Source: Myxococcales bacterium (GTDB taxonomy: Bacteria > Myxococcota > Myxococcia > Myxococcales > JAJYLH01). Taken from it: DNA of 64,000 nucleotides. Position numbers and translations under genes: made by a program. A model generated the notes under the pieces. The model was not told the DNA's origin. It worked only from the letters and a program-made list of their open reading frames with translations, and made no database searches. Shown one piece after another: positions 1 to 64,000 of this stretch (positions within the stretch are counted from its first letter, which is position 1; every line of letters begins with the position of its first letter). Where the stretch lies: the NCBI GenBank assembly GCA_021787845.1, contig JAJYLH010000001.1:302736-366735 (forward strand), given 5' to 3'.

Positions 1-277
1 ACGAGGCCGGTCGTGCTGCCCGCTCTGCTGACCGCGGAGGCGACCGGCGAGAACGAGCGGCTGCTCTTCCTGCCGGTCACTGGCAGCGGATCCGTTAGCC
101 TGGAGGGCTATCGAGGGGCGACCAGTGCCCGACGGCCACGTCGAATCGGCGTTCGCAGGCGCCTTCGCTCAGGACGGCGGGAGCGCCGCCTTCGGGTGGG
201 GTTGACTTCCGCCGCGGTTCGGGCGCAAATGCGCCGCTTTTCCATGCCCGCGGGCTTTTTTCGAGGCAGCGCTCTTC
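1..277. other. left edge, no assignable gene
   Basis: No gene can be assigned. The plus-strand frame open from base 1 begins with plausible protein sequence for about 40 residues, then becomes Arg-rich and runs antisense-like through the next two genes without a stop. The remainder may be the leader of the PfkB gene at 278. Confidence 0.4.
202..235 (+). promoter_or_regulatory. possible promoter/operator upstream of the PfkB kinase
   Basis: TTGACT at 202-207 resembles a -35 box. About 17 bases later lies a perfect 6+6 inverted repeat, GGCGCA-AA-TGCGCC (222-235), which would overlap a weak -10 region. It lies 42 bases before the kinase start. The palindrome is seen; the regulatory role is inferred and uncertain. 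Confidence 0.3.
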
Positions 278-1213
278 ATGTCGGTTCTGGTGGTCGGCTC
301 GGTCGCGTTCGATTCGGTGAAGACCCCGTTCGGCGAGCGCCAACGCACGCTCGGCGGCTCGGCGACCTATTTCTCGAGCGCCGCTTCGTTCTTCGCCCCG
401 GTGGAGCTCGTCGCGGTGGTGGGCGAAGACTTCGGCGAGGAACACCTGGAATACCTGCGTTCCCGGGGAATCGGCACCGACGGGCTCGCGCGCGCGCCCG
501 GCCGCACCTTCCACTGGACCGGTTCGTACGGCTTCGACCTCAACACCGCTCACACGCTTTCGACCGAGCTCAACGTCTTCGAGTCGTTCTCCCCGACCCT
601 TTCCGAAGCACAACGCCGAGCAAGAGAGCTGTTCCTCGGCAACATCGATCCCGACCTCCAATGGCGCGTCCTGGAGCAGGTCGACCATCCCCGGGTGGTC
701 GCCGCCGACACCATGGATTTCTGGATCGACGGCAAGCGCGCCTCGCTCTTGAAAGTGCTCGGCCGGGTGGACCTCCTGCTCGTCAACGACGCGGAAGCGC
801 GGATGCTCGCGGGCGAGCACAACATCGTCAAGGCCGCCGAGGCGATCTTCGCGATGGGCCCCAAGCGGCTGGTCATCAAGCGGGGCGAGTACGGCGCGCT
901 GCTCTTCGACGGCGGCCGGGTCTTCGTCGCGCCCGCCTTCCCCCTCCCCCGACTCTTCGACCCGACCGGCGCGGGCGACTCGTTCGCCGGCGGGCTGATG
1001 GGCTTTCTCTCCCGCGCGCCGACCTTCGAGCCGCGGGTCTTCCGCCAGGCGACCATCGTCGGCAGCGTCATGGCCTCCTTCGCGGTCGAGGACTTCTCGG
1101 TCGACCGCTTCCGGACGCTCTCGATGGGCGAGGTCGTCCGGCGGTACGAGGAATTCCAGGAGCTCGTTCACTTCGACGACCTGCCGCAGGAGCTCGCCGG
1201 CCTGGAGAGCTAG
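278..1213 (+). CDS. PfkB-family carbohydrate kinase
   Basis: A 311-residue cytosolic kinase expected to phosphorylate a sugar or nucleoside with ATP. The N-terminal half has the family Gly motif (GGSATYFSSAASFF, about residues 26-39). The C-terminal signature DPTGAGDSFAGG (about 228-239) contains the catalytic-base Asp and the anion-hole GAGD. Length is normal for ribokinase/adenosine-kinase-like members. The ATG at 278 starts directly with the beta strand MSVLVVGSVAFD. A phosphoesterase gene follows 39 bases downstream on the same strand, so the two are probably cotranscribed. The substrate cannot be told from sequence. Confidence 0.92.
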   Translation: MSVLVVGSVAFDSVKTPFGERQRTLGGSATYFSSAASFFAPVELVAVVGEDFGEEHLEYLRSRGIGTDGLARAPGRTFHWTGSYGFDLNTAHTLSTELNVFESFSPTLSEAQRRARELFLGNIDPDLQWRVLEQVDHPRVVAADTMDFWIDGKRASLLKVLGRVDLLLVNDAEARMLAGEHNIVKAAEAIFAMGPKRLVIKRGEYGALLFDGGRVFVAPAFPLPRLFDPTGAGDSFAGGLMGFLSRAPTFEPRVFRQATIVGSVMASFAVEDFSVDRFRTLSMGEVVRRYEEFQELVHFDDLPQELAGLES

Positions 1214-1252
1214 AGCCCTTTCGTCCACCTTCACCGTTTTTGGGAAGGCAGC

Positions 1253-1984
1253 GTGCGCACGGCGATCGTGACCGACATCCACGGCAACTTCGCGGCGCTC
1301 TCGAAGGTGATCGAGCGCGGCGAGGAGCTGGACGTCGACCGCTGGGTGTGCCTGGGCGACACCGTCGGCTACGGGGCCGACCCCAACGAGTGCTGCGACC
1401 TCGTGCGGGAGCGGGCGAGCTTCACGCTCCTCGGAAACCACGACGCCGCGGTCGCCGGGCGGATGGACTACGAGTACTACTACGAGGCCGCGCGCGACGC
1501 GCTCGACTGGACGCGCGGGGTGCTCTCGCCGGCGAACTTCGCCTGGCTCCAGAGCCTGCCGTACACGGTCAAGGAAGGCGCGATCGAGTACTGCCACGGA
1601 AGCCCGCTGGAGCCGGAGCAGTACGAGTACGTCTTTCTCTTGGAGCAGGCGGAAGACCTGGTGCGGGTGCAGGACGACCTCGCCGACCTGACGTTCATCG
1701 GCCACTCGCACCTGCCGCGGGCCTACGCGCTCAACGGGGTCGGCGCGAGGAGCGTCCTCGCCGACACGGTCGAGATCAAGACCGGCCCCAAGTACCTCAT
1801 CTCCATCGGCTCCGTCGGCCAGCCCCGCGACGGCGACAGCCGCGCCTGCTTCGGCGTCCTCGACGACGTGGCGAGGACGCTCACCTTCCATCGGGTGGCC
1901 TACGACATCGGTCGGGCGGCGCGCCGCATCATCGACGCCGGTCTCTCAGACCACTTCGCGAAGCGCCTCTTCACGGGCACCTGA
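1253..1984 (+). CDS. calcineurin-like metallophosphoesterase (YfcE/ApaH-like)
   Basis: A 243-residue metallophosphoesterase with all five metal-site blocks in order: DIHGN near the N-terminus, GDTVGYG, GNHD, a HGSP block and GHSH. The compact form without a signal peptide matches cytosolic phosphodiesterases or protein phosphatases of the YfcE/MJ0936 type. The start is GTG at 1253, behind a GGGAAGG ribosome-binding site. It follows the PfkB kinase closely, which suggests a kinase/phosphatase pair. It converges on the minus-strand gene ending at 2007. The natural substrate is unknown. Confidence 0.9.
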   Translation: MRTAIVTDIHGNFAALSKVIERGEELDVDRWVCLGDTVGYGADPNECCDLVRERASFTLLGNHDAAVAGRMDYEYYYEAARDALDWTRGVLSPANFAWLQSLPYTVKEGAIEYCHGSPLEPEQYEYVFLLEQAEDLVRVQDDLADLTFIGHSHLPRAYALNGVGARSVLADTVEIKTGPKYLISIGSVGQPRDGDSRACFGVLDDVARTLTFHRVAYDIGRAARRIIDAGLSDHFAKRLFTGT

Positions 1985-2006
1985 TGGCTTGGGGGTGACC
2001 GGCCGC

Positions 2007-3458
2007 TCACGCCGCCGCGCGCGACAAGTGCGGTTCGCTCGCGAGCCCCCGCAGCTCGTCCACCCTCGGCAACAGCCCCAGGCGAGAGCCCAAGTACAGA
2101 GCGAGAGGCCAGCGCTGGCTCAAGAGCGCTGCCGCCTGGCGCCGGGGGGAAGCGCGCAGCTCGGCGAGAAGCCGCTGCCAGCCGCTGGGTCGGGGAGACA
2201 GGAGGGAGAAGAGCCCGCGAATGTGCGCCATGTCCTCGGCCGACTCGATCGAGGCGACCGCGCCCGAGCCGACCAGAATCGACTCGAGACCGCGTTCCTC
2301 CCGGATCGCCGCGTCCAACAGGTCCGCTTTGATCTCCAGCCGCGCCCGCGGGGCCCGGGCCGGGCCGGTCTCGGCGCGCGCCTGACGGCCGTCGAACCGG
2401 ACGCGCAGGGCGAGGCCCGGGTTGTCGCGCAGGCGCAGGTCGATTTCGAACGGCGGCCTCCCGGCGAGGCGACCGGCGTTGTTTCGGACCCGCTGGTCCA
2501 GCCGTTCGACGAGCGCCAGCACCTCGTCCGGTAGCCGCGGCGCCAGAGCGCGCGCCGACTCGCACGCCGCCCGGAGAACGGAACCGTAAGCCCTCTCCAT
2601 CTCGTCGCGGTCGGCGCGCGCGGTCGCGCCGGGGACGAGGTCGACGCCTTCGATCACGTCGTTGGGCAAGATGAGGTGGACGCGGGTGCCGTTCTGCGGA
2701 TGGCGGCGGGCGAAACGCGCGTCGGGCTCCTCGGTCGAAAGCCGCACGTCGTTCATCCAGCGCAGGTGGGGCTCGACCAGCGCGTACGACCCGTCGCTCG
2801 CGCACGCGAGGCGCGGCCGCAGGTCGGCGACGATGCGCGAGAACGCGTCGCGAAAGCGTTCCTCGTGTGCCCGGGCCACCGCGCGGTCGTTCTTGCCCGG
2901 AAGCCGGACGCAGTTGGGAAACCAGGAGCCGGCGGTGTAGCCGAGGAACAAGGTGTCGATGCTCGGGTGCCGGTCGCGCAGCAGGCGCACGAAATGGTCG
3001 ACCACCGCGGCTGGCGCGCCGCGCAAGGCGACGTTCGCGTCGACCAGGACCCGGTCACCGTCCTCCAGGACCAGGATCGAATCGGTGACGTTCACATACG
3101 CCGTCGCTCTGAGCCTACGCCGAAGGGTCGCGGTCCTGCCGTGCCGCAGCTCGAGCACCTCGCAGAAGCCGATCTGCTCTCGAAGGCGCCGTCCGAGCCG
3201 CTCGGCGACCAACTCCGGCACGAGCGCCGTGGCGTCCCGTTGCAGGGTTCGCAGGGTCGGCGAGTGGAAATGGTCGTCGCGGCCGTGCGAGAGGAAGACA
3301 TAGTCGATCGGCCGGGTCGCCAAGCCGGCCGGCTGCGGTGTCGGCCAGGGGTACCACTGCCGGCCGTAGGCGGGGCCTTCCCACCAGGGATTCGTCACCA
3401 CCCGCAGCCCGCGGGTCTCGATCTCCAAGCACGCGTGGCCGACACACCGGATCCGCAT
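2007..3458 (-). CDS. metallo-beta-lactamase-fold protein with C-terminal SCP2-like region
   Basis: A 483-residue protein starting MRIRCVGHACLEIE, as in UlaG/RomA-type metallo-beta-lactamase-fold hydrolases. The metal motif normally read as HxHxDH is S-H58-G-R60-D-D62-H63-F-H65, so the second His is Arg. Later conserved-looking blocks (a GYTAGSWFPN segment, DGSYALVEPH) belong to the same fold. The last about 130 residues resemble an SCP2/sterol-carrier-like domain (alternating charged strands, then an SILVGSG-type turn); this is inference. Start chosen at 3458, where GAGAGGTGCG precedes the ATG; the frame is open 30 codons further upstream but without conserved sequence. The substrate is unknown, and the altered metal site may mean one metal ion or no hydrolysis. 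Confidence 0.75.
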   Translation of the reverse strand: MRIRCVGHACLEIETRGLRVVTNPWWEGPAYGRQWYPWPTPQPAGLATRPIDYVFLSHGRDDHFHSPTLRTLQRDATALVPELVAERLGRRLREQIGFCEVLELRHGRTATLRRRLRATAYVNVTDSILVLEDGDRVLVDANVALRGAPAAVVDHFVRLLRDRHPSIDTLFLGYTAGSWFPNCVRLPGKNDRAVARAHEERFRDAFSRIVADLRPRLACASDGSYALVEPHLRWMNDVRLSTEEPDARFARRHPQNGTRVHLILPNDVIEGVDLVPGATARADRDEMERAYGSVLRAACESARALAPRLPDEVLALVERLDQRVRNNAGRLAGRPPFEIDLRLRDNPGLALRVRFDGRQARAETGPARAPRARLEIKADLLDAAIREERGLESILVGSGAVASIESAEDMAHIRGLFSLLSPRPSGWQRLLAELRASPRRQAAALLSQRWPLALYLGSRLGLLPRVDELRGLASEPHLSRAAA

Positions 3459-3516
3459 CGCGCACCTCTCGCGAAAAAACGGAAGGTGTGCACCCCAGGG
3501 CCGGGGCGCAAGAGCC

Positions 3517-4380
3517 TCAGCGTCGCCCCTCGCGACCGAGCTCGTCACTGCGCCGGCGCAGCGCCCGCAGCTCTGCTGGCGTCCAATAGTCGGAGAGCTT
3601 CTTCAGCCCCTGGACCTCGTAGAGGGTCGGCAGCGTGCGCACGCAATGGCGGGCCTCCTCGTCCTCGGCCCGGTCGAAATCCCGTCGGGGCCGTGACGGG
3701 CTCCGGCTGCTGGCGCGTCCCGGGGCGCCGCCCGCTCGCGCCGGGCGGACGCGGCTCGTCCTCGAACCGGTGCCCGCCTTGGCTCTGATGCCCTCCGGCA
3801 GCGATTCCGGCGAGCTCACGAAGGACGTATCGGTCCCGAGAATCGCCTTCTTGCAAGAGCGCAACCAGCCGCCGAATCGCTCCGCATCCGAGAGGCTCGC
3901 CATCCGGTCGGCCCGCGGCTCGACGGCGTGAGCGCAGATCTCGACCATGCGCGAGTCGCCCTCCCGTAGCGCTTTCGCCATGCAGGAGCGGTATTCCCGA
4001 TGGACGGGCGCCCGCCGGGGGTGACGCAAGCGGGCGGCCCACCGGGCGCGCCGTTCGGCCTCGGCGCGCCACGACGTGCCCTTCGGCCGGGCGAGCGCGG
4101 CGGCCAGCCGGACGCAGGGGCTTCGGCCGCCGTCGAGAAGCCGCGGCAGCGAGAGGTACCAGGCGTCGGCGACGCAGTCGGCCGCGCGTTGGCGATTCTT
4201 TCGTCTCCGCCCGCTGCTGGTCGAAACCCGCGCCGCCCAGCGGGAGGCCACCAGGCCGACGAACGAGGCCCACCGGGGGGCGTCGGCGAACCGCGGGCGG
4301 TCGACCTCGCGCTGGACCTGGGCGCGCGCAACGGCGGCCGGCAGGAGCGCGAAAGCGGCGACGGCGAGGAGGCGGCCCAA
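3517..4380 (-). CDS. secreted protein of unknown function
   Basis: No family is recognised. The frame has strong G/C third-position bias to its stop (ending ...DELGREGRR), so it is judged coding over the competing plus-strand frames. A hydrophobic stretch (LLAVAAFALLPAAVARAQ) right after the TTG at 4380 looks like a Sec signal peptide with an ARA-Q cleavage site. The open frame continues to an ATG at 4527 with an Arg-rich, non-signal-like extension, so the start is uncertain. The mature part is rich in Arg and Ala with scattered Cys (ADCVADAWY, YRSCMAKAL, EICAHAVE, RHCVRTL). It is divergent from the lipoprotein gene at 4570 and 58 bases upstream of the beta-lactamase-fold gene. Confidence 0.5.
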   Translation of the reverse strand: MGRLLAVAAFALLPAAVARAQVQREVDRPRFADAPRWASFVGLVASRWAARVSTSSGRRRKNRQRAADCVADAWYLSLPRLLDGGRSPCVRLAAALARPKGTSWRAEAERRARWAARLRHPRRAPVHREYRSCMAKALREGDSRMVEICAHAVEPRADRMASLSDAERFGGWLRSCKKAILGTDTSFVSSPESLPEGIRAKAGTGSRTSRVRPARAGGAPGRASSRSPSRPRRDFDRAEDEEARHCVRTLPTLYEVQGLKKLSDYWTPAELRALRRRSDELGREGRR

Positions 4381-4569
4381 GTCCTCGCGAGCGTAGCGCG
4401 AGAGCACCCACGCGGGCGTGCCTTGCGACGAGTGACCCCGAGGTCGCTCCCGACGCACGCCCGGTCGCCTCGAAAGGCTCTCGCGCGCCCCCCGCTCCCT
4501 GTCGTATCTTGACCTGCTCTCGTTCATCCTTTCGCTGGATTATACGTCCGGCGGAGCGGAGTCTTGGGG

Positions 4570-6183
4570 ATGCGTGCTTCGCGGGCGTGGACCTGGTTGG
4601 CGCTGGCGGTGGTGGCCACCGGCTGCTCTCACTGTGGGAGCAAAGCGGCGCGGCAGAGCGCCGAACGGCTCATTCCATCCGGCGGGCATTTCATCCTCGC
4701 GGTGCCGAACCTGGGCGCCCTCGCGGACAGGGCACAAGCGCTCCTGGCCACCGCGCGAGGGGGAGCGGGAGGGCAGCAGCTCGTCGCGTGGAGCGCGAAC
4801 CTGGCGCGGCAGCTCGGGTTCGACCCGCTCACCCGCGACGGTCTGAAGGCGGCGGGCATCGACCCTCAGGCGTCGCTCGCGCTCGCCGCGGGCGGTTCGA
4901 GCGGCCCCGGCGTCCTGGTGGCGATACCGGTGGGCGACGAGAGCGTGCTCGAGGCGACGGTCGACCGGCTCGCCAAGGACCGCGCCGACGCGCGCGTCAA
5001 GTCGACCCGATCCGTCCAGGGGAAGACCGTGACCGTGCTCTCCCGCGCGAGCGACCACGCGCCGCTCTTCGCCTACGCGCCGCGCGAGGGCTTCTTGCTC
5101 CTCGGCGTCGGCCGCGATGCGGCCCGGGACGTCGCGCAGGCGCTCCTGCTCGCGCCGGAGAAGTCGATCGCCGCGTCGCCGCTCTATCTCGCCTCGCGCC
5201 AGAAGGTCGGTCCCCGCGACATCTACTTCTACCTGCCGCGCTCGGGGTCGAAGAGGTTCGGCCTGGTGCCGGACGTGGCGGCGGTGGGCCTGAAGCTGTC
5301 GGCCAAGGAGCTCGCGGCGCGGGCGTACCTCGCCCTGCCGAACGCGCAGGATCAGGCATGGGCCGCGACGGTCGTCGGCGGCGGTGCCGCTGAGCTCGCG
5401 GAGCTGCCCCGGGGCGCGCCGTTCTACCTGCGGGGCGGCATCGACTGGCCGGCGGTAGCGAAACAGCTCGGCCAGAGCCGGGATGGGGGGTTCAGTCTGG
5501 GCATGCTGCGGGAGGCCGCCCGGTCGAACGGCATCGACCTCGACGAGGATGTTCTCCAGAACCTGGCGCCGGGGTTCGCGCTCTCGCTCGGGCTCGCGCC
5601 GAAGGCGAGCCTGGCGACCGCGCTCGATTTCGATCCGCGGATCTCGAACCCGTTCCACACGTACTCGCTCGTCGCGGTCGGGCAAGTGAAGGACGCGAAG
5701 CGGGCGGCGGCGACGTTGGCCAAGCTTTCCGAGGCGCTCAACCAGTGCGCGACCTGCGGCCTGACGGTGACGAGCGCGCGAGCCGGATCGGTGCTCGTCT
5801 ACACGGAGCGATACGCCGAGGGAGAGGGCTTGAGCTGGGCGCTCGTCGGCAAGGAGCTCGTCGTGAGCGGTGGGGAGCGGCTTCCCGCGATCCTCGCGAG
5901 CATCCAAGCGAAGAAGGACACCTTGAAATCCACCGACTTCGCCCCCGCGGCGACCTCGGCGCTCTTTGGCGAGCCGGGCATCGCTTGCGCCGCCGATTTC
6001 GAGGAGCTCGGGCAGATGGTCAAAGCGCTGCCGGATAGCGCGTACGGCACCGGCCCGTCGTCGTTCATGGTTCGCAGCCTCATCAGCGGCGTCGTCGACC
6101 CGCTCTCGCGGCTGACGGTGGTCGCCGCCGTGGCTCCGGTCGCGGGTGGCGTGACCCTCGACCTTTCGGTCGCGGCCAAGTAG
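4570..6183 (+). CDS. large periplasmic lipoprotein of unknown function
   Basis: A 537-residue predicted lipoprotein: a short basic N-terminus, hydrophobic core LALAVVA and lipobox ATGC with Cys at about residue 19. The mature region reads GGHFILAVPNLGALADRAQ and continues in repeated alpha/beta blocks, resembling DUF3352-type envelope proteins; this similarity is weak. A CATC sequence lies in the third quarter. ATG at 4570 is preferred over TTG at 4564. It is divergent from the secreted protein at 3517-4380. Function unknown. Confidence 0.75.
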   Translation: MRASRAWTWLALAVVATGCSHCGSKAARQSAERLIPSGGHFILAVPNLGALADRAQALLATARGGAGGQQLVAWSANLARQLGFDPLTRDGLKAAGIDPQASLALAAGGSSGPGVLVAIPVGDESVLEATVDRLAKDRADARVKSTRSVQGKTVTVLSRASDHAPLFAYAPREGFLLLGVGRDAARDVAQALLLAPEKSIAASPLYLASRQKVGPRDIYFYLPRSGSKRFGLVPDVAAVGLKLSAKELAARAYLALPNAQDQAWAATVVGGGAAELAELPRGAPFYLRGGIDWPAVAKQLGQSRDGGFSLGMLREAARSNGIDLDEDVLQNLAPGFALSLGLAPKASLATALDFDPRISNPFHTYSLVAVGQVKDAKRAAATLAKLSEALNQCATCGLTVTSARAGSVLVYTERYAEGEGLSWALVGKELVVSGGERLPAILASIQAKKDTLKSTDFAPAATSALFGEPGIACAADFEELGQMVKALPDSAYGTGPSSFMVRSLISGVVDPLSRLTVVAAVAPVAGGVTLDLSVAAK

Positions 6184-6503
6184 GCGGGGGACCGGTGCTC
6201 GACCGCGACCGGAGCTGGCGCGATGATTATATATACATAGCATCTACCGACAAAGCAACAGCCGTTGCCCCGAGGAGGATCGCTTCCGCCCCCTCGGAAA
6301 GCCCGAGCGGAACCGTTCCCGTCGGGCCTCAGCGCTCTCGGCGGATCGGCAGGCGTCTCGCCCGACGGCGCGGGAATCACGGCTGCCGATCGGTCGGGGA
6401 ACAGGTGACGTGTGCGCCGGTGAGCAGGCGGTCCTCCCGTCGGCTTTTCTCCGCATCTGCGAGAAGGCCTCGCGGGGGCGCTTTGCCGCTATCATGCGCG
6501 GCC
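6184..6503. other. intergenic leader with AT-rich spot
   Basis: This is 320 bases without a convincing gene. Bases 6222-6253 are strikingly AT-rich (GATTATATATACATAG) for this genome and may hold a -10 element or a site melted or bent by a regulator, although no good -35 box lies at the right distance. The downstream gene is the ABC ATPase at 6504. Confidence 0.4.
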
Positions 6504-7181
6504 ATGTCGGCGGCGATCGAGCTGTCCCGCGTCTCCAAGCGTTTTTCGGACGGCGGCGGCACGCTCGAGGTCCTGCGCGAGGCGGACCTCGTGGTCGAGC
6601 AGGGCGAGTTGACCGCCATCGTCGGCCCGAGCGGCTCCGGAAAGAGCACCCTCTTGTACATCGCCGGCGGCCTCGACCGTCGCTTCGAGGGCGCGGTCCG
6701 CGTCAACGGCACCGACTTGAAAACGCTCCCCGACGGCGCTCTCGCTCAGTTCCGGGCGCGGGAGGTCGGGTTCGTCTTCCAGTCGTTCAACCTCCTCTCG
6801 AACCTGACCGCCCTGGAGAACGTCCTCCTGCCCGGCTTTTTCGGCGCGCGGCCGGAAGGGGCTCTGGACCAGGCGCGGCGGGCGCTCGACGAGGTGGGCC
6901 TCCTCGCGAAGGCGCACCGCCGGCCGGCAGCGCTCTCGGGAGGCGAACGGCAGCGGGTCGCGCTCGCGCGCGCGTTGTTCTTGAAGCCGTCGATCCTCCT
7001 CGCCGACGAGCCGACCGGAAACCTCGACGCTTCCACCGGCCGGGAGATCATCGGCCTGTTCACGCGGCTCAATCGCGAGCACCGGATGACGCTCGTCATC
7101 GTCACCCACGAGGATCGGGTCTCGGCAGCGGCGAGCCGCGTCTTGCGCCTTTCCGCCGGCCGGCTGGTGCCGGAGGCATGA
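6504..7181 (+). CDS. ABC transporter ATP-binding protein, LolD/MacB type
   Basis: A 225-residue ATPase with Walker A GPSGSGKST, the LolD/MacB-type Q-loop FVFQSFNLL, signature LSGGERQRVALARAL, Walker B ILLADEPTGNLD and the switch His in IVTHE. It should power the FtsX-like permease encoded downstream (7297-8577), for lipoprotein release or substrate efflux across the periplasm. Start at ATG 6504 gives the canonical MSAAIELSRVSKRF opening; the frame is open further upstream but that part is not conserved. A 115-base gap separates it from the permease gene. Confidence 0.93.
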   Translation: MSAAIELSRVSKRFSDGGGTLEVLREADLVVEQGELTAIVGPSGSGKSTLLYIAGGLDRRFEGAVRVNGTDLKTLPDGALAQFRAREVGFVFQSFNLLSNLTALENVLLPGFFGARPEGALDQARRALDEVGLLAKAHRRPAALSGGERQRVALARALFLKPSILLADEPTGNLDASTGREIIGLFTRLNREHRMTLVIVTHEDRVSAAASRVLRLSAGRLVPEA

Positions 7182-7296
7182 TGAACGGCGTCCCGGCGCT
7201 GCACCGCTCGCGCGAGAAGCGAGAGCCCAGCCGCTCGACCCCCGCGCCGCCGGTACCGATCCGGCCCGTCGGGACCGCCCCGAACCGGGAGAAGCG

Positions 7297-8577
7297 GTGA
7301 CCCTGCGGCGGGCTTTCGCCCTCGCGCGGCGCAACGTCGCCTCCAACCGCAAGGGGGCGGCGCTGTCGGCGCTCGGCGTCGCGGTCGGAATCGCCTGCCT
7401 GGTCTTCTTCGCCGCCCTCGGTCGCGGGGTGAGCCGGGTGGTGCGAAACCGGGTGCTTCCCGTCGACCAGCGCGCCATCGAGGTGCGGCCGCCGGCGATT
7501 TCGCTCGGGGCCATCCTCGGCGGCAGCAAGCTCGACGACGTGGCGGTGCGCCGGCTGGAAGCGCTGCGCGGGGTCGCGGGGGTCTACCCGAAGATGGAAG
7601 TCCGCTTCCCCGCGTCCAGCCGCTACGCCGGCAACTTCTTCGGCCATCCGCTCCGGATATTCCTCGAGGTGATCGCGAACGGGGTCGACCCCCGGCTGGT
7701 CGCGAAGGACGTGGCGCCGGGGAAGAGGTTTCGCGACCCCGGCCCCGGGCACCCGATTCCCGTCCTCGCGAACTCCCAGCTCCTTGAGCTGTACAACACC
7801 GCTTTCGCTCCCTCGCGAGACCTGCCTCGACTGACGCCCTCCCTCCTGACCGGCTTCGTCGTGCCGGTGATCTGGGGCGAGTCGTTCGTCTCCGGCGCCT
7901 CCGCGAACACCGAGGACGGGCTGGTCGAGCTGGTCGGCTTCTCACCGGAAGCGCTGCCGCTCGGCATCACGATGCCGCTTTCCGCCGCCCGCCGGCTCAA
8001 CCGGGAGCACGGCCGGGACTGGCACGACTACTCGTCGGTGATCGTCCGGGCGAGGACGGCGGACGCCGTACCGGGTCTCATCCGCGCGATCCGCCGGATG
8101 GGTTTCGACCTCGACCGCTCCCAACAGAAGCTCTCGGAGCGCGTGGGGCTTGCCATCTTGCTGGTGACCGCGGCCCTCGCGCTCCTCTCGATCCTGATCG
8201 TCCTGCTCGCCGCGGTGAACATCGCGCACGCCTTCTTCGCGTCGGTCCGCGAGCGGCGGCGGGAGATAGGGATCCTCCGGGCGGTGGGCGCGTCGGAACG
8301 CGATGTACAAGCGGTCCTGCTAACCGAGGCCGCTCTCGTCGGGCTCGCGGGCGGCCTTCTCGGCCTCTCGTTCGGCGTCGTCGCCTCGGTCGCCGTCGAC
8401 TTCGCGGCCGCCCGCTTCCTGCCAGCGTTTCCGTTCAAGCCGGCGAGCTTCTTCGCCTTCTCCTGGCCGATCGTCGCAGGAGGCCTCGCCGTCGCCCTGG
8501 CGGCGGCGGTCGGCGGCGCGTACTTTCCCGCCCGCTCCGCGGCCAAGGCCGAGCCGGCCCGGGCGCTCGGCGAATAG
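7297..8577 (+). CDS. FtsX-like ABC transporter permease (MacB/LolC type)
   Basis: A 426-residue inner-membrane protein with the standard MacB/LolCE plan. One N-terminal membrane segment (SALGVAVGIACLVFFAALG) is followed by a large periplasmic domain and three C-terminal membrane segments at about residues 285-310, 340-365 and 385-410. The cytoplasmic loop ERRREIGILRAVGAS is the ATPase coupling helix typical of the family. Start is GTG 7297 behind CGGGAGAAG. It is the partner of the ATPase just upstream. Whether it moves lipoproteins or a small molecule cannot be decided; no membrane-fusion partner is next to it. Confidence 0.9.
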   Translation: MTLRRAFALARRNVASNRKGAALSALGVAVGIACLVFFAALGRGVSRVVRNRVLPVDQRAIEVRPPAISLGAILGGSKLDDVAVRRLEALRGVAGVYPKMEVRFPASSRYAGNFFGHPLRIFLEVIANGVDPRLVAKDVAPGKRFRDPGPGHPIPVLANSQLLELYNTAFAPSRDLPRLTPSLLTGFVVPVIWGESFVSGASANTEDGLVELVGFSPEALPLGITMPLSAARRLNREHGRDWHDYSSVIVRARTADAVPGLIRAIRRMGFDLDRSQQKLSERVGLAILLVTAALALLSILIVLLAAVNIAHAFFASVRERRREIGILRAVGASERDVQAVLLTEAALVGLAGGLLGLSFGVVASVAVDFAAARFLPAFPFKPASFFAFSWPIVAGGLAVALAAAVGGAYFPARSAAKAEPARALGE

Positions 8578-8653
8578 CGTCCGACGCCAGAACCGGCTCG
8601 GGTTTTCGAGCGCATTGCCGTTCGGCCCGAAGCCGCCTTATGAAAGCCTTCCG

Positions 8654-9946
8654 ATGCACCAGGTCTACCAGGACGTGCTCGACAACGGTCTCAAAGTGGT
8701 GACCGTGGAAGCGCCGCGGCTCCACGCGACGATGCTGTCGGTCTACGTCCGGGTCGGTTCCCGGCACGAGACGGTCCAAGACAACGGCGTCTCGCACTTT
8801 CTGGAGCACCTCTTCTTTCGCGGCTGCGAGCGGTTTCCCGAAGGCCGGCGGATGAACATGCGCGTCGAGGACGCCGGCGGGAGCTTGAACGGCGTCACCA
8901 CCCGCGACCATGGCTACTACTACACGCCGCTGCACCCGCAGGAGGTCCAGGTCGGCATCGAGACCTTGGGCGCGATGCTCGCGAGACCCCTCTTGAAGGA
9001 GCTGGCGGTCGAGCGGGAGGTGATTCTCGAGGAGATGCTCGACGAGGTGGACGCGGCCGGGCGCGACATCGACCTCGACAACATCGCGAAGCGCGCCGCC
9101 TACGGAGACCATCCGCTGGGGATGAAGATCGCGGGCACGGAGGAGACGGTCCGTGGTCTGACGCGCGAGGCGATCGCCGCTCACCACCAGCGCTTCTACG
9201 TGGCGAAGAACCTGGTGCTGGCGGCGGCGGGGCCGCTCGCGCGCGGCCCGATGGTCGAGCTCGCGCGCGTCCACTTCGGGGACCTCCCGCCAGGCGAGAC
9301 CGCGACCGAGACGCCTCCTCCCCCCTGGCCGGCAGGACCACTCCTGGTCGACGTCCGGCACGACGAGAGCCAGACCGATTTCCGCCTCGCGTTCCCGGCG
9401 CCGCCGGAGACCGACCCGGACTTTCCGGCGCTGATGGTGCTGCGGCGGATCCTCGACGACGGGCTGTCGAGCCGGCTGCAGGTCAACGTCGTCGAACGCC
9501 GGGGGCTCGCCTATTCGGTCGGCGCGGGTCTCGACACCTACGTCGACACCGGGTCGTTCGAGGTCGACGTCGCCTGCGCCCACGCGAAGGTGCCGGCGGC
9601 GCTGGAGGAGGTGCTTCGGACCTTGGGCGAGCTATGCGAGAGCGCTGTCCCCGAGGAGGAGCTCTCGCGGGCGCGGCGCCGTTTCCGCATCGGCTTCGAC
9701 TTCATGCTCGACTCCGCCGCCGACCTCGCCGGGTGGTACGGGGGGACCGAGCTGTTCCGGCCGGCGCCGTCGTTCACCGAGCGCATCGGGCAGGTGGAGC
9801 GGGTGACCGCGGCGGACGTGCGCCGGGTCGCGCGCGCCATGTTTCGCCGGCGCCACCTTCTGGTCTCGGCGGTCGGCGACCTCGCCCGGCCGACGCGCCA
9901 GAAGCTCGAGCGAATCGTTTCCGAGGCCAAGGCCCTCGCGGCCTGA
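8654..9946 (+). CDS. M16-family zinc metalloprotease
   Basis: A 430-residue pitrilysin-family peptidase. The inverted zinc motif HxxEH is present as H48-F-L-E51-H52, and the downstream acidic stretch EREVILEEMLDEVD supplies the third ligand. The C-terminal half has the M16C-type RxxY-like segment (ERRGLAYSVGAG) typical of the bacterial mitochondrial-processing-peptidase-like group. It lacks an obvious signal peptide. ATG 8654 is preferred; TTG 8615 is in frame but would add a poorly conserved leader. A perfect hairpin follows the stop. Confidence 0.92.
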   Translation: MHQVYQDVLDNGLKVVTVEAPRLHATMLSVYVRVGSRHETVQDNGVSHFLEHLFFRGCERFPEGRRMNMRVEDAGGSLNGVTTRDHGYYYTPLHPQEVQVGIETLGAMLARPLLKELAVEREVILEEMLDEVDAAGRDIDLDNIAKRAAYGDHPLGMKIAGTEETVRGLTREAIAAHHQRFYVAKNLVLAAAGPLARGPMVELARVHFGDLPPGETATETPPPPWPAGPLLVDVRHDESQTDFRLAFPAPPETDPDFPALMVLRRILDDGLSSRLQVNVVERRGLAYSVGAGLDTYVDTGSFEVDVACAHAKVPAALEEVLRTLGELCESAVPEEELSRARRRFRIGFDFMLDSAADLAGWYGGTELFRPAPSFTERIGQVERVTAADVRRVARAMFRRRHLLVSAVGDLARPTRQKLERIVSEAKALAA

Positions 9947-9961
9947 TGGCTCGCTTCGGCG

Positions 9962-9991
9962 CTCCGGCTGCGCTCTTTGGGGCAGCCGGAG
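9962..9991 (+). terminator. hairpin after the M16 protease gene
   Basis: A perfect 10-bp stem (CTCCGGCTGC / GCAGCCGGAG) with a 10-base loop lies 15 bases after the stop. There is no U tract, so if it terminates transcription it would do so as a GC-rich I-shaped terminator or with Rho. Confidence 0.5.
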
Positions 9992-10017
9992 GAGAATGGG
10001 TTGGACAAGTCGTGGAG

Positions 10018-10087
10018 CCCGGGACCGCTCGCCCTGAGCCCTTCGGCGAGCTCAGGAGGAACTTCGTCGAAGGGCGAGGGTCCCGGG
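10018..10087. repeat. palindromic intergenic repeat, family 1, copy A
   Basis: An imperfect 70-base palindrome. The outer arms CCCGGGACC / GGTCCCGGG are perfect. The inner core reads CGCTCGCCCTGAGCCCTTCGG ... GAACTTCGTCGAAGGGCGA (each half 20 bases or so). The core is shared with copy B (51074-51147), while the outer arms differ. It lies between the M16 protease and the minus-strand hybrid kinase, at the convergent junction. Confidence 0.8.
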
Positions 10088-10225
10088 TGTTCCCGCCCCG
10101 CCCTCGACTTCGCTCGGGAGGAGCGGGAACGAACTCGTCTCGCCAATTCCTTTCCGGGCGCTTTGCGGGCGGGACCCGGGAAATCGCTTCCCAGCGAGCC
10201 GGCCCCGTTTAGCTGATCAGGAGCG

Positions 10226-12025
10226 CTACCGCTCTACCCGCTGTCGCTCTGGGGTTTCGGGCTCGGCCTGGTAAGCCGGCTGGCTCGCGGCGAGCGGCAA
10301 CCGCACCTCGGCCGTCGTTCCCACTCCGGCGGCGCTCTCGAGCTTGAGCTCGCCCCCGTGGTGGCGCACCACGTCCAGGCTCATCGTCAGCCCGAGGCCG
10401 GTCCCCTGACCGACCGGCTTGGTGGTGAAGTAGGGGTCGAACACTCTGGGCAGCACCGCTGCTGGGATCCCGACGCCGCTGTCGCGGATTTCGACCAGAG
10501 CGAAGCCGTCCTCGGTCCGGGTGGAGACGGTGACGAAGTGGAGCTCGGGCGCGCCTGGCGGGATGGCGTCGGCGGCGTTGCGCAGGAGTTGAATCAGCGC
10601 CTCCCGCAGCCGGCCCGGATGCCCTTGAATCTGCGGGACCGCTTCCGCCCTGCGTTCGAGCCGGGCCCGCGCGGTCAAGAGCGGGCGCAGGAGGTCGAGG
10701 GTCGAGTCGACCAGCTCGTTCAGGTCGACCGGCTGCAGCCCCTCGCGCGCGTGGTGTCCGAAGTCCCTCAGCCCGCGGACGATGCGGCGGATGCGTTCGC
10801 CGCCCTCCTGCGACTCCTCGACGATGTGGTGGGCCTCGGTGAGCGCCCGCTCGACGCCGGTCTCCTGGAGCGACGACGCGAGGGAAGGAACCGCCAGCGC
10901 CTCGCCCAGGCACCGTTCGAAGGTCGCGAGGTGGCCGGCGAGCACGTGCAGGTTCGCCAGGATGAACGCGGTCGGGGTGTTGATTTCGTGGGCGAGCCCG
11001 CTCGCGAGCTGTCCGACCACCGCCAGCCGCTCGTTCTCCAGCATCCGCTCCTGGCTCTGCTCGAGCGTCTTCACCGCCGCCTGCGCCCGCTCGAAGAGCA
11101 GCGCGTTCTCCAGCGCCACCGCGATCACCCCGGCGAGCCTCGGAAAGAAGGCGCGCGCCCGCTCGCCGAAGGGACGCTTGCGGCCGGCGGCCACCACCCC
11201 GAGGAAGTGACCCTTGGCGACCAGCGGCGCTGCCGTGTAGGCCCGATACGCCGGGGCGAGGTGGAGCCGCGCGAACGCTTCCGGTGGTAGCTCGTCCCAG
11301 ACCTCCGCCTCTCGGCTCGTCGCCACTTTTCCGGCGATGCCCGCGCCATAGGCGATTCGCTCCTCGCCCTCCGACGGCGCGAGGCCGCCGACCCGGGCGG
11401 CCAGGACGAGCTGCGCTTTCGCTTCGTCGGCGAGCAGCACCTCGACGTCGGCCTCGAGCACCCGCGACGCGGCCGCGAGCGCGCGAGCGAGCATCTCCCT
11501 CCGGTCGAGCGATTGGCTCGCGGCGTTCGCCACCGCTTCCACCGCGTCCAGCTCCGCGGCGCGCGCTTCGGCCTGCGCGACCGCCACCGACAGCGCCTCC
11601 TCCCGCGCCTTCAGGTCCAAGAGCATCTGCCGGTTGTCGCGGTCGAGCCGCCGCAGCCTCGCCGCGTTCGCCACCGTCGACAAGAGCAGGTCGAGGTCGA
11701 ACGGCTTCTCCAGGTAGGCGAAGGCGCGAAACTCGACCGCGCGGGTCGCGGTCTCGACGTCGGCGTGCGCGGTCATCACGATGAGCTGGGTTTCGACGCC
11801 CGCGGCCCGCGCCCGCTCCAAGAGGTCGATGCCCGAGAAGTCGGGGAGCATGATGTCGATGAGGGCAACGTCAGGGGCGCCGCCGAGCAGGAGCTCTAGC
11901 GCTTGGCGCGCGCGCTTCGCCAGGACGACGTCGTAGCCTTCCTGGCGCAGCACCTCGGCGACGGCGCTGAGAAGCACCGGACTGTCGTCGACGACCAGGA
12001 CCGTCGTCCCGCGTTCTTCGACCAA
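10226..12025 (-). CDS. hybrid response-regulator / GAF / histidine kinase
   Basis: A receiver domain (VLVVDDSP, D in IDIMLPDFSG, T in VMTAHAD, K in YLEKPFD) is followed by a coiled linker and a GAF domain (about residues 160-320). A HisKA H-box (GLAHEINTP) and a HATPase domain follow, with N-box LLRNAADA, G1 DSGVGIP and G2 GTGLGLTM. There are no membrane segments, so it is a soluble signalling protein that may be switched by receiver phosphorylation or a GAF ligand. The TTG at 12025 with GAGGGA upstream starts right before the receiver; the frame stays open to an ATG at 12337 across repeat-rich sequence, so the start is uncertain. No cognate regulator gene is adjacent. Confidence 0.85.
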   Translation of the reverse strand: MVEERGTTVLVVDDSPVLLSAVAEVLRQEGYDVVLAKRARQALELLLGGAPDVALIDIMLPDFSGIDLLERARAAGVETQLIVMTAHADVETATRAVEFRAFAYLEKPFDLDLLLSTVANAARLRRLDRDNRQMLLDLKAREEALSVAVAQAEARAAELDAVEAVANAASQSLDRREMLARALAAASRVLEADVEVLLADEAKAQLVLAARVGGLAPSEGEERIAYGAGIAGKVATSREAEVWDELPPEAFARLHLAPAYRAYTAAPLVAKGHFLGVVAAGRKRPFGERARAFFPRLAGVIAVALENALLFERAQAAVKTLEQSQERMLENERLAVVGQLASGLAHEINTPTAFILANLHVLAGHLATFERCLGEALAVPSLASSLQETGVERALTEAHHIVEESQEGGERIRRIVRGLRDFGHHAREGLQPVDLNELVDSTLDLLRPLLTARARLERRAEAVPQIQGHPGRLREALIQLLRNAADAIPPGAPELHFVTVSTRTEDGFALVEIRDSGVGIPAAVLPRVFDPYFTTKPVGQGTGLGLTMSLDVVRHHGGELKLESAAGVGTTAEVRLPLAASQPAYQAEPETPERQRVER

Positions 12026-12360
12026 GGCTTCCCTCGCCCTGGCGGCAAAGGCCGACTCCGCCTCCCTCCTCCATCGGCCGGCGGGCGGCGGCTTTGAGGG
12101 GCGCTCGGCCGAGGTGTCGCGCTCTTCCCCGCCGCCGCGATCCCGAGCGAATCCTACGCTCGCCCGGACACCGCGAGATCTGGCGGGCGAGGTGGCGAGG
12201 GCCCCCAGGCCGGCAGGAAGGTCGGAGCGCGGGCACCCGCAGCCGGATACCGGCAGCGCATCCGCCCCCCTTGGGGCTCCCGCCCGCCGCAAGGCAGGAC
12301 CGCTGCCGCCCTCACGGTGGACGCTGGTGCAGCCCATGACAAGTGTCGTGCTTTATCGTG

Positions 12361-12432
12361 CCGCTCATCCCGGCGCAGTCGAAGGGACGAGCGGCCCCGC
12401 GAAGAACCGCTCACCCTTCGACTGCGCCGGGC
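12361..12432. repeat. palindromic intergenic repeat, family 1, copy D (double)
   Basis: Two units face each other. Unit one is 12361-12394 (CCGCTCATCCCGGCGCAG ... GACGAGCGG). An inverted unit follows at 12407-12432 (CCGCTCACCCTTCGACTGCG ...). Together they form a long inverted repeat with GGCGCAGTCGAAGGG arms. A tight GCGGGC-TTTC-GCCCGC hairpin follows at 12433-12448. The element sits between icd and the hybrid kinase. Confidence 0.75.
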
Positions 12433-12619
12433 GCGGGCTTTCGCCCGCCACCCAAACCGTAGGATCGGTTGAGGGCGGCGCAGCCCATCGACTCCGGCCG
12501 TTGCTGATGGGCTCCGCTTTCGCTCCACCCATCCTTCGCGTTGGCGCGCCGCGTCGAGAATCTTCGCGCGCCGTCTTTCGCTCCGGAGCCTTGATGGCGC
12601 AGACGTCTGGCGAGCCTGG

Positions 12620-14014
12620 CTAGAAGTGGCGGATCACGGCGTCGCCGAACTCCGAGCATTTGAGCTCGGTGACGCCGCTGACGCCTTCGCTGCGCATCTG
12701 CCGGGCGAAGTCGTAGGTGACGGTCTTCGCGCCGATGGCGCCGTCCATCCCCTTCAGAATCAGCGCGGCCGCCTCGTTCCAGCCGAGGTGGCGCAGCATC
12801 ATCTCGCCGGAGAGGATGACCGAGCCGGGGTTGACCTTGTCGAGGTTCGCGTACTTGGGCGCGGTGCCGTGGGTCGCCTCGAAGATGGCGTGCCCGGTCA
12901 GGTAGTTGATGTTCCCGCCGGGGGCGATGCCGATGCCGCCCACCTGCGCCGCGAGCGCGTCCGAGAGGTAGTCGCCGTTCAGGTTCAAGGTCGCGATGAC
13001 GTCGAACTCCTTCGCCCGGGTGAGGACCTGCTGCAGCGTGATGTCGGCGATGGTGTCGCGCACGAGCAGCTTCTTCTTCCACTGGCCCTGGCCATGGCTC
13101 GCGCCGATCGCCCGGAGCACGCCCTCGACCTCGGCCACCACCGCCCGCTGCTTCTCCGGCGTCATCAGGTCGTAGCCCGGGTCGATGGCCTTCGCGTTCT
13201 CCTCCAGGGTGGTCGCCGGGTTCCTGTCCTTGTTGTCGAGGATCCAGCTCTCGCGCTCGGTCACCACCTCCCGGCGGAAGTCCCGCGTCGCGCAGGCGTA
13301 ACCCCAGCCGCGGAAGGCGCCCTCGGTGAACTTCATGATGTTGCCCTTGTGGACGAAGGTCACGCTCTTGCGGCCGTTCTTCAGCGCGTAGTCGATGGCC
13401 GCCCGCACCAGCCGCTCGGTGCCCTCGCGCGAGACCGGCTTCAAGCCGATGCCGCTCGTCTGCGGGAAGCGGATCTTCTTGAACTCCTTGGGGAAGCTCG
13501 CCTCGACGAAGGAGACGATCTTTTTCGCCGCCTCGCTCTCCGACTCGAACTCGATCCCCGCGTAGATGTCCTCGGTGTTCTCGCGGAAGATCACCATGTC
13601 GACGAGCTCGGGGTGCTTGACCGGGCTGGGCACCCCCGCGAAGTAGCGCACCGGCCGCAGGCACACGTAGAGGTCGAGCGTCTGGCGCAAGGCCACGTTC
13701 AGACTGCGGATGCCCCCACCGACCGGCGTCGTCAACGGGCCCTTGATGCCGACCCGGTAGTCGCGAAACGCTTGCACCGTCTCGTCTGGCAGCCAGTTGC
13801 CGGTGCGGTTGAACGCCTTCTCCCCCGCGAGCACCTCCAGCCACTCGATGCCCCGCTCGCCGCGATAGGCCTTCTTCACCGCCTGGTCCAGCACCCGCTT
13901 GGAGGCCCGCCAGATGTCGGGACCGGTCCCGTCCCCCTCGATGAACGGAAGGATCGGATGATTCGGAACCTCAAGCTTCCCCGCCGCGTCGATCGTGATT
14001 CGCTCACCGCTCAT
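12620..14014 (-). CDS. icd: NADP-dependent isocitrate dehydrogenase
   Basis: A 464-residue TCA-cycle enzyme that oxidises isocitrate to 2-oxoglutarate and CO2. The substrate loop SLNVALRQ with the following LRPVRY, the metal/dinucleotide region [19 protein letters not shown] and the coenzyme block [16 protein letters not shown] match the E. coli-type homodimeric enzyme. The Lys-Tyr pair in APKY points to NADP rather than NAD. Start at ATG 14014 (MSGERITI) has GGAGAG upstream; an in-frame ATG lies five codons earlier. It stands alone, divergent from the ATP-grasp gene. Confidence 0.97.
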
Positions 14015-14359
14015 CGCTGCTCTCTCCACTGCGCCGATCGTGACCGGGGAAGCCGTCCTTCCCCGAAAAGGGTCCCGCTTATCGCTCCCGACCTTCCGCT
14101 GGTCAACTCCACCCGCGGCGCCGGCGGTTTCCTGCCCTTCTCTTGCGAACGGCCGGGAAGGCGCCTGCCCGGCATGACATTGGCAAGCTCAGGGTCATGA
14201 CTCCGGTGGGGCCGGCTGAAAGCCGCTCCCGGACGCCTTCCGGCGGCATCGGCCCTTGACCGGACGCCGGCCGTGCAAAGGTTTCCCATGTGCCGCGTCG
14301 ACCGCGGCCGAAACGGCAATCGAAGGCGGTGTCGGACACCGTCCTTGAAAGGAGCGTCG
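14015..14359. other. divergent intergenic region
   Basis: These 345 bases separate icd (minus) from the ATP-grasp gene (plus) and should contain both promoters. No consensus-like boxes, small gene or repeat stand out. Confidence 0.4.
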
Positions 14360-15286
14360 GTGGAGCACCGCTTCGGCCTCATCACCGCGCCGGACGCCAA
14401 CGACTGGCACGCCCAGCGGCTTGTGTCGGCCTTGAGCGCTGTCGGTCAGGTGGAGCGCATCGACCCAGCGTCGCTCCGGGTGGTGTGCGGCCGCTCCCAG
14501 CAGGGCGACGTCCTCGTCACCCTCGCCGGCGGCGCGGACGCTCGGCGGTTCGACGCGGTCGTCCTCGGCCGGCTGGTCACCGGCGGCGCTGACGCCGACC
14601 TCGCGCTCGACGGCGCCCGCGCGATCGAGCTGTGCGGGGTCCCCTCGTTCAACCGCGTCGGCCCGATGCTCGCCGCCCAGGACAAGCTGTGGACCGCCGC
14701 CGTGCTCGCCCGGGCGGGGCTGCCGACGCCCCTGTGCTCGTCGGTCCCTTGCCCCGAGGACGCGGTCGTCGCCCTCGCGGAGGTCGGTGCCGCCGTCGCC
14801 AAACCCGTCTTCGGCTCCCTCGGCGAGGGCGTGTTCCGCTGCGACGGGGCCCGGGAGCGCTCCCGTCTCGCTCGGATGGCCGGCAGGAGCGCTCACCTGG
14901 TGCAGCGGTTCGTCGCCCCGGGAGGGGTCGACTACCGGCTCTTCGTCGTCGGCGACAAGGTGGAGGCCTGCATCCGGCGCGAGGCCCGGGCGGGGCAGTT
15001 GCGCTCCAACGCGGCCCTGGGCGCCCGGGCAGTGCCGGCGGTCGCCCGTCGGCTCTGGCGCGAGCTGGCGGTGGAGGCGACCCGGGTGCTGGGCCTGTCG
15101 TTCGCCGGGGTGGACCTGGTCGAAGGCGACTCGGGCCCCGCCATCCTGGAGGTCAACGGCTTTCCCGGCTTTCGCGCCATCCAACGGGCCACCGCCCGCG
15201 ACATGGCCGAGGCGATCGCGCGCTTTGTCGCCCACGCGGTCCGCTGGAGTCGGCGGTCACGGCGGGGAGAACGGTTGGGAAGCTGA
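14360..15286 (+). CDS. RimK-like ATP-grasp ligase
   Basis: A 308-residue ATP-grasp enzyme expected to join a carboxylate to an amine (often glutamate) using ATP. The order is an N-terminal pre-ATP-grasp domain, an NRVGPMLAAQDKLWTAAVL helix and a Lys-bearing strand AVAKPVFGSLGEGVF. The region HLVQRFVAPGGVDYRLFVVG, the RSNAALGA loop and the metal-binding FAGVDLVEG ... ILEVNGFPGF follow. This resembles RimK/MptN/LysX proteins. GTG 14360 is chosen because AAAGGAGCG lies just upstream; an in-frame ATG at 14273 would add a low-complexity leader. It precedes the KGG-repeat genes. The substrate is unknown. Confidence 0.85.
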   Translation: MEHRFGLITAPDANDWHAQRLVSALSAVGQVERIDPASLRVVCGRSQQGDVLVTLAGGADARRFDAVVLGRLVTGGADADLALDGARAIELCGVPSFNRVGPMLAAQDKLWTAAVLARAGLPTPLCSSVPCPEDAVVALAEVGAAVAKPVFGSLGEGVFRCDGARERSRLARMAGRSAHLVQRFVAPGGVDYRLFVVGDKVEACIRREARAGQLRSNAALGARAVPAVARRLWRELAVEATRVLGLSFAGVDLVEGDSGPAILEVNGFPGFRAIQRATARDMAEAIARFVAHAVRWSRRSRRGERLGS

Positions 15287-15418
15287 GAAAATGATGAGCG
15301 AGGAGCGGTTTCGCGGGAGAAAAGGGGCACCGGAGGACGCCAGGCGTTTCGGGCAGCGCTTGAACGGCGCCCGGCGCGTGCGAGAATGAGCCGGGACTTG
15401 GGGAGAGGAGTGGAGAGG

Positions 15419-15688
15419 ATGGCAGCGAAGAAGGTCGCGCAACGTGGGGGCAAGGGACGGGCGCCGGCGAGCCGCCGAGCGGGCGCCAAGAGCAAGGCTC
15501 CGGGAATGAGCGTGCGTGAGGCCGGCCGCAAGGGAGGCCTCTTGGGCGGCAAGAAAGGCGGCGAGACGGTGAAGGCCGAGCGGGGCATCGAGTTCTACCA
15601 GGCGATCGGCAGGAAGGGCGGCCAGAAGGTCCGGGAGCTGATCGCGGCCGGCCGCGCCGCGACCGAGGGCAAGAAGAAGGGCCGGTAG
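15419..15688 (+). CDS. KGG-repeat small basic protein (1 of 3)
   Basis: An 89-residue, very Lys/Arg/Gly-rich protein. After a disordered basic N-terminus it has SVREAGRKGG, GGKKGGETVKAERG, FYQAIGRKGGQKV and a basic tail. These are KGG (stress-induced acidophilic repeat) motifs as in con-10/GsiB-type general-stress proteins. ATG 15419 follows AGGAGTGGAGAGG. It is the first of three such genes in a row and has the fewest repeats. The family is linked to stress or sporulation; the molecular role is unknown. Confidence 0.8.
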   Translation: MAAKKVAQRGGKGRAPASRRAGAKSKAPGMSVREAGRKGGLLGGKKGGETVKAERGIEFYQAIGRKGGQKVRELIAAGRAATEGKKKGR

Positions 15689-16096
15689 CGGTCTTGTGCA
15701 CCATCACTTCCCGAACGAGCCGCCGCCTCGCCTCTCCGAGGAGCCGCTCGTGGGCTCGACAGGCGAGGTCCGACGCGCCTTCGGGCTCTGGCGCGCAGGG
15801 CACCGATGGCCGGTCTTGAGGATGCGGTGCCCCAGGCCGGCGAGAAGACGGCTCACGGGTGGTCCTGGAGCGCGAAACCGATGGGGCCGGGACTTCGAAG
15901 GGCCAGCGGGAGCGGTGCTGGAGGTCGGGCCGCCGAGGCCGCTTCGTCTCGGGAGGGCCAAGGCGGCGGCGAGGCGTCCTTCGAGAGCGGTGAAGGGTAG
16001 CGACAGGGATTCAGCTTTCCGTGGAGCGGTTCCAAGGAAGACAAGGCGCGGACCTTGGGTGGGGGGCAGAAGCAAAGCAGGGGAGGGAGGGCAAAC
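15689..16096. other. spacer between KGG genes 1 and 2
   Basis: These 408 bases contain open frames on both strands but none with convincing codon use or homology. GGGAGGGAGG just before 16097 is the ribosome-binding site of the next gene. Confidence 0.4.
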
Positions 16097-16582
16097 ATGG
16101 CGGACATCGAAGGCAAGAAGCCCGAGCAGGCTCCAGGCGAGCGTTCGGGCGAGGAAGGCAGCACCGGTCCCGTCGGGGGACCGCCGAAGCGCCGCAAGCG
16201 CTCCAAGGGGGCGGGTGGCGGGATGACCGTCGCGGAGGCGGGCCGCAAGGGCGGCCAGGCGGTGCGGGACAAGTACGGTCCCAGCTTCTACGAGCAGATC
16301 GGGAAGAAGGGCGGGGAGGCGGTCAAGGCCGAGCGAGGCCACGCCTTCTACGAGGAAATCGGGAAGAAGGGCGGGGAGGCGGTCAAGGCCGAGCGGGGCC
16401 ACGCCTTCTACGAGGAAATCGGGAAGAAGGGCGGCGAGAGCGTCAAGGCCTCGCGCGGCGCCGGTTTCTACGAGGAAATCGGGAAGCGGGGCGGTCACCG
16501 CGTCCGCGAGCTGATCGAGGATGCCAAGCGCACCGAAGAGGCGGAGCGCGAGGAAGGCGAGGGCCTGGGCCCGAACGAATAG
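16097..16582 (+). CDS. KGG-repeat protein (2 of 3)
   Basis: A 161-residue protein with a disordered Pro/Gly/Lys N-terminus (about 45 residues), then MTVAEAGRKGGQAV and four near-identical 20-residue units. Each unit has the form (A/S)-R-G-x-x-FYE-E/Q-IGKKGG-E-x-V-K. The last unit ends GKRGGHRVRELIEDAK, followed by an acidic tail. The units are exactly 60 bp apart in DNA (16261-16500). The protein is probably hydrophilic and intrinsically disordered. The family is stress-associated; function here is inferred from neighbours and composition only. Confidence 0.85.
   Translation: MADIEGKKPEQAPGERSGEEGSTGPVGGPPKRRKRSKGAGGGMTVAEAGRKGGQAVRDKYGPSFYEQIGKKGGEAVKAERGHAFYEEIGKKGGEAVKAERGHAFYEEIGKKGGESVKASRGAGFYEEIGKRGGHRVRELIEDAKRTEEAEREEGEGLGPNE
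16261..16500 (+). repeat. in-frame 60-bp tandem repeat inside a KGG gene
   Basis: Four consecutive 60-bp units share TTCTACGAGGAAATCGGGAA and AAGGGCGG blocks. Units 2 and 3 (16321-16440) differ at only a few bases, which suggests recent unit duplication. A diverged set with the same period continues in the next gene at about 16801-16980. Confidence 0.9.
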
Positions 16583-16604
16583 GCAGGAGCGCTCGTTCGA
16601 CCGG

Positions 16605-16650
16605 GAGAGCCGGGTCGGGGCCGCTGTTCGGCGGTCGCGGCCCGGCTCTC
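16605..16650 (+). terminator. hairpin after KGG gene 2
   Basis: A 10-bp perfect stem, GAGAGCCGGG / CCCGGCTCTC, encloses 26 bases that can themselves pair, and is followed by GTTCGT. It sits between KGG genes 2 and 3, so it could attenuate transcription into the third gene. There is no U run. Confidence 0.45.
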
Positions 16651-16742
16651 GTTCGTCGGGGCGCTCGACATGTGGGCTTCTCGACCGTTCGGACCGTGCG
16701 CATCTCAACAGTCAGAGGTGCGACATCGGGGCGGAGGGGGCG

Positions 16743-17096
16743 ATGGCGGAGCAACGCAAAGGAGGGATGACCGTCCAGGAGGCCGGGCGCAAGGGTGGCG
16801 AGCGCGTGGCGCACGAGCGGGGGCGGGAGTTCTACGAGACCATCGGCAAGAAGGGCGGCCAGACCGTGGCTCGCGAGCGCGGTCACGACTTCTACGAGCA
16901 GATCGGGAAGAAGGGAGGAGAAGCGGTCAAGGCCACCCGCGGCAGCGAGTTCTACTCGGAGATCGGCCACAAGGGCGGCCAGCGGGTGAAGGAGCTGATC
17001 CAGCAGGCCAAGCGCGGCCAGCGGGGCGCGCCCGCGCGCGGGATGGAGAAGGTCAACGCGGGCCTCGAACACCCGACGGGCATCGTCGGGGAGTAG
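16743..17096 (+). CDS. KGG-repeat protein (3 of 3)
   Basis: A 117-residue protein with MTVQEAGRKGG followed by three 20-residue KGG units (consensus RGxxFYExIGKKGGxxV). It ends GHKGGQRVKELIQQAKRGQRG and a short non-repetitive tail (NAGLEHPTGIVGE). ATG 16743 follows CGGAGGGGGCG. Unlike gene 2 it lacks a long disordered N-terminus. It was probably made by gene duplication with divergence of the units. Confidence 0.85.
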   Translation: MAEQRKGGMTVQEAGRKGGERVAHERGREFYETIGKKGGQTVARERGHDFYEQIGKKGGEAVKATRGSEFYSEIGHKGGQRVKELIQQAKRGQRGAPARGMEKVNAGLEHPTGIVGE

Positions 17097-17251
17097 GGCT
17101 AAAGCCTAGCGAGACCGCTGGTGGAAAGTACCCAGGCGTCGGCTGGCGCGAAGGCGTCCGGGTCGCTTCGTTCCGCGGGGGCCGGCCGCCGACGATGGGT
17201 CCGACCGGAAGTCCGGTATCCAAGAGCGGTGCCGAAGGGTCGGGTGAGCGC

Positions 17252-18517
17252 CTAAGCCCGGATCCGGCGCACCTCCGCGCCCAACTGGGAAAGCTTGTTC
17301 TCCAGCCGTTCGTAGCCGCGGTCGAGATGGTAGACGCGCTGGACGAGCGTCGTCCCTTGCGCCTTGAGCCCGGCGATGACCAGGCTCGCGCTCGCCCGTA
17401 GGTCGGTAGCCATCACCGGTGCCCCTGAGAGGGAGGGCACTCCCTTGACGACGGCGGTGTGGCCCTCCACCTTGATGTCCGCGCCCATCCGGTCCAACTC
17501 CGACACGTGCATGAAGCGATTCTCGAACACCGTCTCCTGGACGACGCTGCTCCCGTCGGCGACCGTGCACAGCGCCATGAGCTGGGCCTGCATGTCGGTG
17601 GGGAAGCCGGGGTAGGGAGCGGTGCGGAAGTCGACCGGCGCGGGCACCCTCGGGCCTTGGACGTGCACGCCGTCGCCGATCGGCTCGATGCGGGTACCGG
17701 CCTCGCGCAGCTTCGCGGCCACCGCGTCGAGGTCCTCCAAGCGGCAGCGGTGCAGGACCACGTTACCGCCGGTGATCGCCGCGGCGACCAGCAGGGTTCC
17801 GGCCTCGATGCGGTCGGGGAAGACGTCGACCTTCATCGGCGCCAGGGATTCCACGCCGTGCACGGTCACCACTGCGTCCCCGGCGCCCTCGATGCGCGCT
17901 CCCATTCCAGCGAGAACCCGCGCGAGCTCGACGACCTCGGGTTCCCGCGCGCAGTTCTCGAGGACCGTCGTCCCGTGCGCGAGCGCCGCCGCCATCAGGA
18001 GGTTCTCGGTGCCGGTGACGGTGGGCACGTCGAAGACCACCCGGCCGCCCTTGAGGCCGCGGGGCGCGCTCGACTCGACGTAGCCGTGTTCGAGGCGGAT
18101 CTCGGCGCCGAGAACGGCGAGGCCCTTGAGGTGCTGGTCGATCGGCCGGGCGCCGATGGCGCAGCCGCCGGGGAGCGAGACGCGCGCGTGGCCGAGCCGG
18201 GCGGTGAGCGGCCCGAGCACGAGGACCGAGGCGCGCATGGTCTTGACGAGCTCGTAGGGCGCTTCCGCTCTCGGTGAGCTCGGGACCCGGATGGTGACCC
18301 GCCGGGGGTCCACTTCGTCGCGGTCGAGGTCGATCCGCATGTGGTCGAAGAGCCGGCCCATCGTGGCGATGTCGGCGAGGAGCGGGACGTTCCCCAGGTG
18401 GTGGCGGCCCTCGGCGAGGAGCGTCGCGGCGAGCAGGGGGAGGGCAGCGTTCTTGGAGCCCGAGACGTCGACCTCGCCGGCGAGCGGCCGGCCCCCGTGG
18501 ATTTCGATGGCGTCCAT
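17252..18517 (-). CDS. murA: UDP-N-acetylglucosamine 1-carboxyvinyltransferase
   Basis: A 421-residue cytosolic enzyme of the first committed peptidoglycan step, adding phosphoenolpyruvate to UDP-GlcNAc. The N-terminal SGSKNAALP contains the substrate-binding Lys22. The catalytic loop [13 protein letters not shown] has Cys119, the residue fosfomycin alkylates. Length and the six-fold inverse-barrel repeats fit the family. Start at ATG 18517 ([12 protein letters not shown]); the frame is open upstream without conserved sequence. It lies downstream of prmC on the same strand across a 204-base gap. Confidence 0.97.
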
Positions 18518-18721
18518 GCCTGGCCTCGCCGGCGCTTTCTCGCTCCAAGACCGCCGCGACGGCGGCGGGCGGCGAAGCGCCTGGCGTGAAGCGACCAGAT
18601 CACGAATCGTGCCGGGCTGGCAAGGGGTCGGGGGCCGCGAACATGGTGGCGGGTGGTGGATGGCGCGGCACGAGCCGGTGCGTCCCATCGGACGCGCCGT
18701 GGCCGCCCGACCGCGCTTCCG

Positions 18722-19588
18722 TCAGCGCCGGTGGGCCGAGGTGAACCGAGGGAGCCCGGCGAGGTCCTGCTCGACCGTCACCTGGGTCCAGTCGTTCGGG
18801 TCGAACAGAGCGGGAGCGCTCTCGCCATGCTCGGCGCCGTGCTCGACCACGACCAGCCCGCCCGGGCGCAGGTGGCGGGGCAACGCGGGGAGGAACCGGC
18901 GGTAGAGGTCGAGCCCGTCGGGCCCGCCGAAGAGCGCGAGGTGCGGCTCGTGCTCCACGATGTGGATGGGAAGCGTCGCTCGCTCGCCGTCGGGGACGTA
19001 CGGAAGGTTCGCGACGATCGCGTCGAAGACGCCGGAAGCGAGCGGTGCCGCGAGGTCCCCTTGGCGCATCTCGACCCGCGGGGCGACGTCGAGGAGCACC
19101 GCGTTCTCCCGGGCGAGCTGGAGCGCGTCCGGCGAGACGTCGGTCAGCACCACCCGCGCGTCCGGCCGTTCCGCCGCCAGCGTCAGGCCCAGGGTCCCGC
19201 AGCCGCAGCCGACGTCGGCCAGGAGCGCTGCCGTACCCTTGGGGACCTCCCTCAGCACCCGCTCGGCGACGAGCTCGGTCTCCGGCCGGGGAATCAGCGC
19301 GCGCGGGTCGACCTTGAACGGGCGGCCGTAGAAATCCTGCCGGCCGACGAGGTACTGGGCCGGCTCGCCAGCGGCGCGGCGCAGGACGAGGCTCTTGAAC
19401 CGGGCGAGCTCGGCCTGGTCGAGGGGCCGGTCGAAGTCCGCGTAGAGGCGGATGCGGGGGCAGCCGAGCACAAAGGAGAGCAGGAGCTCTGCCGTCAAGC
19501 GTGGGCTGTCGACGTTCCGCTCGGCGAAGAAGCCGCGGCTCCAGAGGAGCAGCTCACGGATGGTCCAGGTCCGGGTGCCCACCGGCAA
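18722..19588 (-). CDS. prmC: release-factor glutamine N5-methyltransferase
   Basis: A 288-residue SAM-dependent enzyme that methylates the Gln of the GGQ motif in release factors. There is an N-terminal helical domain, then the IPRPETE block, SAM-binding [14 protein letters not shown], acidic [11 protein letters not shown] and the catalytic motif as NLPYV. Most family members have NPPY, so the first Pro is Leu here. Start TTG 19588, with AGGTGA upstream, overlaps the prfA 3' region, so prfA-prmC form the usual operon in which the enzyme is made with its substrate. Confidence 0.93.
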
Positions 19589-19591
19589 AGG

Positions 19592-20647
19592 TCACCTGAG
19601 CTTCTCGGCGGTGTCGTGGGTGCGCAGCGCGGTCACCAGCTCGTCGAGGTCGCCCCCCATCAAGGCCGGCAGGTTGTGCAGGGTGAGCCCGATGCGGTGG
19701 TCGGTACAGCGGTCCTGGGGGAAGTTGTAGGTGCGGATCTTCTCCGAGCGCTCGCCGGTGCCGACCTGGGCCTTACGGCTCGAATCCTGCGCGGTCTTGA
19801 TCCGCCCCTGCTCCTGCTCGTAGAGCTTGGCGCGCAGCATCTTCAAGGCCATCGAGCGGTTCTTCTGCTGGCTCTTCTCCTGCTGGCACTTGACGATGAT
19901 GCCGCTGGGGCGGTGGGTGACGCGGACGGCGGAGTCGGTGGTGTTGACGCTCTGGCCGCCGCTGCCGGTCGAGCGCATCACGTCCCATTCGAGGTCGGCG
20001 GGGTTGATCTTCACCTCGACCTCGTCCGCTTCCGGGAGCACCGCCACGGTGACGGTCGAGGTGTGGATGCGCCCTTGCGCCTCGGTCTCGGGCACCCGTT
20101 GGACGCGGTGGACGCCCGACTCGTACTTCAGGCTGGAGTAGACCTCGTCGCCCGAGATGGCGACCGACGCCTCCTTGACCCCGCCGGCGCCGCCCTCCTG
20201 CGAGTCGAGCAGGTCGGCCTTCCAGCCGCGCGCCTCGGCGTAGCGCAGGTAGGCGCGCAGGAGCTCGCCCGCGAAGAGGCCCGCCTCGTCGCCCCCGGTA
20301 CCCGCCCGGATTTCGAGGATCACGTCCCGCTCGTCGCACGGATCCTTCGGGAGGAGGAGGATTTTCAGCTTCTCGTCGAGCGAGTCGCGGCGCGCCTGGA
20401 GCCCCGGCAGCTCGTCTTTCGCCATCTGGCGGACCTCGGGATCCTGGTCCCCGAGCATCGCGTGCAGGTCGGCGAGCTGGCGGTCGACGTCGGTACGCTC
20501 CCGATAGGTTTCGACGATTTTTTCGAGGCCGGCGCGCTCCTTCGAGACGCTCTTCAAGCGCTCCTGGTTGCCCAGGACCTCCGGGTCCGACAGCTCGGCG
20601 GTCAGGTGCTCGAACTTGCGGCTGAGCTCTTCCAGCTTGTCGGTCAT
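19592..20647 (-). CDS. prfA: peptide chain release factor 1
   Basis: A 351-residue RF1 that recognises UAA/UAG stop codons and triggers peptide release. The GGQ catalytic loop is in [17 protein letters not shown]. The N-terminal coiled hairpin and domain 2 (residues about 110-200) are of normal length. The ATG at 20647 opens [12 protein letters not shown]. The prmC start is three bases past the stop. It is divergent from the Ser/Thr kinase at 20887. Confidence 0.97.
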
Positions 20648-20886
20648 CTTCGCGAGAAACGGTGGGCGGGACCGGGGACATCCCGGCCCGAGAGCGGCGC
20701 ACTGTACCAGAACGCCCGCGGCGGTCCTGCCCGACCCGATTCCCGGCGACGCCTTGCCGCGGGCGGCGGGCGGGCGTTAGATTCCGCGCTTTCGAGTCGG
20801 CCCCAGGAGCGCCTCGTCTCGGGTCCTGCCTCGTTTCGAGACGACGCGCCGACGGCTTTCGACCCACAGGAAGCGGCGGTTCTCAC

Positions 20887-22077
20887 GTGCGTGCGCAGAA
20901 GTTCGGCCGGTACATGCTCATCGACCGCATCGCCGTCGGCGGGATGGCGGAGATCTTCCTCGCCCGGCAGATGGGGATGGAGGGCTTCGAGAAGCTCGTC
21001 GTCCTCAAGCGCATCCGCCCGGAGCTCTCGGAGAAGAAGAGCTTCGTGACGATGTTCCTGAACGAGGCGCGCCTGTCGGCGCAGCTCAACCATCCGAACA
21101 TCGCGCAGATCTACGACCTGGGGAAGGTCGGGGAGAGCTTCTTCATCGCGATGGAGTACGTCTTCGGCCGGGACATGCGGCGGGTGATTCCCAAGGCGGA
21201 GGCGCAGGGAATTCCGTTCCCCCTGGTGTACGCCGCGAAAATCGCGAGCCAGTGCTGCGAAGGGCTCTACTACGCGCACCAGAAGAGCGACTTCTACGGC
21301 CACCCGCTCGGGATCGTGCACCGGGACATCACGCCGGAGAACGTGGTCGTCTCCTTCGACGGGACGGTGAAGATCCTCGACTTCGGCATCGCCAAGGCGG
21401 CGAACACCGTCGAGCAGACGCGCGCCGGAGAAATCAAGGGGAAGCTTTCGTACATGTCGCCCGAGCAGTGCATGGGCAAGCCCCTCGACCATCGCTCGGA
21501 CCTCTTCAGCCTCGGCGTCGTGTTCTACGAATGGGTGACCGGGTTCAAGCTCTTCACCGGGGAGAGCGACGTCGCGGTGCTCAAAGCGATCACCGACGGC
21601 AAGATCTACTCGCCCTCCTACTTCAAGCCCGACGTGCCCGAGCCGATCGAGCAGATTCTGATGAAGGCCCTGGAGAAGGACCCGACCCATCGCTACCAGA
21701 GCGCGTGGGAGATGCAGTACGACATCGACCGGTTCCTCTCCGAGAACGAGTTCACCCCCTCGAACATCCACCTCGCGAACTTCTTGAAGCAGGTCTTCGC
21801 CGACGAGATGGACGACGAGCTCCGGCGCCTGTCGGCGCAGGGGACGCCGCTCGCGACGGCGACGGCGGAGGAGGAGGACGACGGCGCGGCCCGTCCCCCG
21901 GTGGCCCCCGCGCCGGGACCGGTCGCGCGGGGCGAGAGCGATGGCGCCGAAGGGGCGCCGGCGCTCGACCTTTCTCCGGAGCAGGTCGAGGCGCTGGAGC
22001 GGATGGCGACGCGCCATTCCATCACGGTTTCCACGCTCGTTCGGGAAATCGTGGCGGGATACCTGAAGTTCCAGTGA
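20887..22077 (+). CDS. Ser/Thr protein kinase with ribbon-helix-helix-like tail
   Basis: A 396-residue Hanks-type kinase. The Gly loop is IAVGGMAEIFLA, the ATP Lys K41 is in VVLKRIRP, and the catalytic loop HRDITPENV has D147 and N152. The DFG is D165 in ILDFGIAK, followed by the activation segment SYMSPEQCMG. HRDIT instead of HRDLK is common in myxobacterial kinases. There is no membrane segment. After a low-complexity Pro/Ala linker, the last about 35 residues (VEALERMATRHSITVSTLVREIVAGYL) look like a ribbon-helix-helix or short DNA-binding/dimerisation module (inferred). GTG 20887 is the likely start; upstream in-frame sequence is not conserved. Confidence 0.9.
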   Translation: MRAQKFGRYMLIDRIAVGGMAEIFLARQMGMEGFEKLVVLKRIRPELSEKKSFVTMFLNEARLSAQLNHPNIAQIYDLGKVGESFFIAMEYVFGRDMRRVIPKAEAQGIPFPLVYAAKIASQCCEGLYYAHQKSDFYGHPLGIVHRDITPENVVVSFDGTVKILDFGIAKAANTVEQTRAGEIKGKLSYMSPEQCMGKPLDHRSDLFSLGVVFYEWVTGFKLFTGESDVAVLKAITDGKIYSPSYFKPDVPEPIEQILMKALEKDPTHRYQSAWEMQYDIDRFLSENEFTPSNIHLANFLKQVFADEMDDELRRLSAQGTPLATATAEEEDDGAARPPVAPAPGPVARGESDGAEGAPALDLSPEQVEALERMATRHSITVSTLVREIVAGYLKFQ

Positions 22078-22337
22078 CCTGAATTCTTCCGGCGCATTCT
22101 CGTTCCCGCTCACCCTGATCTGCCAAGCCGCGAAAGGCTCGCGCCGCCCGCAGATTCTCGAGCTTCGCGGCGGGCCGGCACTGCTGACCCCCAACCATCG
22201 ATCCGGTTGCGGGCCCGGCGCCAGGACTGCCGAAGGGCCCAGGGTGACCGGTCCAGGACAGCACGCCTTGTCGAGGTCGTTCTATTCCGCCTCTTAGCGG
22301 CGCCCCTGCCGGCTAACAGCAGCGGTGCCGCCATGCG

Positions 22338-22640
22338 TCACTCCAGGAGATGCTGGAGGTCGTTCGCGTGGCGGAACTCGGGGTACTCCTCTTCGACCAC
22401 TTTCCAGTAGAACTCGCAGGCCGAGCAGTGTCCGTATTTCTGCACCTGAGAGCCTTGCGCGGTGCCGTTGCAGAAGGTTCCGGCGATCATCCAGCAGCAG
22501 CGGCCACCGTTGTCGCCGCCGTGGATTCCATCGGTGCGCTCTTCGAGAGCGGCAGGACAGACACCGAGCTCGGCGATGCGACACCCGCCACGCTCACGTC
22601 CACAGCGGTGAAAGTCCCAACAGTTCTGCTTCGACGCCAA
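22338..22640 (-). CDS. two-CW domain protein
   Basis: A 100-residue Cys/Trp-rich protein. The first CW motif is KQNCWDFHRCGRERGG...GVCPA and the second is GGRCCWMIAGTFCNG with CSACEFYW close behind. This matches small deltaproteobacterial two-CW proteins, probably binding a metal or an iron-sulfur centre (inferred). TTG 22640 is chosen because GGGAGGC is just upstream; the open frame extends 90 codons further with no conservation. It is divergent from the redox cluster at 23047, which suggests a shared thiol/redox theme. Function is not established. Confidence 0.75.
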   Translation of the reverse strand: MASKQNCWDFHRCGRERGGCRIAELGVCPAALEERTDGIHGGDNGGRCCWMIAGTFCNGTAQGSQVQKYGHCSACEFYWKVVEEEYPEFRHANDLQHLLE

Positions 22641-22957
22641 CCATTGCCTCCCAAGGGCGCGCAACCGGAAGAAAAGGGACCGGGCCGGCCGACCGCCAGT
22701 GTAGCAGACGACAAGAGCGGTCCCGCGCGCGCCCGAAGCTTGGCGCACGGGCTCGTGCGCCGCGAGCCAGCTCCTCTTGTCGCGGCGGACGACGGCGCCG
22801 CGCCGGACGAGGCTCGGTCGCTCCCACCGAACGACGCCTGCGTAGGAGTACGAGTGCGGTGCCTGTGCCCTGAAGCGGTCACACAATCCGTCACCGCTGC
22901 CGACTGGCATGCGACCAAGAGCCGTGAGGCGACCGCCGTCCTGGCTGGCTCGGTCCC
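22641..22957. other. divergent intergenic region upstream of the redox cluster
   Basis: No gene is supported here; Arg-rich open frames on both strands are probably spurious. The promoter-proximal part continues in the regulatory feature at 22958-23030. Confidence 0.4.
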
Positions 22958-23030
22958 GAGCCCGTCGCCTCCCCGAGCCCGTCGCGTCTTGACAGGCTGG
23001 CTCGCGAGCTTACGTTCGGGAGCCCGTCAC
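22958..23030 (+). promoter_or_regulatory. promoter and putative operator repeats of the redox cluster
   Basis: TTGACA (22989-22994) and TACGTT (23011-23016) with a 16-base spacer make a good sigma-70-like promoter. Three direct copies of GAGCCCGTCRC lie at 22958-22968, 22975-22985 and 23020-23030, flanking both boxes. They are candidate binding sites for the ArsR-type regulator encoded first in the cluster. The sequence pattern is direct; the role is inferred. Confidence 0.5.
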
Positions 23031-23046
23031 ATGCCGCGACGGGAAT

Positions 23047-23346
23047 ATGTCGGACGGAGACGACTCGATGAAGGTCACCAAACGGCAGCGGGCGGCGCGG
23101 GTCGGAGCGGCGCTGGGGCACCCGACGCGGCTGGCGATTCTGGAGCTTCTGGCCGAACACCCGCGCATCGTCGGCGAAATCATCGAGGAGATCGGCGCGC
23201 GGCAGCCCGCGGTCTCCAAGCACCTGTCGACGCTGCGGGCAGCGGGTCTGTTGGCCTGCGAGCCCGACGGTCGCTGTCGCCGGTACCGGCTCGCGGATCC
23301 AAAAGCGGTGCGTCGGGCTCTCAAGGCGTTGGGCACCCTGGGCTAA
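23047..23346 (+). CDS. ArsR-family winged-helix regulator
   Basis: A 99-residue repressor-type protein. ALGHPTRLAILELLAEHP is the ArsR entry helix, RQPAVSKHLSTLRAAGLL the recognition helix, and CEPDGRCRRYRLAD the wing. Two Cys (71 and 77) flank the wing hairpin and could form a disulfide or metal site, an unusual place for ArsR sensors. It lies first in the cluster and is followed at 60 bases by the glutaredoxin fusion, so autoregulation through the upstream repeats is likely (inferred). It is not assigned to a known metal-sensing subgroup. Confidence 0.88.
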   Translation: MSDGDDSMKVTKRQRAARVGAALGHPTRLAILELLAEHPRIVGEIIEEIGARQPAVSKHLSTLRAAGLLACEPDGRCRRYRLADPKAVRRALKALGTLG

Positions 23347-23406
23347 GGCCGCGAAGACGGCCCGAGCCCTCGGCCGCACGGCAAACGGCGCGCAAACGGA
23401 GTGACG

Positions 23407-24006
23407 ATGGCGATGAGAGAGGTGTCGGGGCTGGCGGAGCTTCGCGAGCGCGTGGGCGCCACCGGGTCCGCGTGGATCGGGTTCTTCGGAGCGTTCTCGG
23501 AAAAATCCGAGCGGCAGCTTCCGGTGTTTCGCGCGTTCGGCGAGCGCCACCCGGACAAGCCGCTGTTTCTGGTCGACGTCGGGCGGGTGAAGGACGTCCA
23601 TCGCTTCTACCAGGTCGGCAGCGTGCCCACGGTCATCCGGGTGCGCGGCGACGCGGTGGTCCAAGTGGTCGCCGGGGAGCGCCCGCTCGCCGAGTACGAG
23701 GCGCTCCTCGACGACGCGCCACCGGTGATCAAGACCGCTTCTCCACAGCCGCAGCGCACCCGCCGGGTCGTCGTCTACACGACCCCGACGTGCACCTTCT
23801 GCCGTCAGGTCAAGAGCTACTTCCAGCGGCGGGGAGTGCAGTTCCGCGAGGTCGACATCTCGCGCGACGAAGCCCAAGCCCGCCAGATGATGGCGAAGAG
23901 CGGCCAGTCCGGCGTCCCGCAGGTCGACATCGAAGGAAAGATCGTCGTCGGCTTCGACAAGCCGCAGATCGACCGGCTCCTCGGACTTTCCCGGGAAGCT
24001 GCCTAG
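23407..24006 (+). CDS. thioredoxin-like/glutaredoxin fusion protein
   Basis: A 199-residue protein of two thioredoxin folds. The N-terminal domain (1-105) keeps the fold and cis-Pro (GSVPT, 71-75), but the active-site position reads FFGAFSEKSER with no Cys, so it is redox-inert. The C-terminal domain (120-195) is a glutaredoxin with C129-T-F-C132 (TPTCTFC), cis-Pro in SGVPQVDIEG and GFDKPQI. ATG 23407 is preferred over GTG 23401 because CGGAG is at ideal spacing. It probably carries electrons from the reductase encoded at the end of the cluster, with the inert domain for docking (inferred). Confidence 0.88.
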   Translation: MAMREVSGLAELRERVGATGSAWIGFFGAFSEKSERQLPVFRAFGERHPDKPLFLVDVGRVKDVHRFYQVGSVPTVIRVRGDAVVQVVAGERPLAEYEALLDDAPPVIKTASPQPQRTRRVVVYTTPTCTFCRQVKSYFQRRGVQFREVDISRDEAQARQMMAKSGQSGVPQVDIEGKIVVGFDKPQIDRLLGLSREAA

Positions 24007-24061
24007 AGCATTTCCCCCCCCAACGGCTCGCGGTCTACGGCCGCGGGCGAAGGAGCAACCG

Positions 24062-24346
24062 ATGAACGTGCAGCCGCTCGGTGAGTTCATTCTCGTCCGT
24101 CCCTTGGAAGCGCAGGAGAAGACCTCGGGCGGCATCTACCTGCCCGAGACCGCTCGCGAGACCCCCGCTCAAGGGAAGGTGCTCGCGGTCGCGACCGGCG
24201 TCACCAACGGCGTCGTCGTCGGCGATCGCGTCATCTACAAGCGCTACTCGGGCGAGGAGCTGACCGTCGACGGCGAGAAGCTCCGGCTGGTCGCGATCGC
24301 CGACCTGCTCGCCCGGTACGTGGAAGCCGACGCCATCCAGCCCTGA
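24062..24346 (+). CDS. groES: GroES-like co-chaperonin
   Basis: A 94-residue Hsp10. LGEFILVRPLEAQEKTSGG leads into the mobile loop GGIYLPETARE, and the GKVLAVATG and VGDRVIYKRYSGEE blocks match co-chaperonins. The loop that docks on GroEL keeps a hydrophobic I-Y-L triplet, so binding seems preserved. No groEL follows; instead it is embedded between two thioredoxin-fold genes. It is presumably a second GroES paralogue. The symbol reflects family membership only. Confidence 0.88.
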   Translation: MNVQPLGEFILVRPLEAQEKTSGGIYLPETARETPAQGKVLAVATGVTNGVVVGDRVIYKRYSGEELTVDGEKLRLVAIADLLARYVEADAIQP

Positions 24347-24379
24347 TTCCCCCGAACCGAGACAAGGAGCCTGAAGACG

Positions 24380-24724
24380 ATGCTCGAAACGAACCTGAAG
24401 CACGTGGAGACGGTGCAGGAGTTCGACACCCTCCTGGCCGAGAACGACAAGGTGATGATCTGCTGCGGCCGGATGGGGCCGATGTGCCTGCCGGTCTACG
24501 ACGTGATGGAGAAGCTCGAGCCGAAGTACGCCCAGGTCGCGTTTCGCGACATGGACTTCGACAGCCCGGTCGCGCGGGAGACCATCCGCCGGCTTCCGCA
24601 GGTGCAGAGCTTCGGCGGGCTGCCGTTCACCGTCTACTTTCGCGACGGGAAGCTGATGCAGGCGACGAGCAGCATCCAGACCAAGCAGCAGGTCACCGCG
24701 ATCCTCGACCAGCACCTGGCGTAA
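24380..24724 (+). CDS. atypical thioredoxin (CX6C)
   Basis: A 114-residue thioredoxin-fold protein. The usual WCGPC is replaced by MICCGRMGPMCLPVY, giving Cys28, Cys29 and Cys36, so the redox pair would be C29-X6-C36 or C28-C29. The fold is otherwise complete, with FRDMDFDSP, the cis-Pro in GGLPFTVYF and a C-terminal helix. AGGAGCC precedes ATG 24380. Its position between GroES and the reductase suggests that it is the reductase's partner. It could also bind metal through the Cys trio. Confidence 0.85.
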   Translation: MLETNLKHVETVQEFDTLLAENDKVMICCGRMGPMCLPVYDVMEKLEPKYAQVAFRDMDFDSPVARETIRRLPQVQSFGGLPFTVYFRDGKLMQATSSIQTKQQVTAILDQHLA

Positions 24725-24758
24725 GAACCTTTCGGTCGGCGAGAAGGAGAGGGTCGTC

Positions 24759-25751
24759 ATGCCCACCGAGTCGGACGTCATGGTCATCGGCGGCGGTCCC
24801 GCAGGGCTCACCGCCGGCATCTACCTGGCGAGAGCGCACCTGGAGACCTTGGTGGTGGACAGCGGCGCCGCCGGGGGGCAGATGATCCTCTCCTCCGCCA
24901 TCGCCAACTACCCGGGCGTCCCCCGCATCACCGGGCGCCAGCTCGCGCTCGCGATGCGGAAGCAGGCCGAGTCGTTCGGCTGCCGCGTCGAATCGCAGGC
25001 GGAAATCGAATCGCTTTCGCTCGAGGGTCCGGTGAAGGAGGTGACGCTCGCGGGCGAGGGGGCCTTCACCGCCCGCGCGGTCGTGCTCGCCCCCGGAGGG
25101 CGCCCCCGCAAGCTCGGAATACCCTCCGAGACCGCTTTCGAAGGGCGTGGCATCTCCTATTGCGCGACCTGCGACGGCGAGTTCTTCACCGGCGAGGACA
25201 TCGTGGTCGTCGGCGGAGGCAACTCGGCGCTCGAGGAGGCGGTCGCGCTGACCCGGGTCGCGCGGTCGGTCACCATCGTCCACGAATTCGACCGCTTCCA
25301 GGCGCAGCCGTGGGCGGTGGAGGAGGCCCGGAAGAACCCGCGCATCCGCTTCCTCCTGGCGCAGGACGTCCGTGAGTTTCGCGGCGGCGACCACCTGGAA
25401 GAGGTGGTGCTCGCCTCGAAACGGACGGGCGACGAGACCGTTCTGCGCGCCCGGGGCGCGTTCCTCTTCATCGGCTACCGGCCGAACACCGCGTTCCTCG
25501 ACGGGCTCGCGGCGCTGACCGCGCGCGGCGAAATCGTCACCGACGAGGCGCTGCGCACGAACGTCCCTGGGGTGTTCGCCGCCGGTGACGCCCGGCAGAA
25601 GCGCTACCGCCAAATCACGACCGCGGTCGCCGACGGCACCGTCGCGGCGCTCGGCGCGGTCGAGTACCTCACCGCCCTCGAGCGTCCCGTCTGGCCCACG
25701 TGGCAGGCGTCGAACGTCATCGAGCTGGCGCCGGCGATGGTGGTGCACTAG
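24759..25751 (+). CDS. thioredoxin-reductase-like flavoprotein
   Basis: A 330-residue protein with the TrxB plan. The FAD motif is VIGGGPAGLTAGIYLARA, the redox disulfide C135-A-T-C138-D, the second dinucleotide fold VVVGGGNSALEEA, and the FAD-closing block GVFAAGDARQKRYRQITTAVADG. The NADPH 2'-phosphate motif HRRxxxR is replaced by HEFDRFQ (176-182), so cofactor use is probably not NADPH. AGAAGGAGAGGG precedes ATG 24759. It ends the cluster and probably reduces the thioredoxin and/or glutaredoxin encoded just before. Confidence 0.9.
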   Translation: MPTESDVMVIGGGPAGLTAGIYLARAHLETLVVDSGAAGGQMILSSAIANYPGVPRITGRQLALAMRKQAESFGCRVESQAEIESLSLEGPVKEVTLAGEGAFTARAVVLAPGGRPRKLGIPSETAFEGRGISYCATCDGEFFTGEDIVVVGGGNSALEEAVALTRVARSVTIVHEFDRFQAQPWAVEEARKNPRIRFLLAQDVREFRGGDHLEEVVLASKRTGDETVLRARGAFLFIGYRPNTAFLDGLAALTARGEIVTDEALRTNVPGVFAAGDARQKRYRQITTAVADGTVAALGAVEYLTALERPVWPTWQASNVIELAPAMVVH

Positions 25752-25811
25752 CGGCTCGGATCGATCGGTCCCATCCAGTGCGGGACTTCGCCGACTCCGG
25801 CACCGCTGCTG

Positions 25812-26816
25812 CTACCCTCGAAGCGACGCCGGCGACGACGCGCTCTCCACGGGGGCGGGAGCGCTCTCGGTGGCCTTCGGGCGCTTGAGCGGCGTCTCGC
25901 CCAGCACCGCGCGGATGGTCTCTTTCAAGGACAGCGTCGCCTTCCAGCCGGCGTCGCGCACGAAGCGGTTGCCGTCCACCGCGCAGGGGAAGTGGATGTG
26001 GTCGAGCTCCGGCGGCGGAAACGAAGTCAACCGCGCTTCCCACAGCTTCTGGACGAGCGCCCGCGCGACGGGGTGCGGCAGCGGTATCGGCCGGCGCCCG
26101 AGCTCCTGGAGCGCCGACGACAGGGGGACGATGCCGGGCCCGACCACGTTGTACACGCCGCGCAGCCCCGGCCTGAGGGCGAGCTCCATCGCCCGGCAGG
26201 CGTCCGACTCGTGGATGAGCTGCACCAGCGGGTCGAACCCGGCGAGGGTGATCGGGTTTTGCAGGCGCAGGTAGTTCGACGGGGCGTTCTTGATCCGCTC
26301 GCCGAGGATGTGGACCGGCCGCAGAACCACCGTCTCCACCTCGGGGTGCTTCCACATGTACTGCTGCGCGTACATGTCGACTTCGACCAGGTCGCGGATG
26401 TCGCTGAAGCGCTGCCCGGCCATCAGCGGGGCGTCCTCGGAGAGGAAGTTGTCGTTGTTGGGGCTCGGGCCGTAGACGGTGGAGCTACTCAGGACCACCA
26501 CCTTCGGGACCTTGTAGCGGGCGGCGTATTCCAACACCTGGCTCGTGCCGTAGACGTTGAAGGTGTGGTGCTCCTCCTGGCTCATCCTGGGGTCGTGCAT
26601 GATGCCCAGGTGGATGAGGGCCTTGACGTCGCCGCGCCGGAAGACGTCCTCGACCTTCTTGCGCCGCAGGTCGATCTGGAACAGCTCGAGGTCCTTCGGC
26701 TTGCCCTGCATCGGCCGCCGGTCGATGCCGACCACCCGATGGTGCCGGTGCAAGAGCTTCGCCAGCGCCCGCCCCAGGTTGCCGCTGATGCCCGTGATGA
26801 CGACCGCGTTCGGCAT
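25812..26816 (-). CDS. NAD-dependent epimerase/dehydratase (extended SDR)
   Basis: A 334-residue Rossmann enzyme. The cofactor motif GISGNLGRAL is followed by the acidic strand end VVGIDRR (NAD preference), DVKALIHLG, and catalytic SSSTVYGPSP. The expected YxxxK is not clean: the segment reads DMYAQQYMWKHPE. A substrate block RPVHILG follows. It probably acts on a nucleotide sugar or lipid-linked substrate. ATG 26816. The PlsC acyltransferase gene is 27 bases upstream on the same strand, so the pair is likely an operon. The Ala/Pro-rich tail is probably disordered. Confidence 0.87.
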   Translation of the reverse strand: MPNAVVITGISGNLGRALAKLLHRHHRVVGIDRRPMQGKPKDLELFQIDLRRKKVEDVFRRGDVKALIHLGIMHDPRMSQEEHHTFNVYGTSQVLEYAARYKVPKVVVLSSSTVYGPSPNNDNFLSEDAPLMAGQRFSDIRDLVEVDMYAQQYMWKHPEVETVVLRPVHILGERIKNAPSNYLRLQNPITLAGFDPLVQLIHESDACRAMELALRPGLRGVYNVVGPGIVPLSSALQELGRRPIPLPHPVARALVQKLWEARLTSFPPPELDHIHFPCAVDGNRFVRDAGWKATLSLKETIRAVLGETPLKRPKATESAPAPVESASSPASLRG

Positions 26817-26843
26817 GTTCCGTTCTCGCCTTCCTGACCTTCG

Positions 26844-27785
26844 CTACCAGAAGATGTGGCGGCGCTCCCGCAGCCCTTCGTTGAGCATCGCTTGGATCGT
26901 CGCCTTCACCTGCCGCACCTTCTTCTCCACCTCCTGGTCCTCCTCGTCGGCGCCACCGGTGAAGCACATCGGCTCCCCGAAGTAGATGCGGTACTTGACG
27001 GGGAGCGGGAGCGGTAGCCCTTGGAGCACCAGCGGGAAGGCCGGCATCCCCAGGAGGCGCGCCAGGGTCTTCAAGTCGGCCAGCGCCGCGGCCTGCTCTT
27101 CCGCCCCGACCACCGCCACCGGGACGATGGAGGTCTTCGACTGGAGCGCCAGCCGCATGAAGCCGTTGCCGAACTCCTGGAGCTGGTAAGCGCTCCTGTA
27201 GAGCTTGTTGATGCCCTTGGCGCCCTCCGGAAACACCAGGATCGTCTCGTCCTGCGCCAACAACCGCCGGCAATTCTCCGGGGTGCCGACCACCTGCCCC
27301 AGTCGCGAAAAGAGGGTGGAGAAATAGGGAAGGGTCGGGACCCACTTCTCGATCATCGCCCGGACCATCCGCGGATGCTCCGGCTCGACGAGCGTCGCGA
27401 CCCCGATCATCGCGCCGTCGAAGGGAAGCTGTCCCGAGTGGTTCGAGATCAAGAGGACGCGTCCGGTCGGGATGTTCTCGACACCGTGCGTCTCCACCCG
27501 GAAGTAGTGCTTGTAGAGCCACAGCACCGGCGCGATGGCGGCCTTGGAGAACTCGAGGTCGAGCCCGAACGGGTCGACGCCGTACTCGTTCGCTTGCGAG
27601 GTCAGGCGCGCGAGCTTCTCCTCCACCGCTTCCCCGCCGATGCGGCGAGTCCATCCGCGAAAGACGCCGAGGACGCCGCCCGGCTCGCTCGCCGGACGCC
27701 GGGCGAGAGCGGTGGTGGCCCTCGCGGCCATCTTCCAGAGCCCTCCTTCGAGCTTTCGGCCTTGCGCCGGCTGTGCCGCGATCAT
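26844..27785 (-). CDS. PlsC-like 1-acyl-glycerol-phosphate acyltransferase
   Basis: A 313-residue acyltransferase with the motif NHSGQLPFD (NHxxxxD), motif II-like GTPENCRRLL, motif III ILVFPEGAKG and motif IV VPVAVVGAEE. It transfers an acyl group to a lyso-lipid at the inner membrane. The about 100-residue N-terminal extension before the core is helical and basic and could anchor the protein. ATG 27785 is the first start; a second in-frame Met lies 18 codons later. It is cotranscribed with the epimerase downstream. Substrate not determined. Confidence 0.9.
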   Translation of the reverse strand: MIAAQPAQGRKLEGGLWKMAARATTALARRPASEPGGVLGVFRGWTRRIGGEAVEEKLARLTSQANEYGVDPFGLDLEFSKAAIAPVLWLYKHYFRVETHGVENIPTGRVLLISNHSGQLPFDGAMIGVATLVEPEHPRMVRAMIEKWVPTLPYFSTLFSRLGQVVGTPENCRRLLAQDETILVFPEGAKGINKLYRSAYQLQEFGNGFMRLALQSKTSIVPVAVVGAEEQAAALADLKTLARLLGMPAFPLVLQGLPLPLPVKYRIYFGEPMCFTGGADEEDQEVEKKVRQVKATIQAMLNEGLRERRHIFW

Positions 27786-27879
27786 GGGCCATCCATAGCA
27801 CGCGCGCTACTCGCCGGCCGGCCGATTCGCGCCGGGCTCGCCGGGAGTGTCCGACCCCCGAAGTACGCTCCTTTTCGCC

Positions 27880-28188
27880 ATGAGCCCCACCGACCTCACC
27901 CCCGACCTCCTCCAGAAGCTGCGCGACGACTGGCGGGCGGCGACCGGCCGCGTCGACCAGCTCGCCGAACGGGTGAGCGACCTCATCGAGTGGGTCGACG
28001 ACCTGCGCGCCCAGCTCGCCCGGCGCATCGACGGCCTCGAGCAATCGACCACCGGCGCGGTCGGCACCCTCGCGACCACCGTCAGCGGCTTCGCCGAGAC
28101 CCTCGCCGCGCAGGCCGACCTGCCCGAACGGGTGCGCGCCTGTGAGGACGGCCTCGCCCACCTGCGCGCGAAAATTCACACGAAGTGA
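27880..28188 (+). CDS. small coiled-coil protein (paralogue 1)
   Basis: A 102-residue protein starting MSPTDLTPDLLQKLRDD, followed by heptads (VDQLAERVSDLIEWVDDLRAQLARRIDGLEQ) and ending ERVRACEDGLAHLRAKI. No catalytic motif or membrane segment is present. It shares its whole plan with the next gene (T-x-x-LLQxLxD start, RR-centred heptads, and a terminal ERVRxCExxLxxL block), so the two are paralogues. It probably forms helical bundles or fibres. Function unknown. Confidence 0.7.
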   Translation: MSPTDLTPDLLQKLRDDWRAATGRVDQLAERVSDLIEWVDDLRAQLARRIDGLEQSTTGAVGTLATTVSGFAETLAAQADLPERVRACEDGLAHLRAKIHTK

Positions 28189-28236
28189 CGAGCTGCTCGA
28201 CTCGGCCCGCTTTCTGCATTACGATTTGGAGACGAC

Positions 28237-28620
28237 ATGGAGCCGACCGAAATCACCCCGCAGATCCTTCAGAACATCCACGATGGGATCCGTCAGAACC
28301 GCGACGAGATTCGAAAGAACCGCGACGGGCTCGTTCGGGTCAATGAGCGGATCGACAGGCTGTCGGAGCACGTGGATGAAGTCGAGCATCGTCTGAGCCG
28401 GCGCATCGTCGAGACGGAGGTGCGGCTGACGACGGCCATCGTCAATGGAACCCGCGACCTCATCGACTCGAACGTGCGGCTCGCGGCAGTGGTTGCCGAC
28501 ATGCAAGGGGCGCTTCGGGCGGCCATCCAGCGATTCGACGGCCAAGGCGACCTGGGCCCGCGGGTGGAGAGGTGCGAGAAGCGGCTGGACGCGCTCGAAG
28601 GCCGTCGGCCCGAAGAGTGA
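28237..28620 (+). CDS. small coiled-coil protein (paralogue 2)
   Basis: A 127-residue protein starting MEPTEITPQILQNIHDGI. It has a 7-residue repeat QNRDEIRKNRDGL, then RIDRLSEHVDEVEHRLSRRIVETE, a middle helical segment and the terminal ERCEKRLDALEG. It is parallel in design to the gene 48 bases upstream. The single conserved Cys in the ER(V/R)xCE block of both could link monomers (inferred). Function unknown. Confidence 0.72.
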   Translation: MEPTEITPQILQNIHDGIRQNRDEIRKNRDGLVRVNERIDRLSEHVDEVEHRLSRRIVETEVRLTTAIVNGTRDLIDSNVRLAAVVADMQGALRAAIQRFDGQGDLGPRVERCEKRLDALEGRRPEE

Positions 28621-28623
28621 GCC

Positions 28624-29079
28624 TCACATCGCGGCGTCGCAGCTCGGACCGGCGAATGGTGCCAGGCTGATGCGGACCGGAACCGTCGCTGCCGAACCGA
28701 AGCTCACGTTCATCCCGCAACCCGTCTGGACGAGCATCCCGCTCGCATCGAGCGCCTCGACGTTGACGAGGTAGGTGCCCGGCGTCACCTGGAGGTCGAG
28801 CGCCTTGCCGCTGTCCTCCTGCGTGAACGCTGTCCGAAAGACCTTCTGCCCGGCTTGAGCGCCGGCGAAGGGCACCGACGGGATTCCGGCGTCCTTGAAA
28901 CAGGCGCTCGCGAAGACCGAGCAGTCGACGCCGGGGGCGTTCACCAACTCGACCTGGAGCTCCCGGATCTCGGCGGCGGTCCCGCTCGACAGCGCGAGGC
29001 CGAGGGAGGCGAGGGGCGGCGAGCCGGCGCCGCCGCACGACGCGAGCGCGAGCAGGGCGAGAGCGAAAGCGCTCCTCAT
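28624..29079 (-). CDS. small lipoprotein, 4-bp overlap with TPR protein gene
   Basis: A 151-residue predicted lipoprotein with MRSAFALALLALASCGG, lipobox ALASC and Cys15. The mature part contains a beta-rich domain reading IRELQVELVNAPGVDCSVFASACFKD ... GTYLVNVEALDASG. This resembles the small adhesion/transport-type lipoproteins common in myxobacteria that report a quantity and a Cys-bearing default. Its ATG overlaps the stop of the TPR gene by 4 bases (ATGA), so translation is probably coupled. Confidence 0.75.
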   Translation of the reverse strand: MRSAFALALLALASCGGAGSPPLASLGLALSSGTAAEIRELQVELVNAPGVDCSVFASACFKDAGIPSVPFAGAQAGQKVFRTAFTQEDSGKALDLQVTPGTYLVNVEALDASGMLVQTGCGMNVSFGSAATVPVRISLAPFAGPSCDAAM

Positions 29080-29945
29080 GGGCTCACCTGGACCGTGAGG
29101 TGCATCGTCGCGGGCTTCGACTGCAGCTCGACGTAGGCGAGAGCGCCGCCGCCCGCCACGACGGCCCCGACCACCCCCCAAATCCACCAGTGCGCGTACC
29201 ACGGCGTCGCGCTCGCGGCGGGTCCGACCGTCCGGACCGGAACCGCCGGTCCTCCCGGAATGGTCAACGACCGCGGCGACAGCGAGCTGCCATCGCCCTG
29301 CATCCTTTGGCCGTCGCTCGACTGCACCTCGGCGTAGTACTCGAGCGTGGCGCCAGCCGGGAATCCGGGCACCACGGCGATGAAACGGCCGGTCGGCGGC
29401 GGGGAGAGCGAGAGCGGTGCCCATTGCCAGGCGTCGCTCAGCGCGGGACGAAAGTAGATCCGCCCGCGAAAGCCGGGGCGCATGCCCAGAAGCAGGGCGG
29501 GGATTTCGATGGGCTGGTTGGCGCCGGTGATCCTCGGCGGCAAGAGATGGATGGCGAGGACCTGGCCATGCGTGAGAAACACCTGGCGCACCTGTTCGAA
29601 CTCGGTCTTCACCCGCGGGCTCGTCAGCCGCGGCGGCGCGAAGTCCGGGTTGACGTACAGAAGCCGCGTGAAGGTGTCGCGGGCGTCGTCGTCGCGCCCG
29701 AGGTAGACGTAGACCTCGCCGATTCGCCAATAGAGCTCGACCAGCTCCTCGTTCGAGTTGTCGGGCGAGCTCAGGCCGTCCTGGAGCGTGATGAGCGCGT
29801 TCTCGAAATCGCCCTGGTCGATCTGCCGCTGGGCATGCGCCAGCACTTGCGGCGTCGGGGGCCGGTCGGCGAGGGCGGGACGCGCCAGGACCAGCGCGGC
29901 GAGCACGCCCCACCCGAGCACGGTCCCGGTTCGGTGACCACCCAT
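29076..29945 (-). CDS. TPR-containing envelope protein
   Basis: A 289-residue exported protein. A signal sequence (VLGWGVLAALVLARPALA-D) is followed by TPR-like helices (AQRQIDQGDFENALITLQDGL ... LYWRIGEVYVYLGRDDDARDTFTRLL, about residues 38-105). A beta-rich middle region follows, then a C-terminal membrane helix (WWIWGVVGAVVAGGGALAYVEL). The tail after the helix is short. ATG 29945 is chosen because it begins the signal peptide; the frame is open for 71 more codons. It is translationally coupled to the lipoprotein gene downstream. Confidence 0.75.
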   Translation of the reverse strand: MGGHRTGTVLGWGVLAALVLARPALADRPPTPQVLAHAQRQIDQGDFENALITLQDGLSSPDNSNEELVELYWRIGEVYVYLGRDDDARDTFTRLLYVNPDFAPPRLTSPRVKTEFEQVRQVFLTHGQVLAIHLLPPRITGANQPIEIPALLLGMRPGFRGRIYFRPALSDAWQWAPLSLSPPPTGRFIAVVPGFPAGATLEYYAEVQSSDGQRMQGDGSSLSPRSLTIPGGPAVPVRTVGPAASATPWYAHWWIWGVVGAVVAGGGALAYVELQSKPATMHLTVQVSP

Positions 29946-30090
29946 GCGAACCGTCGCTGATAGCACGATTCCGACCGGTCGATGGCAACTGGCGGCGAGA
30001 CGGCCCGCGCCAGGAACGACTTGAGGTCGCGGCCGGTTTTCGCTACTGCCTTCCTTCCCGAAGGCCGGCTTGGCTCCGTGAGGCAGCTTG

Positions 30091-30666
30091 GTGGACTCCC
30101 TCGTCATCGACGTCGATCGCATCGAGCACCCGCGCGAGCGCTTCGAGCGCGCGCTCACCCGGGGGTTCCTGAAGAGCGTGTTCGAGGACGCGCCCGCCTA
30201 CGCGGTCGTGGACCCGTCGACCATCGTCGTCCACCTCACCCGGGTCGGCGCAAAGGACGTGCTCCTCGAAGGCAGCACGCAAGTTTCCGTCGAGAGCGCC
30301 TGCCGGCGGTGCCTGAAGCCGGTCCGCAGCGACCTGCCGATCGTCTTCCAACTCGACCTGGTCTGGCGCCCATCCGCCGCGGCCAAGGGCGAGCGCCCTT
30401 CCGAGGATCGCGGCCAGGGCAGCACCTCGGCCTCGTTCGACGAGCACGAAATCGACGAGGAGCCGTTCGACGGCGAGCGCGTCGACCTGGGGCCGATCGC
30501 CCGCGAGCAACTCCTCCTCGCCCTGCCGCCCATCGAGCCCGCGTGCTCCGAAAGCTGCCGGGGGCTGTGCCCGACCTGCGGCCAGGACCTGAACGAGGCG
30601 GACTGCGGCCACGCCCGGCTGGGCGGCGACCCCCGCTGGGCGCGGCTGCGCGACCTCAAGGTCTAG
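30091..30666 (+). CDS. DUF177 / YceD-like protein
   Basis: A 191-residue protein of the DUF177 family encoded before rpmF, as in most bacteria. The N-terminal beta-domain contains the paired Cys block SACRRCLKPV. The acidic middle is DEEPFDGERVDLGPIAREQLLLALP, and the C-terminal zinc-ribbon-like block is CSESCRGLCPTCGQDLNEADCGH. The family is linked to 23S rRNA/ribosomal protein accumulation. GTG 30091 has GAGG at good spacing; TTG 30088 is adjacent. Between it and rpmF are 271 bases with an inverted repeat. Confidence 0.87.
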   Translation: MDSLVIDVDRIEHPRERFERALTRGFLKSVFEDAPAYAVVDPSTIVVHLTRVGAKDVLLEGSTQVSVESACRRCLKPVRSDLPIVFQLDLVWRPSAAAKGERPSEDRGQGSTSASFDEHEIDEEPFDGERVDLGPIAREQLLLALPPIEPACSESCRGLCPTCGQDLNEADCGHARLGGDPRWARLRDLKV

Positions 30667-30695
30667 CTCGACCCTCGCCGAAAAGCGTCTGGACT

Positions 30696-30765
30696 GCCAA
30701 GACGCCACGAACGCCGATCTCGCTGACCGCAGTTCTTGAGTTCTTGGCGCTCTTGGCGTCGCGGC
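30696..30765. repeat. imperfect inverted repeat between DUF177 gene and rpmF
   Basis: GCCAAGACGCCACGAACGCC (30697-30716) can pair with the reverse complement of TTCTTGGCGCTCTTGGCGTC (30741-30760). A second, nested GTTCTTGAGTTCTTGG direct repeat lies at 30732-30747. It could be a transcription attenuator or a dispersed palindrome. Confidence 0.5.
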
Positions 30766-30937
30766 CGTCCATCCGAGGGCTCTTCGGCGAGGCTCTAGCT
30801 CGAACCGTGCCACCCGCCGGACGCTTCGCTTTCCTTTTCGCCGGCCGTTAGGCTATACGGCCTTAGTCCTTCGCGCCGGCGAGCGGGGCTCGTCCTTGGG
30901 CGAAGCGTCCTGGCACGAGCCGAGAGGTTTATCGCAG

Positions 30938-31117
30938 ATGGGTGTTCCGAAGAAGCGCACGAGCTCGCAAAAGCGCGACCAGCGTCGCGCCCACTGGAAG
31001 ATCACGGCGCCGAACGTGTCCGCCTGCCCGAGCTGCGGCGAGCCCGTCCTCCCGCACCATATCTGCTCGGCGTGCGGCAAGTACGGCGACCAGCAGGTCA
31101 TCGAAGTCAAGAGCTAG
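30938..31117 (+). CDS. rpmF: 50S ribosomal protein L32
   Basis: A 59-residue ribosomal protein with MGVPKKRTSSQKRDQRRAH followed by a zinc ribbon CPSC...CSAC (CPSCGEP / HICSACG). ATG 30938 is preceded by CGAGAGG. It lies upstream of fabD, the usual rpmF-fatty-acid synthesis arrangement, but plsX and fabH, which are often between, are absent here. Confidence 0.96.
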   Translation: MGVPKKRTSSQKRDQRRAHWKITAPNVSACPSCGEPVLPHHICSACGKYGDQQVIEVKS

Positions 31118-31137
31118 GGCGAGCGGCGCCCGAGACC

Positions 31138-32085
31138 TTGAGACGCGTCGCTTACCTCTTCCCGGGGCAGGGAAGCCAGGATCTCGGAATGGGGCTCGCT
31201 CTTGCGCGAGCCTCGTCCGCGGCGGCGGAGGTGTTCGCCCGCGCCGACCGGGCGGCGGGCTTCGCGCTCACCGAGCTCGTCGAGCGCGGCCCCAGAGAAG
31301 CGCTGCAGCTCACCGAGAACACGCAGCCGGCGGTCCTGACCGCCTCGCTCGCCTGCCTCGCCGCCGCACGGGAGGCGGGCCTGCCCCCGCCCGATTTCGT
31401 CGCCGGCCATTCGCTCGGCGAGTTCTCGGCGCTGGTCGCGGCCCACGCGCTCGCGTTGGAGGAGGCGGTTCGCGCCGTGCGCGCCCGGGGCCGGTTCATG
31501 CAGGAAGCGGTCCCGGTCGGGGAGGGCAGCATGGCTGCCGTTCTCCAGCTCGCGGCGCCGGAGGTGGTCGCCGCCTGCGCCGAGGCGCGCGCCGAGGCAC
31601 CCGGGCGGGTGGTGGTCGCGGCGAACTTCAACGGCCCCGAGCAGACGGTCGTCGCCGGACACCAGGACCGGGTCCTGCGGGCGGGCGAGCTGTGCCTGGC
31701 CAAGGGGGCCCGCAGGGTGGTACCGCTGCCGGTGAGCGCGCCGTTCCATTCGCCGCTGGTCGCGCCTGCCGCGCCGCGCCTGGCCGAGGTGCTGGCGTCG
31801 CTCGACTTTTCCGACGCGGCGATTCCCGTCGTCACCAACGTGACGGCGACGCCGGAGACGGCGGCGGGGACGCTCCGGTCGCTCCTCGTCGAGCAGGTGA
31901 CCGCGCCGGTGCGGTGGACCGAGATCGTCGCGCGCCTGTGGAGGGAAGGGTGCGACACCTTCCTCGAGCTGGGTCCGGGCGCGGCGCTGACCGGCCTCGT
32001 GCGCCGGCAGCTCCCCCAAGCGAGAGCGCTGCCGGTATCCGACCCGACGCGGCTGGCGGCGGCGCTCGAGGCCCTCGCGACGTGA
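31138..32085 (+). CDS. fabD: malonyl-CoA:ACP transacylase
   Basis: A 315-residue cytosolic enzyme that moves malonyl from CoA to acyl carrier protein for fatty-acid synthesis. LFPGQGSQ opens the fold; the nucleophile is in AGHSLGEFSAL, followed by ARGRFMQEAVP, and SAPFHSPLV contains the catalytic His. TTG 31138 gives the canonical LRRVAYLFPGQGSQ start; the frame is open into rpmF. A cysteine-rich lipoprotein gene begins at its stop with a GTGA overlap. Confidence 0.95.
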   Translation: MRRVAYLFPGQGSQDLGMGLALARASSAAAEVFARADRAAGFALTELVERGPREALQLTENTQPAVLTASLACLAAAREAGLPPPDFVAGHSLGEFSALVAAHALALEEAVRAVRARGRFMQEAVPVGEGSMAAVLQLAAPEVVAACAEARAEAPGRVVVAANFNGPEQTVVAGHQDRVLRAGELCLAKGARRVVPLPVSAPFHSPLVAPAAPRLAEVLASLDFSDAAIPVVTNVTATPETAAGTLRSLLVEQVTAPVRWTEIVARLWREGCDTFLELGPGAALTGLVRRQLPQARALPVSDPTRLAAALEALAT

Positions 32086-32528
32086 GACGCTGGGCGGCAG
32101 CGCTGTCGCTCATCGTGGCGTGCGCGACTGCGCCGGCCGTGCGCCGTGGAAACCTCGGCCAGGACTGCGTTTCGGACCGCGACTGCGCGTACGGATTGGT
32201 CTGCCAAGCCGCCGCGCCGGGACGTCGATGCGTCTTCGAGCGCTACGGCGCCTGTCGCGTCGACGGCGACTGCCTCCCCGGCCGCAGGTGCCGGGACCGC
32301 TTCTGTACGGTTCAGTGCGTGTTCGACAGCGGCTGTCCGAAAGGTCGCGCCTGCCAGGTGGGCGAGTGCGTTGCCGCTCGGCGGGACGAGGGATGTGTCC
32401 TGCCGGGCGATTGTCCGCTCGGCGAGCAGTGCATCGCCGGGCGCTGCGAGAGCTCGGTCGGGGTCGCGTGCGCGAGCGACACCGACTGCGGACCGATGGC
32501 GCGCTGCATCGGCGGCGTCTGCCGGTGA
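32082..32528 (+). CDS. Cys-rich lipoprotein with Dickkopf-like repeats
   Basis: A 148-residue protein from GTG 32082, overlapping the fabD stop by 4 bases. A short signal (RRWAAALSLIVAC) gives a lipobox IVAC. The mature part carries about six repeats of the form C-x2-D-x-D-C-x4-G-x-x-C, typical of myxobacterial Cys-rich surface proteins. It is probably anchored in the outer membrane and stabilised by disulfides. Translation is likely coupled to fabD. Function unknown. Confidence 0.75.
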   Translation: MRRWAAALSLIVACATAPAVRRGNLGQDCVSDRDCAYGLVCQAAAPGRRCVFERYGACRVDGDCLPGRRCRDRFCTVQCVFDSGCPKGRACQVGECVAARRDEGCVLPGDCPLGEQCIAGRCESSVGVACASDTDCGPMARCIGGVCR

Positions 32529-32550
32529 CGGCTTCCCGCGTGCGACGTTG

Positions 32551-32587
32551 AGACCGATCGGTCGGATCGGTCCGATCGGTCCGATCG
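32551..32587. repeat. CGATCGGTC-type repeat, family 2, copy 1
   Basis: AGACCGATCGGTCGGATCGG and the following TCCGATCGGTCCGATCG form overlapping palindromes between two convergent genes (stops at 32528 and 32605). Copies occur at 55636-55682 and 62680-62705. It may act as a bidirectional terminator or a protein-binding site. Confidence 0.75.
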
Positions 32588-32604
32588 AAGCGAAAGCCTG
32601 AGCG

Positions 32605-34428
32605 TCAGGGCTGTTGGTCGGCGTCGTTCATCTGCTGCTGAAAATCGCGGAGCAGCTTCTGCACCTGGTCGGGCGTCACCGGCGCACTCCCGCCGCCCGG
32701 AAGGCCGGAGCCGCCGAGCGCCTGGCTCAGCGCGCCGAGCGAGAGCCCGCTCAACGACCCGGGACCGCCGACCGCGCCCAGGAGCCCCGAAAGGTCGAGC
32801 GGCCCGAGGTCCTCGTTGCCGTGCTTCTCGTAGAACCAACGACGCCACAGCTTCGCGACCTTTTCGCCGCCGGCCTGGACGAGCGCGACCTCGAGGTCGC
32901 CCGGGGTGATCCGCTTGAAGCGCCATTTCTCGACCACGCTCCTGAGCGCGCGGGCGAGCTTCTGCCGGCCGATAGCCCTCTCGACCGCCTCGTAGAAGAG
33001 CGGCGCCTTCCCGTAGACCAGGCCGGCGTAGTCGATCATCGACGGAAAGTCGCCGGCCGGGCGGGCGACGACGCCGTCCGGATGCCCGAGGAGCGCGAGC
33101 GCCTGGAAGTTCATCGCCACCTGGAGAGACCGGTCGCGCAGGAACGCGCCCTCGCCCTGGGTCGCGCGGGTCGCGACCAGCGCGCTCCACTGCGCGAGCG
33201 GCTCGTCGATGAATGGATAGCGCTGAGGGTGCGAGCCGACCTGCGCGTACCACCATTCGTGGGCGACCTCGTGCCGGACGATGAACTGCAAGGTGTCGTC
33301 GAAGAAGCGCCCCGACGGGTCGGCGAGCGCGAGCATCCCGGTGGGACGGCGGTAGAAGCCGCTTCCCTCCAGCGTCAGCGCCGGCAGCTCGACGCCGCCG
33401 GCGCCGCCGACGAGAGCGCTCTCGGCGACCTTCAGGACCGACCACGGATAGCGGCCGAACTCGCGGTCATAGGTTTCGAGCGCGCCCACCGCCGCCGAAA
33501 GCGCACGCAAGCCGGCCCGCCGGTCGGTCGCCTTGAAGAAGCTCTCGACCCTCACCCCGCGCGCGACGCGCGCGCGCTCGGCGTACGCGCGCGAGACGAC
33601 GAGGCCCACGTCGCGGGTCGCGGCCATCGCGAACGAGGTGCGCACCTCGCCGTTTTCGAGCCGCACCCGCCCCACCTCGCGGCCGGTCGCCGCGACCAGC
33701 GCTCCCGCCGGTACGACCACGCTCAACAGCAAGTTCTGCGGGTCCGAGTAGGTCGGGTCGCCGATGTCGGACGGCGTCTTCGTGTCGAAGCGGCCGTCGA
33801 TGAACGCCGGCACCACCGGAGAAAAACCGGTCAGCGTGCAGAGGCCGTCGCCGCAGGCGAAGGTGCCGTACTCGTCGGTGGAGCCGCCGCCGGTTCCGAA
33901 GAGGGCGCTCAGGCTCGCCTGGAACGGGTCGGTCGCGCCGGGCGCGAGCCGGTCGAGCTTGCCGCCCAGGGTGCCGGTGAGGACGACGCGGGCCAAGGGC
34001 GCGAGCGGCGCCGGGAGGTCGTACCAGGTGACGGTGGCGGATTGCGGGCGGTGCTCGAGCCTGCGCGGCGCGCCGCCGTCGATGGACCCCTTCACGTCGA
34101 CCCAGGCCACCGTGGGGCCGTTCGTACCCGACCCGTTCGACTCGAGCCGCACCGGCAGCTCCTTCACCGGCGCGCCGGTCGTGTTCCTCCAGTCGAGCCG
34201 CGCCTCTCCCGTAAAGCTGCGGCGCTCCAGGTCGACGGTGATGTCCAGCGTCAATAGCGGAAGGGCGTCGAGGCCGCCGGTCGCCGTTTCCACCGTGGCG
34301 ACCTGGCCCTTGCGAATCGATTTCTCCAGGAGCTGCCGTTCGGCCGGCGAGAGAGCGCCCGCGGGCAGGGATGCGGCAAGCAGGAGCGCTGCTGACCACC
34401 AAGCCCAGGCGCGCGCGCGAGGCCTCAT
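32605..34428 (-). CDS. M1-like (gluzincin) peptidase, exported
   Basis: A 607-residue protein with a signal sequence (WSAALLLAASLPAGA-L). An N-terminal beta domain as in M1 aminopeptidases is followed by the catalytic domain with RHEVAHEWWYAQVG (HExxH) and, 18 residues on, the third ligand in DEPLAQWSAL. The GAMEN substrate loop is not evident; the corresponding region reads GGAGGVELPALT. The Gly/Pro/Gln C-terminus is low complexity. ATG 34428 overlaps the PEGA gene stop by 4 bases. The substrate is unknown. Confidence 0.85.
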   Translation of the reverse strand: MRPRARAWAWWSAALLLAASLPAGALSPAERQLLEKSIRKGQVATVETATGGLDALPLLTLDITVDLERRSFTGEARLDWRNTTGAPVKELPVRLESNGSGTNGPTVAWVDVKGSIDGGAPRRLEHRPQSATVTWYDLPAPLAPLARVVLTGTLGGKLDRLAPGATDPFQASLSALFGTGGGSTDEYGTFACGDGLCTLTGFSPVVPAFIDGRFDTKTPSDIGDPTYSDPQNLLLSVVVPAGALVAATGREVGRVRLENGEVRTSFAMAATRDVGLVVSRAYAERARVARGVRVESFFKATDRRAGLRALSAAVGALETYDREFGRYPWSVLKVAESALVGGAGGVELPALTLEGSGFYRRPTGMLALADPSGRFFDDTLQFIVRHEVAHEWWYAQVGSHPQRYPFIDEPLAQWSALVATRATQGEGAFLRDRSLQVAMNFQALALLGHPDGVVARPAGDFPSMIDYAGLVYGKAPLFYEAVERAIGRQKLARALRSVVEKWRFKRITPGDLEVALVQAGGEKVAKLWRRWFYEKHGNEDLGPLDLSGLLGAVGGPGSLSGLSLGALSQALGGSGLPGGGSAPVTPDQVQKLLRDFQQQMNDADQQP

Positions 34429-35390
34429 TGGTTGATCACGACCAGGCACCCCCGGCAGGCGGTGTCCGGGTTACGCACTTCGCGGTAGCCGCCGGTGTCG
34501 CCGAGGGCCACCGGCACCGCGACGCCGGCGACGACCACCGCGGCGGCGGCGATCCACACCCAGGGGCGCTGAAAGAACGGCGTTGCGGGTTCTTCCTCTT
34601 CCTCGTCACCCTCTTGCGCTGCTGCTTCGCTGGTGGGCTGCGGGATGGCGGCGGCGACGAAGCCCGCCGAGGAGGGTGGCGTTTCGCCGGAGCGCTCGGC
34701 GAGCGTCGGCGGCGCCGGAAGCAAGCCGGGAGCGGTCGTGGCTGGCTTGGCCGGGGGCGCGGCGGCGGTCGGCGCGGCCAAGCTGAGGTCGAGATCGCTC
34801 CCGGCCGGCGGCTTCGCTCCCGGTGGGTTGGAGGCGAGACCGAGGTCGAGGCCGAGCCCGACGTCCGGGCCGGCGGCGAGGCGCCCGTTGCGATAGCGGA
34901 GGGTGGGGGTCGCGACGTATTCCGCGAACGGCTTCACCCGGAACCACTTGCGGTAGGGGTGCAGGCCGCGGTGGAGGATGACGAGCTTGTGGCGGCCGGG
35001 TTCGATCGGGCGTTGGCGAACGGGCAAGGAGCCGAGGCGATGGCCGTCGAGGAAGACCTTTCCCCCTCTCTCGGTGGTCTCGATGGTCAAGAGCGCCCGC
35101 TGCTCCCGAGCGACGGCGATGACGGTGAGCTTCTGCCCTGGCCGGATGCGGAAGCGCTTCTGGAAGGCGATGAGCCCGGCCTTGAGCACCCGCACGGTGT
35201 GGACGCCGGCGCGCACCTGGAAGGGGTCGACGGGCACGGTGCCGATGTACTCGCCGTCGACGGTGACCTGCGCGCCGGCGACCGGGCAGCGCACGCGAAC
35301 GGTGCCCGGGCGGAGGGCGAGCGCCGCGGGCGCGAAGGCGAGAAGCGCTCCCAGCCAGACGGCGCCGAGGCAGGTTCCAGATGATCTCAT
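34425..35390 (-). CDS. PEGA-domain membrane protein
   Basis: A 321-residue exported protein. After a signal sequence (LGAVWLGALLAFAPAALA) come two PEGA units (VRCPVAGAQVTVDGEYIGTVPV and ERGGKVFLDGHRLGSLPV). A Pro/Ala-rich linker and an acidic stretch (DEEEEEPATP) lead to a C-terminal membrane helix (WVWIAAAAVVVAGVAVPVAL) and a Cys pair (TACRGC). PEGA domains are surface-layer or chaperone-usher-like modules. ATG 35390. Translationally coupled to the M1-like peptidase (ATGA). Confidence 0.8.
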   Translation of the reverse strand: MRSSGTCLGAVWLGALLAFAPAALALRPGTVRVRCPVAGAQVTVDGEYIGTVPVDPFQVRAGVHTVRVLKAGLIAFQKRFRIRPGQKLTVIAVAREQRALLTIETTERGGKVFLDGHRLGSLPVRQRPIEPGRHKLVILHRGLHPYRKWFRVKPFAEYVATPTLRYRNGRLAAGPDVGLGLDLGLASNPPGAKPPAGSDLDLSLAAPTAAAPPAKPATTAPGLLPAPPTLAERSGETPPSSAGFVAAAIPQPTSEAAAQEGDEEEEEPATPFFQRPWVWIAAAAVVVAGVAVPVALGDTGGYREVRNPDTACRGCLVVINQ

Positions 35391-35615
35391 GGGCTCATCG
35401 TACCATGCGCGTCGGCGCGCCCCGAGCGGATCTGCGACGGAGTTCGACGGTAGCTCGGGCATCTTCGGATGCGCCAGCGCACGTCGGTCGGCGAGTGCCG
35501 CAGGGACACGAGAAGGCGCGGCCGAGGTTTCGGCGAGCGCGGGTGGCTTGCTTGGAGGCCCGCGATGCTCGTACACTTCGCCTCCCTTTTTCTGGGGTTG
35601 TCGGGAGTCTCAAGC

Positions 35616-37733
35616 ATGTCGCCCTTCGCCTTCCGCCGGATCGGATCGTTCGCCCTGCTCGCGTTCGCTCTCGCCGCATGGAACTGCACGTGCTCGAACG
35701 ACAAGGTCACCCACCACCACTGCACCGCCGATTCGCAGTGCCCGGCGGGGACCTTCTGCGACGTCGATCGCTCCCAGCCTTCCGGCGACGACGACAACGG
35801 CTGTCACAACTCGAAGTTCCAATGCACCGAAGAAGGCCAGTGCTGCCCTGGCCAGGACTGTCCGAGCGCGGGCATCTGCTTCGACAAGGGCGTGCGCTGT
35901 ACCTTGGGCGACAGCTCGACCTGCACCGTCGCTGGCCAGGTCTGCAAGGTCGCCGCCGGCGCCCCGTCCACCGACGACCCCACCTGTACCTTCGACCGCT
36001 GCAGCGCGAGCAATGCTTGCGCCGACGGGCTCTCCTGCTTCAACGGCTACTGCGTGGGAGAGCCGCCCTGCCACGGCGGGTGCGCGGCCGGCTCGGTCTG
36101 CACCCCGGTCAACAATCGCTGCTTCCAGATCGACCCCAAGCTGTTCCCGAAGAGCTGCAGCCAGTCGTGCGAGCCGGGAACGATTCTCGTGTTCAAGAAC
36201 GGCTACAACGTCTTCAACCGGTGCAACCGCCAGGACTTCGAGTGCGCATGCGAGCCGCTGCCGCCGGTCAAGTCGAACGACCTCGCGCGCTACTCGTCCG
36301 CCGCGATGGGCAAGAACGAGCTCCTGGTGTCCGCCTACGACGGCGACCACGGCGACCTCGTGATGCACGAGATCGACAAGGCGTCGCTGAAGATCACGAA
36401 GACGACGTGGATCGACGGGGTGCCGACGACCGGCGCGGTCATCGGCGACCCGAACGGTCCGCGCGGCGGCCGCGACGCGCCCGGACCGGACGTCGGGCGT
36501 TACACCTCCCTCGCCTACGACTCCTCGACCGACACCACGCACATCGCCTACTACGCGGTGGAAGACGACTCGGTGACGCCGCCGACGCCGATCGGCGATC
36601 TCAAATACGCGACCAAGACCGGCAGCGGTCCCTGGAAGGTCAGCACGGTGGACGGCTCCGCTGCCGACGGGTCCGACACCGGCGACGTCGGAATGTACGC
36701 CTCGCTCACCCTCTCGCCGGACGGCTTTCCGGTGATCGCGTACTTCCAGAAAGCCGGAACCGGCAACAACCTCTACCAGAGCGCGGTCAAGGTCGCGCGG
36801 GCGAAGGTGCGCCAGCCGCAGTCGCAGTCCGACTGGACCATCACGACCATCGAGACCGGTCCTGTTCCCCCTCCGCCCTGCTCGAGCCCCGCCTGCCAGG
36901 CGACCGAGGTCTGCACCCAGAGCACCTCGAACCCGAACGGCGAGTGCCGGACCAAGGCGCAGGACGGCGCCTGCAATCCGGCGTGCAAGTCGACCCAGGC
37001 CTGTGCGCTCAACGCCTCCGGGCAGGCGGCCTGCTTCGACTCGCTGCGCGCTTCCACCCTCGCCCAGCTCCCCGACGGCGACGGCTTGTTCCCGTCGGTC
37101 CGCTACCTCGACTCGAAGCCGGTGGTGGTCTGGTACGACCACACCGACGGCGTCTTGAAGGGCGTCATCGCCGCGAGCGACTCGGCCGCGGCCGGCGCCT
37201 CGTTCGTCGCCTCGGACATCAAGGTGCTCGACGACGGCGTCCAGCCGAACGCCCCGGCCGGGTCGACCCCGGACGACGTCGGCCGCTTCGCGAGCCTCGC
37301 GGTAGGCGGGAGCGGTGCGGCTCACCGTCTGGCGGTCGCCTACTACGACGTGACCCTCCGACAACTGCGCGTGCTCGCCGCGGACGACGGATGGGCGAAC
37401 GAGACCCCGGTCGGGCAGCGGGTCGTGGACAACGGCGCGGGAGCGAACCCGGAAGAAGACCCGCTGCTCTTCGTCGGGGCCAACCCGTCGCTCCGGTTCG
37501 ACGCCCAGAACGCCCTCGAGGTCGCCTACCAGGACTCGACCTCGAACGACCTGCGGCTGGCGGTCCAGCAGGGGAGCACCTGGAAGCTCTCCACTCTCCA
37601 GAGCCAGGGCGCCTGCGGGTTCTACGCGAACCTCGTCGTCGACGGGCAGGACCGGTACGCGACGAGCGCCCTCATCAAGGCGAAGAGCGCCACCCAGAGC
37701 GCCAACCAACTGGTCGCCTTGAAGGTCCCCTAG
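35616..37733 (+). CDS. large Cys-rich lipoprotein, beta-propeller-like
   Basis: A 705-residue exported protein. The N-terminus MSPFAFRRIGSFALLAFALAAWNC looks like a lipoprotein signal with Cys24. Residues about 30-210 are very Cys-rich (CPAGTFC, CTEEGQCCPGQDCP, CTFDRCSASNACADGLSC). A second Cys cluster (CSSPACQATEVC) lies in the middle. The rest is repetitive: GDVGMYASLTLSPDGFPVIAY, FPSVRYLDSKPVVVWYD and VGRFASLAVGG, likely beta-propeller blades. ATG 35616 (GGGAG) is preferred; ATG 35565 (GGAGG) is also possible. Function unknown; probably surface-exposed. Confidence 0.8.
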   Translation: MSPFAFRRIGSFALLAFALAAWNCTCSNDKVTHHHCTADSQCPAGTFCDVDRSQPSGDDDNGCHNSKFQCTEEGQCCPGQDCPSAGICFDKGVRCTLGDSSTCTVAGQVCKVAAGAPSTDDPTCTFDRCSASNACADGLSCFNGYCVGEPPCHGGCAAGSVCTPVNNRCFQIDPKLFPKSCSQSCEPGTILVFKNGYNVFNRCNRQDFECACEPLPPVKSNDLARYSSAAMGKNELLVSAYDGDHGDLVMHEIDKASLKITKTTWIDGVPTTGAVIGDPNGPRGGRDAPGPDVGRYTSLAYDSSTDTTHIAYYAVEDDSVTPPTPIGDLKYATKTGSGPWKVSTVDGSAADGSDTGDVGMYASLTLSPDGFPVIAYFQKAGTGNNLYQSAVKVARAKVRQPQSQSDWTITTIETGPVPPPPCSSPACQATEVCTQSTSNPNGECRTKAQDGACNPACKSTQACALNASGQAACFDSLRASTLAQLPDGDGLFPSVRYLDSKPVVVWYDHTDGVLKGVIAASDSAAAGASFVASDIKVLDDGVQPNAPAGSTPDDVGRFASLAVGGSGAAHRLAVAYYDVTLRQLRVLAADDGWANETPVGQRVVDNGAGANPEEDPLLFVGANPSLRFDAQNALEVAYQDSTSNDLRLAVQQGSTWKLSTLQSQGACGFYANLVVDGQDRYATSALIKAKSATQSANQLVALKVP

Positions 37734-37865
37734 GGCTCTTGGCGCCCCGCGCCACGAGCGGCGCCTGGCTCTTGCGTCCCGTGGCGCCGCTGCGCTAAGA
37801 GGGAGCGCCTGTGCTTCGCAGTGGCTTCGGACCGCTGACCTTCCTTTCGGCGAGGTGAAAGACAG

Positions 37866-39416
37866 ATGCGCAAGGTTGCGGGGCTCGTCGGCTTGATCGC
37901 CCTGGCCGGGTGCAGCGCCCAGATCATCAGCACGCCCTATCAGCAGTACGAGATACACCTCTCGGGACCGGACCCGCAGTACGTCGGCAAGCCGGGTGGG
38001 CCGCAGGACCCGTTCGCGCTGACCAGCAAGTACACCGTGACGGTCGACTACTGGGCGGACCAAGCGGGCACGGTCCCGTACGGGAAGGGCGCGAGCGGCT
38101 TTTCGCCGCGGCACACCTTCAACGTCGTGGGAACTTCGACCACCATCACCCTCGGCGGGGGCCAGCAGGTGCTGCCGCAGGTCAGCGGCGAAAATATCTA
38201 TCTTCAGAGTGAAGTGGACGGCTACGACGACTCGGGAAACCTGGTCGCGCGGGCGCGATGCCCCGTGGAAGAGCTGCAGCCGACCAGCAGCGCTTCCGGG
38301 CCCGTCGTGTGCACGGCGTTCTACGGGCTCATCGGCCGCTGGAACCCGATCAACGGTCCGAACACGCCGCGCTACTCGTTCGCGGCGGCGGCGCTGCCGG
38401 ACGGGCGGGTGGTCATCGGCGGCGGGAAGCAGGCAGGAGCGAGCGAGAGCTCGGCGCCGCTGGCGAGCGTCGAGGTGTACGAGCCGACGACGCCGGACCC
38501 GAAGAACGACGGCTACTACGGGGTCTGGCGCGCCGGGAGCAGCCTGACGCTCTCGAAGGCGCGCTACGAGCTGACCGCCTCGGTCACCACCTCGGTCACC
38601 ACGGACGGCGAGGTGTTCTTCGCGGGCGGCAAGTATGACGACCACAACTACTCGGACGCGGTCGACATCTTCGACGGGGGGTCCGGAGGGATTCTCGCGT
38701 CGCAGCAGCTTCCGGAGCCGCGGGCGGAGCACGCCTCGACGACGTACGGCGGCAACTCGGTGTTGATCGCGGGCGGGATGAGCGGTCAGACCGGCGCGGA
38801 CAGCAACGTCGTTCTGCTGACGACGGCGAATCAGCCGAACAACCTGACCTCGCTCGCGGGGGACGTGCGCCAGTACGGCTGCATGGCGGCGGTCAGCCCG
38901 AGCGAGGTCGTCTACTGCGGGGGCGGGCAGGCGACCTGCGAGGACTTCAACGGCACGAGCCAGACCTTCGCGATCTTGGGGAACATGCGCGCCTCGCGCG
39001 ACGACGTGAAGTGCGCGGCGGTCGGGGGCGCCGTCTACCTCATCGGCGGCATCGCGGACACGAGCGCGGACGCCAAGCGGATCGAGGTCTGGAAGAGCGG
39101 CGCCGTCACCCAATTCGACTCGAGCCCGTGGGCGGCGTTGACGGACCACGAGGTGGCGGTGGCGAACGGAAAGGTGGTGGTGGCCGGCGGCTACGTGCCC
39201 GGGACGACGACCCCGCTCAAGGTGGGCTTCTGGTTCGACCCGGCGGTCAAGGGCGGCGAGCACCAGATCAAAGGATCGGGCGTGGAGATGTCGGTCGGGC
39301 GGGCGGACTTCCAGATGGTGGGCTTGCCCGACGGAACGGTGATGGCCGTCGGCGGGAAGACTTCCGGCTCCGGGCCGGGAGCGGAGATCTTCGTGGTGCC
39401 GGACAGCGGGAGCTGA
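37866..39416 (+). CDS. kelch-repeat lipoprotein
   Basis: A 516-residue predicted lipoprotein: MRKVAGLVGLIALAGCSAQ, lipobox LAGC, Cys16. After an N-terminal beta domain come kelch-like blades with conserved GG/Y/W blocks (YSFAAAALPDGRVVIGGG, RYELTASVTT, AEHASTTYGGNSVLIAGG, DHEVAVANGKVVVAGG, RADFQMVGLPDG). It is probably a six- to seven-bladed propeller exposed on the cell surface. It is 132 bases downstream of the large Cys-rich lipoprotein and may belong to the same transcript. Confidence 0.82.
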   Translation: MRKVAGLVGLIALAGCSAQIISTPYQQYEIHLSGPDPQYVGKPGGPQDPFALTSKYTVTVDYWADQAGTVPYGKGASGFSPRHTFNVVGTSTTITLGGGQQVLPQVSGENIYLQSEVDGYDDSGNLVARARCPVEELQPTSSASGPVVCTAFYGLIGRWNPINGPNTPRYSFAAAALPDGRVVIGGGKQAGASESSAPLASVEVYEPTTPDPKNDGYYGVWRAGSSLTLSKARYELTASVTTSVTTDGEVFFAGGKYDDHNYSDAVDIFDGGSGGILASQQLPEPRAEHASTTYGGNSVLIAGGMSGQTGADSNVVLLTTANQPNNLTSLAGDVRQYGCMAAVSPSEVVYCGGGQATCEDFNGTSQTFAILGNMRASRDDVKCAAVGGAVYLIGGIADTSADAKRIEVWKSGAVTQFDSSPWAALTDHEVAVANGKVVVAGGYVPGTTTPLKVGFWFDPAVKGGEHQIKGSGVEMSVGRADFQMVGLPDGTVMAVGGKTSGSGPGAEIFVVPDSGS

Positions 39417-39444
39417 CCTCCGCGCCCCTCGCTCCTCTCGCCCG

Positions 39445-39462
39445 ATCGACCGGCCGGTCGAT
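39445..39462. repeat. perfect 18-base palindrome
   Basis: ATCGACCGGCCGGTCGAT is a perfect palindrome 28 bases after the kelch gene stop and 78 bases before the MFS gene. It is a candidate dimeric regulator site or terminator stem. Confidence 0.5.
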
Positions 39463-39539
39463 GGCGCGTTTGCCGCTCCCGGCCGACCTCTTGAGGCATC
39501 ATCGGCGCCCGCCGCGCGCGAGGGCGGCGTTCTCGAGGC

Positions 39540-40937
39540 GTGCCGATTCCTGAGACCGTTCCCTCTCCGCCGGTAACCGAGACCGCTGCCACACAGCCGC
39601 AGCCGCCGGTCGCCGAGCCCGCGCCGCCCGAGCCGAGCCGCCCGAAAGGGCTGCCGCCCTCCGCCTGGGTGAGCACCACCTACTTCGCTGAAGGGCTGCC
39701 GTACATGCTGGTGCGGGCCCTCACCGGCGTCTACTTCACCGACCTCGGGCTGCGCGAATCGATCATCGGCTACCTGAACTTCTTGGGGCTGCCCTGGAAC
39801 TTCAAGTTCACCTGGGCGCCGCTCGTCGACTGGGTGGGCACCAAGCGCAAGTGGATGCTCGGGATTCAGGGCGCGCTGGTCGCGGGCTTCGGGCTCCTGG
39901 CGCTCCTCGTCGCTCTGGGGCCCAAGAGCGCTCCCGTCTGCCGTTCCCTCGCGGCGATGGCGCACGTCTTCGACCCGGTCACCGGGTGGTCGCACCGGAC
40001 GATCCTGCTCCTCTTGATCGGCCTCCTGGTGGTGCTCGCGTTCCTCTCGGCGACGCACGACGTCTCCATCGACGCCTATTACATCGAGGGGCTCCCGGAG
40101 AAGAAGGACCAGGCGAAGTACACCGGCCTGAGGGTCACCGCCTACCGGGTCGCGGCGCTCTCCGCCAAGAGCGCTCTCGTCCTCTTCGCGTGGTGGCTGA
40201 ACTTCGGCTTGGGCGCGCTGGCGCTCGGCGTGCTCTTCGTCGCCCACCTCTTCGGGGCTCCTCGCTTCGCCGAGGACCTGGAGCCGCGCCGCCTCGAGCG
40301 TCCGAAGCTGTGGTCGCACCTCGAAGAGACCCTCACGAGCTACCTCGCGCAGGACCGCGTGTGGGTGATTCTCGCGTTCATCCCCCTCTACAAGGTAGGG
40401 GATGCGCTCCTGTTCGGCATGAACACGACCTTCCTCATGCGCGAGCTGCACGTCACCCGGCCGCAGCTTTCCTGGCTGAGCCTGCTCGGGACCTTCGCCG
40501 CGATCGCGGGGACGTTGGGCGGCGCCTGGCTCATCGAGCGCCATGGCCTCAAGCGGATGATGTGGCCCCTGACCCTGGCGATGAACCTGACGCTCTGGGC
40601 CTACGTCTACCTCGCCTGGGCGACGCCCTCGGCGGCGACGACCCGCGGCGTCTGGCTCATCGCGGTGATTCACGTCTACGAGAACCTCGCCGCCGCCCTC
40701 GGCGACGCGGCGCTGACGATCTTCCTCATCTACACCTGCAAGCCCGCCCACAAGGCGGCGCACTTCGCCGTCGGCACCGCCATCGCGTCGCTCGCGAGCA
40801 CCGTGTTCGGAGGGTTTTCCGGGGCCTACGTCGAGGCCCACGGCTACCTGAGCCTCTACCTCGTCGCCTTCGCCGCGTCGGTGCCGGCAATGGGGCTCTT
40901 GTTCTTCCTCCCGCTCACCGATCGCGCGAAACGGTGA
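39540..40937 (+). CDS. AmpG-like MFS transporter
   Basis: A 465-residue inner-membrane protein with about twelve to fourteen hydrophobic segments. After a Pro/Ala-rich cytosolic N-terminus (about 40 residues), AWVSTTYFAEGLPYMLVRAL ... GLPWNFKFTWAPLVDWVGTKRKW matches the AmpG/acetyl-CoA-transporter branch of the MFS. GTG 39540. It may import muropeptides or a related substrate. The 3' end overlaps the convergent gene by 23 bases. Confidence 0.85.
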   Translation: MPIPETVPSPPVTETAATQPQPPVAEPAPPEPSRPKGLPPSAWVSTTYFAEGLPYMLVRALTGVYFTDLGLRESIIGYLNFLGLPWNFKFTWAPLVDWVGTKRKWMLGIQGALVAGFGLLALLVALGPKSAPVCRSLAAMAHVFDPVTGWSHRTILLLLIGLLVVLAFLSATHDVSIDAYYIEGLPEKKDQAKYTGLRVTAYRVAALSAKSALVLFAWWLNFGLGALALGVLFVAHLFGAPRFAEDLEPRRLERPKLWSHLEETLTSYLAQDRVWVILAFIPLYKVGDALLFGMNTTFLMRELHVTRPQLSWLSLLGTFAAIAGTLGGAWLIERHGLKRMMWPLTLAMNLTLWAYVYLAWATPSAATTRGVWLIAVIHVYENLAAALGDAALTIFLIYTCKPAHKAAHFAVGTAIASLASTVFGGFSGAYVEAHGYLSLYLVAFAASVPAMGLLFFLPLTDRAKR

Positions 40938-42183
40938 GGCCCCAGCTCTCGACGACCTGGTCGAGGCGCCCGAAGCCGTCGCCCCGGTCGTCGCCGTAGA
41001 AGCGGGCGGCGCCGAGCTCGTGGGCAATCCAGTCGCCGAGCTCGGCCGCGGCTTCCTCGAGGGTGTGGTGCACCCGGGTCGGGAGCGGGTCGAAGGTCTG
41101 GAACCGGACGCGTTTCTCTTGGGCGTCGAATTCCCAGACGCCGGTGATGAGGCCGCCCTGGACGAGGAAGTGCTGGTGGACAGCGCTGCCGCCCCCCGCG
41201 GGCACCAGCCGGCCGCGCCAGTCGGCGAGCCTCACCTCGCGGTGCGCCGCCGGCAGGAGCGAGCGCAGGTCGCGGTCGTGGCCGATGAGCGGGTCGCGGA
41301 AGGGAACGAAGGCGACGCGGCCGGGCAGCGGCGGGGCGAAGGCGAGGAGGAGGTCGACCCGCTCGGCCGGCAGATAGTGCGGCTCCTTCTCGCCCTCGAC
41401 CTCGACCGGGGCGAGGCGAGCGTCGGCCATCGCCGCCCGCGCCTCGGTCATCGACGCGTCCGCCCAGAAGGCGAAGGCGCCGGCGGGCGCGGGACCGAAG
41501 GCGCCGAAGTAGAGCGACGCGAGGTGTGACAGCGCTTCTGCTCGGCTCGGTGGCGGCGGGAGCGGCTCGGGCGGGAGCGCGTAGACGAAGCTCTCCCGGT
41601 CGAGCCGGTGGTCTTTTTGCACGCGGAGAATGGCCCCCTGGACCACGAGCTCGCGCAAGACGAAGGTGAAGAGGCTGGGGATTCCCGCCTTGCGGCCGCG
41701 CTCGCTCCAGGGAACGCAGAGGGACTCGGGCAGGCGGGCGCGCAGGTCGTCGGCGGTGAGCGGTCCCGCTCCCAGCGCGGAGGCGATCGCCTCGGCGAGG
41801 CGCGCGCGCTTCTTTTCGTCGAGCGGCTCGCCGGCGAGCGACTTGACCCGGGCCTGGTGGGCGCGCGCGGCCGCGCCTAGGACGAACGGCGCGTCGGCGG
41901 CGGGTGCGAGCACCGTCGAGCCGTGGGCAAAGGGCAGGTCGAGGAGCTGGTGCAGATCGAAGACCGCGTGGTCGATGGCGCAACGCTCGTGGCGAGGGGC
42001 GCGGGCGTGTAGCGAGAGGTAGGGCGTCGCGCCGCCGGGAGTCGCGAAAAAGCCGACTGCGCGGGCGATTTCGCCGAGCGGCTCGTCGGTGCGCTGGTCG
42101 AGCCGCTGCGAGCACAGCCGGAAGGCGAGCAAGGTCTCGCGCGGGATGGCGCGGTCGAGCCCGCGGCGGGCCGGTGCGCTCAT
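40915..42183 (-). CDS. YcaQ/AlkZ-like winged-helix DNA-binding protein
   Basis: A 422-residue protein of the winged-helix DUF1006/HTH_42 type. FRLCSQRLDQRTDEPLGEIAR leads into the domain, with a LDLPFAHGSTVLAPAADAPF block. The winged helix covers AIASALGAGPLTADDLRARLP ... LFTFVLRELVVQGAILR, and SAVHQHFLVQGGLITGVWEF is near the C-terminus. E. coli YcaQ is an interstrand-crosslink glycosylase, so a DNA-repair role is possible, but the catalytic QxQ motif is not clearly seen. ATG 42183. Convergent overlap with the MFS gene. Confidence 0.72.
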   Translation of the reverse strand: MSAPARRGLDRAIPRETLLAFRLCSQRLDQRTDEPLGEIARAVGFFATPGGATPYLSLHARAPRHERCAIDHAVFDLHQLLDLPFAHGSTVLAPAADAPFVLGAAARAHQARVKSLAGEPLDEKKRARLAEAIASALGAGPLTADDLRARLPESLCVPWSERGRKAGIPSLFTFVLRELVVQGAILRVQKDHRLDRESFVYALPPEPLPPPPSRAEALSHLASLYFGAFGPAPAGAFAFWADASMTEARAAMADARLAPVEVEGEKEPHYLPAERVDLLLAFAPPLPGRVAFVPFRDPLIGHDRDLRSLLPAAHREVRLADWRGRLVPAGGGSAVHQHFLVQGGLITGVWEFDAQEKRVRFQTFDPLPTRVHHTLEEAAAELGDWIAHELGAARFYGDDRGDGFGRLDQVVESWGLTVSRDR

Positions 42184-42494
42184 CGATGCACCCCTTTTCC
42201 TCGAACGCGACGACGAAGAGCCCACCATCGCGCGGTCCGACCGGTCGCGCAAGCCGGTCGGCACCGGTGTCCGGGAACGGGCGAAGAGGCCCCCGGAGGA
42301 CGTCCGCCGACGGCTTGGGTCGCCTCTGGCCGGGGCCTCGGCGTGCGGCGACGGACAGCGCGCTGTGAGACGAGTCACAGCCTCGGATCGATTCGACGCT
42401 AGAATGCTCGGTTTGCGGCCGAACGCCGAGCCGGCTTTCTGGCCTCTTGGGTGGGCGGCGCTCTTGGTCCGAGGCCGTCCGAGGTGTTTCGAAC

Positions 42495-43724
42495 ATGCGT
42501 GCGCCCCGCTTTCTTCTGCTCTTCGCCGGAATCCTCGCGCTCGTTCCGGCGGCCGCCCGGGCCGACGCCTGGGTCACCGGGCACGGCGAGTCCGCCATCG
42601 AGGGGGACGACACCGCTACCGCCCGCCAGCGCGCGCTCCAAGCGGCCGAGCGGGACGCGGTCGAGAAGAAGCTCGGCGCCTTCATCGTCGCGGACTCTCA
42701 GACCAAGAGCTTTCAGCTCATGAAGGACGAGGTCCTCTCGACGGCGCAGGGTTACGTGACGGACGTCCAAGTCACCGGCGAGAAGCAGGCCGACGGCGTC
42801 TACCGGGTGGACATCAAGGCCCACGTCTCCCAGGGCAAGCTCGACGAGAGCGCGAAAGCGCGGCACCTGACGCTCGAGGCGATGAAGTACCCGCGCATCG
42901 GCATTCTCCTGGCGGAACAACACATCGGGCAGTTGGCGCCGGGGCGCTGGTGGTCGGGGGGGGGCGGCAGCGCTGCCGGTCAGATGGTGACCGTCGACCA
43001 GCGGCTCGCCGAGAACACGCTCATCGGCGAGTGGGCGGCCGACGGTTTTTCCTTCGTCGACATGGACGCGCTCGCCGGGAAGATTCGGGCGGCGAACGTG
43101 GTGTCGAACGACCCGTCCGCGAACCAGGTCCGGGAGATCTCGAACCTCCTCGACGCCGACCTTCTCATCGTCGGCACCTCGGTCGCCTCGCACCTGGGCA
43201 ACGTCTCCCAGGCTTTTGGCGCCGACACCGCCGGGACCGGCGGGCTCTTGTCGTGCAGAGCGTCGATCACCGCGCGGGTGTTCTATTCCGACAACGGCGA
43301 GATCCTGGCGACGAGCGACGAGAGCGCGACCACCCTCGCCCTGAGCGACCTGGTCTGCGAACGCCAGGCGACGAAGCTCGCGGTGCAGAAGCTCTCGAAG
43401 GACCTCGAGGCGAAGGTGCTGGTCGCCTTCAACCGGCGGGTGATGGGGCAGGGCCGCGTCCGGCTGAAGGTCGAGCACATCGGCTTTCGCGCGCTGCAAC
43501 TGCTCAAGAGCGCTCTCGGAAGCCATTTCGCGGTGGTGCGGTCGGTCGAGGAGAAGTCGTTCGGGCACGGGGTCGCCGACCTCGACTTGAAGGTGGACGG
43601 CGGCGATGCCGAGGGGCTCGCGGAGGACATCGCTGCTCGCGGTCTGGGCAAGGTCAAGGTCCAGGTGGTCGGGGTGACCGGGAACACCATCACCCTCGAC
43701 GCCGCCGCGCCGAAGGGACGGTAG
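42495..43724 (+). CDS. LPP20-like exported protein
   Basis: A 409-residue secreted protein with signal MRAPRFLLLFAGILALVPAAARA-D. The start of the mature chain, GHGESAIEGDDTATARQRALQAAERDAVEK, is the LPP20/flagellar-assembly (FlgT-like) N-terminal pattern. It is followed by a RFGVMDF-like domain (YPRIGILLAEQ) and a TolB-like fold with a DADLLIVGTSVASH strand. ATG 42495 has GAGGTG upstream. Six bases separate it from the FecR-domain gene, so the two probably act together at the envelope. Confidence 0.78.
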   Translation: MRAPRFLLLFAGILALVPAAARADAWVTGHGESAIEGDDTATARQRALQAAERDAVEKKLGAFIVADSQTKSFQLMKDEVLSTAQGYVTDVQVTGEKQADGVYRVDIKAHVSQGKLDESAKARHLTLEAMKYPRIGILLAEQHIGQLAPGRWWSGGGGSAAGQMVTVDQRLAENTLIGEWAADGFSFVDMDALAGKIRAANVVSNDPSANQVREISNLLDADLLIVGTSVASHLGNVSQAFGADTAGTGGLLSCRASITARVFYSDNGEILATSDESATTLALSDLVCERQATKLAVQKLSKDLEAKVLVAFNRRVMGQGRVRLKVEHIGFRALQLLKSALGSHFAVVRSVEEKSFGHGVADLDLKVDGGDAEGLAEDIAARGLGKVKVQVVGVTGNTITLDAAAPKGR

Positions 43725-43730
43725 AGCGCC

Positions 43731-44483
43731 GTGACCAGACCGCCGACGCCTACCGGAAGGGCAGCCGCTCTCATCGCGACGATGTGCGCCCTCGTCCTCG
43801 GCCTCTCGCCGCTGGCGCGGGCCGCCTCCCGCGCCGCCCAAGTGACGTATCTCTCCGGCCACGCGACGCTCTGGGGGCCCGGCCGCCATCGAGGCCGCGC
43901 GCTCCATCGCGGCTCGGTGGTCCATGAGCACGACCAGGTGGAGACGGGCGCGAACACCCGAGTCGAGCTGACCACCTCGGACGGGTCGGTGGTTCGGGTG
44001 GGGCCGGAGACCAAGCTGCTCCTCAAGAGCGCTTACTTCGGCTCCTCGGGCGTCAAGCGATTCAGCGTCAAGCTCCTCTTCGGGCGGCTGTGGTCGAAGG
44101 TGCGGGGCCTGGTCGGGTCGCGGTCGAAGTTCGAGGTGGTGACCGACAACGCGGTGGCGGGCGTCAGAGGCACCACCTTCCGGGTGGACGCGCGCAAGGA
44201 CAAGAGCGTGGTCCTCAAGGTCTACGCGGGCTCGGTCGCGATGGCCTCGCCGATGATCGTGCGGCCGCACGTGCCGAGCGCGCCGGGCGGCCGGCACCAG
44301 GTTTCCGGCCCCTCCCGCATCAGCGCGCAGGCTTGGGAGAAGCTGGTCGGGCGGATGATGGAGCTGACGGTGAACGCGGACGGCTCGGCCGGGGAGCCGA
44401 AGCCGTTCACGGCCAAGGACGACGCCGGCGACGCCTGGGCGCAGTGGAACCAGCGGATGGACGCGAAAGAGAGTCGCCAGTAG
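43731..44483 (+). CDS. FecR-domain exported protein
   Basis: A 250-residue protein with a signal peptide (AAALIATMCALVLGLSPLARA). The FecR core is RGSVVHEHDQVETGANTRVELTTSDGSVVRVGPET, then VKLLFGRLWSKV and the typical FEVVTDNAVAGVRGTTFRVDA. There is no sigma-factor/anti-sigma partner nearby, so it is probably a periplasmic structural FecR rather than a sigma regulator. GTG 43731. It follows the LPP20-like gene by 6 bases. Confidence 0.85.
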   Translation: MTRPPTPTGRAAALIATMCALVLGLSPLARAASRAAQVTYLSGHATLWGPGRHRGRALHRGSVVHEHDQVETGANTRVELTTSDGSVVRVGPETKLLLKSAYFGSSGVKRFSVKLLFGRLWSKVRGLVGSRSKFEVVTDNAVAGVRGTTFRVDARKDKSVVLKVYAGSVAMASPMIVRPHVPSAPGGRHQVSGPSRISAQAWEKLVGRMMELTVNADGSAGEPKPFTAKDDAGDAWAQWNQRMDAKESRQ

Positions 44484-44543
44484 CGCTCCCGGTCACCGGC
44501 AGGGCTGGCGGCCAATGCCGACTTGCGCTACTTCACTCTCCCG

Positions 44544-45029
44544 ATGTCGCACCTCGCCATCTATCCCGGCTCTTTCGACCCGATCACCAACGGGCATCTG
44601 AGCATCATCCGGCGCGGCCTGGAGATCTTCGACGGGCTGGTGGTCGCGGTCCTCAACAACACCTCGAAAGAGTCGCTGTTCTCGGTCGAGGAGCGCATCG
44701 AGCTGATGCGCGACGCGGTCGGGCGCGACCCTCGCGTCGAGTTCGACAGCTTCGAGGGGCTCCTCGTCGAGTATGCCCGCCGGCGCCAGACCTTCGTCGT
44801 CCTGCGAGGCCTGCGCGCGGTGAGCGACTTCGAGTACGAGTTCCAGCTCGCGAACATGAACCGCAAGCTCGAGCCACGCATCGACACGCTCTTCATGATG
44901 ACCGGCGAGGACTCGTTCTACATCTCGAGCCGGCTGGTGCGCGAGGTCGCCACCTTGGGCGGCGACGTCAGCTCGATGGTGCCCCCGAACTGCGCCGCGA
45001 AGCTCGCCCAGCGATTCGGGAAGCAGTAG
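44544..45029 (+). CDS. coaD: phosphopantetheine adenylyltransferase
   Basis: A 161-residue enzyme of coenzyme A synthesis that joins AMP to 4'-phosphopantetheine. [16 protein letters not shown] contains the TxGH nucleotidyl-transfer motif. [22 protein letters not shown] contains the pantetheine/ATP loop, and [15 protein letters not shown] is the C-terminal ISSxxVR-type motif. ATG 44544 (MSHLAIYPG) is preferred over TTG 44523. It is immediately upstream of a 266-base spacer and then the NHEJ pair. Confidence 0.96.
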
Positions 45030-45295
45030 CTGGTCGCGTCGGGACGCCCCTGGCGCCCCAGCAAGCCGGTTGTCGGGGCCGATGCAGGCGAGCGATCTGG
45101 GCTTGCGTCGACCCGAAATGCATTCCGAGCGAGGGGCAGGCGAACCGGCTGCCGCGATGATGGGCCTGGCGGGCGGCAGGGTGCCCGTGCCGCGTCGAGA
45201 AGCCGGGGAGCGCTCTCCCGCACTGCCGCTCCTTTCCTGAAGGGCTCCTGGTCAGGCGGCGTCTCCGGCGCAATTTGATCGGTGAAGGGGGCGCG

Positions 45296-46159
45296 ATGGC
45301 TGCACGCTCGCTGTGGACCGGTGCCATCAGCTTCGGTCTCGTCAACGTTCCGGTGCGCCTTTATCCCGCGACCGGTGCGCGCGACCTGCACTTCCACATG
45401 CTCCACGGAAAGGACGATGCCCGCATTCAGGTGAAGCGCTTCTGCACGGCGGAGAACGCGGAAGTGCCGTACGAGGAAATCGTCAAGGGGTTCGAGGTGA
45501 GCCGCGGCCGATACGTGCGCATCGACCCGGCGGAGCTGGAGAAGCTGCATCCGACGGCGACGCACACCATCGAGGTCGAGGACTTCGTCGACCTGGCGGA
45601 AATCGACCCCCTCTATTTCGCGGCGACCTACCACGTCGCGCCGGACAAGGGCGCCGGCCGAGCGTTTGCGCTCCTGCGGGACGCGATGAGGGAGGTGGGA
45701 AAGGTCGCGATCGCGAAGATGGTGATGCGGACCAAGCAGTACCTCTGCGCGGTGCGGCCGAGCGGGAGCGGCTTGCTGCTGTCGACGATGTTCTTCGCGG
45801 ACGAAGTCGTGGCTGCGGACGAGATCGATCTGCCGACCGACGAGCAGGCGCCGAAGGCGCGCGAATTGGAGATGGCGCGGCGGCTGATCGAATCGCTCAG
45901 CGCGAAGTGGCAGCCGGAGAAGTACGACGACGACTACCGAGCGAAGGTGCTCGAGCTGATCGAGCGGAAGGCGGAAGGGCAGCATCTCACCGCGGTGCCG
46001 GAGCGGGAGCTGGCGCCGGTGGTCAACCTGGCCGACGCGCTGGAGAAGAGCCTGGCGGCCGCGCGCCAACATCAGGCGCCACGTCGCGGGGAGCGACGAG
46101 CCCCGGCCGAGCGACCCAGCGCCAAGCGTGCCGCCGCTCGCCGGAGCAAGTCGTCGTGA
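45296..46159 (+). CDS. ku: Ku homodimer DNA end-binding protein
   Basis: A 287-residue bacterial Ku. It has the canonical opening ARSLWTGAISFGLVNVPV, then RFCTAENAEVPYEEIVKG, VEDFVDLAEIDPLYF and RTKQYLCAVRP in the ring core. A Lys/Arg/Ala-rich C-terminal tail contacts DNA. ATG 45296 has GAAGGGG upstream. Stop and start of the polymerase gene overlap by 4 bases (GTGA), so the two are translationally coupled. It should bind double-strand breaks and recruit the polymerase. Confidence 0.95.
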   Translation: MAARSLWTGAISFGLVNVPVRLYPATGARDLHFHMLHGKDDARIQVKRFCTAENAEVPYEEIVKGFEVSRGRYVRIDPAELEKLHPTATHTIEVEDFVDLAEIDPLYFAATYHVAPDKGAGRAFALLRDAMREVGKVAIAKMVMRTKQYLCAVRPSGSGLLLSTMFFADEVVAADEIDLPTDEQAPKARELEMARRLIESLSAKWQPEKYDDDYRAKVLELIERKAEGQHLTAVPERELAPVVNLADALEKSLAAARQHQAPRRGERRAPAERPSAKRAAARRSKSS

Positions 46160-47088
46160 CCTCTCGCGAGCCGGTCTCGGTCGGCGGCCGGCGACTGGAG
46201 CTGTCGAACCTGGAGAAGGTGCTCTACCCGAGCGTGGGTTTCACCAAGGCCGACGTCATCGACTACTACTCGCGGATAGCGCCAGCGCTCTTGCCCCACC
46301 TGAAGGGCCGTGCCCTGACGCTCAAGCGCTACCCGAATGGAGTCGCGAGCGGCTACTTCTACGAGAAGCGGTGCCCACCAGGACGGCCGCCGTGGATCAG
46401 GACCGAAGCCGTGTACAGCGAGCGCAGGCGAGGCCCCATCGACTACTGCCTCGCCGACGACCTGCCGAGCCTGGTGTGGGTCGCAAACCTCGCCGACCTG
46501 GAGCTGCACACGTCGCTGTCGAAGGCGGGGCATCCCGACCGGCCGACGATGGTGGTGTTCGACCTCGACCCCGGGCCGCCGGCGGACGTGATGGCCTGCG
46601 CGCAGGTGGCGCTCCGCCTCCGCGAGCTCCTGGATGGTCTCGGCTTGAGGTCGTTTCCGAAGACGAGCGGCTCGAAAGGGCTCCAGGTGTACGTGCCGCT
46701 CAACGAGCCCCACGTCGGCTACGAGGCGACCAAGTCCTTCGCGCACGCGGTGGCGCTGATTCTCGAACGGGAGCAGCCGAGAGCGGTGGTCGCGAAGATG
46801 GCCAGGTCGCTGCGCTCGGGGAGGGTCTTCGTCGATTGGAGCCAGAACGACCGCCACAAGACCACCGTCTGTGTCTACTCGCTGCGGGCGATGGAGCGGC
46901 CGACGGTGTCGACGCCGGTGACCTGGGAGGAAGTCGAATCCGCAGTCACCCGCGGGTCGCCGAAGAGCCTCGCCTTCGAGGCGGCGCAGGTGCAGGCGCG
47001 CGTCAAGCGGCAGGGCGACCTGTTCGCGCCGGTGGAAGCGCTGCGCCAGAAGCTGCCGCGGCTGCACCAGGCGAGCGGAGTTGACTAG
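46156..47088 (+). CDS. LigD-type primase-polymerase (NHEJ), stand-alone
   Basis: A 310-residue polymerase-domain protein. LSNLEKVLYPSVGFTKADVI opens the AEP fold; the metal motif is FDLDPG (Asp136, Asp138). The block SGSKGLQVYVPLN has Gln177 where LigD-type polymerases commonly carry His. GTG 46156. No ligase or nuclease domain is attached, and none is in the window, so ligation must come from elsewhere. It should add nucleotides at ends held by Ku. Confidence 0.9.
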   Translation: MTSREPVSVGGRRLELSNLEKVLYPSVGFTKADVIDYYSRIAPALLPHLKGRALTLKRYPNGVASGYFYEKRCPPGRPPWIRTEAVYSERRRGPIDYCLADDLPSLVWVANLADLELHTSLSKAGHPDRPTMVVFDLDPGPPADVMACAQVALRLRELLDGLGLRSFPKTSGSKGLQVYVPLNEPHVGYEATKSFAHAVALILEREQPRAVVAKMARSLRSGRVFVDWSQNDRHKTTVCVYSLRAMERPTVSTPVTWEEVESAVTRGSPKSLAFEAAQVQARVKRQGDLFAPVEALRQKLPRLHQASGVD

Positions 47089-47130
47089 AATCGCACCGCT
47101 ACTCGTCCGAGCATCCAGGAGGAGCGTCCG

Positions 47131-47772
47131 ATGCGATCGATGCTTGCGCTGGCCGTGCTGGCCATCACCGCTCTTGCCCCCCGCGCGCGCGCGCTGGACG
47201 CGAAGGCGCCAGGCCCGGGCTGGGAAGAGGCGAAGCGCACCGACGACCTCGTCATCTTCACCCGCGACAACCCGAAGGTCGGCACCCGGGACATCGACGC
47301 GGTCAGCGAGGTCGACGCGCCACCGGCGGTGGTCTTCGAGGTGGTCACCGACTTCGACCACTACGTCGACTTCATGCCCTATGTGAAGGAGTCGAAGACC
47401 GCGAAGCGGCTGAGCGCGACCGAGCTCGTGGTCTATTCGCTGCTCTCCCCGCCGATCGTCGACGACCGCGACTACTACATCGACGTGAAGACGACGACCG
47501 GGAGCGCGGCGAACCAGGGCGTGTACACGAGCGCCTGGACCTCGCGGCCGAGCTACGGTCCGGTCCGCGACGGCGTCGTGCGCGTGAAGATCAACACCGG
47601 CGCCTGGGTGATGGAGCCGCTCGACGGCGGCAAGCGCACGCGGCTCACCTATCACCTGTCGACCAACCCCGGCGGCAGCATCCCGACCTGGATCGCGAAC
47701 CTCTCGAACACCAAGGCGATTCCGAACCTGTTCCAGGCGGTGCGAAAGCGCTCGGTCAAGCTCGCGCACTAG
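47131..47772 (+). CDS. START/SRPBCC-like exported protein
   Basis: A 213-residue protein with a signal peptide (MLALAVLAITALAPRARA-L) followed by a START-like fold. KVGTRDIDAVSEVDAPPAVVFEVVTDFDHYVDFMPYV is the classic strand-helix opening, and the C-terminal helix is NLFQAVRKRSVKLA. Such domains bind lipids or other hydrophobic ligands; here probably in the periplasm. ATG 47131 has AGGAG upstream, 42 bases after the NHEJ polymerase stop. Confidence 0.83.
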   Translation: MRSMLALAVLAITALAPRARALDAKAPGPGWEEAKRTDDLVIFTRDNPKVGTRDIDAVSEVDAPPAVVFEVVTDFDHYVDFMPYVKESKTAKRLSATELVVYSLLSPPIVDDRDYYIDVKTTTGSAANQGVYTSAWTSRPSYGPVRDGVVRVKINTGAWVMEPLDGGKRTRLTYHLSTNPGGSIPTWIANLSNTKAIPNLFQAVRKRSVKLAH

Positions 47773-48008
47773 TCGCGATCGTCTCGGTCGTTGGCCTGCG
47801 GGCGGTCCTCGGTGGTGCTCGCGCGTTCCAGGGGGCACAGAGGGAAAGCGATGTCCCCGAGACTTGTGCGGACCAGCAGTGCTTCCGTCACCCGGGTGCG
47901 CTCTCTGCCTGGCACGTGGTGGGGCGCGACGACGAACCCCGCGCTCTGGACGCCGTAGCTCCTGGCGCTCGAACGGCGGCCGGGCGCCGCCGACCGCTCG
48001 CCGCGCGA

Positions 48009-48782
48009 TCACTTCCCCTGGAAGACCGGCGGCCGCTTGGTTGCGAGCGCGGTCAGCCCTTCGGCAGCGTCGTCGGAGAAGAAGAGCGCTGTCCGTTCCC
48101 TTTCGATCGCCGCGCGGTCAGCCCGGTCGAGCGCGGGCTCGAGCAGGCCGAAGATGCGCTTCATCAGCGAGACCGCGTTGGGCGCGGTCTCGGCGAGCGC
48201 GTCCGCGCGCTTGCGGGCGAGCGCTTCGAGCGTTTGCGCATCGGCGAGGACCTCGTCGATCAGTCCGAGCCGAAGCGCCTCGGCGGCCGCGACGACGCGT
48301 CCGGTGAACGCCAGATCCTTCGCCCGGGTGAGGCCGACGATCGCCGCGAGGCGTGCGAGCCCCTCAGGAGCGTAGGCGATCCCCAGCTTCGCTGGCGGTA
48401 GGCAGAAGAAGGCCTGGGCGGTCGCGAGGCGAAAGTCGCAGGAAAGTGCGAGCTCCAGCCCGGCGCCGAACGCCGCCCCCTGCACGCAGGCGATGGTCGG
48501 CCGCGGACAGCGCCGGATGGCGGCCATCGTCTCGATGACGAGCGCATCGGGCGCGCCCGGCTCGAAGGATTGGGTCAGGTCGTAGCCGGCCGAGAACGCC
48601 GTCCCGGTCGCGGCGAGGACCACGACCCGCACCGCACCGTCCTGCCCGGCGTCCTCGAAGGCATCCCGCAGGCCGTCGAGGTGCTCGGCGTCGAGCGCGT
48701 TTCGCTTCTCCGGCCGCGCGAGCGCGACCGTCCGCAAAAGCCCGCCGGCCGGACCCGGCCGGTCGGTGACGAGAAGCGCCAT
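48009..48782 (-). CDS. enoyl-CoA hydratase/isomerase family protein
   Basis: A 257-residue crotonase-fold enzyme. LARPEKRNALDAEHLDGL opens the fold; the oxyanion-hole regions are AGYDLTQSF and CVQGAAFGAGLELALSCD. KLGIAYAPEGLARLAAIVG supplies the catalytic-residue region with Glu in PEGL. It acts on an acyl-CoA, perhaps in amino-acid or short-chain acid catabolism, fitting the biotin enzymes upstream. ATG 48782 follows AAGAGG; 13 bases after the biotin-carrier stop. Confidence 0.9.
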   Translation of the reverse strand: MALLVTDRPGPAGGLLRTVALARPEKRNALDAEHLDGLRDAFEDAGQDGAVRVVVLAATGTAFSAGYDLTQSFEPGAPDALVIETMAAIRRCPRPTIACVQGAAFGAGLELALSCDFRLATAQAFFCLPPAKLGIAYAPEGLARLAAIVGLTRAKDLAFTGRVVAAAEALRLGLIDEVLADAQTLEALARKRADALAETAPNAVSLMKRIFGLLEPALDRADRAAIERERTALFFSDDAAEGLTALATKRPPVFQGK

Positions 48783-48795
48783 CGCCTCTTGGCCG

Positions 48796-49011
48796 CTACT
48801 CGAGCACCACGAGGACGTCACCCTCGTTGACCGGCTGCCCTTCCGAGCAGCGAATCTCCTTCACCGTGCCGTCGTCGCTCGCCTCGACCGGCATCTCCAT
48901 CTTCATCGACTCGAGAATCACGAGGACGTCGCCGCTCGCGACCTTCGCGCCCACCTGCGTTTCGATTTTCCAGACGGTGCCCGTGATGTGCGCCGCCACG
49001 TCGATGGCCAT
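48796..49011 (-). CDS. biotinyl/lipoyl carrier protein
   Basis: A 71-residue stand-alone carrier domain. VGAKVASGDVLVILESMKMEMPV carries the biotin-accepting Lys in the MKM motif, and two symmetrical half-motifs (GTVWKIETQVG / GTVKEIRCSEG) build the flattened barrel. It pairs with the biotin carboxylase 22 bases upstream. No carboxyltransferase subunit gene is in the window, so the final acceptor substrate is unknown. Confidence 0.95.
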   Translation of the reverse strand: MAIDVAAHITGTVWKIETQVGAKVASGDVLVILESMKMEMPVEASDDGTVKEIRCSEGQPVNEGDVLVVLE

Positions 49012-49033
49012 GAATACTCTCCGAAAAGAACGT

Positions 49034-50395
49034 CTACTTCAAGCGTTCGAGAAACCTGGTGTCCAACTGGCCCGCCCGGAACTGGTCGCTCGCGAGGACC
49101 CGCCGGTGCAGCCCCGTGTTGAACGCCATCGGCTGCCCGTTGGGCTTGACGCCCGCGAGCCTGAGCTGGTCGAGCGCCTCTTGCGCCCGGCCGAGGCACC
49201 GCGGTCGATTCTCGTCCCAGACGATGAGCTTCGCGACCAGCGGGTCGTAGTACGGCGTCACCGTTCCGCCGGCGTCGTAGCCGGTGTCCAGCCGGGTGTT
49301 GGGGTGGTCGAGAGCGCACTCGGTGAGCTGACCGGGCGAGGGCGCATAGCCCTTCGCCGGGTCCTCCGCGTACAGGCGCAGCTCGAGCGCGTGCCCGCTC
49401 CGCGCGACGCGCTCCTGGGTGAGGACGAGCGGCTCACCCGCCGCGAGCTCGAGCTGCCAGCCGATCAGGTCGACCCCGGTCGTCTTCTCCGTCACCGGGT
49501 GCTCGACCTGGAGCCGGGTGTTCATCTCCATGAAGTAGAAGGTGCCATCCGCGACCAGCATCTCCACGGTACCGGCGCCCTTGTACTGGACCGCCGCCGC
49601 CGCCTTCACGGCTGCCTCGTACATCGCGGCCGCGAGCCCCTCCGCTCCGTCCTCGAACAGCGGGCTCGGCGCCTCCTCCAAGACCTTCTGGTGCCGTCGC
49701 TGGAGGGAGCACTCGCGCTCGAACAGATGCACGGCGTGACCGGTGCCGTCCCCCAGGACCTGCACCTCGATGTGGCGCGCGCTCTCGAAGTAGCGCTCGA
49801 GATAGACGCCGGGGTCGCCGAAGGCCGCCTTCGCCCGGTCCTGGCTCGAACGCAATGCCTTCTGCAGCTCCGCCTCGCTCTTGGCGACCTGCATGCCGAT
49901 GCCGCCGCCGCCGGCCGTCGCCTTGACGAGGACCGGATAGCCGATGCGCTCCGCTTCCGAGCGGGCTTCGGCCTCGTCGTGCACCACGGCAGCGGTGCCG
50001 GGAACCACCGGCACTCCTGCCTCCTGCATGGTCCGCCGCGCCGCCGCCTTGTCCCCCATCCGCTCGATCGACTCCGGCGTCGGGCCGATGAAGACGAGCC
50101 CCGCCTCCGCGCACGCGCGCGCAAAGGCCGCCTTCTCCGAGAGAAAGCCGTAGCCCGGATGAATCGCCTCGGCGCCGGTCTTCTTCGCCGCCTCGAGAAT
50201 CAGCTCCGCCCGCAGGTAGCTGTCGCGCGCGAAGGTGCCGCCGAGCGACACCGCTTCGTCCGCGCGCCGGACGTGCCGCGCGTCGCGGTCGGCGTCCGAG
50301 TGCACCGCCACCGTGCGCACGCCCAGCTCCCGACAACGGTCGGCGATGCGACAGGCGATTTCCCCGCGGTTGGCGATGAGAATCTTGTGGAACAC
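49034..50395 (-). CDS. biotin carboxylase subunit
   Basis: A 453-residue ATP-grasp enzyme that carboxylates biotin. KILIANRGEIACRI opens the domain; KATAGGGGIGM is the ATP-binding Gly-rich loop, and FMEMNTRLQVEHPVTE contains the metal and bicarbonate sites. Length fits AccC or the alpha subunit of an acyl-CoA carboxylase without its biotin domain. Located in an operon with a free biotin carrier and a crotonase, so catabolic acyl-CoA carboxylation (e.g. of 3-methylcrotonyl-, geranyl- or propionyl-CoA) is more likely than fatty-acid synthesis. ATG 50395. Confidence 0.93.
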   Translation of the reverse strand: MFHKILIANRGEIACRIADRCRELGVRTVAVHSDADRDARHVRRADEAVSLGGTFARDSYLRAELILEAAKKTGAEAIHPGYGFLSEKAAFARACAEAGLVFIGPTPESIERMGDKAAARRTMQEAGVPVVPGTAAVVHDEAEARSEAERIGYPVLVKATAGGGGIGMQVAKSEAELQKALRSSQDRAKAAFGDPGVYLERYFESARHIEVQVLGDGTGHAVHLFERECSLQRRHQKVLEEAPSPLFEDGAEGLAAAMYEAAVKAAAAVQYKGAGTVEMLVADGTFYFMEMNTRLQVEHPVTEKTTGVDLIGWQLELAAGEPLVLTQERVARSGHALELRLYAEDPAKGYAPSPGQLTECALDHPNTRLDTGYDAGGTVTPYYDPLVAKLIVWDENRPRCLGRAQEALDQLRLAGVKPNGQPMAFNTGLHRRVLASDQFRAGQLDTRFLERLK

Positions 50396-50674
50396 GGCCC
50401 ACCTCGAACAGCGAGAAGAGCGGCGAGGCTACGGTCGAACGGCCCTGGCCTGCAAGCGTCCGGCCAACGCGGCGGTTCGACCGGCGCGGGGTTGCCGTCC
50501 GCCCGCGCCGTCGCATCTTCTGGAGAACCGGCGGGCGGGCCCGTTGACGAAAGGTCCCGAGGCGGTCCACACTCGGCCCCCTGCCAGGGAGCGTACGCGC
50601 ACGGGAAGCACACCGGCACCGCTTCCCCTCCGCCGATGGCCTATCGGGACCACGCGGAAGAGGAGTCTCGTCGC

Positions 50675-51043
50675 ATGGCCACACGATTTCGTCGCAGCGC
50701 ACCGGGCGTCGCCCTCGCGCAGGTGGTCGACCTCGGAGCCGCTCGCGTGCGGCAGCGCTTCGCGGGCTACCAGGGCCGCGTCGAGCTGCTCTTGGACGGC
50801 CACCGCCGCGCGCTCGGGCGGCTGTTCGAGTCGGGGCTCGTCTTCACGCGGCACGGGTGCAAAGCGGCGCGGGAGCTCTTGCGCGCCCAGCAGATGCTCC
50901 TTCGCGCGAGCGACCTGATGGCTCAGGACGACCCCGTCCGGCCCGCGTGCGACCTCGAGCTGCTCTTCAAGGACATCGAAGCGCTCCTGGAGAAGACGAG
51001 CGCCATCGCCCGCCGGCACCACACCTACTTCTTGGGAAGCTGA
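50675..51043 (+). CDS. small helical protein of unknown function
   Basis: A 122-residue protein starting MATRFRRSAPGVALAQVVDLG. It has amphipathic helices (VRQRFAGYQGRVELLLDGHRRALGRLFESGLVF, LLRAQQMLLRASDLMA, LELLFKDIEALLEKTSAIARRH) and one Cys in GCKAARELLRA. No signal peptide or known motif. ATG 50675 has AGGAG; an in-frame ATG at 50636 is also possible. A family 1 repeat copy follows. Function unknown. Confidence 0.6.
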   Translation: MATRFRRSAPGVALAQVVDLGAARVRQRFAGYQGRVELLLDGHRRALGRLFESGLVFTRHGCKAARELLRAQQMLLRASDLMAQDDPVRPACDLELLFKDIEALLEKTSAIARRHHTYFLGS

Positions 51044-51073
51044 GGGTGTGGCCCGAGGGCAGGCGCGAGTACA

Positions 51074-51147
51074 GGCCAGAACCGCTCATCCTGAGCCCTT
51101 CGGCAGGCGCAGGATGAACTTCGTCGAAGGACGAATGGGTTCTGGCC
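51074..51147. repeat. palindromic intergenic repeat, family 1, copy B
   Basis: The outer arms GGCCAGAACC / GGTTCTGGCC are perfect. The core CGCTCATCCTGAGCCCTTCGG ... GAACTTCGTCGAAGGACGA matches copy A with few changes. As in copy A, the arms outside the core pair with one another but are different from those of other copies. Confidence 0.8.
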
Positions 51148-51157
51148 GGGGGGCGAT

Positions 51158-51199
51158 CCGCACATCCTTCGAGTGCGCTCGGGATGAGCGGACGTGCGG
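51158..51199. repeat. palindromic intergenic repeat, family 1, short copy C
   Basis: CCGCAC / GTGCGG outer arms enclose ATCCTTCGAGTGCGCTCGGG ... GAGCGG, a short version in the opposite orientation of the CCGCTCATCC...CTTCG core. It lies 11 bases after copy B. Confidence 0.65.
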
Positions 51200-51601
51200 A
51201 GCGCACCGACGTCTTGGCCACGCCCTCCAAGAGCGGACTTGACCCGCCACGCCCACTGACAGCGCTTTCGTTCATCGGGTGCGCCTTTGATTTGAGGCGC
51301 CGCTGCTGCTCACCATTGACGAGCCGGGACGGCCGCTGCGCCCGGCCAGCAATATCTATTCAAATAGCCGCATCGCCGGGCGTGGGGTCGAAAGCCCGGA
51401 TGCGCGCTCGCCAGAGGGGGGGCGTGGTCCAGCGGTGTTGCGCTGGTCGGTCGGGTGCCTAGCTTTCTTTCGATCGGTTCCATCCGTCCACCCGCTTCGA
51501 GTTGCGACCGGCAGAGCTGCGGCTATGCATTCCGGGTAGACGCTGGGCAGAGGACGGGACGAGCTCGCCGGGACTGCCGGACGTCGGAAAGGGTGCCGAT
51601 C

Positions 51602-53251
51602 GTGAATCCGCCGGAGCCCGCGTCGCCGACGCCAGAGCTCCACCCGCGGGACGCCGTCCTGCGGACGATGGCTGAAAGCTATGCGGCAGGGCTCAAGGAG
51701 TACCTGACCGGTTACGGAGAGGGCGCGCTGGAGAGGGCTTACAGCCTCGGTCGCCAGGGCATCTCGCTGGACCTGGGCGTTCTGCGCATGACGCTCATCC
51801 ATCAGGCGGCGCTGGACGAGCTGGCGCGCGGGGCCGAGTCCGCCGACGAGTGCCGCACGCTGTGCGACCGGGCCGCGGAGTTCTTCGCCGAGTGCCTGGC
51901 GCCATTCGAGATCGTCCATCGGGGCTTTCGCGAATCGATCGAGGAGCTCAAGCACCAGACCGAGGAGTTGGCGCAGGCGAACAAGTTGATCGAGCGGATG
52001 AGCCGAGCGCGCTCCGCCTTCCTCGCCGAGGCGAGCCGGCGGCTGGCGGCGACCTTGGACTATCCGGCGACGCTCGAGACGGTCGCCCAGCTTCCGGTAC
52101 CGGAAATGGCGGACTGGTGCGCCGTGCTCCTGGTCGACGACGGCGGCCGGACGCGCGTCGGCGCCATCACGCATGCTCAGGCGGAGCGGAGCCAGGAGGT
52201 GGAAGCGCTCAGAGCTCACCAGGAGTGCTTTCGCCTGGCAGGACCAGGCGTCGGACGGACGCTTCGCACGGGAACCTCCGAGCTGTTGCCCACCGTCACC
52301 CAGACCCTGCTCGACAGCATCACGGCCGACCCGGAGAGCAAGCGTCTCCTGGGAGCGCTGGGGTTTGGTTCCGCGGTGTTGGCGCCGTTGGATGCCCGGG
52401 GGAACCGCCTGGGAGCGCTCCTGCTTGCCGCCGCGACGCCCGGGCGCTTCGGGGACGACGACCTGCTGCTCGGCGAGGAGCTCGCCCGGCGGGCGTCGAT
52501 GGCGCTGGAGAACGCCCGCCTCTACTCCGACGCGCGCCGGGCGATCAAGCTGCGCGACGACTTCCTCTCCATCGCGTCCCACGAGTTGAAGACGCCCCTG
52601 ACGCCGCTCGTGCTCAAGCTCCAGATCGCGGCGCGGCGGCTGAAGAGCGGCACCCCGGTGGACCTGACGGTGCTGGAAGCGGCCATTCGCAACGTCGAGC
52701 GGCTGACCGCGCTCATCAACGACCTCTTGGACGCCACGCGCATCGAGGCCGGCCGGCTGGAGCTCAAGCTGAGGAAGCTCACCCTGGCGCCGCTCGTGCG
52801 GGAGATGGCGACGACGTTCCAGACCGACGCCGGCCGCCCGATCGAGCTGTCGATCGAGGGGGACCCGGTGGTGACCGCCGACCCCGGCCGCATCGAGCAG
52901 GTGTTGACGAACCTCCTGGACAACGCCCTCAAGTACAGCCCGCACGACGGGGCAGTCCGGGTGCGGTTATGGGTAGCGGGAGGGGAAGCGCTCTTCTCGG
53001 TGAGCGACGAGGGCATCGGAATCCCGCCAGCGGAGCGGGAGCGGCTCTTCCAGCGCTTCTTTCGGGCGGAGAACGCCCAGTCGGCGGCGTACGGGCTGGG
53101 CCTGGGCCTCTACATCTGCCGGGACATCGTGGAACGGCACGGGGGCCGCATCTGGGTCGAGAGCAAAGAGGGGGAGGGGAGCACCTTTCTCGTAGCGCTC
53201 CCGCTCAACGGCGGGCCTCCAGGGTCTCTGGAGGGGAAGGGAGTAGCGTGA
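51602..53251 (+). CDS. sensor histidine kinase with RsbU-N-like domain
   Basis: A 549-residue soluble kinase. The first domain (about 16-75) is KEYLTGYGEGALERAYSLGRQ ... LGVLRMTLIHQAAL, which resembles the RsbT-docking N-terminal domain of RsbU. A helical linker, a GAF domain (about 150-306), the H-box SIASHELKTPLTP (His327) and a HATPase core (LLDNALKYSP, SDEGIGIP, GLGLYICRDI) follow. GTG 51602 has GGAAAGG upstream; the frame is open to 51455. Its stop overlaps the RsbR gene start (TGATG). It likely replaces the RsbU phosphatase as the stressosome output (inferred). Confidence 0.85.
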   Translation: MNPPEPASPTPELHPRDAVLRTMAESYAAGLKEYLTGYGEGALERAYSLGRQGISLDLGVLRMTLIHQAALDELARGAESADECRTLCDRAAEFFAECLAPFEIVHRGFRESIEELKHQTEELAQANKLIERMSRARSAFLAEASRRLAATLDYPATLETVAQLPVPEMADWCAVLLVDDGGRTRVGAITHAQAERSQEVEALRAHQECFRLAGPGVGRTLRTGTSELLPTVTQTLLDSITADPESKRLLGALGFGSAVLAPLDARGNRLGALLLAAATPGRFGDDDLLLGEELARRASMALENARLYSDARRAIKLRDDFLSIASHELKTPLTPLVLKLQIAARRLKSGTPVDLTVLEAAIRNVERLTALINDLLDATRIEAGRLELKLRKLTLAPLVREMATTFQTDAGRPIELSIEGDPVVTADPGRIEQVLTNLLDNALKYSPHDGAVRVRLWVAGGEALFSVSDEGIGIPPAERERLFQRFFRAENAQSAAYGLGLGLYICRDIVERHGGRIWVESKEGEGSTFLVALPLNGGPPGSLEGKGVA

Positions 53252-54195
53252 TGGCAGACGTCGCACGGCCGCTGTCGAAGGAAGCGGGCATCACCGAGGA
53301 GGAGTTCGCCCGGCGCAAGGACTACCTGGAAATCGGGCCCGACGACATCGACCGCCTGAAGCGGATGAACGAGTTCGCCCAGGAATACGCGGTTCCGGTG
53401 ATCGACGAGTTCTACCGACACATCATGAGCCACGACGAGTCGGCGGCGTTCTTCCGGGACCCGCGGGTGCTCGAGCGGGTGAAGCGGTTGCAGGTCGAGT
53501 ACTTCAAGCGGCTGACCACCGGCGAGTTCGACGCGGCCTACGCCGAGAACCGGCTGAGAATCGGCGCGGTCCACGAGGCGGTCGACCTGCCGACGAAGCT
53601 CTATCTCGGCAGCTACGCCTTCTACCTGCGCACGGTCGCCGCGAAGATCCGCGAGGCGTATCGCGAGACGCCGGAGCGGGTCCTCGACTCGTTCCTCTCC
53701 CTCTTGAAGGTGGTCTTCCTCGACATCGGCCTCGCGATGGACACCTATCTCGTCCGGCGCGAGCGGACCATCCGCCACCAGGAAGAGGCGCTGCGCGAGC
53801 TGTTCACCCCGGTGCTCCAGGTGCGGCCGGGGCTGCTCATCATGCCGATCATCGGCCCCATCGACTCCCAGCGGGCCCGCCGTTTGACCGAACAGCTCCT
53901 CGCCGGCATCCGCCAGAACCGCGCCCGAGTCGTGGTCATCGACATCACCGGCGTCCCCAGCGTCGACTCGCGGGTCGCGAACCACCTGGTGCAGACGGTC
54001 CAGGCCTGCCGGCTGATGGGCGCGCGGGCGATGCTGACCGGCCTCACCGCCGAGGTCGCGCAGACCCTGGTCAACATCGGGGTCAACCTCGCCAACGTGA
54101 ACACGGTCGGCGACCTCCAGGGCGGCATCGAAGAGGCCGAACGGCTTCTCGGATACCGCGTCACCCGCGAGGACGGCACGCCCCCACGCGGATGA
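53251..54195 (+). CDS. rsbR: RsbR-like globin-sensor STAS protein
   Basis: A 314-residue stressosome scaffold/sensor. Residues about 15-175 form a globin-type sensor (EYAVPVIDEFYRHIMSHDES, then RIGAVHEAVDLP with the candidate proximal His108), suggesting haem and O2 or NO sensing. Residues about 190-305 are a STAS domain with IDITGVPSVDSRVANHLVQTV (phosphoacceptor Ser240 in the VDS position) and LTGLTAEVA. Start ATG 53251 overlaps the kinase stop. It is followed by rsbS and rsbT. Confidence 0.93.
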   Translation: MADVARPLSKEAGITEEEFARRKDYLEIGPDDIDRLKRMNEFAQEYAVPVIDEFYRHIMSHDESAAFFRDPRVLERVKRLQVEYFKRLTTGEFDAAYAENRLRIGAVHEAVDLPTKLYLGSYAFYLRTVAAKIREAYRETPERVLDSFLSLLKVVFLDIGLAMDTYLVRRERTIRHQEEALRELFTPVLQVRPGLLIMPIIGPIDSQRARRLTEQLLAGIRQNRARVVVIDITGVPSVDSRVANHLVQTVQACRLMGARAMLTGLTAEVAQTLVNIGVNLANVNTVGDLQGGIEEAERLLGYRVTREDGTPPRG

Positions 54196-54219
54196 GCGGC
54201 CGGAATTCGGAGGACCTCG

Positions 54220-54603
54220 ATGCGCGTTCCCATCCTCAAGCAAGGCCCGTACCTCATCGCCTCGGTCCAGTCGGCCTTGACCGACCAGGACCTGGTGCAA
54301 CTGCGCGACGAGCTCGCCGACCGGGTGGGCAAGAGCCGGGCCAGGGGGGTCATCGTCGACGTGACCGTGTTGGACGTGATGGATTCGTTCGCCACCCGGA
54401 CCCTGCGGACCATCGCCCACGTCATCCGCCTGCGGGGCGCGGAGACGGTGATCGTCGGCATCCAACCGGGCGTCGCGTTCGCGATGGTGCAGCTCGGCTT
54501 GAGCCTCGAGGGGGTCGAGACCGCTCTCGACCTGGAGGAGGGCATCGCCGTCTTGAACGAAAGGCTGCGCGCGACGTCGGGAGCGGTCCCCGATGGCGGA
54601 TGA
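54220..54603 (+). CDS. rsbS: RsbS-like STAS antagonist
   Basis: A 127-residue single-domain STAS protein. VIVDVTVLDVMDSFATRTL contains Ser56, the target of RsbT kinase in characterised systems. It is short and lacks a sensor, as in RsbS, and would form the stressosome core with RsbR. Its 3' end overlaps rsbT by 11 bases (54593-54603), consistent with translational coupling. Confidence 0.93.
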   Translation: MRVPILKQGPYLIASVQSALTDQDLVQLRDELADRVGKSRARGVIVDVTVLDVMDSFATRTLRTIAHVIRLRGAETVIVGIQPGVAFAMVQLGLSLEGVETALDLEEGIAVLNERLRATSGAVPDGG

Positions 54604-54994
54604 AGCCCAGTACGCGATCCGCTCCGACACCGACGTGGTCTTCGTGCGGCAGGCGGGGCGCAAGCTCGCGCAGGAGCTCGGGTTCGCGGGGAGCGACCTC
54701 ATCCTCATCGCCACGGCCATCTCCGAGCTGGCGCGCAACATCCTGGAGTACGCGAAGCTCGGCGAGGTGCGGCTCTGTCCGGTCGAACGCGACGGCCGCC
54801 AGGGGCTGACCGTCATCGCCGAGGACCACGGCCCCGGCATCCCCGACGTCGCCCTCGCGATGCAGGACGGATACTCTACAAGTAGATCACTGGGGCTGGG
54901 GCTGCCGGGCACCCGGCGCCTGATGGACGAGTTCACCATCGACTCGCGAGTGGGCGAGGGCACCATCGTCACCGTGACCAAGTGGATAACTTAG
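54593..54994 (+). CDS. rsbT: RsbT-like switch kinase
   Basis: A 133-residue GHKL kinase. The N-box ISELARNILEY (Asn49), D78-H-G-P-G-I-P (G1) and SLGLGLPGTRRL (G2) match RsbT, which phosphorylates RsbR/RsbS and then leaves the stressosome to switch on an output protein. It overlaps rsbS and is followed 5 bases later by the RsbX-like phosphatase. Confidence 0.94.
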   Translation: MADEAQYAIRSDTDVVFVRQAGRKLAQELGFAGSDLILIATAISELARNILEYAKLGEVRLCPVERDGRQGLTVIAEDHGPGIPDVALAMQDGYSTSRSLGLGLPGTRRLMDEFTIDSRVGEGTIVTVTKWIT

Positions 54995-54999
54995 GGCCG

Positions 55000-55617
55000 A
55001 TGGACGCGGGCCGGGACAGCGTTCTCGAGTGGGCGACGGCCTTCGCGCCGATGCCGGGCGAGAGCGATACCGGGGACCTGGGGCTGGTGGTGTCGACGGC
55101 GGTGGGCGCGCTGGTCGCGGTGATCGACGGCGCGGGGCACGGGCCGGGCGCGACCCGGGCGGCGCAGGCGGCGGCGAGCGAAATCGTGGACCATCGCGAC
55201 GAGCCGGTCGAGCACCTGTTCGAGCTCTGCCACGAGATCCTGCGGCGCACCCGAGGGGCGGTGATGACGCTCGCCAGCATCGACGCCGAGGCGCAGCGGA
55301 TGAGCTGGGCGGGCGTGGGCGACGTCGACGGGGTGCTGGTGCGGGAGGCGAGCCCCCGCCAGTGGCTGGTCGCCCGGGGCGGGGTCGTCGGCTTTCAGCT
55401 TCCGCCGCTCTACTGCTCGAGCCTCGCTCTCGCGCCCGGCGACGTGCTGATCCTGACCACCGACGGGATCCAGGAAGGCTTCGCCGACCGGCTGGACTGC
55501 CGGGGACCGGCCACGCAGATCGTCGATCAGGTGCTCGCCCGCAGCTTCCGCGGGACCGATGACGCGCTGGTGCTCGCCGCGCGCTATCTCGGGCCCGGGG
55601 GCCGCTCATGCTCCTGA
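55000..55617 (+). CDS. rsbX: RsbX-like SpoIIE/PP2C phosphatase
   Basis: A 205-residue PP2C-like phosphatase. VAVIDGAGHGPGA carries the first metal Asp, SWAGVGDVDGVL and LILTTDGIQEG the later metal-binding blocks. Its short length without a sensor matches RsbX, which dephosphorylates RsbR/RsbS to reset the complex. ATG 55000 is preferred over GTG 54982, which would overlap rsbT. The next gene, rimP, runs the other way and ends 12 bases past this stop. Confidence 0.9.
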   Translation: MDAGRDSVLEWATAFAPMPGESDTGDLGLVVSTAVGALVAVIDGAGHGPGATRAAQAAASEIVDHRDEPVEHLFELCHEILRRTRGAVMTLASIDAEAQRMSWAGVGDVDGVLVREASPRQWLVARGGVVGFQLPPLYCSSLALAPGDVLILTTDGIQEGFADRLDCRGPATQIVDQVLARSFRGTDDALVLAARYLGPGGRSCS

Positions 55618-55629
55618 GCACCTGATGTC

Positions 55630-56205
55630 TCACGTCCGATCAGACCGATCGGTCGGATCCGACTGATCGGTCCGATCGGATGATGGGCTGCGTTTGCGCT
55701 CCAGCTCTCCAGCGGACGCGCCGTCCTTCGGCGACCAGACGAGGTGCGCCTTCGCGATGGCGTCGAGCGGCACCCGAAACACCGTCCCGTCGACGTTGAC
55801 CAGCACCGCTTCGCCCTCGAGCCCCTCGAGAGTGCCGTCGTACACCTTGCGCGCCTCCGCGCCCTCGACCGGCGCGTAGGTCTTCACCCGGGCGCGCCGA
55901 CTCCGGAACCGCTCGAAGTCCGCCTTCTTGCGCAAGGGCCGGTCGAGCCCGGGCGAGCTGACCTCGAGGGTGTAGCGCGACTCGAACGGATCCTCGACGT
56001 CGAGCATCGCGTCGACCGCCTGGGAGACGCTAGCGCAGTCGTCGAGCGTCACCCCTCCTGCCCTGTCGATGTAGAGCCGGAGCACGGTCTTCGGTCCGGC
56101 GCCCACCACCTCCACCTCGACCAGCTCGTAGCCTTCGTGGATCAAGAGCGGTTCCACCAGGCGCGACAGATGCTCGATGAGCGCGCGTCCCTTCAACCGC
56201 GACAT
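55630..56205 (-). CDS. rimP: ribosome maturation factor RimP with repeat-derived tail
   Basis: A 191-residue 30S assembly factor. YELVEVEVVGAGPKTVLRLYID, GVTLDDCASVSQAVDAMLD and YTLEVSSPGLDRPL are the classic blocks; the C-terminal SH3-like domain ends near residue 165. The last about 20 residues (SDRTDQSDPTDRSDR) come from a family 2 repeat. ATG 56205 has AGGAGGC upstream. The usual nusA-infB partners are absent, so rimP is alone here. Confidence 0.93.
   Translation of the reverse strand: MSRLKGRALIEHLSRLVEPLLIHEGYELVEVEVVGAGPKTVLRLYIDRAGGVTLDDCASVSQAVDAMLDVEDPFESRYTLEVSSPGLDRPLRKKADFERFRSRRARVKTYAPVEGAEARKVYDGTLEGLEGEAVLVNVDGTVFRVPLDAIAKAHLVWSPKDGASAGELERKRSPSSDRTDQSDPTDRSDRT
55636..55682. 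repeat. CGATCGGTC-type repeat, family 2, copy 2
   Basis: GATCAGACCGATCGGTCGGA followed by TCCGACTGATCGGTCCGATC: overlapping palindromes of a 9-base unit. It lies inside the 3' end of rimP, between convergent rsbX and rimP. It encodes repeated Ser-Asp-Arg-Thr residues. Confidence 0.8.
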
Positions 56206-56291
56206 GAGGGGGCCTCCTTTCCGACACGGTCTTCTCGCCGCCGGAGCCGACCGCGATTATCATGGCTCCTGGTTCTTCGGAGGCCACGGCG

Positions 56292-56717
56292 ATGGCAGGG
56301 TGGCATGACCGGGCACGTTCGGCGGCGCTCGTGGCGCTGGCGCTGGGGCTCGTGTCCGCTTGCGGTCAGGGTCGGGCGCCGACCGTCGACGTGCTGCCGC
56401 CCCCCGACACCCCGGACACCGGGGGACCCTATCAGGTGACGGCCATCATCCAGGCGCAGAGCGTCATCACCCGCGCCGCGGTGCGATGGTTCGTCGGCGA
56501 CGACCAGGCCGCCGCGCAGCCCCTGCCGATGGTGCACGAAGACGGCACCGATCGCTGGACGGCGGAGATTCCCGGTCAACCAGCGGGCGCGGTCGTGCAG
56601 TTCACGGTCGAGGTCGACGACGACGAAGGCCACGAGGTCATCCGACCGGCAGCGGCCACGGACGGCGGGAACGCTCCTACCTACCGCTTCAACGTGCTCG
56701 GCTCGGCGGGCGGCTGA
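56292..56717 (+). CDS. small lipoprotein
   Basis: A 141-residue lipoprotein (ARSAALVALALGLVSACGQG, lipobox VSAC). The mature chain has a Pro-rich linker (DVLPPPDTPDTGG), then a single beta-sandwich-like domain (QVTAIIQAQSVITRAAVRWFVGDD ... GAVVQFTVEVDDDEGHEV). ATG 56292. It precedes purM by 8 bases, an unexpected partner. Function unknown. Confidence 0.75.
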   Translation: MAGWHDRARSAALVALALGLVSACGQGRAPTVDVLPPPDTPDTGGPYQVTAIIQAQSVITRAAVRWFVGDDQAAAQPLPMVHEDGTDRWTAEIPGQPAGAVVQFTVEVDDDEGHEVIRPAAATDGGNAPTYRFNVLGSAGG

Positions 56718-56725
56718 TTTCCCCG

Positions 56726-57772
56726 ATGACCCTCACCTATCGCGGCGCCGGCGTCGACGCGGACGAAGGCGACCGGCTGGTCGAACGCATCAAGCCCCTC
56801 GCGGCGCGGACGATGCGCCCCGAGGTGCTGGCGGGCATCGGCGGCTTTTCCGCCCTGGTCCGGGTTCCGGTCGAGCGCTACCGTGAACCGGTCCTGGTGA
56901 GCGGGACCGACGGCGTGGGAACCAAGCTCAAGGTCGCGTTCCTCACCGGAGTTCACCACACCGTCGGCATCGACCTGGTCGCGATGTGCGTCAACGACGT
57001 CGCGGTCCTGGGCGCCGAGCCGTTGAGCTTCCTCGACTACTTCGCCACCGGCCGGCTGGAGGTCGGCGTCGCCGAGCGGGTGGTGGCGGGCATCGCCGAG
57101 GGATGCGCCCGGGCGGGCTGCGCCCTCGTCGGGGGAGAGACAGCGGAGCTACCGGGCTTCTACGCTCCCGGAGAGTACGACCTCGCGGGCTTCGCCACCG
57201 GCGTCGTCGAGCGGGGCCGCATCGTCGACGGCTCGAAGGCGCGACCCGGCGACCGGGTGGTCGGGCTCGCCTCGAACGGGCTGCACTCGAACGGGTACAG
57301 CCTGGCGCGCCAGGTGCTACTCGAGACCGCTGCTCTTCCCCTGGACGCGCCGCTCGAAGGGTGCGGCCGGGCCGTCGCCGAGGAGCTGCTCCGGCCGACG
57401 CACCTCTACGCCGAGGTCGCGCTCGCGCTGGTGGCGGCGGTGGACGTCCACGCGATGGCGCACGTCACGGGCGGAGGACTGCCGGGAAACCTGCCGAGAC
57501 CGCTGCCGGAGGGCACCCGGGCGGTTCTGGACGCGACCCGCTGGTCGATGCCGCCGGTCTTTCGAGCGATTCAGAAGCTCGGCCCGGTCGCCTGGGACGA
57601 GATGGCGCGCACCTTCAACCTCGGCCTGGGCTTTTGCGTCGTCGTGGCGCCGTCCGAGGTGCGGCGGGCGATCGAGGTGGCGAGCGTGCACGGCCTCGAA
57701 GCCTGGGAGGTGGGGCGCATCGAGGCGTCGGCCAGTCGAGAAGCGGAAGCGGTGCTGGAGGGCCTATCGTGA
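56726..57772 (+). CDS. purM: phosphoribosylformylglycinamidine cyclo-ligase
   Basis: A 348-residue enzyme of purine synthesis converting FGAM to AIR. YRGAGVDADEG, SGTDGVGTKLK, GIDLVAMCVNDV, GGETAELPG and HVTGGGLPGNLPR are the conserved blocks. ATG 56726. The stop overlaps the purN GTG start by 4 bases, so the two are coupled. Confidence 0.97.
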   Translation: MTLTYRGAGVDADEGDRLVERIKPLAARTMRPEVLAGIGGFSALVRVPVERYREPVLVSGTDGVGTKLKVAFLTGVHHTVGIDLVAMCVNDVAVLGAEPLSFLDYFATGRLEVGVAERVVAGIAEGCARAGCALVGGETAELPGFYAPGEYDLAGFATGVVERGRIVDGSKARPGDRVVGLASNGLHSNGYSLARQVLLETAALPLDAPLEGCGRAVAEELLRPTHLYAEVALALVAAVDVHAMAHVTGGGLPGNLPRPLPEGTRAVLDATRWSMPPVFRAIQKLGPVAWDEMARTFNLGLGFCVVVAPSEVRRAIEVASVHGLEAWEVGRIEASASREAEAVLEGLS

Positions 57773-58383
57773 GCGGGCGGGTCGCGGTGCTGGTCAGCGG
57801 CTCCGGCACCAACCTCCAGGCGTTGATCGACGCGCGGCACCGCCAGGAGCTGTCGGGCGAGCTCGCGCTGGTCCTTTCGAACCGCCCCGGCGCGCGGGCG
57901 CTCGAGCGCGCGAAGGCGGCCGGCATCGAGGCGCTGGCGCTCGATCACCAGGCGTTCGCCGACCGGGAGTCGTTCGATCGCGCGCTCGACCTCGAGCTGC
58001 GCCAGCGGCGGATCGACCTCGTGGTGCTGGCGGGCTTCATGCGGCTTCTGACGCCGTGGTTCGTCGGCGAGTGGTACGGGCGGCTCGTCAACATCCATCC
58101 GTCGCTCTTGCCCGAGTTCCCCGGCGCCCACGCGCTGCGCGACTGCCTCGCCGCGCGTGCTCTCAGGACTGGCGTCACCATCCACTTCGTCGACCCGGGC
58201 TGCGACACCGGGCCGGTCATCGCGCAGGCCGTGCTCGACGTCTCGCCGCTCGACACGGAAGAGACGCTCGCGCTGCGCGTCCACCATCTCGAGCACCAGC
58301 TCTACCCCCGGGTGGTGGAGCTCATCGTCCGGGGCGAGGTGCGCCTCGAAGATGGACGGGTGGTCAAGCCGCCGGAGCGATAA
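57769..58383 (+). CDS. purN: phosphoribosylglycinamide formyltransferase
   Basis: A 204-residue enzyme of the third purine step, using 10-formyl-tetrahydrofolate. VLVSGSGTNLQALID binds the substrate phosphate; NIHPSLLPEFPGAHALRD contains the catalytic Asn/His, and GVTIHFVDPGCDTGPVIAQ the catalytic Asp. GTG 57769 overlaps purM. The next gene starts 3 bases later. Confidence 0.96.
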   Translation: MSGRVAVLVSGSGTNLQALIDARHRQELSGELALVLSNRPGARALERAKAAGIEALALDHQAFADRESFDRALDLELRQRRIDLVVLAGFMRLLTPWFVGEWYGRLVNIHPSLLPEFPGAHALRDCLAARALRTGVTIHFVDPGCDTGPVIAQAVLDVSPLDTEETLALRVHHLEHQLYPRVVELIVRGEVRLEDGRVVKPPER

Positions 58384-58386
58384 GAC

Positions 58387-59649
58387 GTGGCCAAGGTCGT
58401 GATGAGCACCCGCGTCAAGCGGGAGCCGTTGCACGCCGCGCGCCGGCAGCACGCCGACGTCCTGGTGCTGGGCCATTCGCTGGAAGCGGCCATCGCGGCG
58501 ACGCGCCTGGTCAAGGACGGCTGGACCGTGCTCTGGCCCGGCGCGCCGGCGTCCAACGAGCGGCTCGACGCGTCGCCGGTACCGGTCGCGCCCGGCCTTG
58601 CGCCCGCGCTCGCGCGCGTGCCGCACCTCGCGAAGACCCTGGTCGAGCTCGGCGTCGACGTCGAGGCGAAGCGGCTCTGGCGACCGGTAACGGTGCAGCT
58701 TCTCGGGACCGGTCGCCGTGCCGACGTCCCCACCGCGCCGCTCTCCGCGCTGACCGATTCCGCGACGGCGATCGAAGGTCTTTCGGAAGAGCCACTGCGC
58801 TTGGGATATCTGGGCCGGCGCCGCGCGCGCGCCCGTCGCGCGCAGCAGGCGGCCGTGAAAGCGCCGGGCGGCGTCGCGGGCGAGGTCGTGGAAGCGGTGG
58901 ACCGGGTGCTCGGCACCCGCTCCGACGACTGGGGTCCCGCAGTGACCATCGCGTCGGCGCCGCACGACGTCCAGGGGGGGGCGGCAGGGCTCGCGTCCCT
59001 CTTCCACAAACGTTTTTCCGAGCTCGGCGGGTGGTCGCACGGGGGCGGCCTCGAGCAGCCCATCGAGCACCTGAAGGTCGGCTGGCGCCGGGTCGGGTGC
59101 ACGCTCGTCGGCGGCAGCACGCATTCCGCGCGTCTCGTGATCGTCGGGCTCGACGCGGCCGAGGCCGAACAGACGCTGCCGAAGAAGGACCGGGCGCTGG
59201 CGCCTAGAATCGTGCTCGCGGCGGAGCCGCTCTGCCGTTTGTCGTTCGTGGTGCGTACGCGCGGCCTTCCCGCGCCGCTGGGACCGGTCGCCTTCATCGA
59301 CGGAGAAATCCTCGTCGAGCGCCGCCCGCTCGAGGCCGGCCGGGAAGCGGTCGGCGTCTACTTCCGGTCGCCGCCGGGGTCGATGGCGGCGGACGCCGAC
59401 CGGGTCTTGGACCGGGTGCGGGAGGTGCTCCCGTTCTTCGAGCGGCACGTCGCCGCTCGCTCGGGGCCGGCGGTGGTGCCGGGGTACGAGAGGGTTGCCG
59501 CCGACCGGCGGCTCCGCCCCCGATGGAGAGCGCTCCAGGCGAGGCTGCCGATGCTCGACGCGTCGGGCCTGGACGGAGCTTCCCGCCTGGGGGAGGCCGT
59601 CGCCGCCCGGGCGAAAGCGCTCGCCCGCCGGCGCGATCCACTGAAATGA
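58387..59649 (+). CDS. degenerate FAD-dependent-oxidoreductase-like protein
   Basis: A 420-residue protein with a Rossmann-like opening (ADVLVLGHSLEAAIAATRLVKDGWTVLWPG), where the GxGxxG is GHSLEA, so the dinucleotide motif is broken. A middle region (VEAVDRVLGTR ... GGAAGLASLFHKRFSELGG) has the layout of phytoene-desaturase-like proteins, with a substrate-binding half of beta strands. It may bind FAD weakly or not at all. GTG 58387, coupled to purN. It is not clear why it lies in a purine operon; function unknown. Confidence 0.65.
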   Translation: MAKVVMSTRVKREPLHAARRQHADVLVLGHSLEAAIAATRLVKDGWTVLWPGAPASNERLDASPVPVAPGLAPALARVPHLAKTLVELGVDVEAKRLWRPVTVQLLGTGRRADVPTAPLSALTDSATAIEGLSEEPLRLGYLGRRRARARRAQQAAVKAPGGVAGEVVEAVDRVLGTRSDDWGPAVTIASAPHDVQGGAAGLASLFHKRFSELGGWSHGGGLEQPIEHLKVGWRRVGCTLVGGSTHSARLVIVGLDAAEAEQTLPKKDRALAPRIVLAAEPLCRLSFVVRTRGLPAPLGPVAFIDGEILVERRPLEAGREAVGVYFRSPPGSMAADADRVLDRVREVLPFFERHVAARSGPAVVPGYERVAADRRLRPRWRALQARLPMLDASGLDGASRLGEAVAARAKALARRRDPLK

Positions 59650-59683
59650 AAGCCTGGGCCCCGGTCGCCTGAGGCGGACGCTC

Positions 59684-59713
59684 TTGACGAAGCGGCAGCG
59701 GTGCCTCTATAAG
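59684..59713 (+). promoter_or_regulatory. sigma-70-like promoter for tRNA-Phe
   Basis: TTGACG (59684-59689), 18-base spacer, TATAAG (59708-59713). The tRNA starts 18 bases further on, so the transcript would have a short leader. Confidence 0.7.
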
Positions 59714-59731
59714 CCCGGCCGCTTTCCCGAC

Positions 59732-59807
<76 letters not shown>

Positions 59808-59808
59808 C

Positions 59809-59855
59809 AAAGGCCGGATCTCCCTGCGCGATGGGATGTCCGGCCTTTCCTTTGT
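59809..59855 (+). terminator. Rho-independent terminator of tRNA-Phe
   Basis: AAAGGCCGGA (59809-59818) pairs perfectly with TCCGGCCTTT (59839-59848), followed by CCTTTGT. It is two bases after the CCA end. Confidence 0.75.
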
Positions 59856-59921
59856 CGGGTTCATCCGGCGGAGGTCGCTCCCGAGGGCTGAGGCGGTCTC
59901 GTCCAGGGCTTGCGGTGCCGC

Positions 59922-61616
59922 TCAGGCGGCGGTGGCGGACGCGTCCTCGCGCAGGCGCACCAGGCGGTAGACCCGCACCTGTTGCTCGCGTCCCTTCACC
60001 TTGACCGCGCCCAAGGGCTCGACCTCCACCTGCGCTTCCACCTGGCGATAGAGGTCCTCCGACACCACGACGTCGGTGTGCAGCTCCTTGGTCGCGCTCT
60101 CCAGCCGGGAGGCGACGTTCACGGTGTCGCCGATGACCGTGTATTCCATCCGCATCTCGTGCCCCATGTTCCCGGCGACCACCATCCCGGAATGCAGGCC
60201 GATGCCGCTCTTGATCTCCGGGAGCCCTTGCGCCCGGAAGCCCTCGTTGATCCGCCGCAGCCGCTCCCGCATGCCCAGCGCCGCGCGCACCGCGTGCAGC
60301 GGGTCGAGCGGGCTCGGGACCGGGGGACCGAAGACGGCCATGATTGCGTCGCCCATGAACTTGTCGACGACGCCGTCGTTCTGCAGCACGCTCTCCACCA
60401 TCCCGGAGAAGTAGACGTTCAAGAAGTCGAGGAGCGCCTTGGGCTCCATCCTCTCGCTGATGGTGGTGAACGCGCGGATGTCGCTGAAGAGCACGGTCGC
60501 GGGCACGAGCTCGCCGCCGAGCTCGACCTCGCCCTTCATCAGGTGCTCGGCGACCTGCCGGGTGACGTAGCGCCCGAACGTGTCCTTGATGCGGTCGCGT
60601 TCCTTGAGCCCCTGCACCATCGCGTTGAAGTCGGCGGAGAGGCGGCCGAGCTCGTCCTTGGATTTCGGGAGCGCAACCGTCATGTAGCTGCCCTGCCGGA
60701 CAGCATCGCTCGCGCGCGACAGTTCCCGGACCGACCGGCCGATGCGTCCGGCGTAGGCGAGGGCGAGCGCGACCACCAGCGCCAGCACCGCGCCGACGAG
60801 CCCCACCGCTTGGGCGAGGTCCGCGCGCGCGTCGGCGACGAGCGCGGTGACGTCGCGGGACGCGGTGACTTCCACGTCTTCGCCAGCGCTCTCGAGCGCG
60901 ACCGGGTGGAAGGTCTTGGTGGCGAAGAGCTGCCCTGCTGACCGGCGCAGAACGACCCCGAAGTCGTCGTCGCGCAACGCGGGGTCGGGGTCGTCCGGGC
61001 AGGCGGCGATGCGCTGCCCGTTCAGCCATAGCGCCATGTGGGTGCCGCTGCGCCGCTCGAAGTAGTCCATCAAGTGCGTGCTCACCGGCGTCAGGAGCGC
61101 CAGGGAGCCGGCGGCGCTCCCGTTCTGCAGGACCGGAATCGCGGTCACCAGCGCGTAGGCGGACCCGTCGGCGCCCGGCAGGGCGATGAGTCCGGTGACC
61201 GGCCGCGCAGAGACGAGCGCTGGCAATGGCGTCCCTTCCGCGGTGGCGAGGGGGTGCCGGACCTTCGCGCCGTCCGCCTCGGCGACCACGGCTCCGGTGC
61301 GGTCGGCCGCGAGGGCGATGCGGTACTGGTAAGCGCTGACGAGGAGCTTGACCGCTGCCGAGACCTTCGCGTGGTCGCGGGTGGCGAGCGCCTGCGAGAA
61401 CCCGGTCGCCTGCGCGACGAGCTCGAGCGCGAGCTGCCCCGCGCGCTCGTCCTGCTCGAGCTGGGCGTCGAACTGTTGGTTCGAGTCGTCGACCTTCTGC
61501 TCCGCCTGGTCCAGGAGCTCGTCGCGCGTCTCGTAGGCCTGCAGGATCACTCCGGCGAGGGTCGGCACGAGGCACGCGAGAACCAGGAGCACGAGCTTCG
61601 CGCGCACGGTTCGCAT
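59922..61616 (-). CDS. membrane adenylate/guanylate cyclase
   Basis: A 564-residue class III cyclase. One N-terminal membrane helix (LVLLVLACLVPTLAGVIL) is followed by a periplasmic sensor domain (about 30-280, dCache-like). A second helix (VGLVGAVLALVVALALAYAG), a HAMP domain and the catalytic domain follow, with metal Asp in VLFSDIRAFTTI and DAIMAVFG and MEYTVIGDTVNVASRLE. The purine-selecting residue is not assigned, so ATP or GTP remains open. ATG 61616. It is convergent with the tRNA. Confidence 0.92.
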   Translation of the reverse strand: MRTVRAKLVLLVLACLVPTLAGVILQAYETRDELLDQAEQKVDDSNQQFDAQLEQDERAGQLALELVAQATGFSQALATRDHAKVSAAVKLLVSAYQYRIALAADRTGAVVAEADGAKVRHPLATAEGTPLPALVSARPVTGLIALPGADGSAYALVTAIPVLQNGSAAGSLALLTPVSTHLMDYFERRSGTHMALWLNGQRIAACPDDPDPALRDDDFGVVLRRSAGQLFATKTFHPVALESAGEDVEVTASRDVTALVADARADLAQAVGLVGAVLALVVALALAYAGRIGRSVRELSRASDAVRQGSYMTVALPKSKDELGRLSADFNAMVQGLKERDRIKDTFGRYVTRQVAEHLMKGEVELGGELVPATVLFSDIRAFTTISERMEPKALLDFLNVYFSGMVESVLQNDGVVDKFMGDAIMAVFGPPVPSPLDPLHAVRAALGMRERLRRINEGFRAQGLPEIKSGIGLHSGMVVAGNMGHEMRMEYTVIGDTVNVASRLESATKELHTDVVVSEDLYRQVEAQVEVEPLGAVKVKGREQQVRVYRLVRLREDASATAA

Positions 61617-61820
61617 GGTGTCTCGAGACGCTAGCAAAGCCCCGGTGCGTTCCGAAAGGCGGGCTGGGTGGCGCCCGTCGCCTGAGCCCGTCGTGCAACA
61701 CGACAGGGACTGGCCACATTAGCCGTGTACCCGTCGTCGAGTCGTCTCGCCGGCCGATTGCCGGGGGGCCGGGCGGGTTTTTCCGAGGCGGGCTCTCTCA
61801 AGGCGCCCGCGGGAGGCGAC

Positions 61821-62564
61821 ATGCGGAGCTGGATGGCGTTGGGCGCGGTGCTGCTCCTCGCGGGGACGGCGCGCGCGACCTCGTTCGACCCGGCGCGGTG
61901 CCGGCCGGGGGAGAGCCTGGCCCATTGCAAGGCGCGGCTCGGGGTGAGCGAAGACACCAGCAGCGAATCCGGAGGGCTGAACGGCGCGGCAAAGACGAGC
62001 AAGCACGCGGTCACCGGTACGGCGCGAGCGGCCGAGCGGCAGGCCAAGAGCGCCGGCGGAGCGATCGGCGGGGCGGCGGCGTCGTTCAGCGAAGGGATGG
62101 GGGAGCTGCCGACCGGACCGGTCTCGAACACCGCGACCATCGACGCGGCGGGTCTCTTCGACGGCAACGGCATCAACGTCCAGTTCGTGCATTCGATCAG
62201 CCGGAAGATCTCCGGCGTCCTCGGCGCGAACTACTCGCGAGCGCGAGCGATCAGCGGATCGATCACCGCGCTGGGCGCGGAGGTGGGCATCGACTACTTC
62301 CTCATCGGCCAGTACAACGAGGGGCTGCGGCTGGGCGCTCGGGGGGTCGGCTCCATCGGCTGGGACGGCACCGGCAACTCGGCGGGGTTTGGCGATGTCG
62401 GCGTCGGTCCGGAGCTCGGCTACAACTACATCGCGAGCAACGGGATGACCGCCGGGGTCGCGGCGGGGGTCGACTTCCGCCTCGGCGCGCGGCTCGGGGG
62501 GAACACCACCGGTGAAGCCGACGTGCACCCCTACGGGAAGGTGAACCTCGGCTACTCCTGGTGA
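61821..62564 (+). CDS. outer-membrane beta-barrel protein
   Basis: A 247-residue exported protein with signal SWMALGAVLLLAGTARA-T. The first Cys pair is RCRPGESLAHC, followed by a Gly/Ala/Ser-rich segment. From about residue 115, alternating strands (INVQFVHSISRKISGVLGANYS, LRLGARGVGSIGWDGTG, MTAGVAAGVDFRLGARLG) end in VNLGYSW with a terminal aromatic, a sign of an OmpA/OMP barrel. ATG 61821 has GGGAGGCGAC. The function is unknown. Confidence 0.82.
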   Translation: MRSWMALGAVLLLAGTARATSFDPARCRPGESLAHCKARLGVSEDTSSESGGLNGAAKTSKHAVTGTARAAERQAKSAGGAIGGAAASFSEGMGELPTGPVSNTATIDAAGLFDGNGINVQFVHSISRKISGVLGANYSRARAISGSITALGAEVGIDYFLIGQYNEGLRLGARGVGSIGWDGTGNSAGFGDVGVGPELGYNYIASNGMTAGVAAGVDFRLGARLGGNTTGEADVHPYGKVNLGYSW

Positions 62565-62926
62565 GGCGAGCGGTTGCGGCGCTGCCTTACGGGGGCCCTC
62601 CAGAGGACCGGAGGGCCTCCGGCGCGCGAGAGTGGTTGCGTCGGCCGAGCCAGCCGCGAGGGGGGAGCGCCTTGTTTCGCGGTCGGACCGATCGGTCGGA
62701 TCGGAAGTCCGCGTGCTCGTCCTCTGCTTCCCACCACGGTCCTGTCGAGAATCGGTGCGGCGGGCGGCAGGGCTGCGCGGCTCGACGCCTCCGGGGCCCC
62801 GCGGACGAGTGGGGGCCATTCGGCGCCAGGCGCGAATCCGCTTGAGTTCCCGCGCGGATGTGGCAGGGTGCGGCCTTCTTTTCGGGAGAGGCGTTCGGTT
62901 CGCCGCTCTCCCGAAGCGAGGAGTCC
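62565..62926. other. intergenic region with family 2 repeat
   Basis: These 362 bases contain a CGATCGGTC-type copy (62680-62705) and no convincing gene. CGAGGAG before 62927 is the ribosome-binding site of the aminopeptidase. Confidence 0.5.
62680..62705. repeat. CGATCGGTC-type repeat, family 2, copy 3
   Basis: CGGTCGGACCGATCGGTCGG followed by ATCGG: the same palindromic unit as at 32551 and 55636, but here between two genes on the same strand. Confidence 0.7.
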
Positions 62927-64000
62927 ATGGGCGACAAGAACTTCCGCCTCCCGACCTGGGTGCGTCCGGAGCGCTACGACTTCACGGTGGTTCCCGACCT
63001 GGCCGCCAAGACCTTCCGCGCGGAAGGCACCATCGTGCTCGTCCTCGACCGCCCGGCAGGAGCGGTCACGATGCACGGCGTCCACCTCGAAATCTTGTGG
63101 GCGCGCGTCGACGAGGCGAACGACGCGACGGTGACGAGCGACGCGGAGAGCCAGACGCTTTCGTTCGCGTTCGCGCGCGAGCTGTCCGCCGGCCGGCACG
63201 ACCTCGCGGTCGAGTACACCGGCAAGCTGCACGACGACCTGCGCGGGTTCTATCTCGCGGGCGGCGTCGGGGTGACGCAGTTCGAAGCGGCGGACGCGCG
63301 GCGGGTGTTCCCCTGTTTCGACGAGCCGTCGTTCAAGGCGGTGTGGGCGCTCGCGCTCGAGGGCGACGAGCAGCTCGCGATGATCTCCAATGGCGAGATC
63401 GAATCGGTCGAGCCGCTCGAGGGCGGGAAGAAGCGGGTGCTCTTCCGCGAGACGCCGAAGATGAGCTCCTACCTGGTGGCGCTGGTGATGGGCGACCTCG
63501 CCGCCAGCCAGTCGCGGATCAACCGGTGGATCTCGATTCGCACCTGGGCGGTACGGCAAAAGGTCGGCTTGACCGCTTTCGCTCAGGAGTGCGCCGCGAA
63601 CGCGCTCGAGCGGCTGGAGGACTACTTCGACCGCAAGTACGCGTTCGGCAAGCTGGACCAGGTCGGCATCCCCGACTTCGAAGCGGGCGCGATGGAGAAC
63701 GCGGGCTGCATCACCTTCCGCGAGGTGGCGCTCCTGCTCGACGAAAAGACCGCGCCGCTGTCGATGCAGAAGCGCGTCGCCGAGGTGGTCACCCACGAGC
63801 TGTCGCACCAGTGGTTCGGGAACCTCGTCACCATGAAGTGGTGGGACGACCTCTGGCTGAACGAGGCCTTCGCGACCTGGATGTCCTACAAAATCGTCGA
63901 CGACTGGAAGCCCGAATGGCGGATGTGGGACGACTTCGAGCTGGGCAAGGCGAGCGCGCTCTACCTCGACTCGCTCGCCTCGACGCACCCCATTCGCGCC
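62927..64000 (+). CDS. pepN: M1-family aminopeptidase, 3' truncated by window end
   Basis: The first 358 codons of an aminopeptidase N-like enzyme; the rest is outside the window. LPTWVRPERYDFTVVPDL begins the beta domain, RRVFPCFDEPSFKA is conserved, GAMENAG is the substrate loop, HELSHQWFGNLV the zinc HExxH, and WLNEAFATWM supplies the third ligand. ATG 62927 follows CGAGGAG. The symbol is by family similarity. Confidence 0.92.
   Translation, partial: MGDKNFRLPTWVRPERYDFTVVPDLAAKTFRAEGTIVLVLDRPAGAVTMHGVHLEILWARVDEANDATVTSDAESQTLSFAFARELSAGRHDLAVEYTGKLHDDLRGFYLAGGVGVTQFEAADARRVFPCFDEPSFKAVWALALEGDEQLAMISNGEIESVEPLEGGKKRVLFRETPKMSSYLVALVMGDLAASQSRINRWISIRTWAVRQKVGLTAFAQECAANALERLEDYFDRKYAFGKLDQVGIPDFEAGAMENAGCITFREVALLLDEKTAPLSMQKRVAEVVTHELSHQWFGNLVTMKWWDDLWLNEAFATWMSYKIVDDWKPEWRMWDDFELGKASALYLDSLASTHPIRA

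What the first reader, a model, noticed from the sequence alone, without database searches (positions are those of the whole stretch)
22958..25751. Self-contained redox/chaperone cluster: ArsR, Trx-like/Grx fusion, orphan GroES, CX6C thioredoxin, TrxB-like reductase
Five genes on one strand with gaps of only 33-60 bases form a complete thiol-electron chain plus a co-chaperonin, under a consensus-like promoter. GroES sits between the two thioredoxin-fold proteins with no GroEL. Each redox part is atypical: an inert Trx domain fused to glutaredoxin, a CX6C thioredoxin, and a reductase without the NADPH motif. A plausible role is coupling GroEL-assisted folding to disulfide control during stress, with the ArsR protein as the thiol sensor. 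The gene order is seen; the joint function is inference.
Basis: partly seen in the sequence, partly recalled or inferred. Interest (0 to 1): 0.78.

Follow-up and report, generated by a model that had tools for sequence, protein, structure and literature searches.

The report
Conserved redox cluster with orphan GroES
Five neighbouring genes in this myxobacterium-like genome encode a thiol-reducing chain and a spare chaperonin lid (GroES), and because the same unusual genes keep turning up together in distant bacteria, they probably work as one machine that keeps protein folding going when protein sulphurs are oxidised.

Summary
The five genes are real and as described, apart from the promoter. 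There are two conserved sub-modules. Module A is trxX-trxB: a CX6C thioredoxin-fold protein plus a TrxR-like flavoenzyme, with trxB adjacent in 47 of 49 trxX loci read in Myxococcota and Bacteroidota. Module B is (Trx-)Grx followed by an orphan groES without groEL. The modules are adjacent in 11 loci from both phyla in three gene orders. Elsewhere they co-occur unlinked: 9 genomes against 0.9 expected in 297 Bacteroidota, not corrected for ancestry.

TrxX is a thioredoxin-fold family without a Cys at the nucleophile position but with conserved Cys29/Cys36. The reductase lacks all three NADPH-binding arginines but keeps the pyrophosphate motif, so NADH is the likely donor. All 12 orphan GroES compared keep the GroEL-binding mobile loop but are 6-8 residues shorter in the roof region than the canonical GroES of their own genomes.

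Best reading: a redox-coupled co-chaperonin module that works with the resident GroEL, functionally like CnoX-GroEL but differently built. The module is well supported (about 0.85); the mechanism is inference (about 0.5). No description was found in the held literature.

The parts
22989..22994 (+). TTGACA hexamer upstream of arsR; no fitting -10 element, so only a weak promoter candidate
   Evidence: sequence and promoter scan, 0 sites found
23047..23346 (+). arsR: ArsR/SmtB-type regulator, Cys pair in the wing (ACEPDGRC)
   Evidence: NF033788 78 bits over cut-off 55; Cys pair also in linked ArsR of G042 and G031, not in G045
23407..24006 (+). Trx-Grx fusion: cysteine-free Trx domain (SEKS in place of CXXC) plus YruB-type glutaredoxin domain (CTFC); the open frame from GTG starts at 23401
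   Evidence: TIGR02196 over cut-off; AlphaFold2 model with two Trx-fold domains, pLDDT 82, N-terminal domain matches thioredoxins; seven homologues
24062..24346 (+). orphan groES: Cpn10 with GroEL-binding mobile loop (GGIYL) and shortened roof region
   Evidence: PF00166 76 bits over cut-off 21.1; 25 residues from loop to GD anchor against 33 in the genome's canonical GroES; directly downstream of the Trx-Grx gene also in G195, G031, G042, G136, G167, G248
24380..24724 (+). trxX: thioredoxin-fold protein with CCGRMGPMC (Cys29/Cys36), no CXXC
   Evidence: AlphaFold2 pLDDT 92, TM 0.75-0.79 to thioredoxins; family of 49 loci
24759..25751 (+). trxB-like flavoenzyme: FAD site, CATC disulfide, GGGNSALEEA, HEFDRFQA in place of the NADPH arginines
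   Evidence: TIGR01292 328 bits; motif alignment; adjacent to trxX in 47 of 49 loci

Best explanation
A redox/co-chaperonin module. Shown: two conserved gene pairs, trxX-trxB and (Trx-)Grx-groES, occur together in two phyla and are joined in one operon-like run here, behind an arsR gene. Inferred: the TrxB-like flavoenzyme takes electrons from NADH and passes them through its CATC disulfide to TrxX (Cys29/Cys36) and/or to the CTFC glutaredoxin. The cysteine-free Trx domain of the fusion binds client proteins or GroEL rather than doing chemistry. The orphan GroES, with an intact GroEL-binding loop but a shortened roof, acts as an alternative lid for the resident GroEL, so that proteins with oxidised or mixed-disulfide cysteines are reduced and refolded together. 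ArsR relieves repression under thiol or metal stress.
For: trxB adjacent to trxX in 47 of 49 loci. In a sister TrxB subfamily an ordinary ECPPC thioredoxin occupies the place of trxX. Orphan groES directly after (Trx-)Grx in all 7 fusion loci and in 15 of 16 Bacteroidota orphans. The two pairs are adjacent in 11 loci in three gene orders and co-occur far above expectation, 9 against 0.9 in 297 Bacteroidota and 3 against 0.15 in 195 Myxococcota. The mobile loop is kept in all orphan GroES, and one member of the type sits beside groEL. The loss of Cys29 in G035 goes with the absence of a neighbouring trxB. CnoX and tfp2-groESL precedents: PMC8129009 and PMC11241051.
Against: No biochemical or expression data. 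TrxX has no Cys at the nucleophile position, so redox activity is uncertain. Most trxX-trxB loci (38 of 49) have no grx-groES next to them, and some Bacteroidota with trxX had no orphan GroES of the profiled type. G136 and G167 have the fusion-groES pair without trxX. Co-occurrence is not corrected for shared ancestry. Short roofs also occur in some canonical Bacteroidota GroES.
Confidence: 0.5

Rival explanations
1. Stress-regulon grouping only. The redox genes and the spare GroES are needed at the same time (oxidative, thiol or metal stress) and share control, but the proteins do not act on each other.
For: The two modules are often unlinked in the genome (G195, G031, G042, G271, G385, G259); ArsR is present in only some loci.
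Against: The tight and repeated Grx-groES pairing and a GroES form that differs consistently from the canonical GroES of the same genome suggest more than shared timing.
Confidence: 0.3
2. A metal, metalloid or reactive-sulphur response. ArsR senses the toxicant, TrxX/TrxB/Grx reduce it or persulfides, and GroES replaces chaperonin function lost to thiol poisoning.
For: ArsR linked in four Myxococcota loci, with a wing Cys pair in three; an OsmC-type gene upstream of trxX in L036; an ArsR-rhodanese-like gene upstream of the fusion in G195.
Against: No arsenate reductase, metal pump or sulphide enzyme is conserved in the loci; the linked genes vary.
Confidence: 0.15
3. Chance neighbourhood of unrelated genes.
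For: The complete five-gene order with ArsR was seen only in the window.
Against: The four-gene set recurs in 11 loci in two phyla, and each pair recurs in many more.
Confidence: 0.02

Closest known systems
CnoX (YbbN) chaperedoxin with GroEL/ES
   Same: A thioredoxin-fold protein with a degenerate active site (SXXC in E. coli) linked to GroEL/ES folding under oxidation (PMC8129009)
   Different: CnoX has a TPR domain and is not encoded with its own GroES or reductase; here the Trx domain has no Cys in its active site, is fused to a glutaredoxin, and sits next to an orphan GroES
Leptospirillum tfp2-groESL cluster
   Same: A thioredoxin-fold gene co-located with chaperonin genes and induced by peroxide; the protein is reduced by thioredoxin reductase (PMC11241051)
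   Different: It has groEL and a canonical groES, and no glutaredoxin or reductase gene in the reported cluster
Atypical thioredoxin reductases DvTRi and DvTR3 of Desulfovibrio vulgaris
   Same: TrxR-like flavoenzymes that lost NADPH binding; DvTR3 prefers NADH and has a non-canonical thioredoxin partner (PMC5627308)
   Different: Here H[EQ]F[DP]xFQ and an intact GGGNSALEEA, with no TQ/NGK motif and no CxQ docking change
Phage T4 gp31 co-chaperonin
   Same: A GroES-type lid without roof loops that works with GroEL (PMC6318259)
   Different: Gp31 has a longer mobile loop and 14% identity to GroES; the orphan GroES here is a clear Cpn10 family member
YruB-family glutaredoxin (TIGR02196)
   Same: The Grx domain passes that model's cut-off, 90.9 against 88.55 bits
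   Different: Fused to a cysteine-free Trx domain in Myxococcota and in one Bacteroidota locus; stand-alone in the other Bacteroidota

Membership tests
Thioredoxin (TIGR01068 / PF00085) - TrxX | Thioredoxin fold with cis-Pro region | tested here: met
   AlphaFold2 pLDDT 92, TM 0.75-0.79 to solved thioredoxins; conserved G[LI]PF
Thioredoxin (TIGR01068 / PF00085) - TrxX | CXXC active site and curated score cut-off | tested here: not met
   CGRMGPMC in place of CXXC; TIGR01068 14.6 bits against 96.8; no Pfam match for the window protein
NADPH thioredoxin reductase (TIGR01292) | FAD site, redox CXXC, pyrophosphate motif GGGxxAxE | tested here: met
   CATC and GGGNSALEEA present
NADPH thioredoxin reductase (TIGR01292) | HRRxxxR motif for the 2'-phosphate of NADPH, and equivalog cut-off | tested here: not met
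   HEFDRFQA; 328.4 bits against 343.45
NADPH thioredoxin reductase (TIGR01292) | Electron donor in vitro | not testable with these tools
   NADH is inference from the motifs
GroES / Cpn10 (PF00166) | Family cut-off and hydrophobic mobile-loop segment | tested here: met
   76 bits against 21.1; GGIYL
GroES / Cpn10 (PF00166) | Roof hairpin of the length in the genome's canonical GroES; groEL downstream | tested here: not met
   25 against 33 residues between loop and GD anchor; no groEL in the cluster
GroES / Cpn10 (PF00166) | Heptamer that caps GroEL | not testable with these tools
   Indirect only: one relative of the Bacteroidota orphan type sits beside groEL in G206
CnoX chaperedoxin | Trx domain fused to a TPR domain | tested here: not met
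   The fusion partner is a glutaredoxin, no TPR
CnoX chaperedoxin | Transfer of clients to GroEL/ES | not testable with these tools
   Only gene association with groES
DvTRi / DvTR3 atypical TrxR | TRi: TQ/NGK motif and degenerate GGGxxAxE; TR3: CxQ in place of GR/KG | tested here: not met
   Motifs from PMC5627308
ArsR/SmtB regulator (NF033788) | Curated score cut-off | tested here: met
   78 bits against 55
ArsR/SmtB regulator (NF033788) | Thiol or metal sensing by this protein | tested here: inconclusive
   Wing Cys pair shared by 3 of 4 linked ArsR

The most novel reading that the evidence does not exclude
A dedicated redox lid for GroEL: an open-roofed orphan GroES caps GroEL while its partner (Trx-)glutaredoxin reaches the client through or beside the opened dome, fed with electrons by an NADH-linked TrxB and a thioredoxin-fold relay that uses a Cys29/Cys36 pair instead of CXXC. 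Reduction and folding would then be one coupled cycle.
Probability: 0.15. Interest if true: 0.88.

Novelty: new variant of a known kind. Interest (0 to 1): 0.66.

Why it matters
It points to a co-chaperonin specialised for redox-linked folding, with its own electron supply, in two distant phyla. That would extend the CnoX-GroEL connection to the lid itself. It also defines a thioredoxin-fold family (CGRMGPMC) that lies next to a thioredoxin reductase without having the classical CXXC, so the question of what such a reductase reduces becomes directly testable. And it suggests a role for some stand-alone groES genes, which surveys count (435 of 5,253 groES in PMC5406781) but do not explain.

Tried and rejected
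Chance neighbourhood: rejected, the gene set recurs. Plasmid spread: no TrxX match in the plasmid collection. Independent double recruitment of orphan GroES in the two phyla: the tree shows two orphan clades, but a single origin is not rejected (AU p 0.238), so it is not claimed. TrxX as an ordinary thioredoxin: rejected on active site and family scores. Reductase as DvTRi or DvTR3: motifs do not fit. A GroES with a metal-binding tail was considered: the tail (EADAIQP) has no Cys or His. A consensus promoter was looked for and not found. One row of the TrxB alignment and tree (ownTrxB) was a wrongly picked reading frame; it is disregarded, and the right frame is read and is in the tree as ownTrxB2. 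Reach beyond Myxococcota and Bacteroidota was not possible: the single genome-contig scan, run with one sequence, returned only 3 loci. The literature searches found no description of a Grx-GroES or GroES-TrxB cluster.

Full report
Observation. The five genes are present at 23047-25751 on the + strand, with gaps of 54-60, 55, 33 and 34 bases and ribosome-binding sites before the last four. The start of the fusion gene is better placed at ATG 23407, because homologues begin MAM or MAL. Pfam and NCBIfam identify ArsR, a YruB-type glutaredoxin domain, Cpn10 and a TrxR-like flavoprotein; the 114-aa protein passes no cut-off. The sigma-70 scan found no promoter; TTGACA at 22989 has no fitting -10. 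The genome has three groEL on other contigs, one of them next to a canonical groES, and a second, canonical thioredoxin reductase with an HRR motif.

The small protein (TrxX). A profile from seven homologues and an AlphaFold2 model (pLDDT 92) give a thioredoxin fold, TM about 0.7-0.8 to solved thioredoxins. The family signature is [C/I]CGRMGPMC[ILV]PVY. Of 49 loci, 48 keep the two cysteines that I number 29 and 36. The model's helix spans residues 34-49, and the profile alignments put Cys36 at or next to the place of the resolving cysteine of thioredoxin. On either reading no cysteine occupies the nucleophile position. The single member without Cys29, in G035, is also one of only two loci without a neighbouring trxB; the other is G659.

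The reductase. trxB lies next to trxX in 47 of 49 loci. The 23 aligned trxX-linked TrxB proteins keep CATC and GGGNSA[LI]EE; the docking motif is G[RKLTM]G. All of them replace the three arginines that hold the 2'-phosphate of NADPH: E. coli HRRDGFRA becomes H[EQ]F[DP]xFQ[AG]. NADH as donor is inference. In the tree the Myxococcota members form a starred clade, the Bacteroidota members a second one, and together they are one side of a branch with 78/91 support, apart from the HRR-type enzymes. In a sister subfamily in an Anaeromyxobacter-like family, a normal thioredoxin with ECPPC stands directly upstream of trxB, in the place that trxX takes here. This is the best evidence that TrxX is the cognate partner of TrxB.

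The Grx-GroES pair. Homologues of the Trx-Grx fusion occur in G195, G031, G042, G136, G167 and, at about 30% identity, in the Bacteroidota genome G248. In every case a groES lies directly downstream without groEL. None of the seven fusions has a CXXC in the Trx domain. In other Bacteroidota a stand-alone Grx takes the place of the fusion. A profile of eight such orphan GroES finds 16 of 297 Bacteroidota genomes at 145 bits or more; the next-best match scores 107. In 15 of the 16 the gene follows a Grx gene; in G206 it stands beside groEL. That exception suggests that this GroES type can serve as a normal co-chaperonin. All 12 orphan GroES compared keep the hydrophobic mobile-loop segment but have 25-27 residues between the loop and the GD anchor, against 32-33 in the canonical GroES of the same genomes; that stretch contains the roof hairpin. 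Some other canonical Bacteroidota GroES have 28, so the short roof is not unique. Phage T4 gp31, which lacks the roof loops, is the known case of an open-domed co-chaperonin (PMC6318259).

Joint conservation. In 11 loci the two pairs are adjacent: the window, G329 and G294 in the order (trx-)grx-groES-trxX-trxB; G248 in the order trxX-trxB-fusion-groES; G433, G244, G216, G702, G663, G633 and G714 on opposite strands, back to back. In other genomes both pairs exist but apart (G195, G031, G042, G271, G385, G259). Co-occurrence is 9 genomes against 0.9 expected in 297 Bacteroidota (hypergeometric 2.6e-9) and 3 against 0.15 in 195 Myxococcota (1.6e-4). Shared ancestry is not corrected for, but three gene orders and two phyla argue against simple inheritance of one locus. 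The GroES tree splits the orphans into two clades, yet one origin is not rejected.

ArsR. It lies upstream of trxX in G042 and G031 and downstream of trxB in G045, and was not found in the Bacteroidota loci. Three of the four share a cysteine pair in the wing. It is an optional regulator whose signal is unknown.

Mechanism. I favour a module in which the flavoenzyme (probably NADH-driven) feeds TrxX and the glutaredoxin, and the orphan GroES, with the client- or GroEL-binding Trx domain, couples thiol repair to GroEL folding. Shown: gene association, motifs, folds. Inferred: donor, electron order, GroEL binding, client repair. Precedents are CnoX, whose thioredoxin domain (SXXC in E. coli) is part of a holdase that passes clients to GroEL/ES (PMC8129009), and the Leptospirillum tfp2-groESL cluster, induced by peroxide (PMC11241051). 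In Myxococcus xanthus a single GroES serves two GroELs (PMC5406781), so a GroES need not be encoded beside its GroEL.

Novelty. The parts belong to known superfamilies, but TrxX passes no Pfam or NCBIfam cut-off here, and the combination was not found in the held literature. The searches were limited to open-access papers and to two phyla. I file it as a new variant of a known kind: a thioredoxin/glutaredoxin system tied to a co-chaperonin.

Noticed in passing
window 22947-22962: Perfect inverted repeat GGCTCGG-TC-CCGAGCC (third half-site at 22973) about 30 bases upstream of the TTGACA hexamer; a possible ArsR operator, or GC-rich chance.
   Followed up: partly
own genome C52:74870-76372 and C102:42-1562 (L003, L002): Two further groEL genes with no groES found in the flanks held, so stand-alone GroELs coexist with the orphan GroES.
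   Followed up: partly
L038 7113-8988 (G060): Downstream of trxX-trxB lies a gene for a membrane-anchored thioredoxin with CGAC, a possible extra electron outlet.
   Followed up: no
L036 3275-6297 (Bacteroidota G197): An OsmC-type gene lies directly upstream of trxX, and a Crp-type regulator gene further upstream on the other strand.
   Followed up: no
L063 5030-7974 (G195): Upstream of the fusion-groES pair is a gene for an ArsR-type domain joined to a rhodanese-like domain; downstream is a small-heat-shock-like protein gene. Domain names are by eye, not scanned.
   Followed up: no
L143 1286-1735, L144 1737-2183, L098 4040-4417: A third, longer GroES-like type (about 115-125 aa, with a DEPWK insertion) in several Bacteroidota, twice beside a methyltransferase-like gene.
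   Followed up: no
L234 2747-4753 (G206): The orphan-type GroES stands directly upstream of groEL here, the only such case among 16.
   Followed up: partly
L066 6229-6573 (G035) and L226 3086-3514 (G659): Two TrxX homologues without a neighbouring trxB; the G035 one has lost Cys28 and Cys29 but keeps Cys36.
   Followed up: partly

Follow-up and report, generated by a model that had tools for sequence, protein, structure and literature searches.

A putative gas-sensing stressosome with a histidine kinase as its probable output in a Myxococcales bacterium

We analyzed a window of 64,000 nucleotides from the genome of a Myxococcales bacterium. Positions 51602-55617 of the window are filled by five genes on the + strand. 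The first gene (51602..53251, +) encodes a histidine kinase of 549 amino acids with RsbU_N, GAF, HisKA, and HATPase_c domains (Pfam). Its start codon is a GTG, with GGAAAGGG upstream, and the reading frame is open further upstream, to a GTG at 51455. The kinase gene is followed by genes for RsbR (53251..54195, +; 314 amino acids, with Protoglobin at E = 5e-34 and STAS at E = 8.5e-17 in Pfam), RsbS (54220..54603, +; 127 amino acids, a single STAS domain in Pfam), the switch kinase RsbT (54593..54994, +; 133 amino acids, HATPase_c_2 in Pfam), and an RsbX-like feedback phosphatase (54982..55617, +; 211 amino acids), which is a single-domain PP2C protein of the SpoIIE family (PF07228, E = 1.8e-13). 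The TGA stop codon of the kinase gene and the ATG of rsbR share one base. A gap of 24 nt lies between rsbR and rsbS, and the next two junctions are overlaps, of 11 nt between rsbS and rsbT and of 13 nt between rsbT and the rsbX-like gene, given a GTG start for the latter. The initial annotation had described a globin-RsbR, RsbS, RsbT, and RsbX-like series with overlapping or near-overlapping junctions after a histidine kinase, and all five genes are where it placed them. With a PP2C gene of the RsbX type directly after rsbT, the cluster is of the RSTX subtype.

Downstream of rsbX lies rimP, in convergent orientation. The two genes are separated by a strong inverted repeat (23+23 nt at 55635..55680, with no strand assigned), which lies within the 3' end of rimP. 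As an RNA stem, the repeat has a z score of -5, and it has no T run; it is possibly the end of the transcript. We found no sigma-70 consensus promoter in the region, a result of low informative value.

The best full-length match of RsbR in the PDB is RsbR from V. vulnificus (7o0i_B, E = 1.2e-41), and its globin part is best matched by the globin-coupled histidine kinase AfGcHK (5ohe). The proximal histidine (H108) and a distal-type tyrosine (Y55) are kept, and they align with AfGcHK and HemAT. S206 and S240 are at the positions of the phospho-threonines of B. subtilis RsbR, S56 of RsbS is at the phosphoserine position (in a DVMDSF motif), and RsbT has N49 and D78, so the ATP site of this GHKL switch kinase is intact. 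An RsbR with a sensor and a STAS domain, together with a single-STAS RsbS that has the phosphoserine position, is the makeup of a stressosome. In V. brasiliensis, RsbT is most active with unliganded Fe(II) RsbR and least active with O2 (PMC4976288). Because the unliganded Fe(II) form gives the most active RsbT in that species, low O2 would be the likely trigger of the stressosome in the window, by analogy.

The N-terminal part of the histidine kinase is a predicted RsbT-docking domain (51674..51898, +). These residues (25-99) match RsbU_N from Pfam at E = 1.1e-5 and with 26.0 bits, which is a marginal score, barely above the cut-off of 25.5; for that reason, we built family profiles. When we scanned the whole genome (6.24 Mb), RsbU_N was found at the same site (29.5 bits) and nowhere else. 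With a profile built from nine RsbU_N domains of the same taxonomic order, including the one in the window, the top four matches among 177,635 PDB sequences were N-terminal domains of B. subtilis RsbU (E = 5e-7 to 4e-5). With a profile of 50 RsbU_N sequences, the N-terminal domains of RsbU were the only matches at E <= 0.1 (best E = 3.5e-8). As a single sequence, the N-terminus of the kinase matched the ROP protein in the PDB, and not RsbU; we set aside this weak helical match, which is superseded by the family profile.

Given an alignment of 50 sequences, AlphaFold2 predicts that the N-terminal domain is a four-helix bundle that runs into a long linker helix (pLDDT of 95.6; helices at 15-35, 39-55, 60-75, and 81-152, of which the last is the linker). 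Foldseek matched this model to RsbU (1w53, probability 0.96) and to C-terminal domains of KaiA, although for such a small helical bundle the E-values are poor (none below 0.001), and these fold matches are supportive only. The C-terminal domain of KaiA and the N-terminal domain of RsbU belong to one fold family. The RsbU_N domain and the linker helix are followed by GAF (about 157-303), HisKA, whose H-box (SHELKTP) begins at residue 326, and HATPase_c (427-536). With its H, N, G1, and G2 boxes, the protein has what is required of the histidine kinase of a two-component system. The initial annotation had recognized an RsbU-like domain on a GAF-histidine kinase by eye and had proposed a profile search, in which the lack of a match would count against it; the Pfam cut-off was passed, and the solved RsbU N-domain tops the profile matches.

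The interface between RsbT and RsbU involves E24, Y28, I74, I78, and R91 of RsbU and R19, R23, N24, and D92 of RsbT (PMC12143880). Based on profile alignments, E24 of RsbU, which is involved in RsbT binding, corresponds to E40 of the kinase, and this glutamate is invariant in 50/50 relatives. R91 corresponds to K117, just outside of the Pfam domain, and is arginine or lysine in 38 of the 50. RsbT from the window keeps R19, R23, and D92. Because K117, D92, and E40 are present and Y28 is replaced by glutamate, we consider the salt-bridge pair of a basic residue with D92, as well as E24, to be kept, but not the tyrosine. Two substitutions count against docking: N24 of RsbT is replaced by K24, and Y28 corresponds to E44 of the kinase, at a position that varies across RsbU_N relatives. 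(In B. subtilis, changing Y28 of RsbU to isoleucine abolishes RsbT binding.) The positions of I74 and I78 are both alanine. Within the dock, three residues (E40, G50, and R51) are found without exception in output proteins of several unrelated types.

If RsbT from the window acted through a sigma factor, as in Bacillus, we would expect to see the other components in the genome, which is in 153 contigs and is 98.2% complete. The genome contains one true RsbT (E = 2.4e-68), and no other match passes 1e-18. The remaining matches to HATPase_c_2 are weaker, and those in short reading frames that we inspected resemble histidine kinases. There are four STAS matches: RsbR, RsbS, a 639-residue frame, and a 130-residue single-STAS protein (L051:5045-5437), which lacks the serine motif. 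RsbX is the sole strong match to SpoIIE, and three others are weak. In this genome we found no RsbW-like short protein with HATPase_c_2, no RsbU phosphatase above threshold, and no sigma factor above the SigB/F/G cut-off. The initial annotation had noticed the absence of RsbV, RsbW, and a sigma factor from the window, and had named a sigma branch elsewhere that uses the same RsbT as a finding that would overturn its proposal. The absence is borne out: RsbV, RsbW, and sigma-B are missing from the window and were not found genome-wide, so we see no SigB-type partner switch and no such branch.

RsbU_N is present in 9 of 145 genomes of the order, and a more sensitive profile, applied to 195 genomes from the phylum, found it in the same 9. 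All of the readable RsbU_N proteins from the order are histidine kinases (8/8), and they come in four designs: RsbU_N-GAF-HisKA, as in the window; RsbU_N-PAS-HisKA, encoded after a second rsbT (L047 and L050); RsbU_N-PAS-HisKA-HATPase-REC hybrids, encoded after rsbX (L045 and L046); and RsbU_N-HisKA_3 (L044, L048, and L049, where L048 was placed by its sequence similarity to the other two, without a Pfam scan). At L044, a gene for a LuxR-type regulator overlaps the gene for the kinase. A strong RsbT (above 160 bits) is present in 7 of the 145 genomes, and all 7 have RsbU_N; of the remaining 138, 2 have it (Fisher p = 1.6e-10, without a correction for common ancestry). These two genomes, G003 (97% complete) and G002 (61% complete), have an RsbU_N kinase without a detected RsbT, which counts against our reading that RsbT controls the kinase. 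In another genome (G012, 93% complete), rsbT is directly after the gene for a LuxR-type regulator, and an RsbU_N gene is cut off at the end of another contig. We found no RsbS in this genome.

To see whether the fusion occurs more widely, as the initial annotation had suggested checking, we examined the 80 loci from GTDB genomes whose RsbS is closest to that of the window; fractions from this sample describe this branch of stressosomes and are not an unbiased census. In 55/80 loci, a gene with RsbU_N is directly after the module (after rsbX in nearly all), and 50 of these 55 proteins are histidine kinases, as judged by matches to their catalytic regions. So, the fusion recurs both within the order and near the module elsewhere. 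The 50 kinases include 34 with HisKA_3 and 16 with HisKA, and 9 have an internal REC domain. The other five proteins are one PP2C, one GGDEF-EAL, and three that are cut or unclear. A LuxR-type response regulator adjoins 33 of the 34 HisKA_3 forms, and the exception is cut by the end of a contig. The distances of RsbT and RsbU_N are correlated beyond what RsbS and RsbX account for (partial Mantel r = 0.38). Among the record titles of the loci are Acidobacteria/Terriglobia, Nitrospirae, Rokubacteria, Bacteroidetes, Chloroflexi, Deltaproteobacteria, Polyangiaceae, and Methanoperedens archaea. The loci from Gemmatimonadetes have no RsbU_N that we could find; there, the genes next to the module encode a sigma-54 activator and a TPR protein.

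Unlike in most of these relatives, no response regulator is encoded beside the kinase in the window, which counts against a two-component output. We considered the hybrid histidine kinase at 10226-12337 as a partner and rejected it: it lies 40 kb away and has its own GAF and REC domains.

Because the genome has one RsbU_N and one RsbT, no detectable sigma branch, and relatives in which the kinase is repeatedly paired with a LuxR-type regulator, the best reading is that signals pass from RsbT to the histidine kinase and on to a response regulator. In other words, the locus appears to encode a gas-sensing stressosome (a putative heme-globin RsbR, RsbS, RsbT, and RsbX) that signals through a two-component system, with RsbT as the switch of the kinase; we give this a probability of roughly 0.77. 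The profile match and the lack of a detectable sigma branch thus support the kinase output that the initial annotation had proposed. At rest, the core of RsbR and RsbS would hold RsbT. Once the ligand state of the globin changes (by analogy with Vibrio, upon loss of O2), RsbT would phosphorylate RsbR and RsbS and be released. Free RsbT would then bind the four-helix bundle and the linker of the dimeric kinase and would switch its activity, most likely on, via the long linker helix and the GAF domain. The kinase would pass its phosphate to a response regulator encoded elsewhere in the genome, and RsbX would reset the core by dephosphorylating RsbR and RsbS. The ligand, the binding of RsbT, the sign of the regulation, and the partner regulator are predictions of this scheme.

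RsbT might instead dock on the kinase and turn it off, or convert it from a kinase to a phosphatase, so that the relay is active while the stressosome is quiet. Bifunctional histidine kinases are common, and the evidence for docking is silent on the sign. But RsbT activates RsbU from B. subtilis by ordering its linker (PMC12143880), and the kinase is predicted to have this linker helix as well, so we consider this unlikely. We find it quite improbable that RsbT phosphorylates the kinase or that the kinase is a mere neighbor, with the RsbU_N-like bundle serving only for dimerization and with GAF as the sensor. RsbU_N is a dimerization domain in RsbU, G003 retains the kinase without RsbT, and phosphorylation by RsbT has been proposed for Vibrio outputs that lack RsbU_N (PMC9237108). 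Dimerization alone would not explain why the three residues of the dock are invariant across unrelated outputs, or why RsbT and RsbU_N occur together almost without exception in the order.

The idea that the true output of this RsbT is a Bacillus-like sigma-factor partner switch, encoded at another site, is mostly refuted, and we think it very improbable. The genes of such a switch could be hidden in gaps between the contigs, and the genome does encode a further single-STAS protein. However, that protein has no serine motif, and the scan yielded no second RsbU_N, no RsbW-like protein, no full-strength SpoIIE protein besides RsbX, and no sigma factor above the cut-off.

Control of a histidine kinase by RsbT, which we and others predict, supports the view of RsbU_N as an exchangeable plug by which one sensory complex can be connected to phosphatases, cyclases, or histidine kinases. 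It also suggests that coupling of stressosomes to two-component systems is common and extends beyond the Proteobacteria. The six-gene operons that encode RsbRSTX, a histidine kinase, and a LuxR-type regulator are ready systems for reconstituting this control. We did not find any biochemistry of an RsbU_N histidine kinase in the literature.

The stressosome from B. subtilis (RsbRST-RsbU-RsbVW-SigB) has a similar RsbR/RsbS core, RsbT switch, RsbU_N dock, and RsbX feedback, but it acts through a PP2C phosphatase and sigma B, and the globin of its RsbR is non-heme. The O2-sensing stressosomes of V. brasiliensis and V. vulnificus share the heme-globin RsbR (PMC4976288, PMC9237108). The two-component protein D1 of V. 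vulnificus differs in lacking RsbU_N, and binding of RsbT to D1 could not be demonstrated (PMC9237108). In the account of Quin et al. 2012 given in PMC12143880, RsbT from Moorella thermoacetica was shown experimentally to act via RsbU_N on the GGDEF protein MtG. Like the kinase in the window, MtG has RsbU_N and then GAF on an output that is not a phosphatase, but its output is a diguanylate cyclase.

RsbU_N domains on downstream signaling proteins of Proteobacteria, including histidine kinases, were already described by Heinz et al. 2022 (PMC9237108) and in eLife 2025 (PMC12143880), so the initial annotation was too strong in implying that a kinase output is unusual. The rsbRSTX modules of Heinz et al. 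have the same protoglobin-STAS RsbR, RsbS, RsbT, and RsbX and no sigma branch; some of the downstream proteins have RsbU_N and some are HisKA/REC proteins. Their RsbU_N outputs are from alpha, beta, and gamma Proteobacteria and are encoded downstream of rsbX, whereas the kinase in the window is encoded upstream of rsbR, is of the form RsbU_N-GAF-HisKA, and has no adjacent regulator. The NreB-like protein MBI3545564.1 (eLife 2025 RP100376, PMC12143880) has the same dock on a histidine kinase, and an RsbT-driven linker mechanism was proposed for it. That study named such kinases for some Proteobacteria only, from structure prediction; ours is of the HisKA type with a GAF domain. We found no report of a comparable taxonomic spread in the open-access literature. 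On balance, we favor the view that this branch of stressosomes most often has, as its output, an RsbU_N histidine kinase paired with a LuxR-type regulator, in many phyla and in Methanoperedens archaea rather than in a few Proteobacteria, and that RsbT and the kinase form a module of their own, which may occur without RsbR and RsbS, as in G012. The idea that a stressosome is wired to a histidine kinase is not new, and both papers proposed it for Proteobacteria; we add that this predicted wiring is widespread, with Methanoperedens archaea among its carriers, and that its genes and domains come in new arrangements.

Two loci from the same order (L047 and L050) carry a second rsbT paralogue, on the minus strand and flanked by rsbX and the gene for an RsbU_N histidine kinase (L047:8328-8696 and L050:12804-13278). 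The second RsbT of L047 is 48% identical to the RsbT of the window, and the L050 copy is apparently split into two pieces. The second RsbT in these loci may be a dedicated activator, distinct from the stressosome-bound RsbT.

In another genome of this order (G012), rsbT immediately follows a LuxR-type regulator gene (L185:6569-7697, minus strand). G012 contains an RsbU_N gene, and a search of the genome found no RsbS. Apparently, RsbT is paired with a two-component system there and the stressosome is missing.

The order also contains a different type of stressosome (L186:8452-12372, plus strand, and similarly L187), with the gene order rsbR, rsbS, rsbT, an RsbT-SpoIIE fusion, and RsbT-like-HisKA-HATPase-REC-REC. 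Because the RsbT-like domain is joined directly to HisKA-HATPase-REC-REC, RsbT itself is part of a histidine kinase in these loci.

Within the window, a hybrid sensor kinase (REC-GAF-HisKA-HATPase) is encoded at 10226-12337 on the minus strand, 40 kb from the stressosome genes at 51602-55617. Elsewhere in this genome, the gene for a single-STAS protein without the phospho-Ser (L051:5045-5437, C128) immediately precedes an rsmH-like gene. Between the convergent rsbX and rimP lies a 23+23 nt palindrome of 9-nt spaced repeats (window 55633-55680), which encodes the repetitive C-terminal tail of rimP, DRTDQSDPTDRSDRT.

Among RsbS relatives from Gemmatimonadetes, rsbRSTX overlaps the genes for a sigma-54 activator (AAA + Fis HTH, ~470 amino acids) and a TPR protein of ~431 amino acids (L089:7421-10131; L094, L108, L109, L123, and L127 are similar). 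No RsbU_N was detectable at these six loci. The sigma-54 activator and the TPR protein are a possible unrecognised output of the stressosome.
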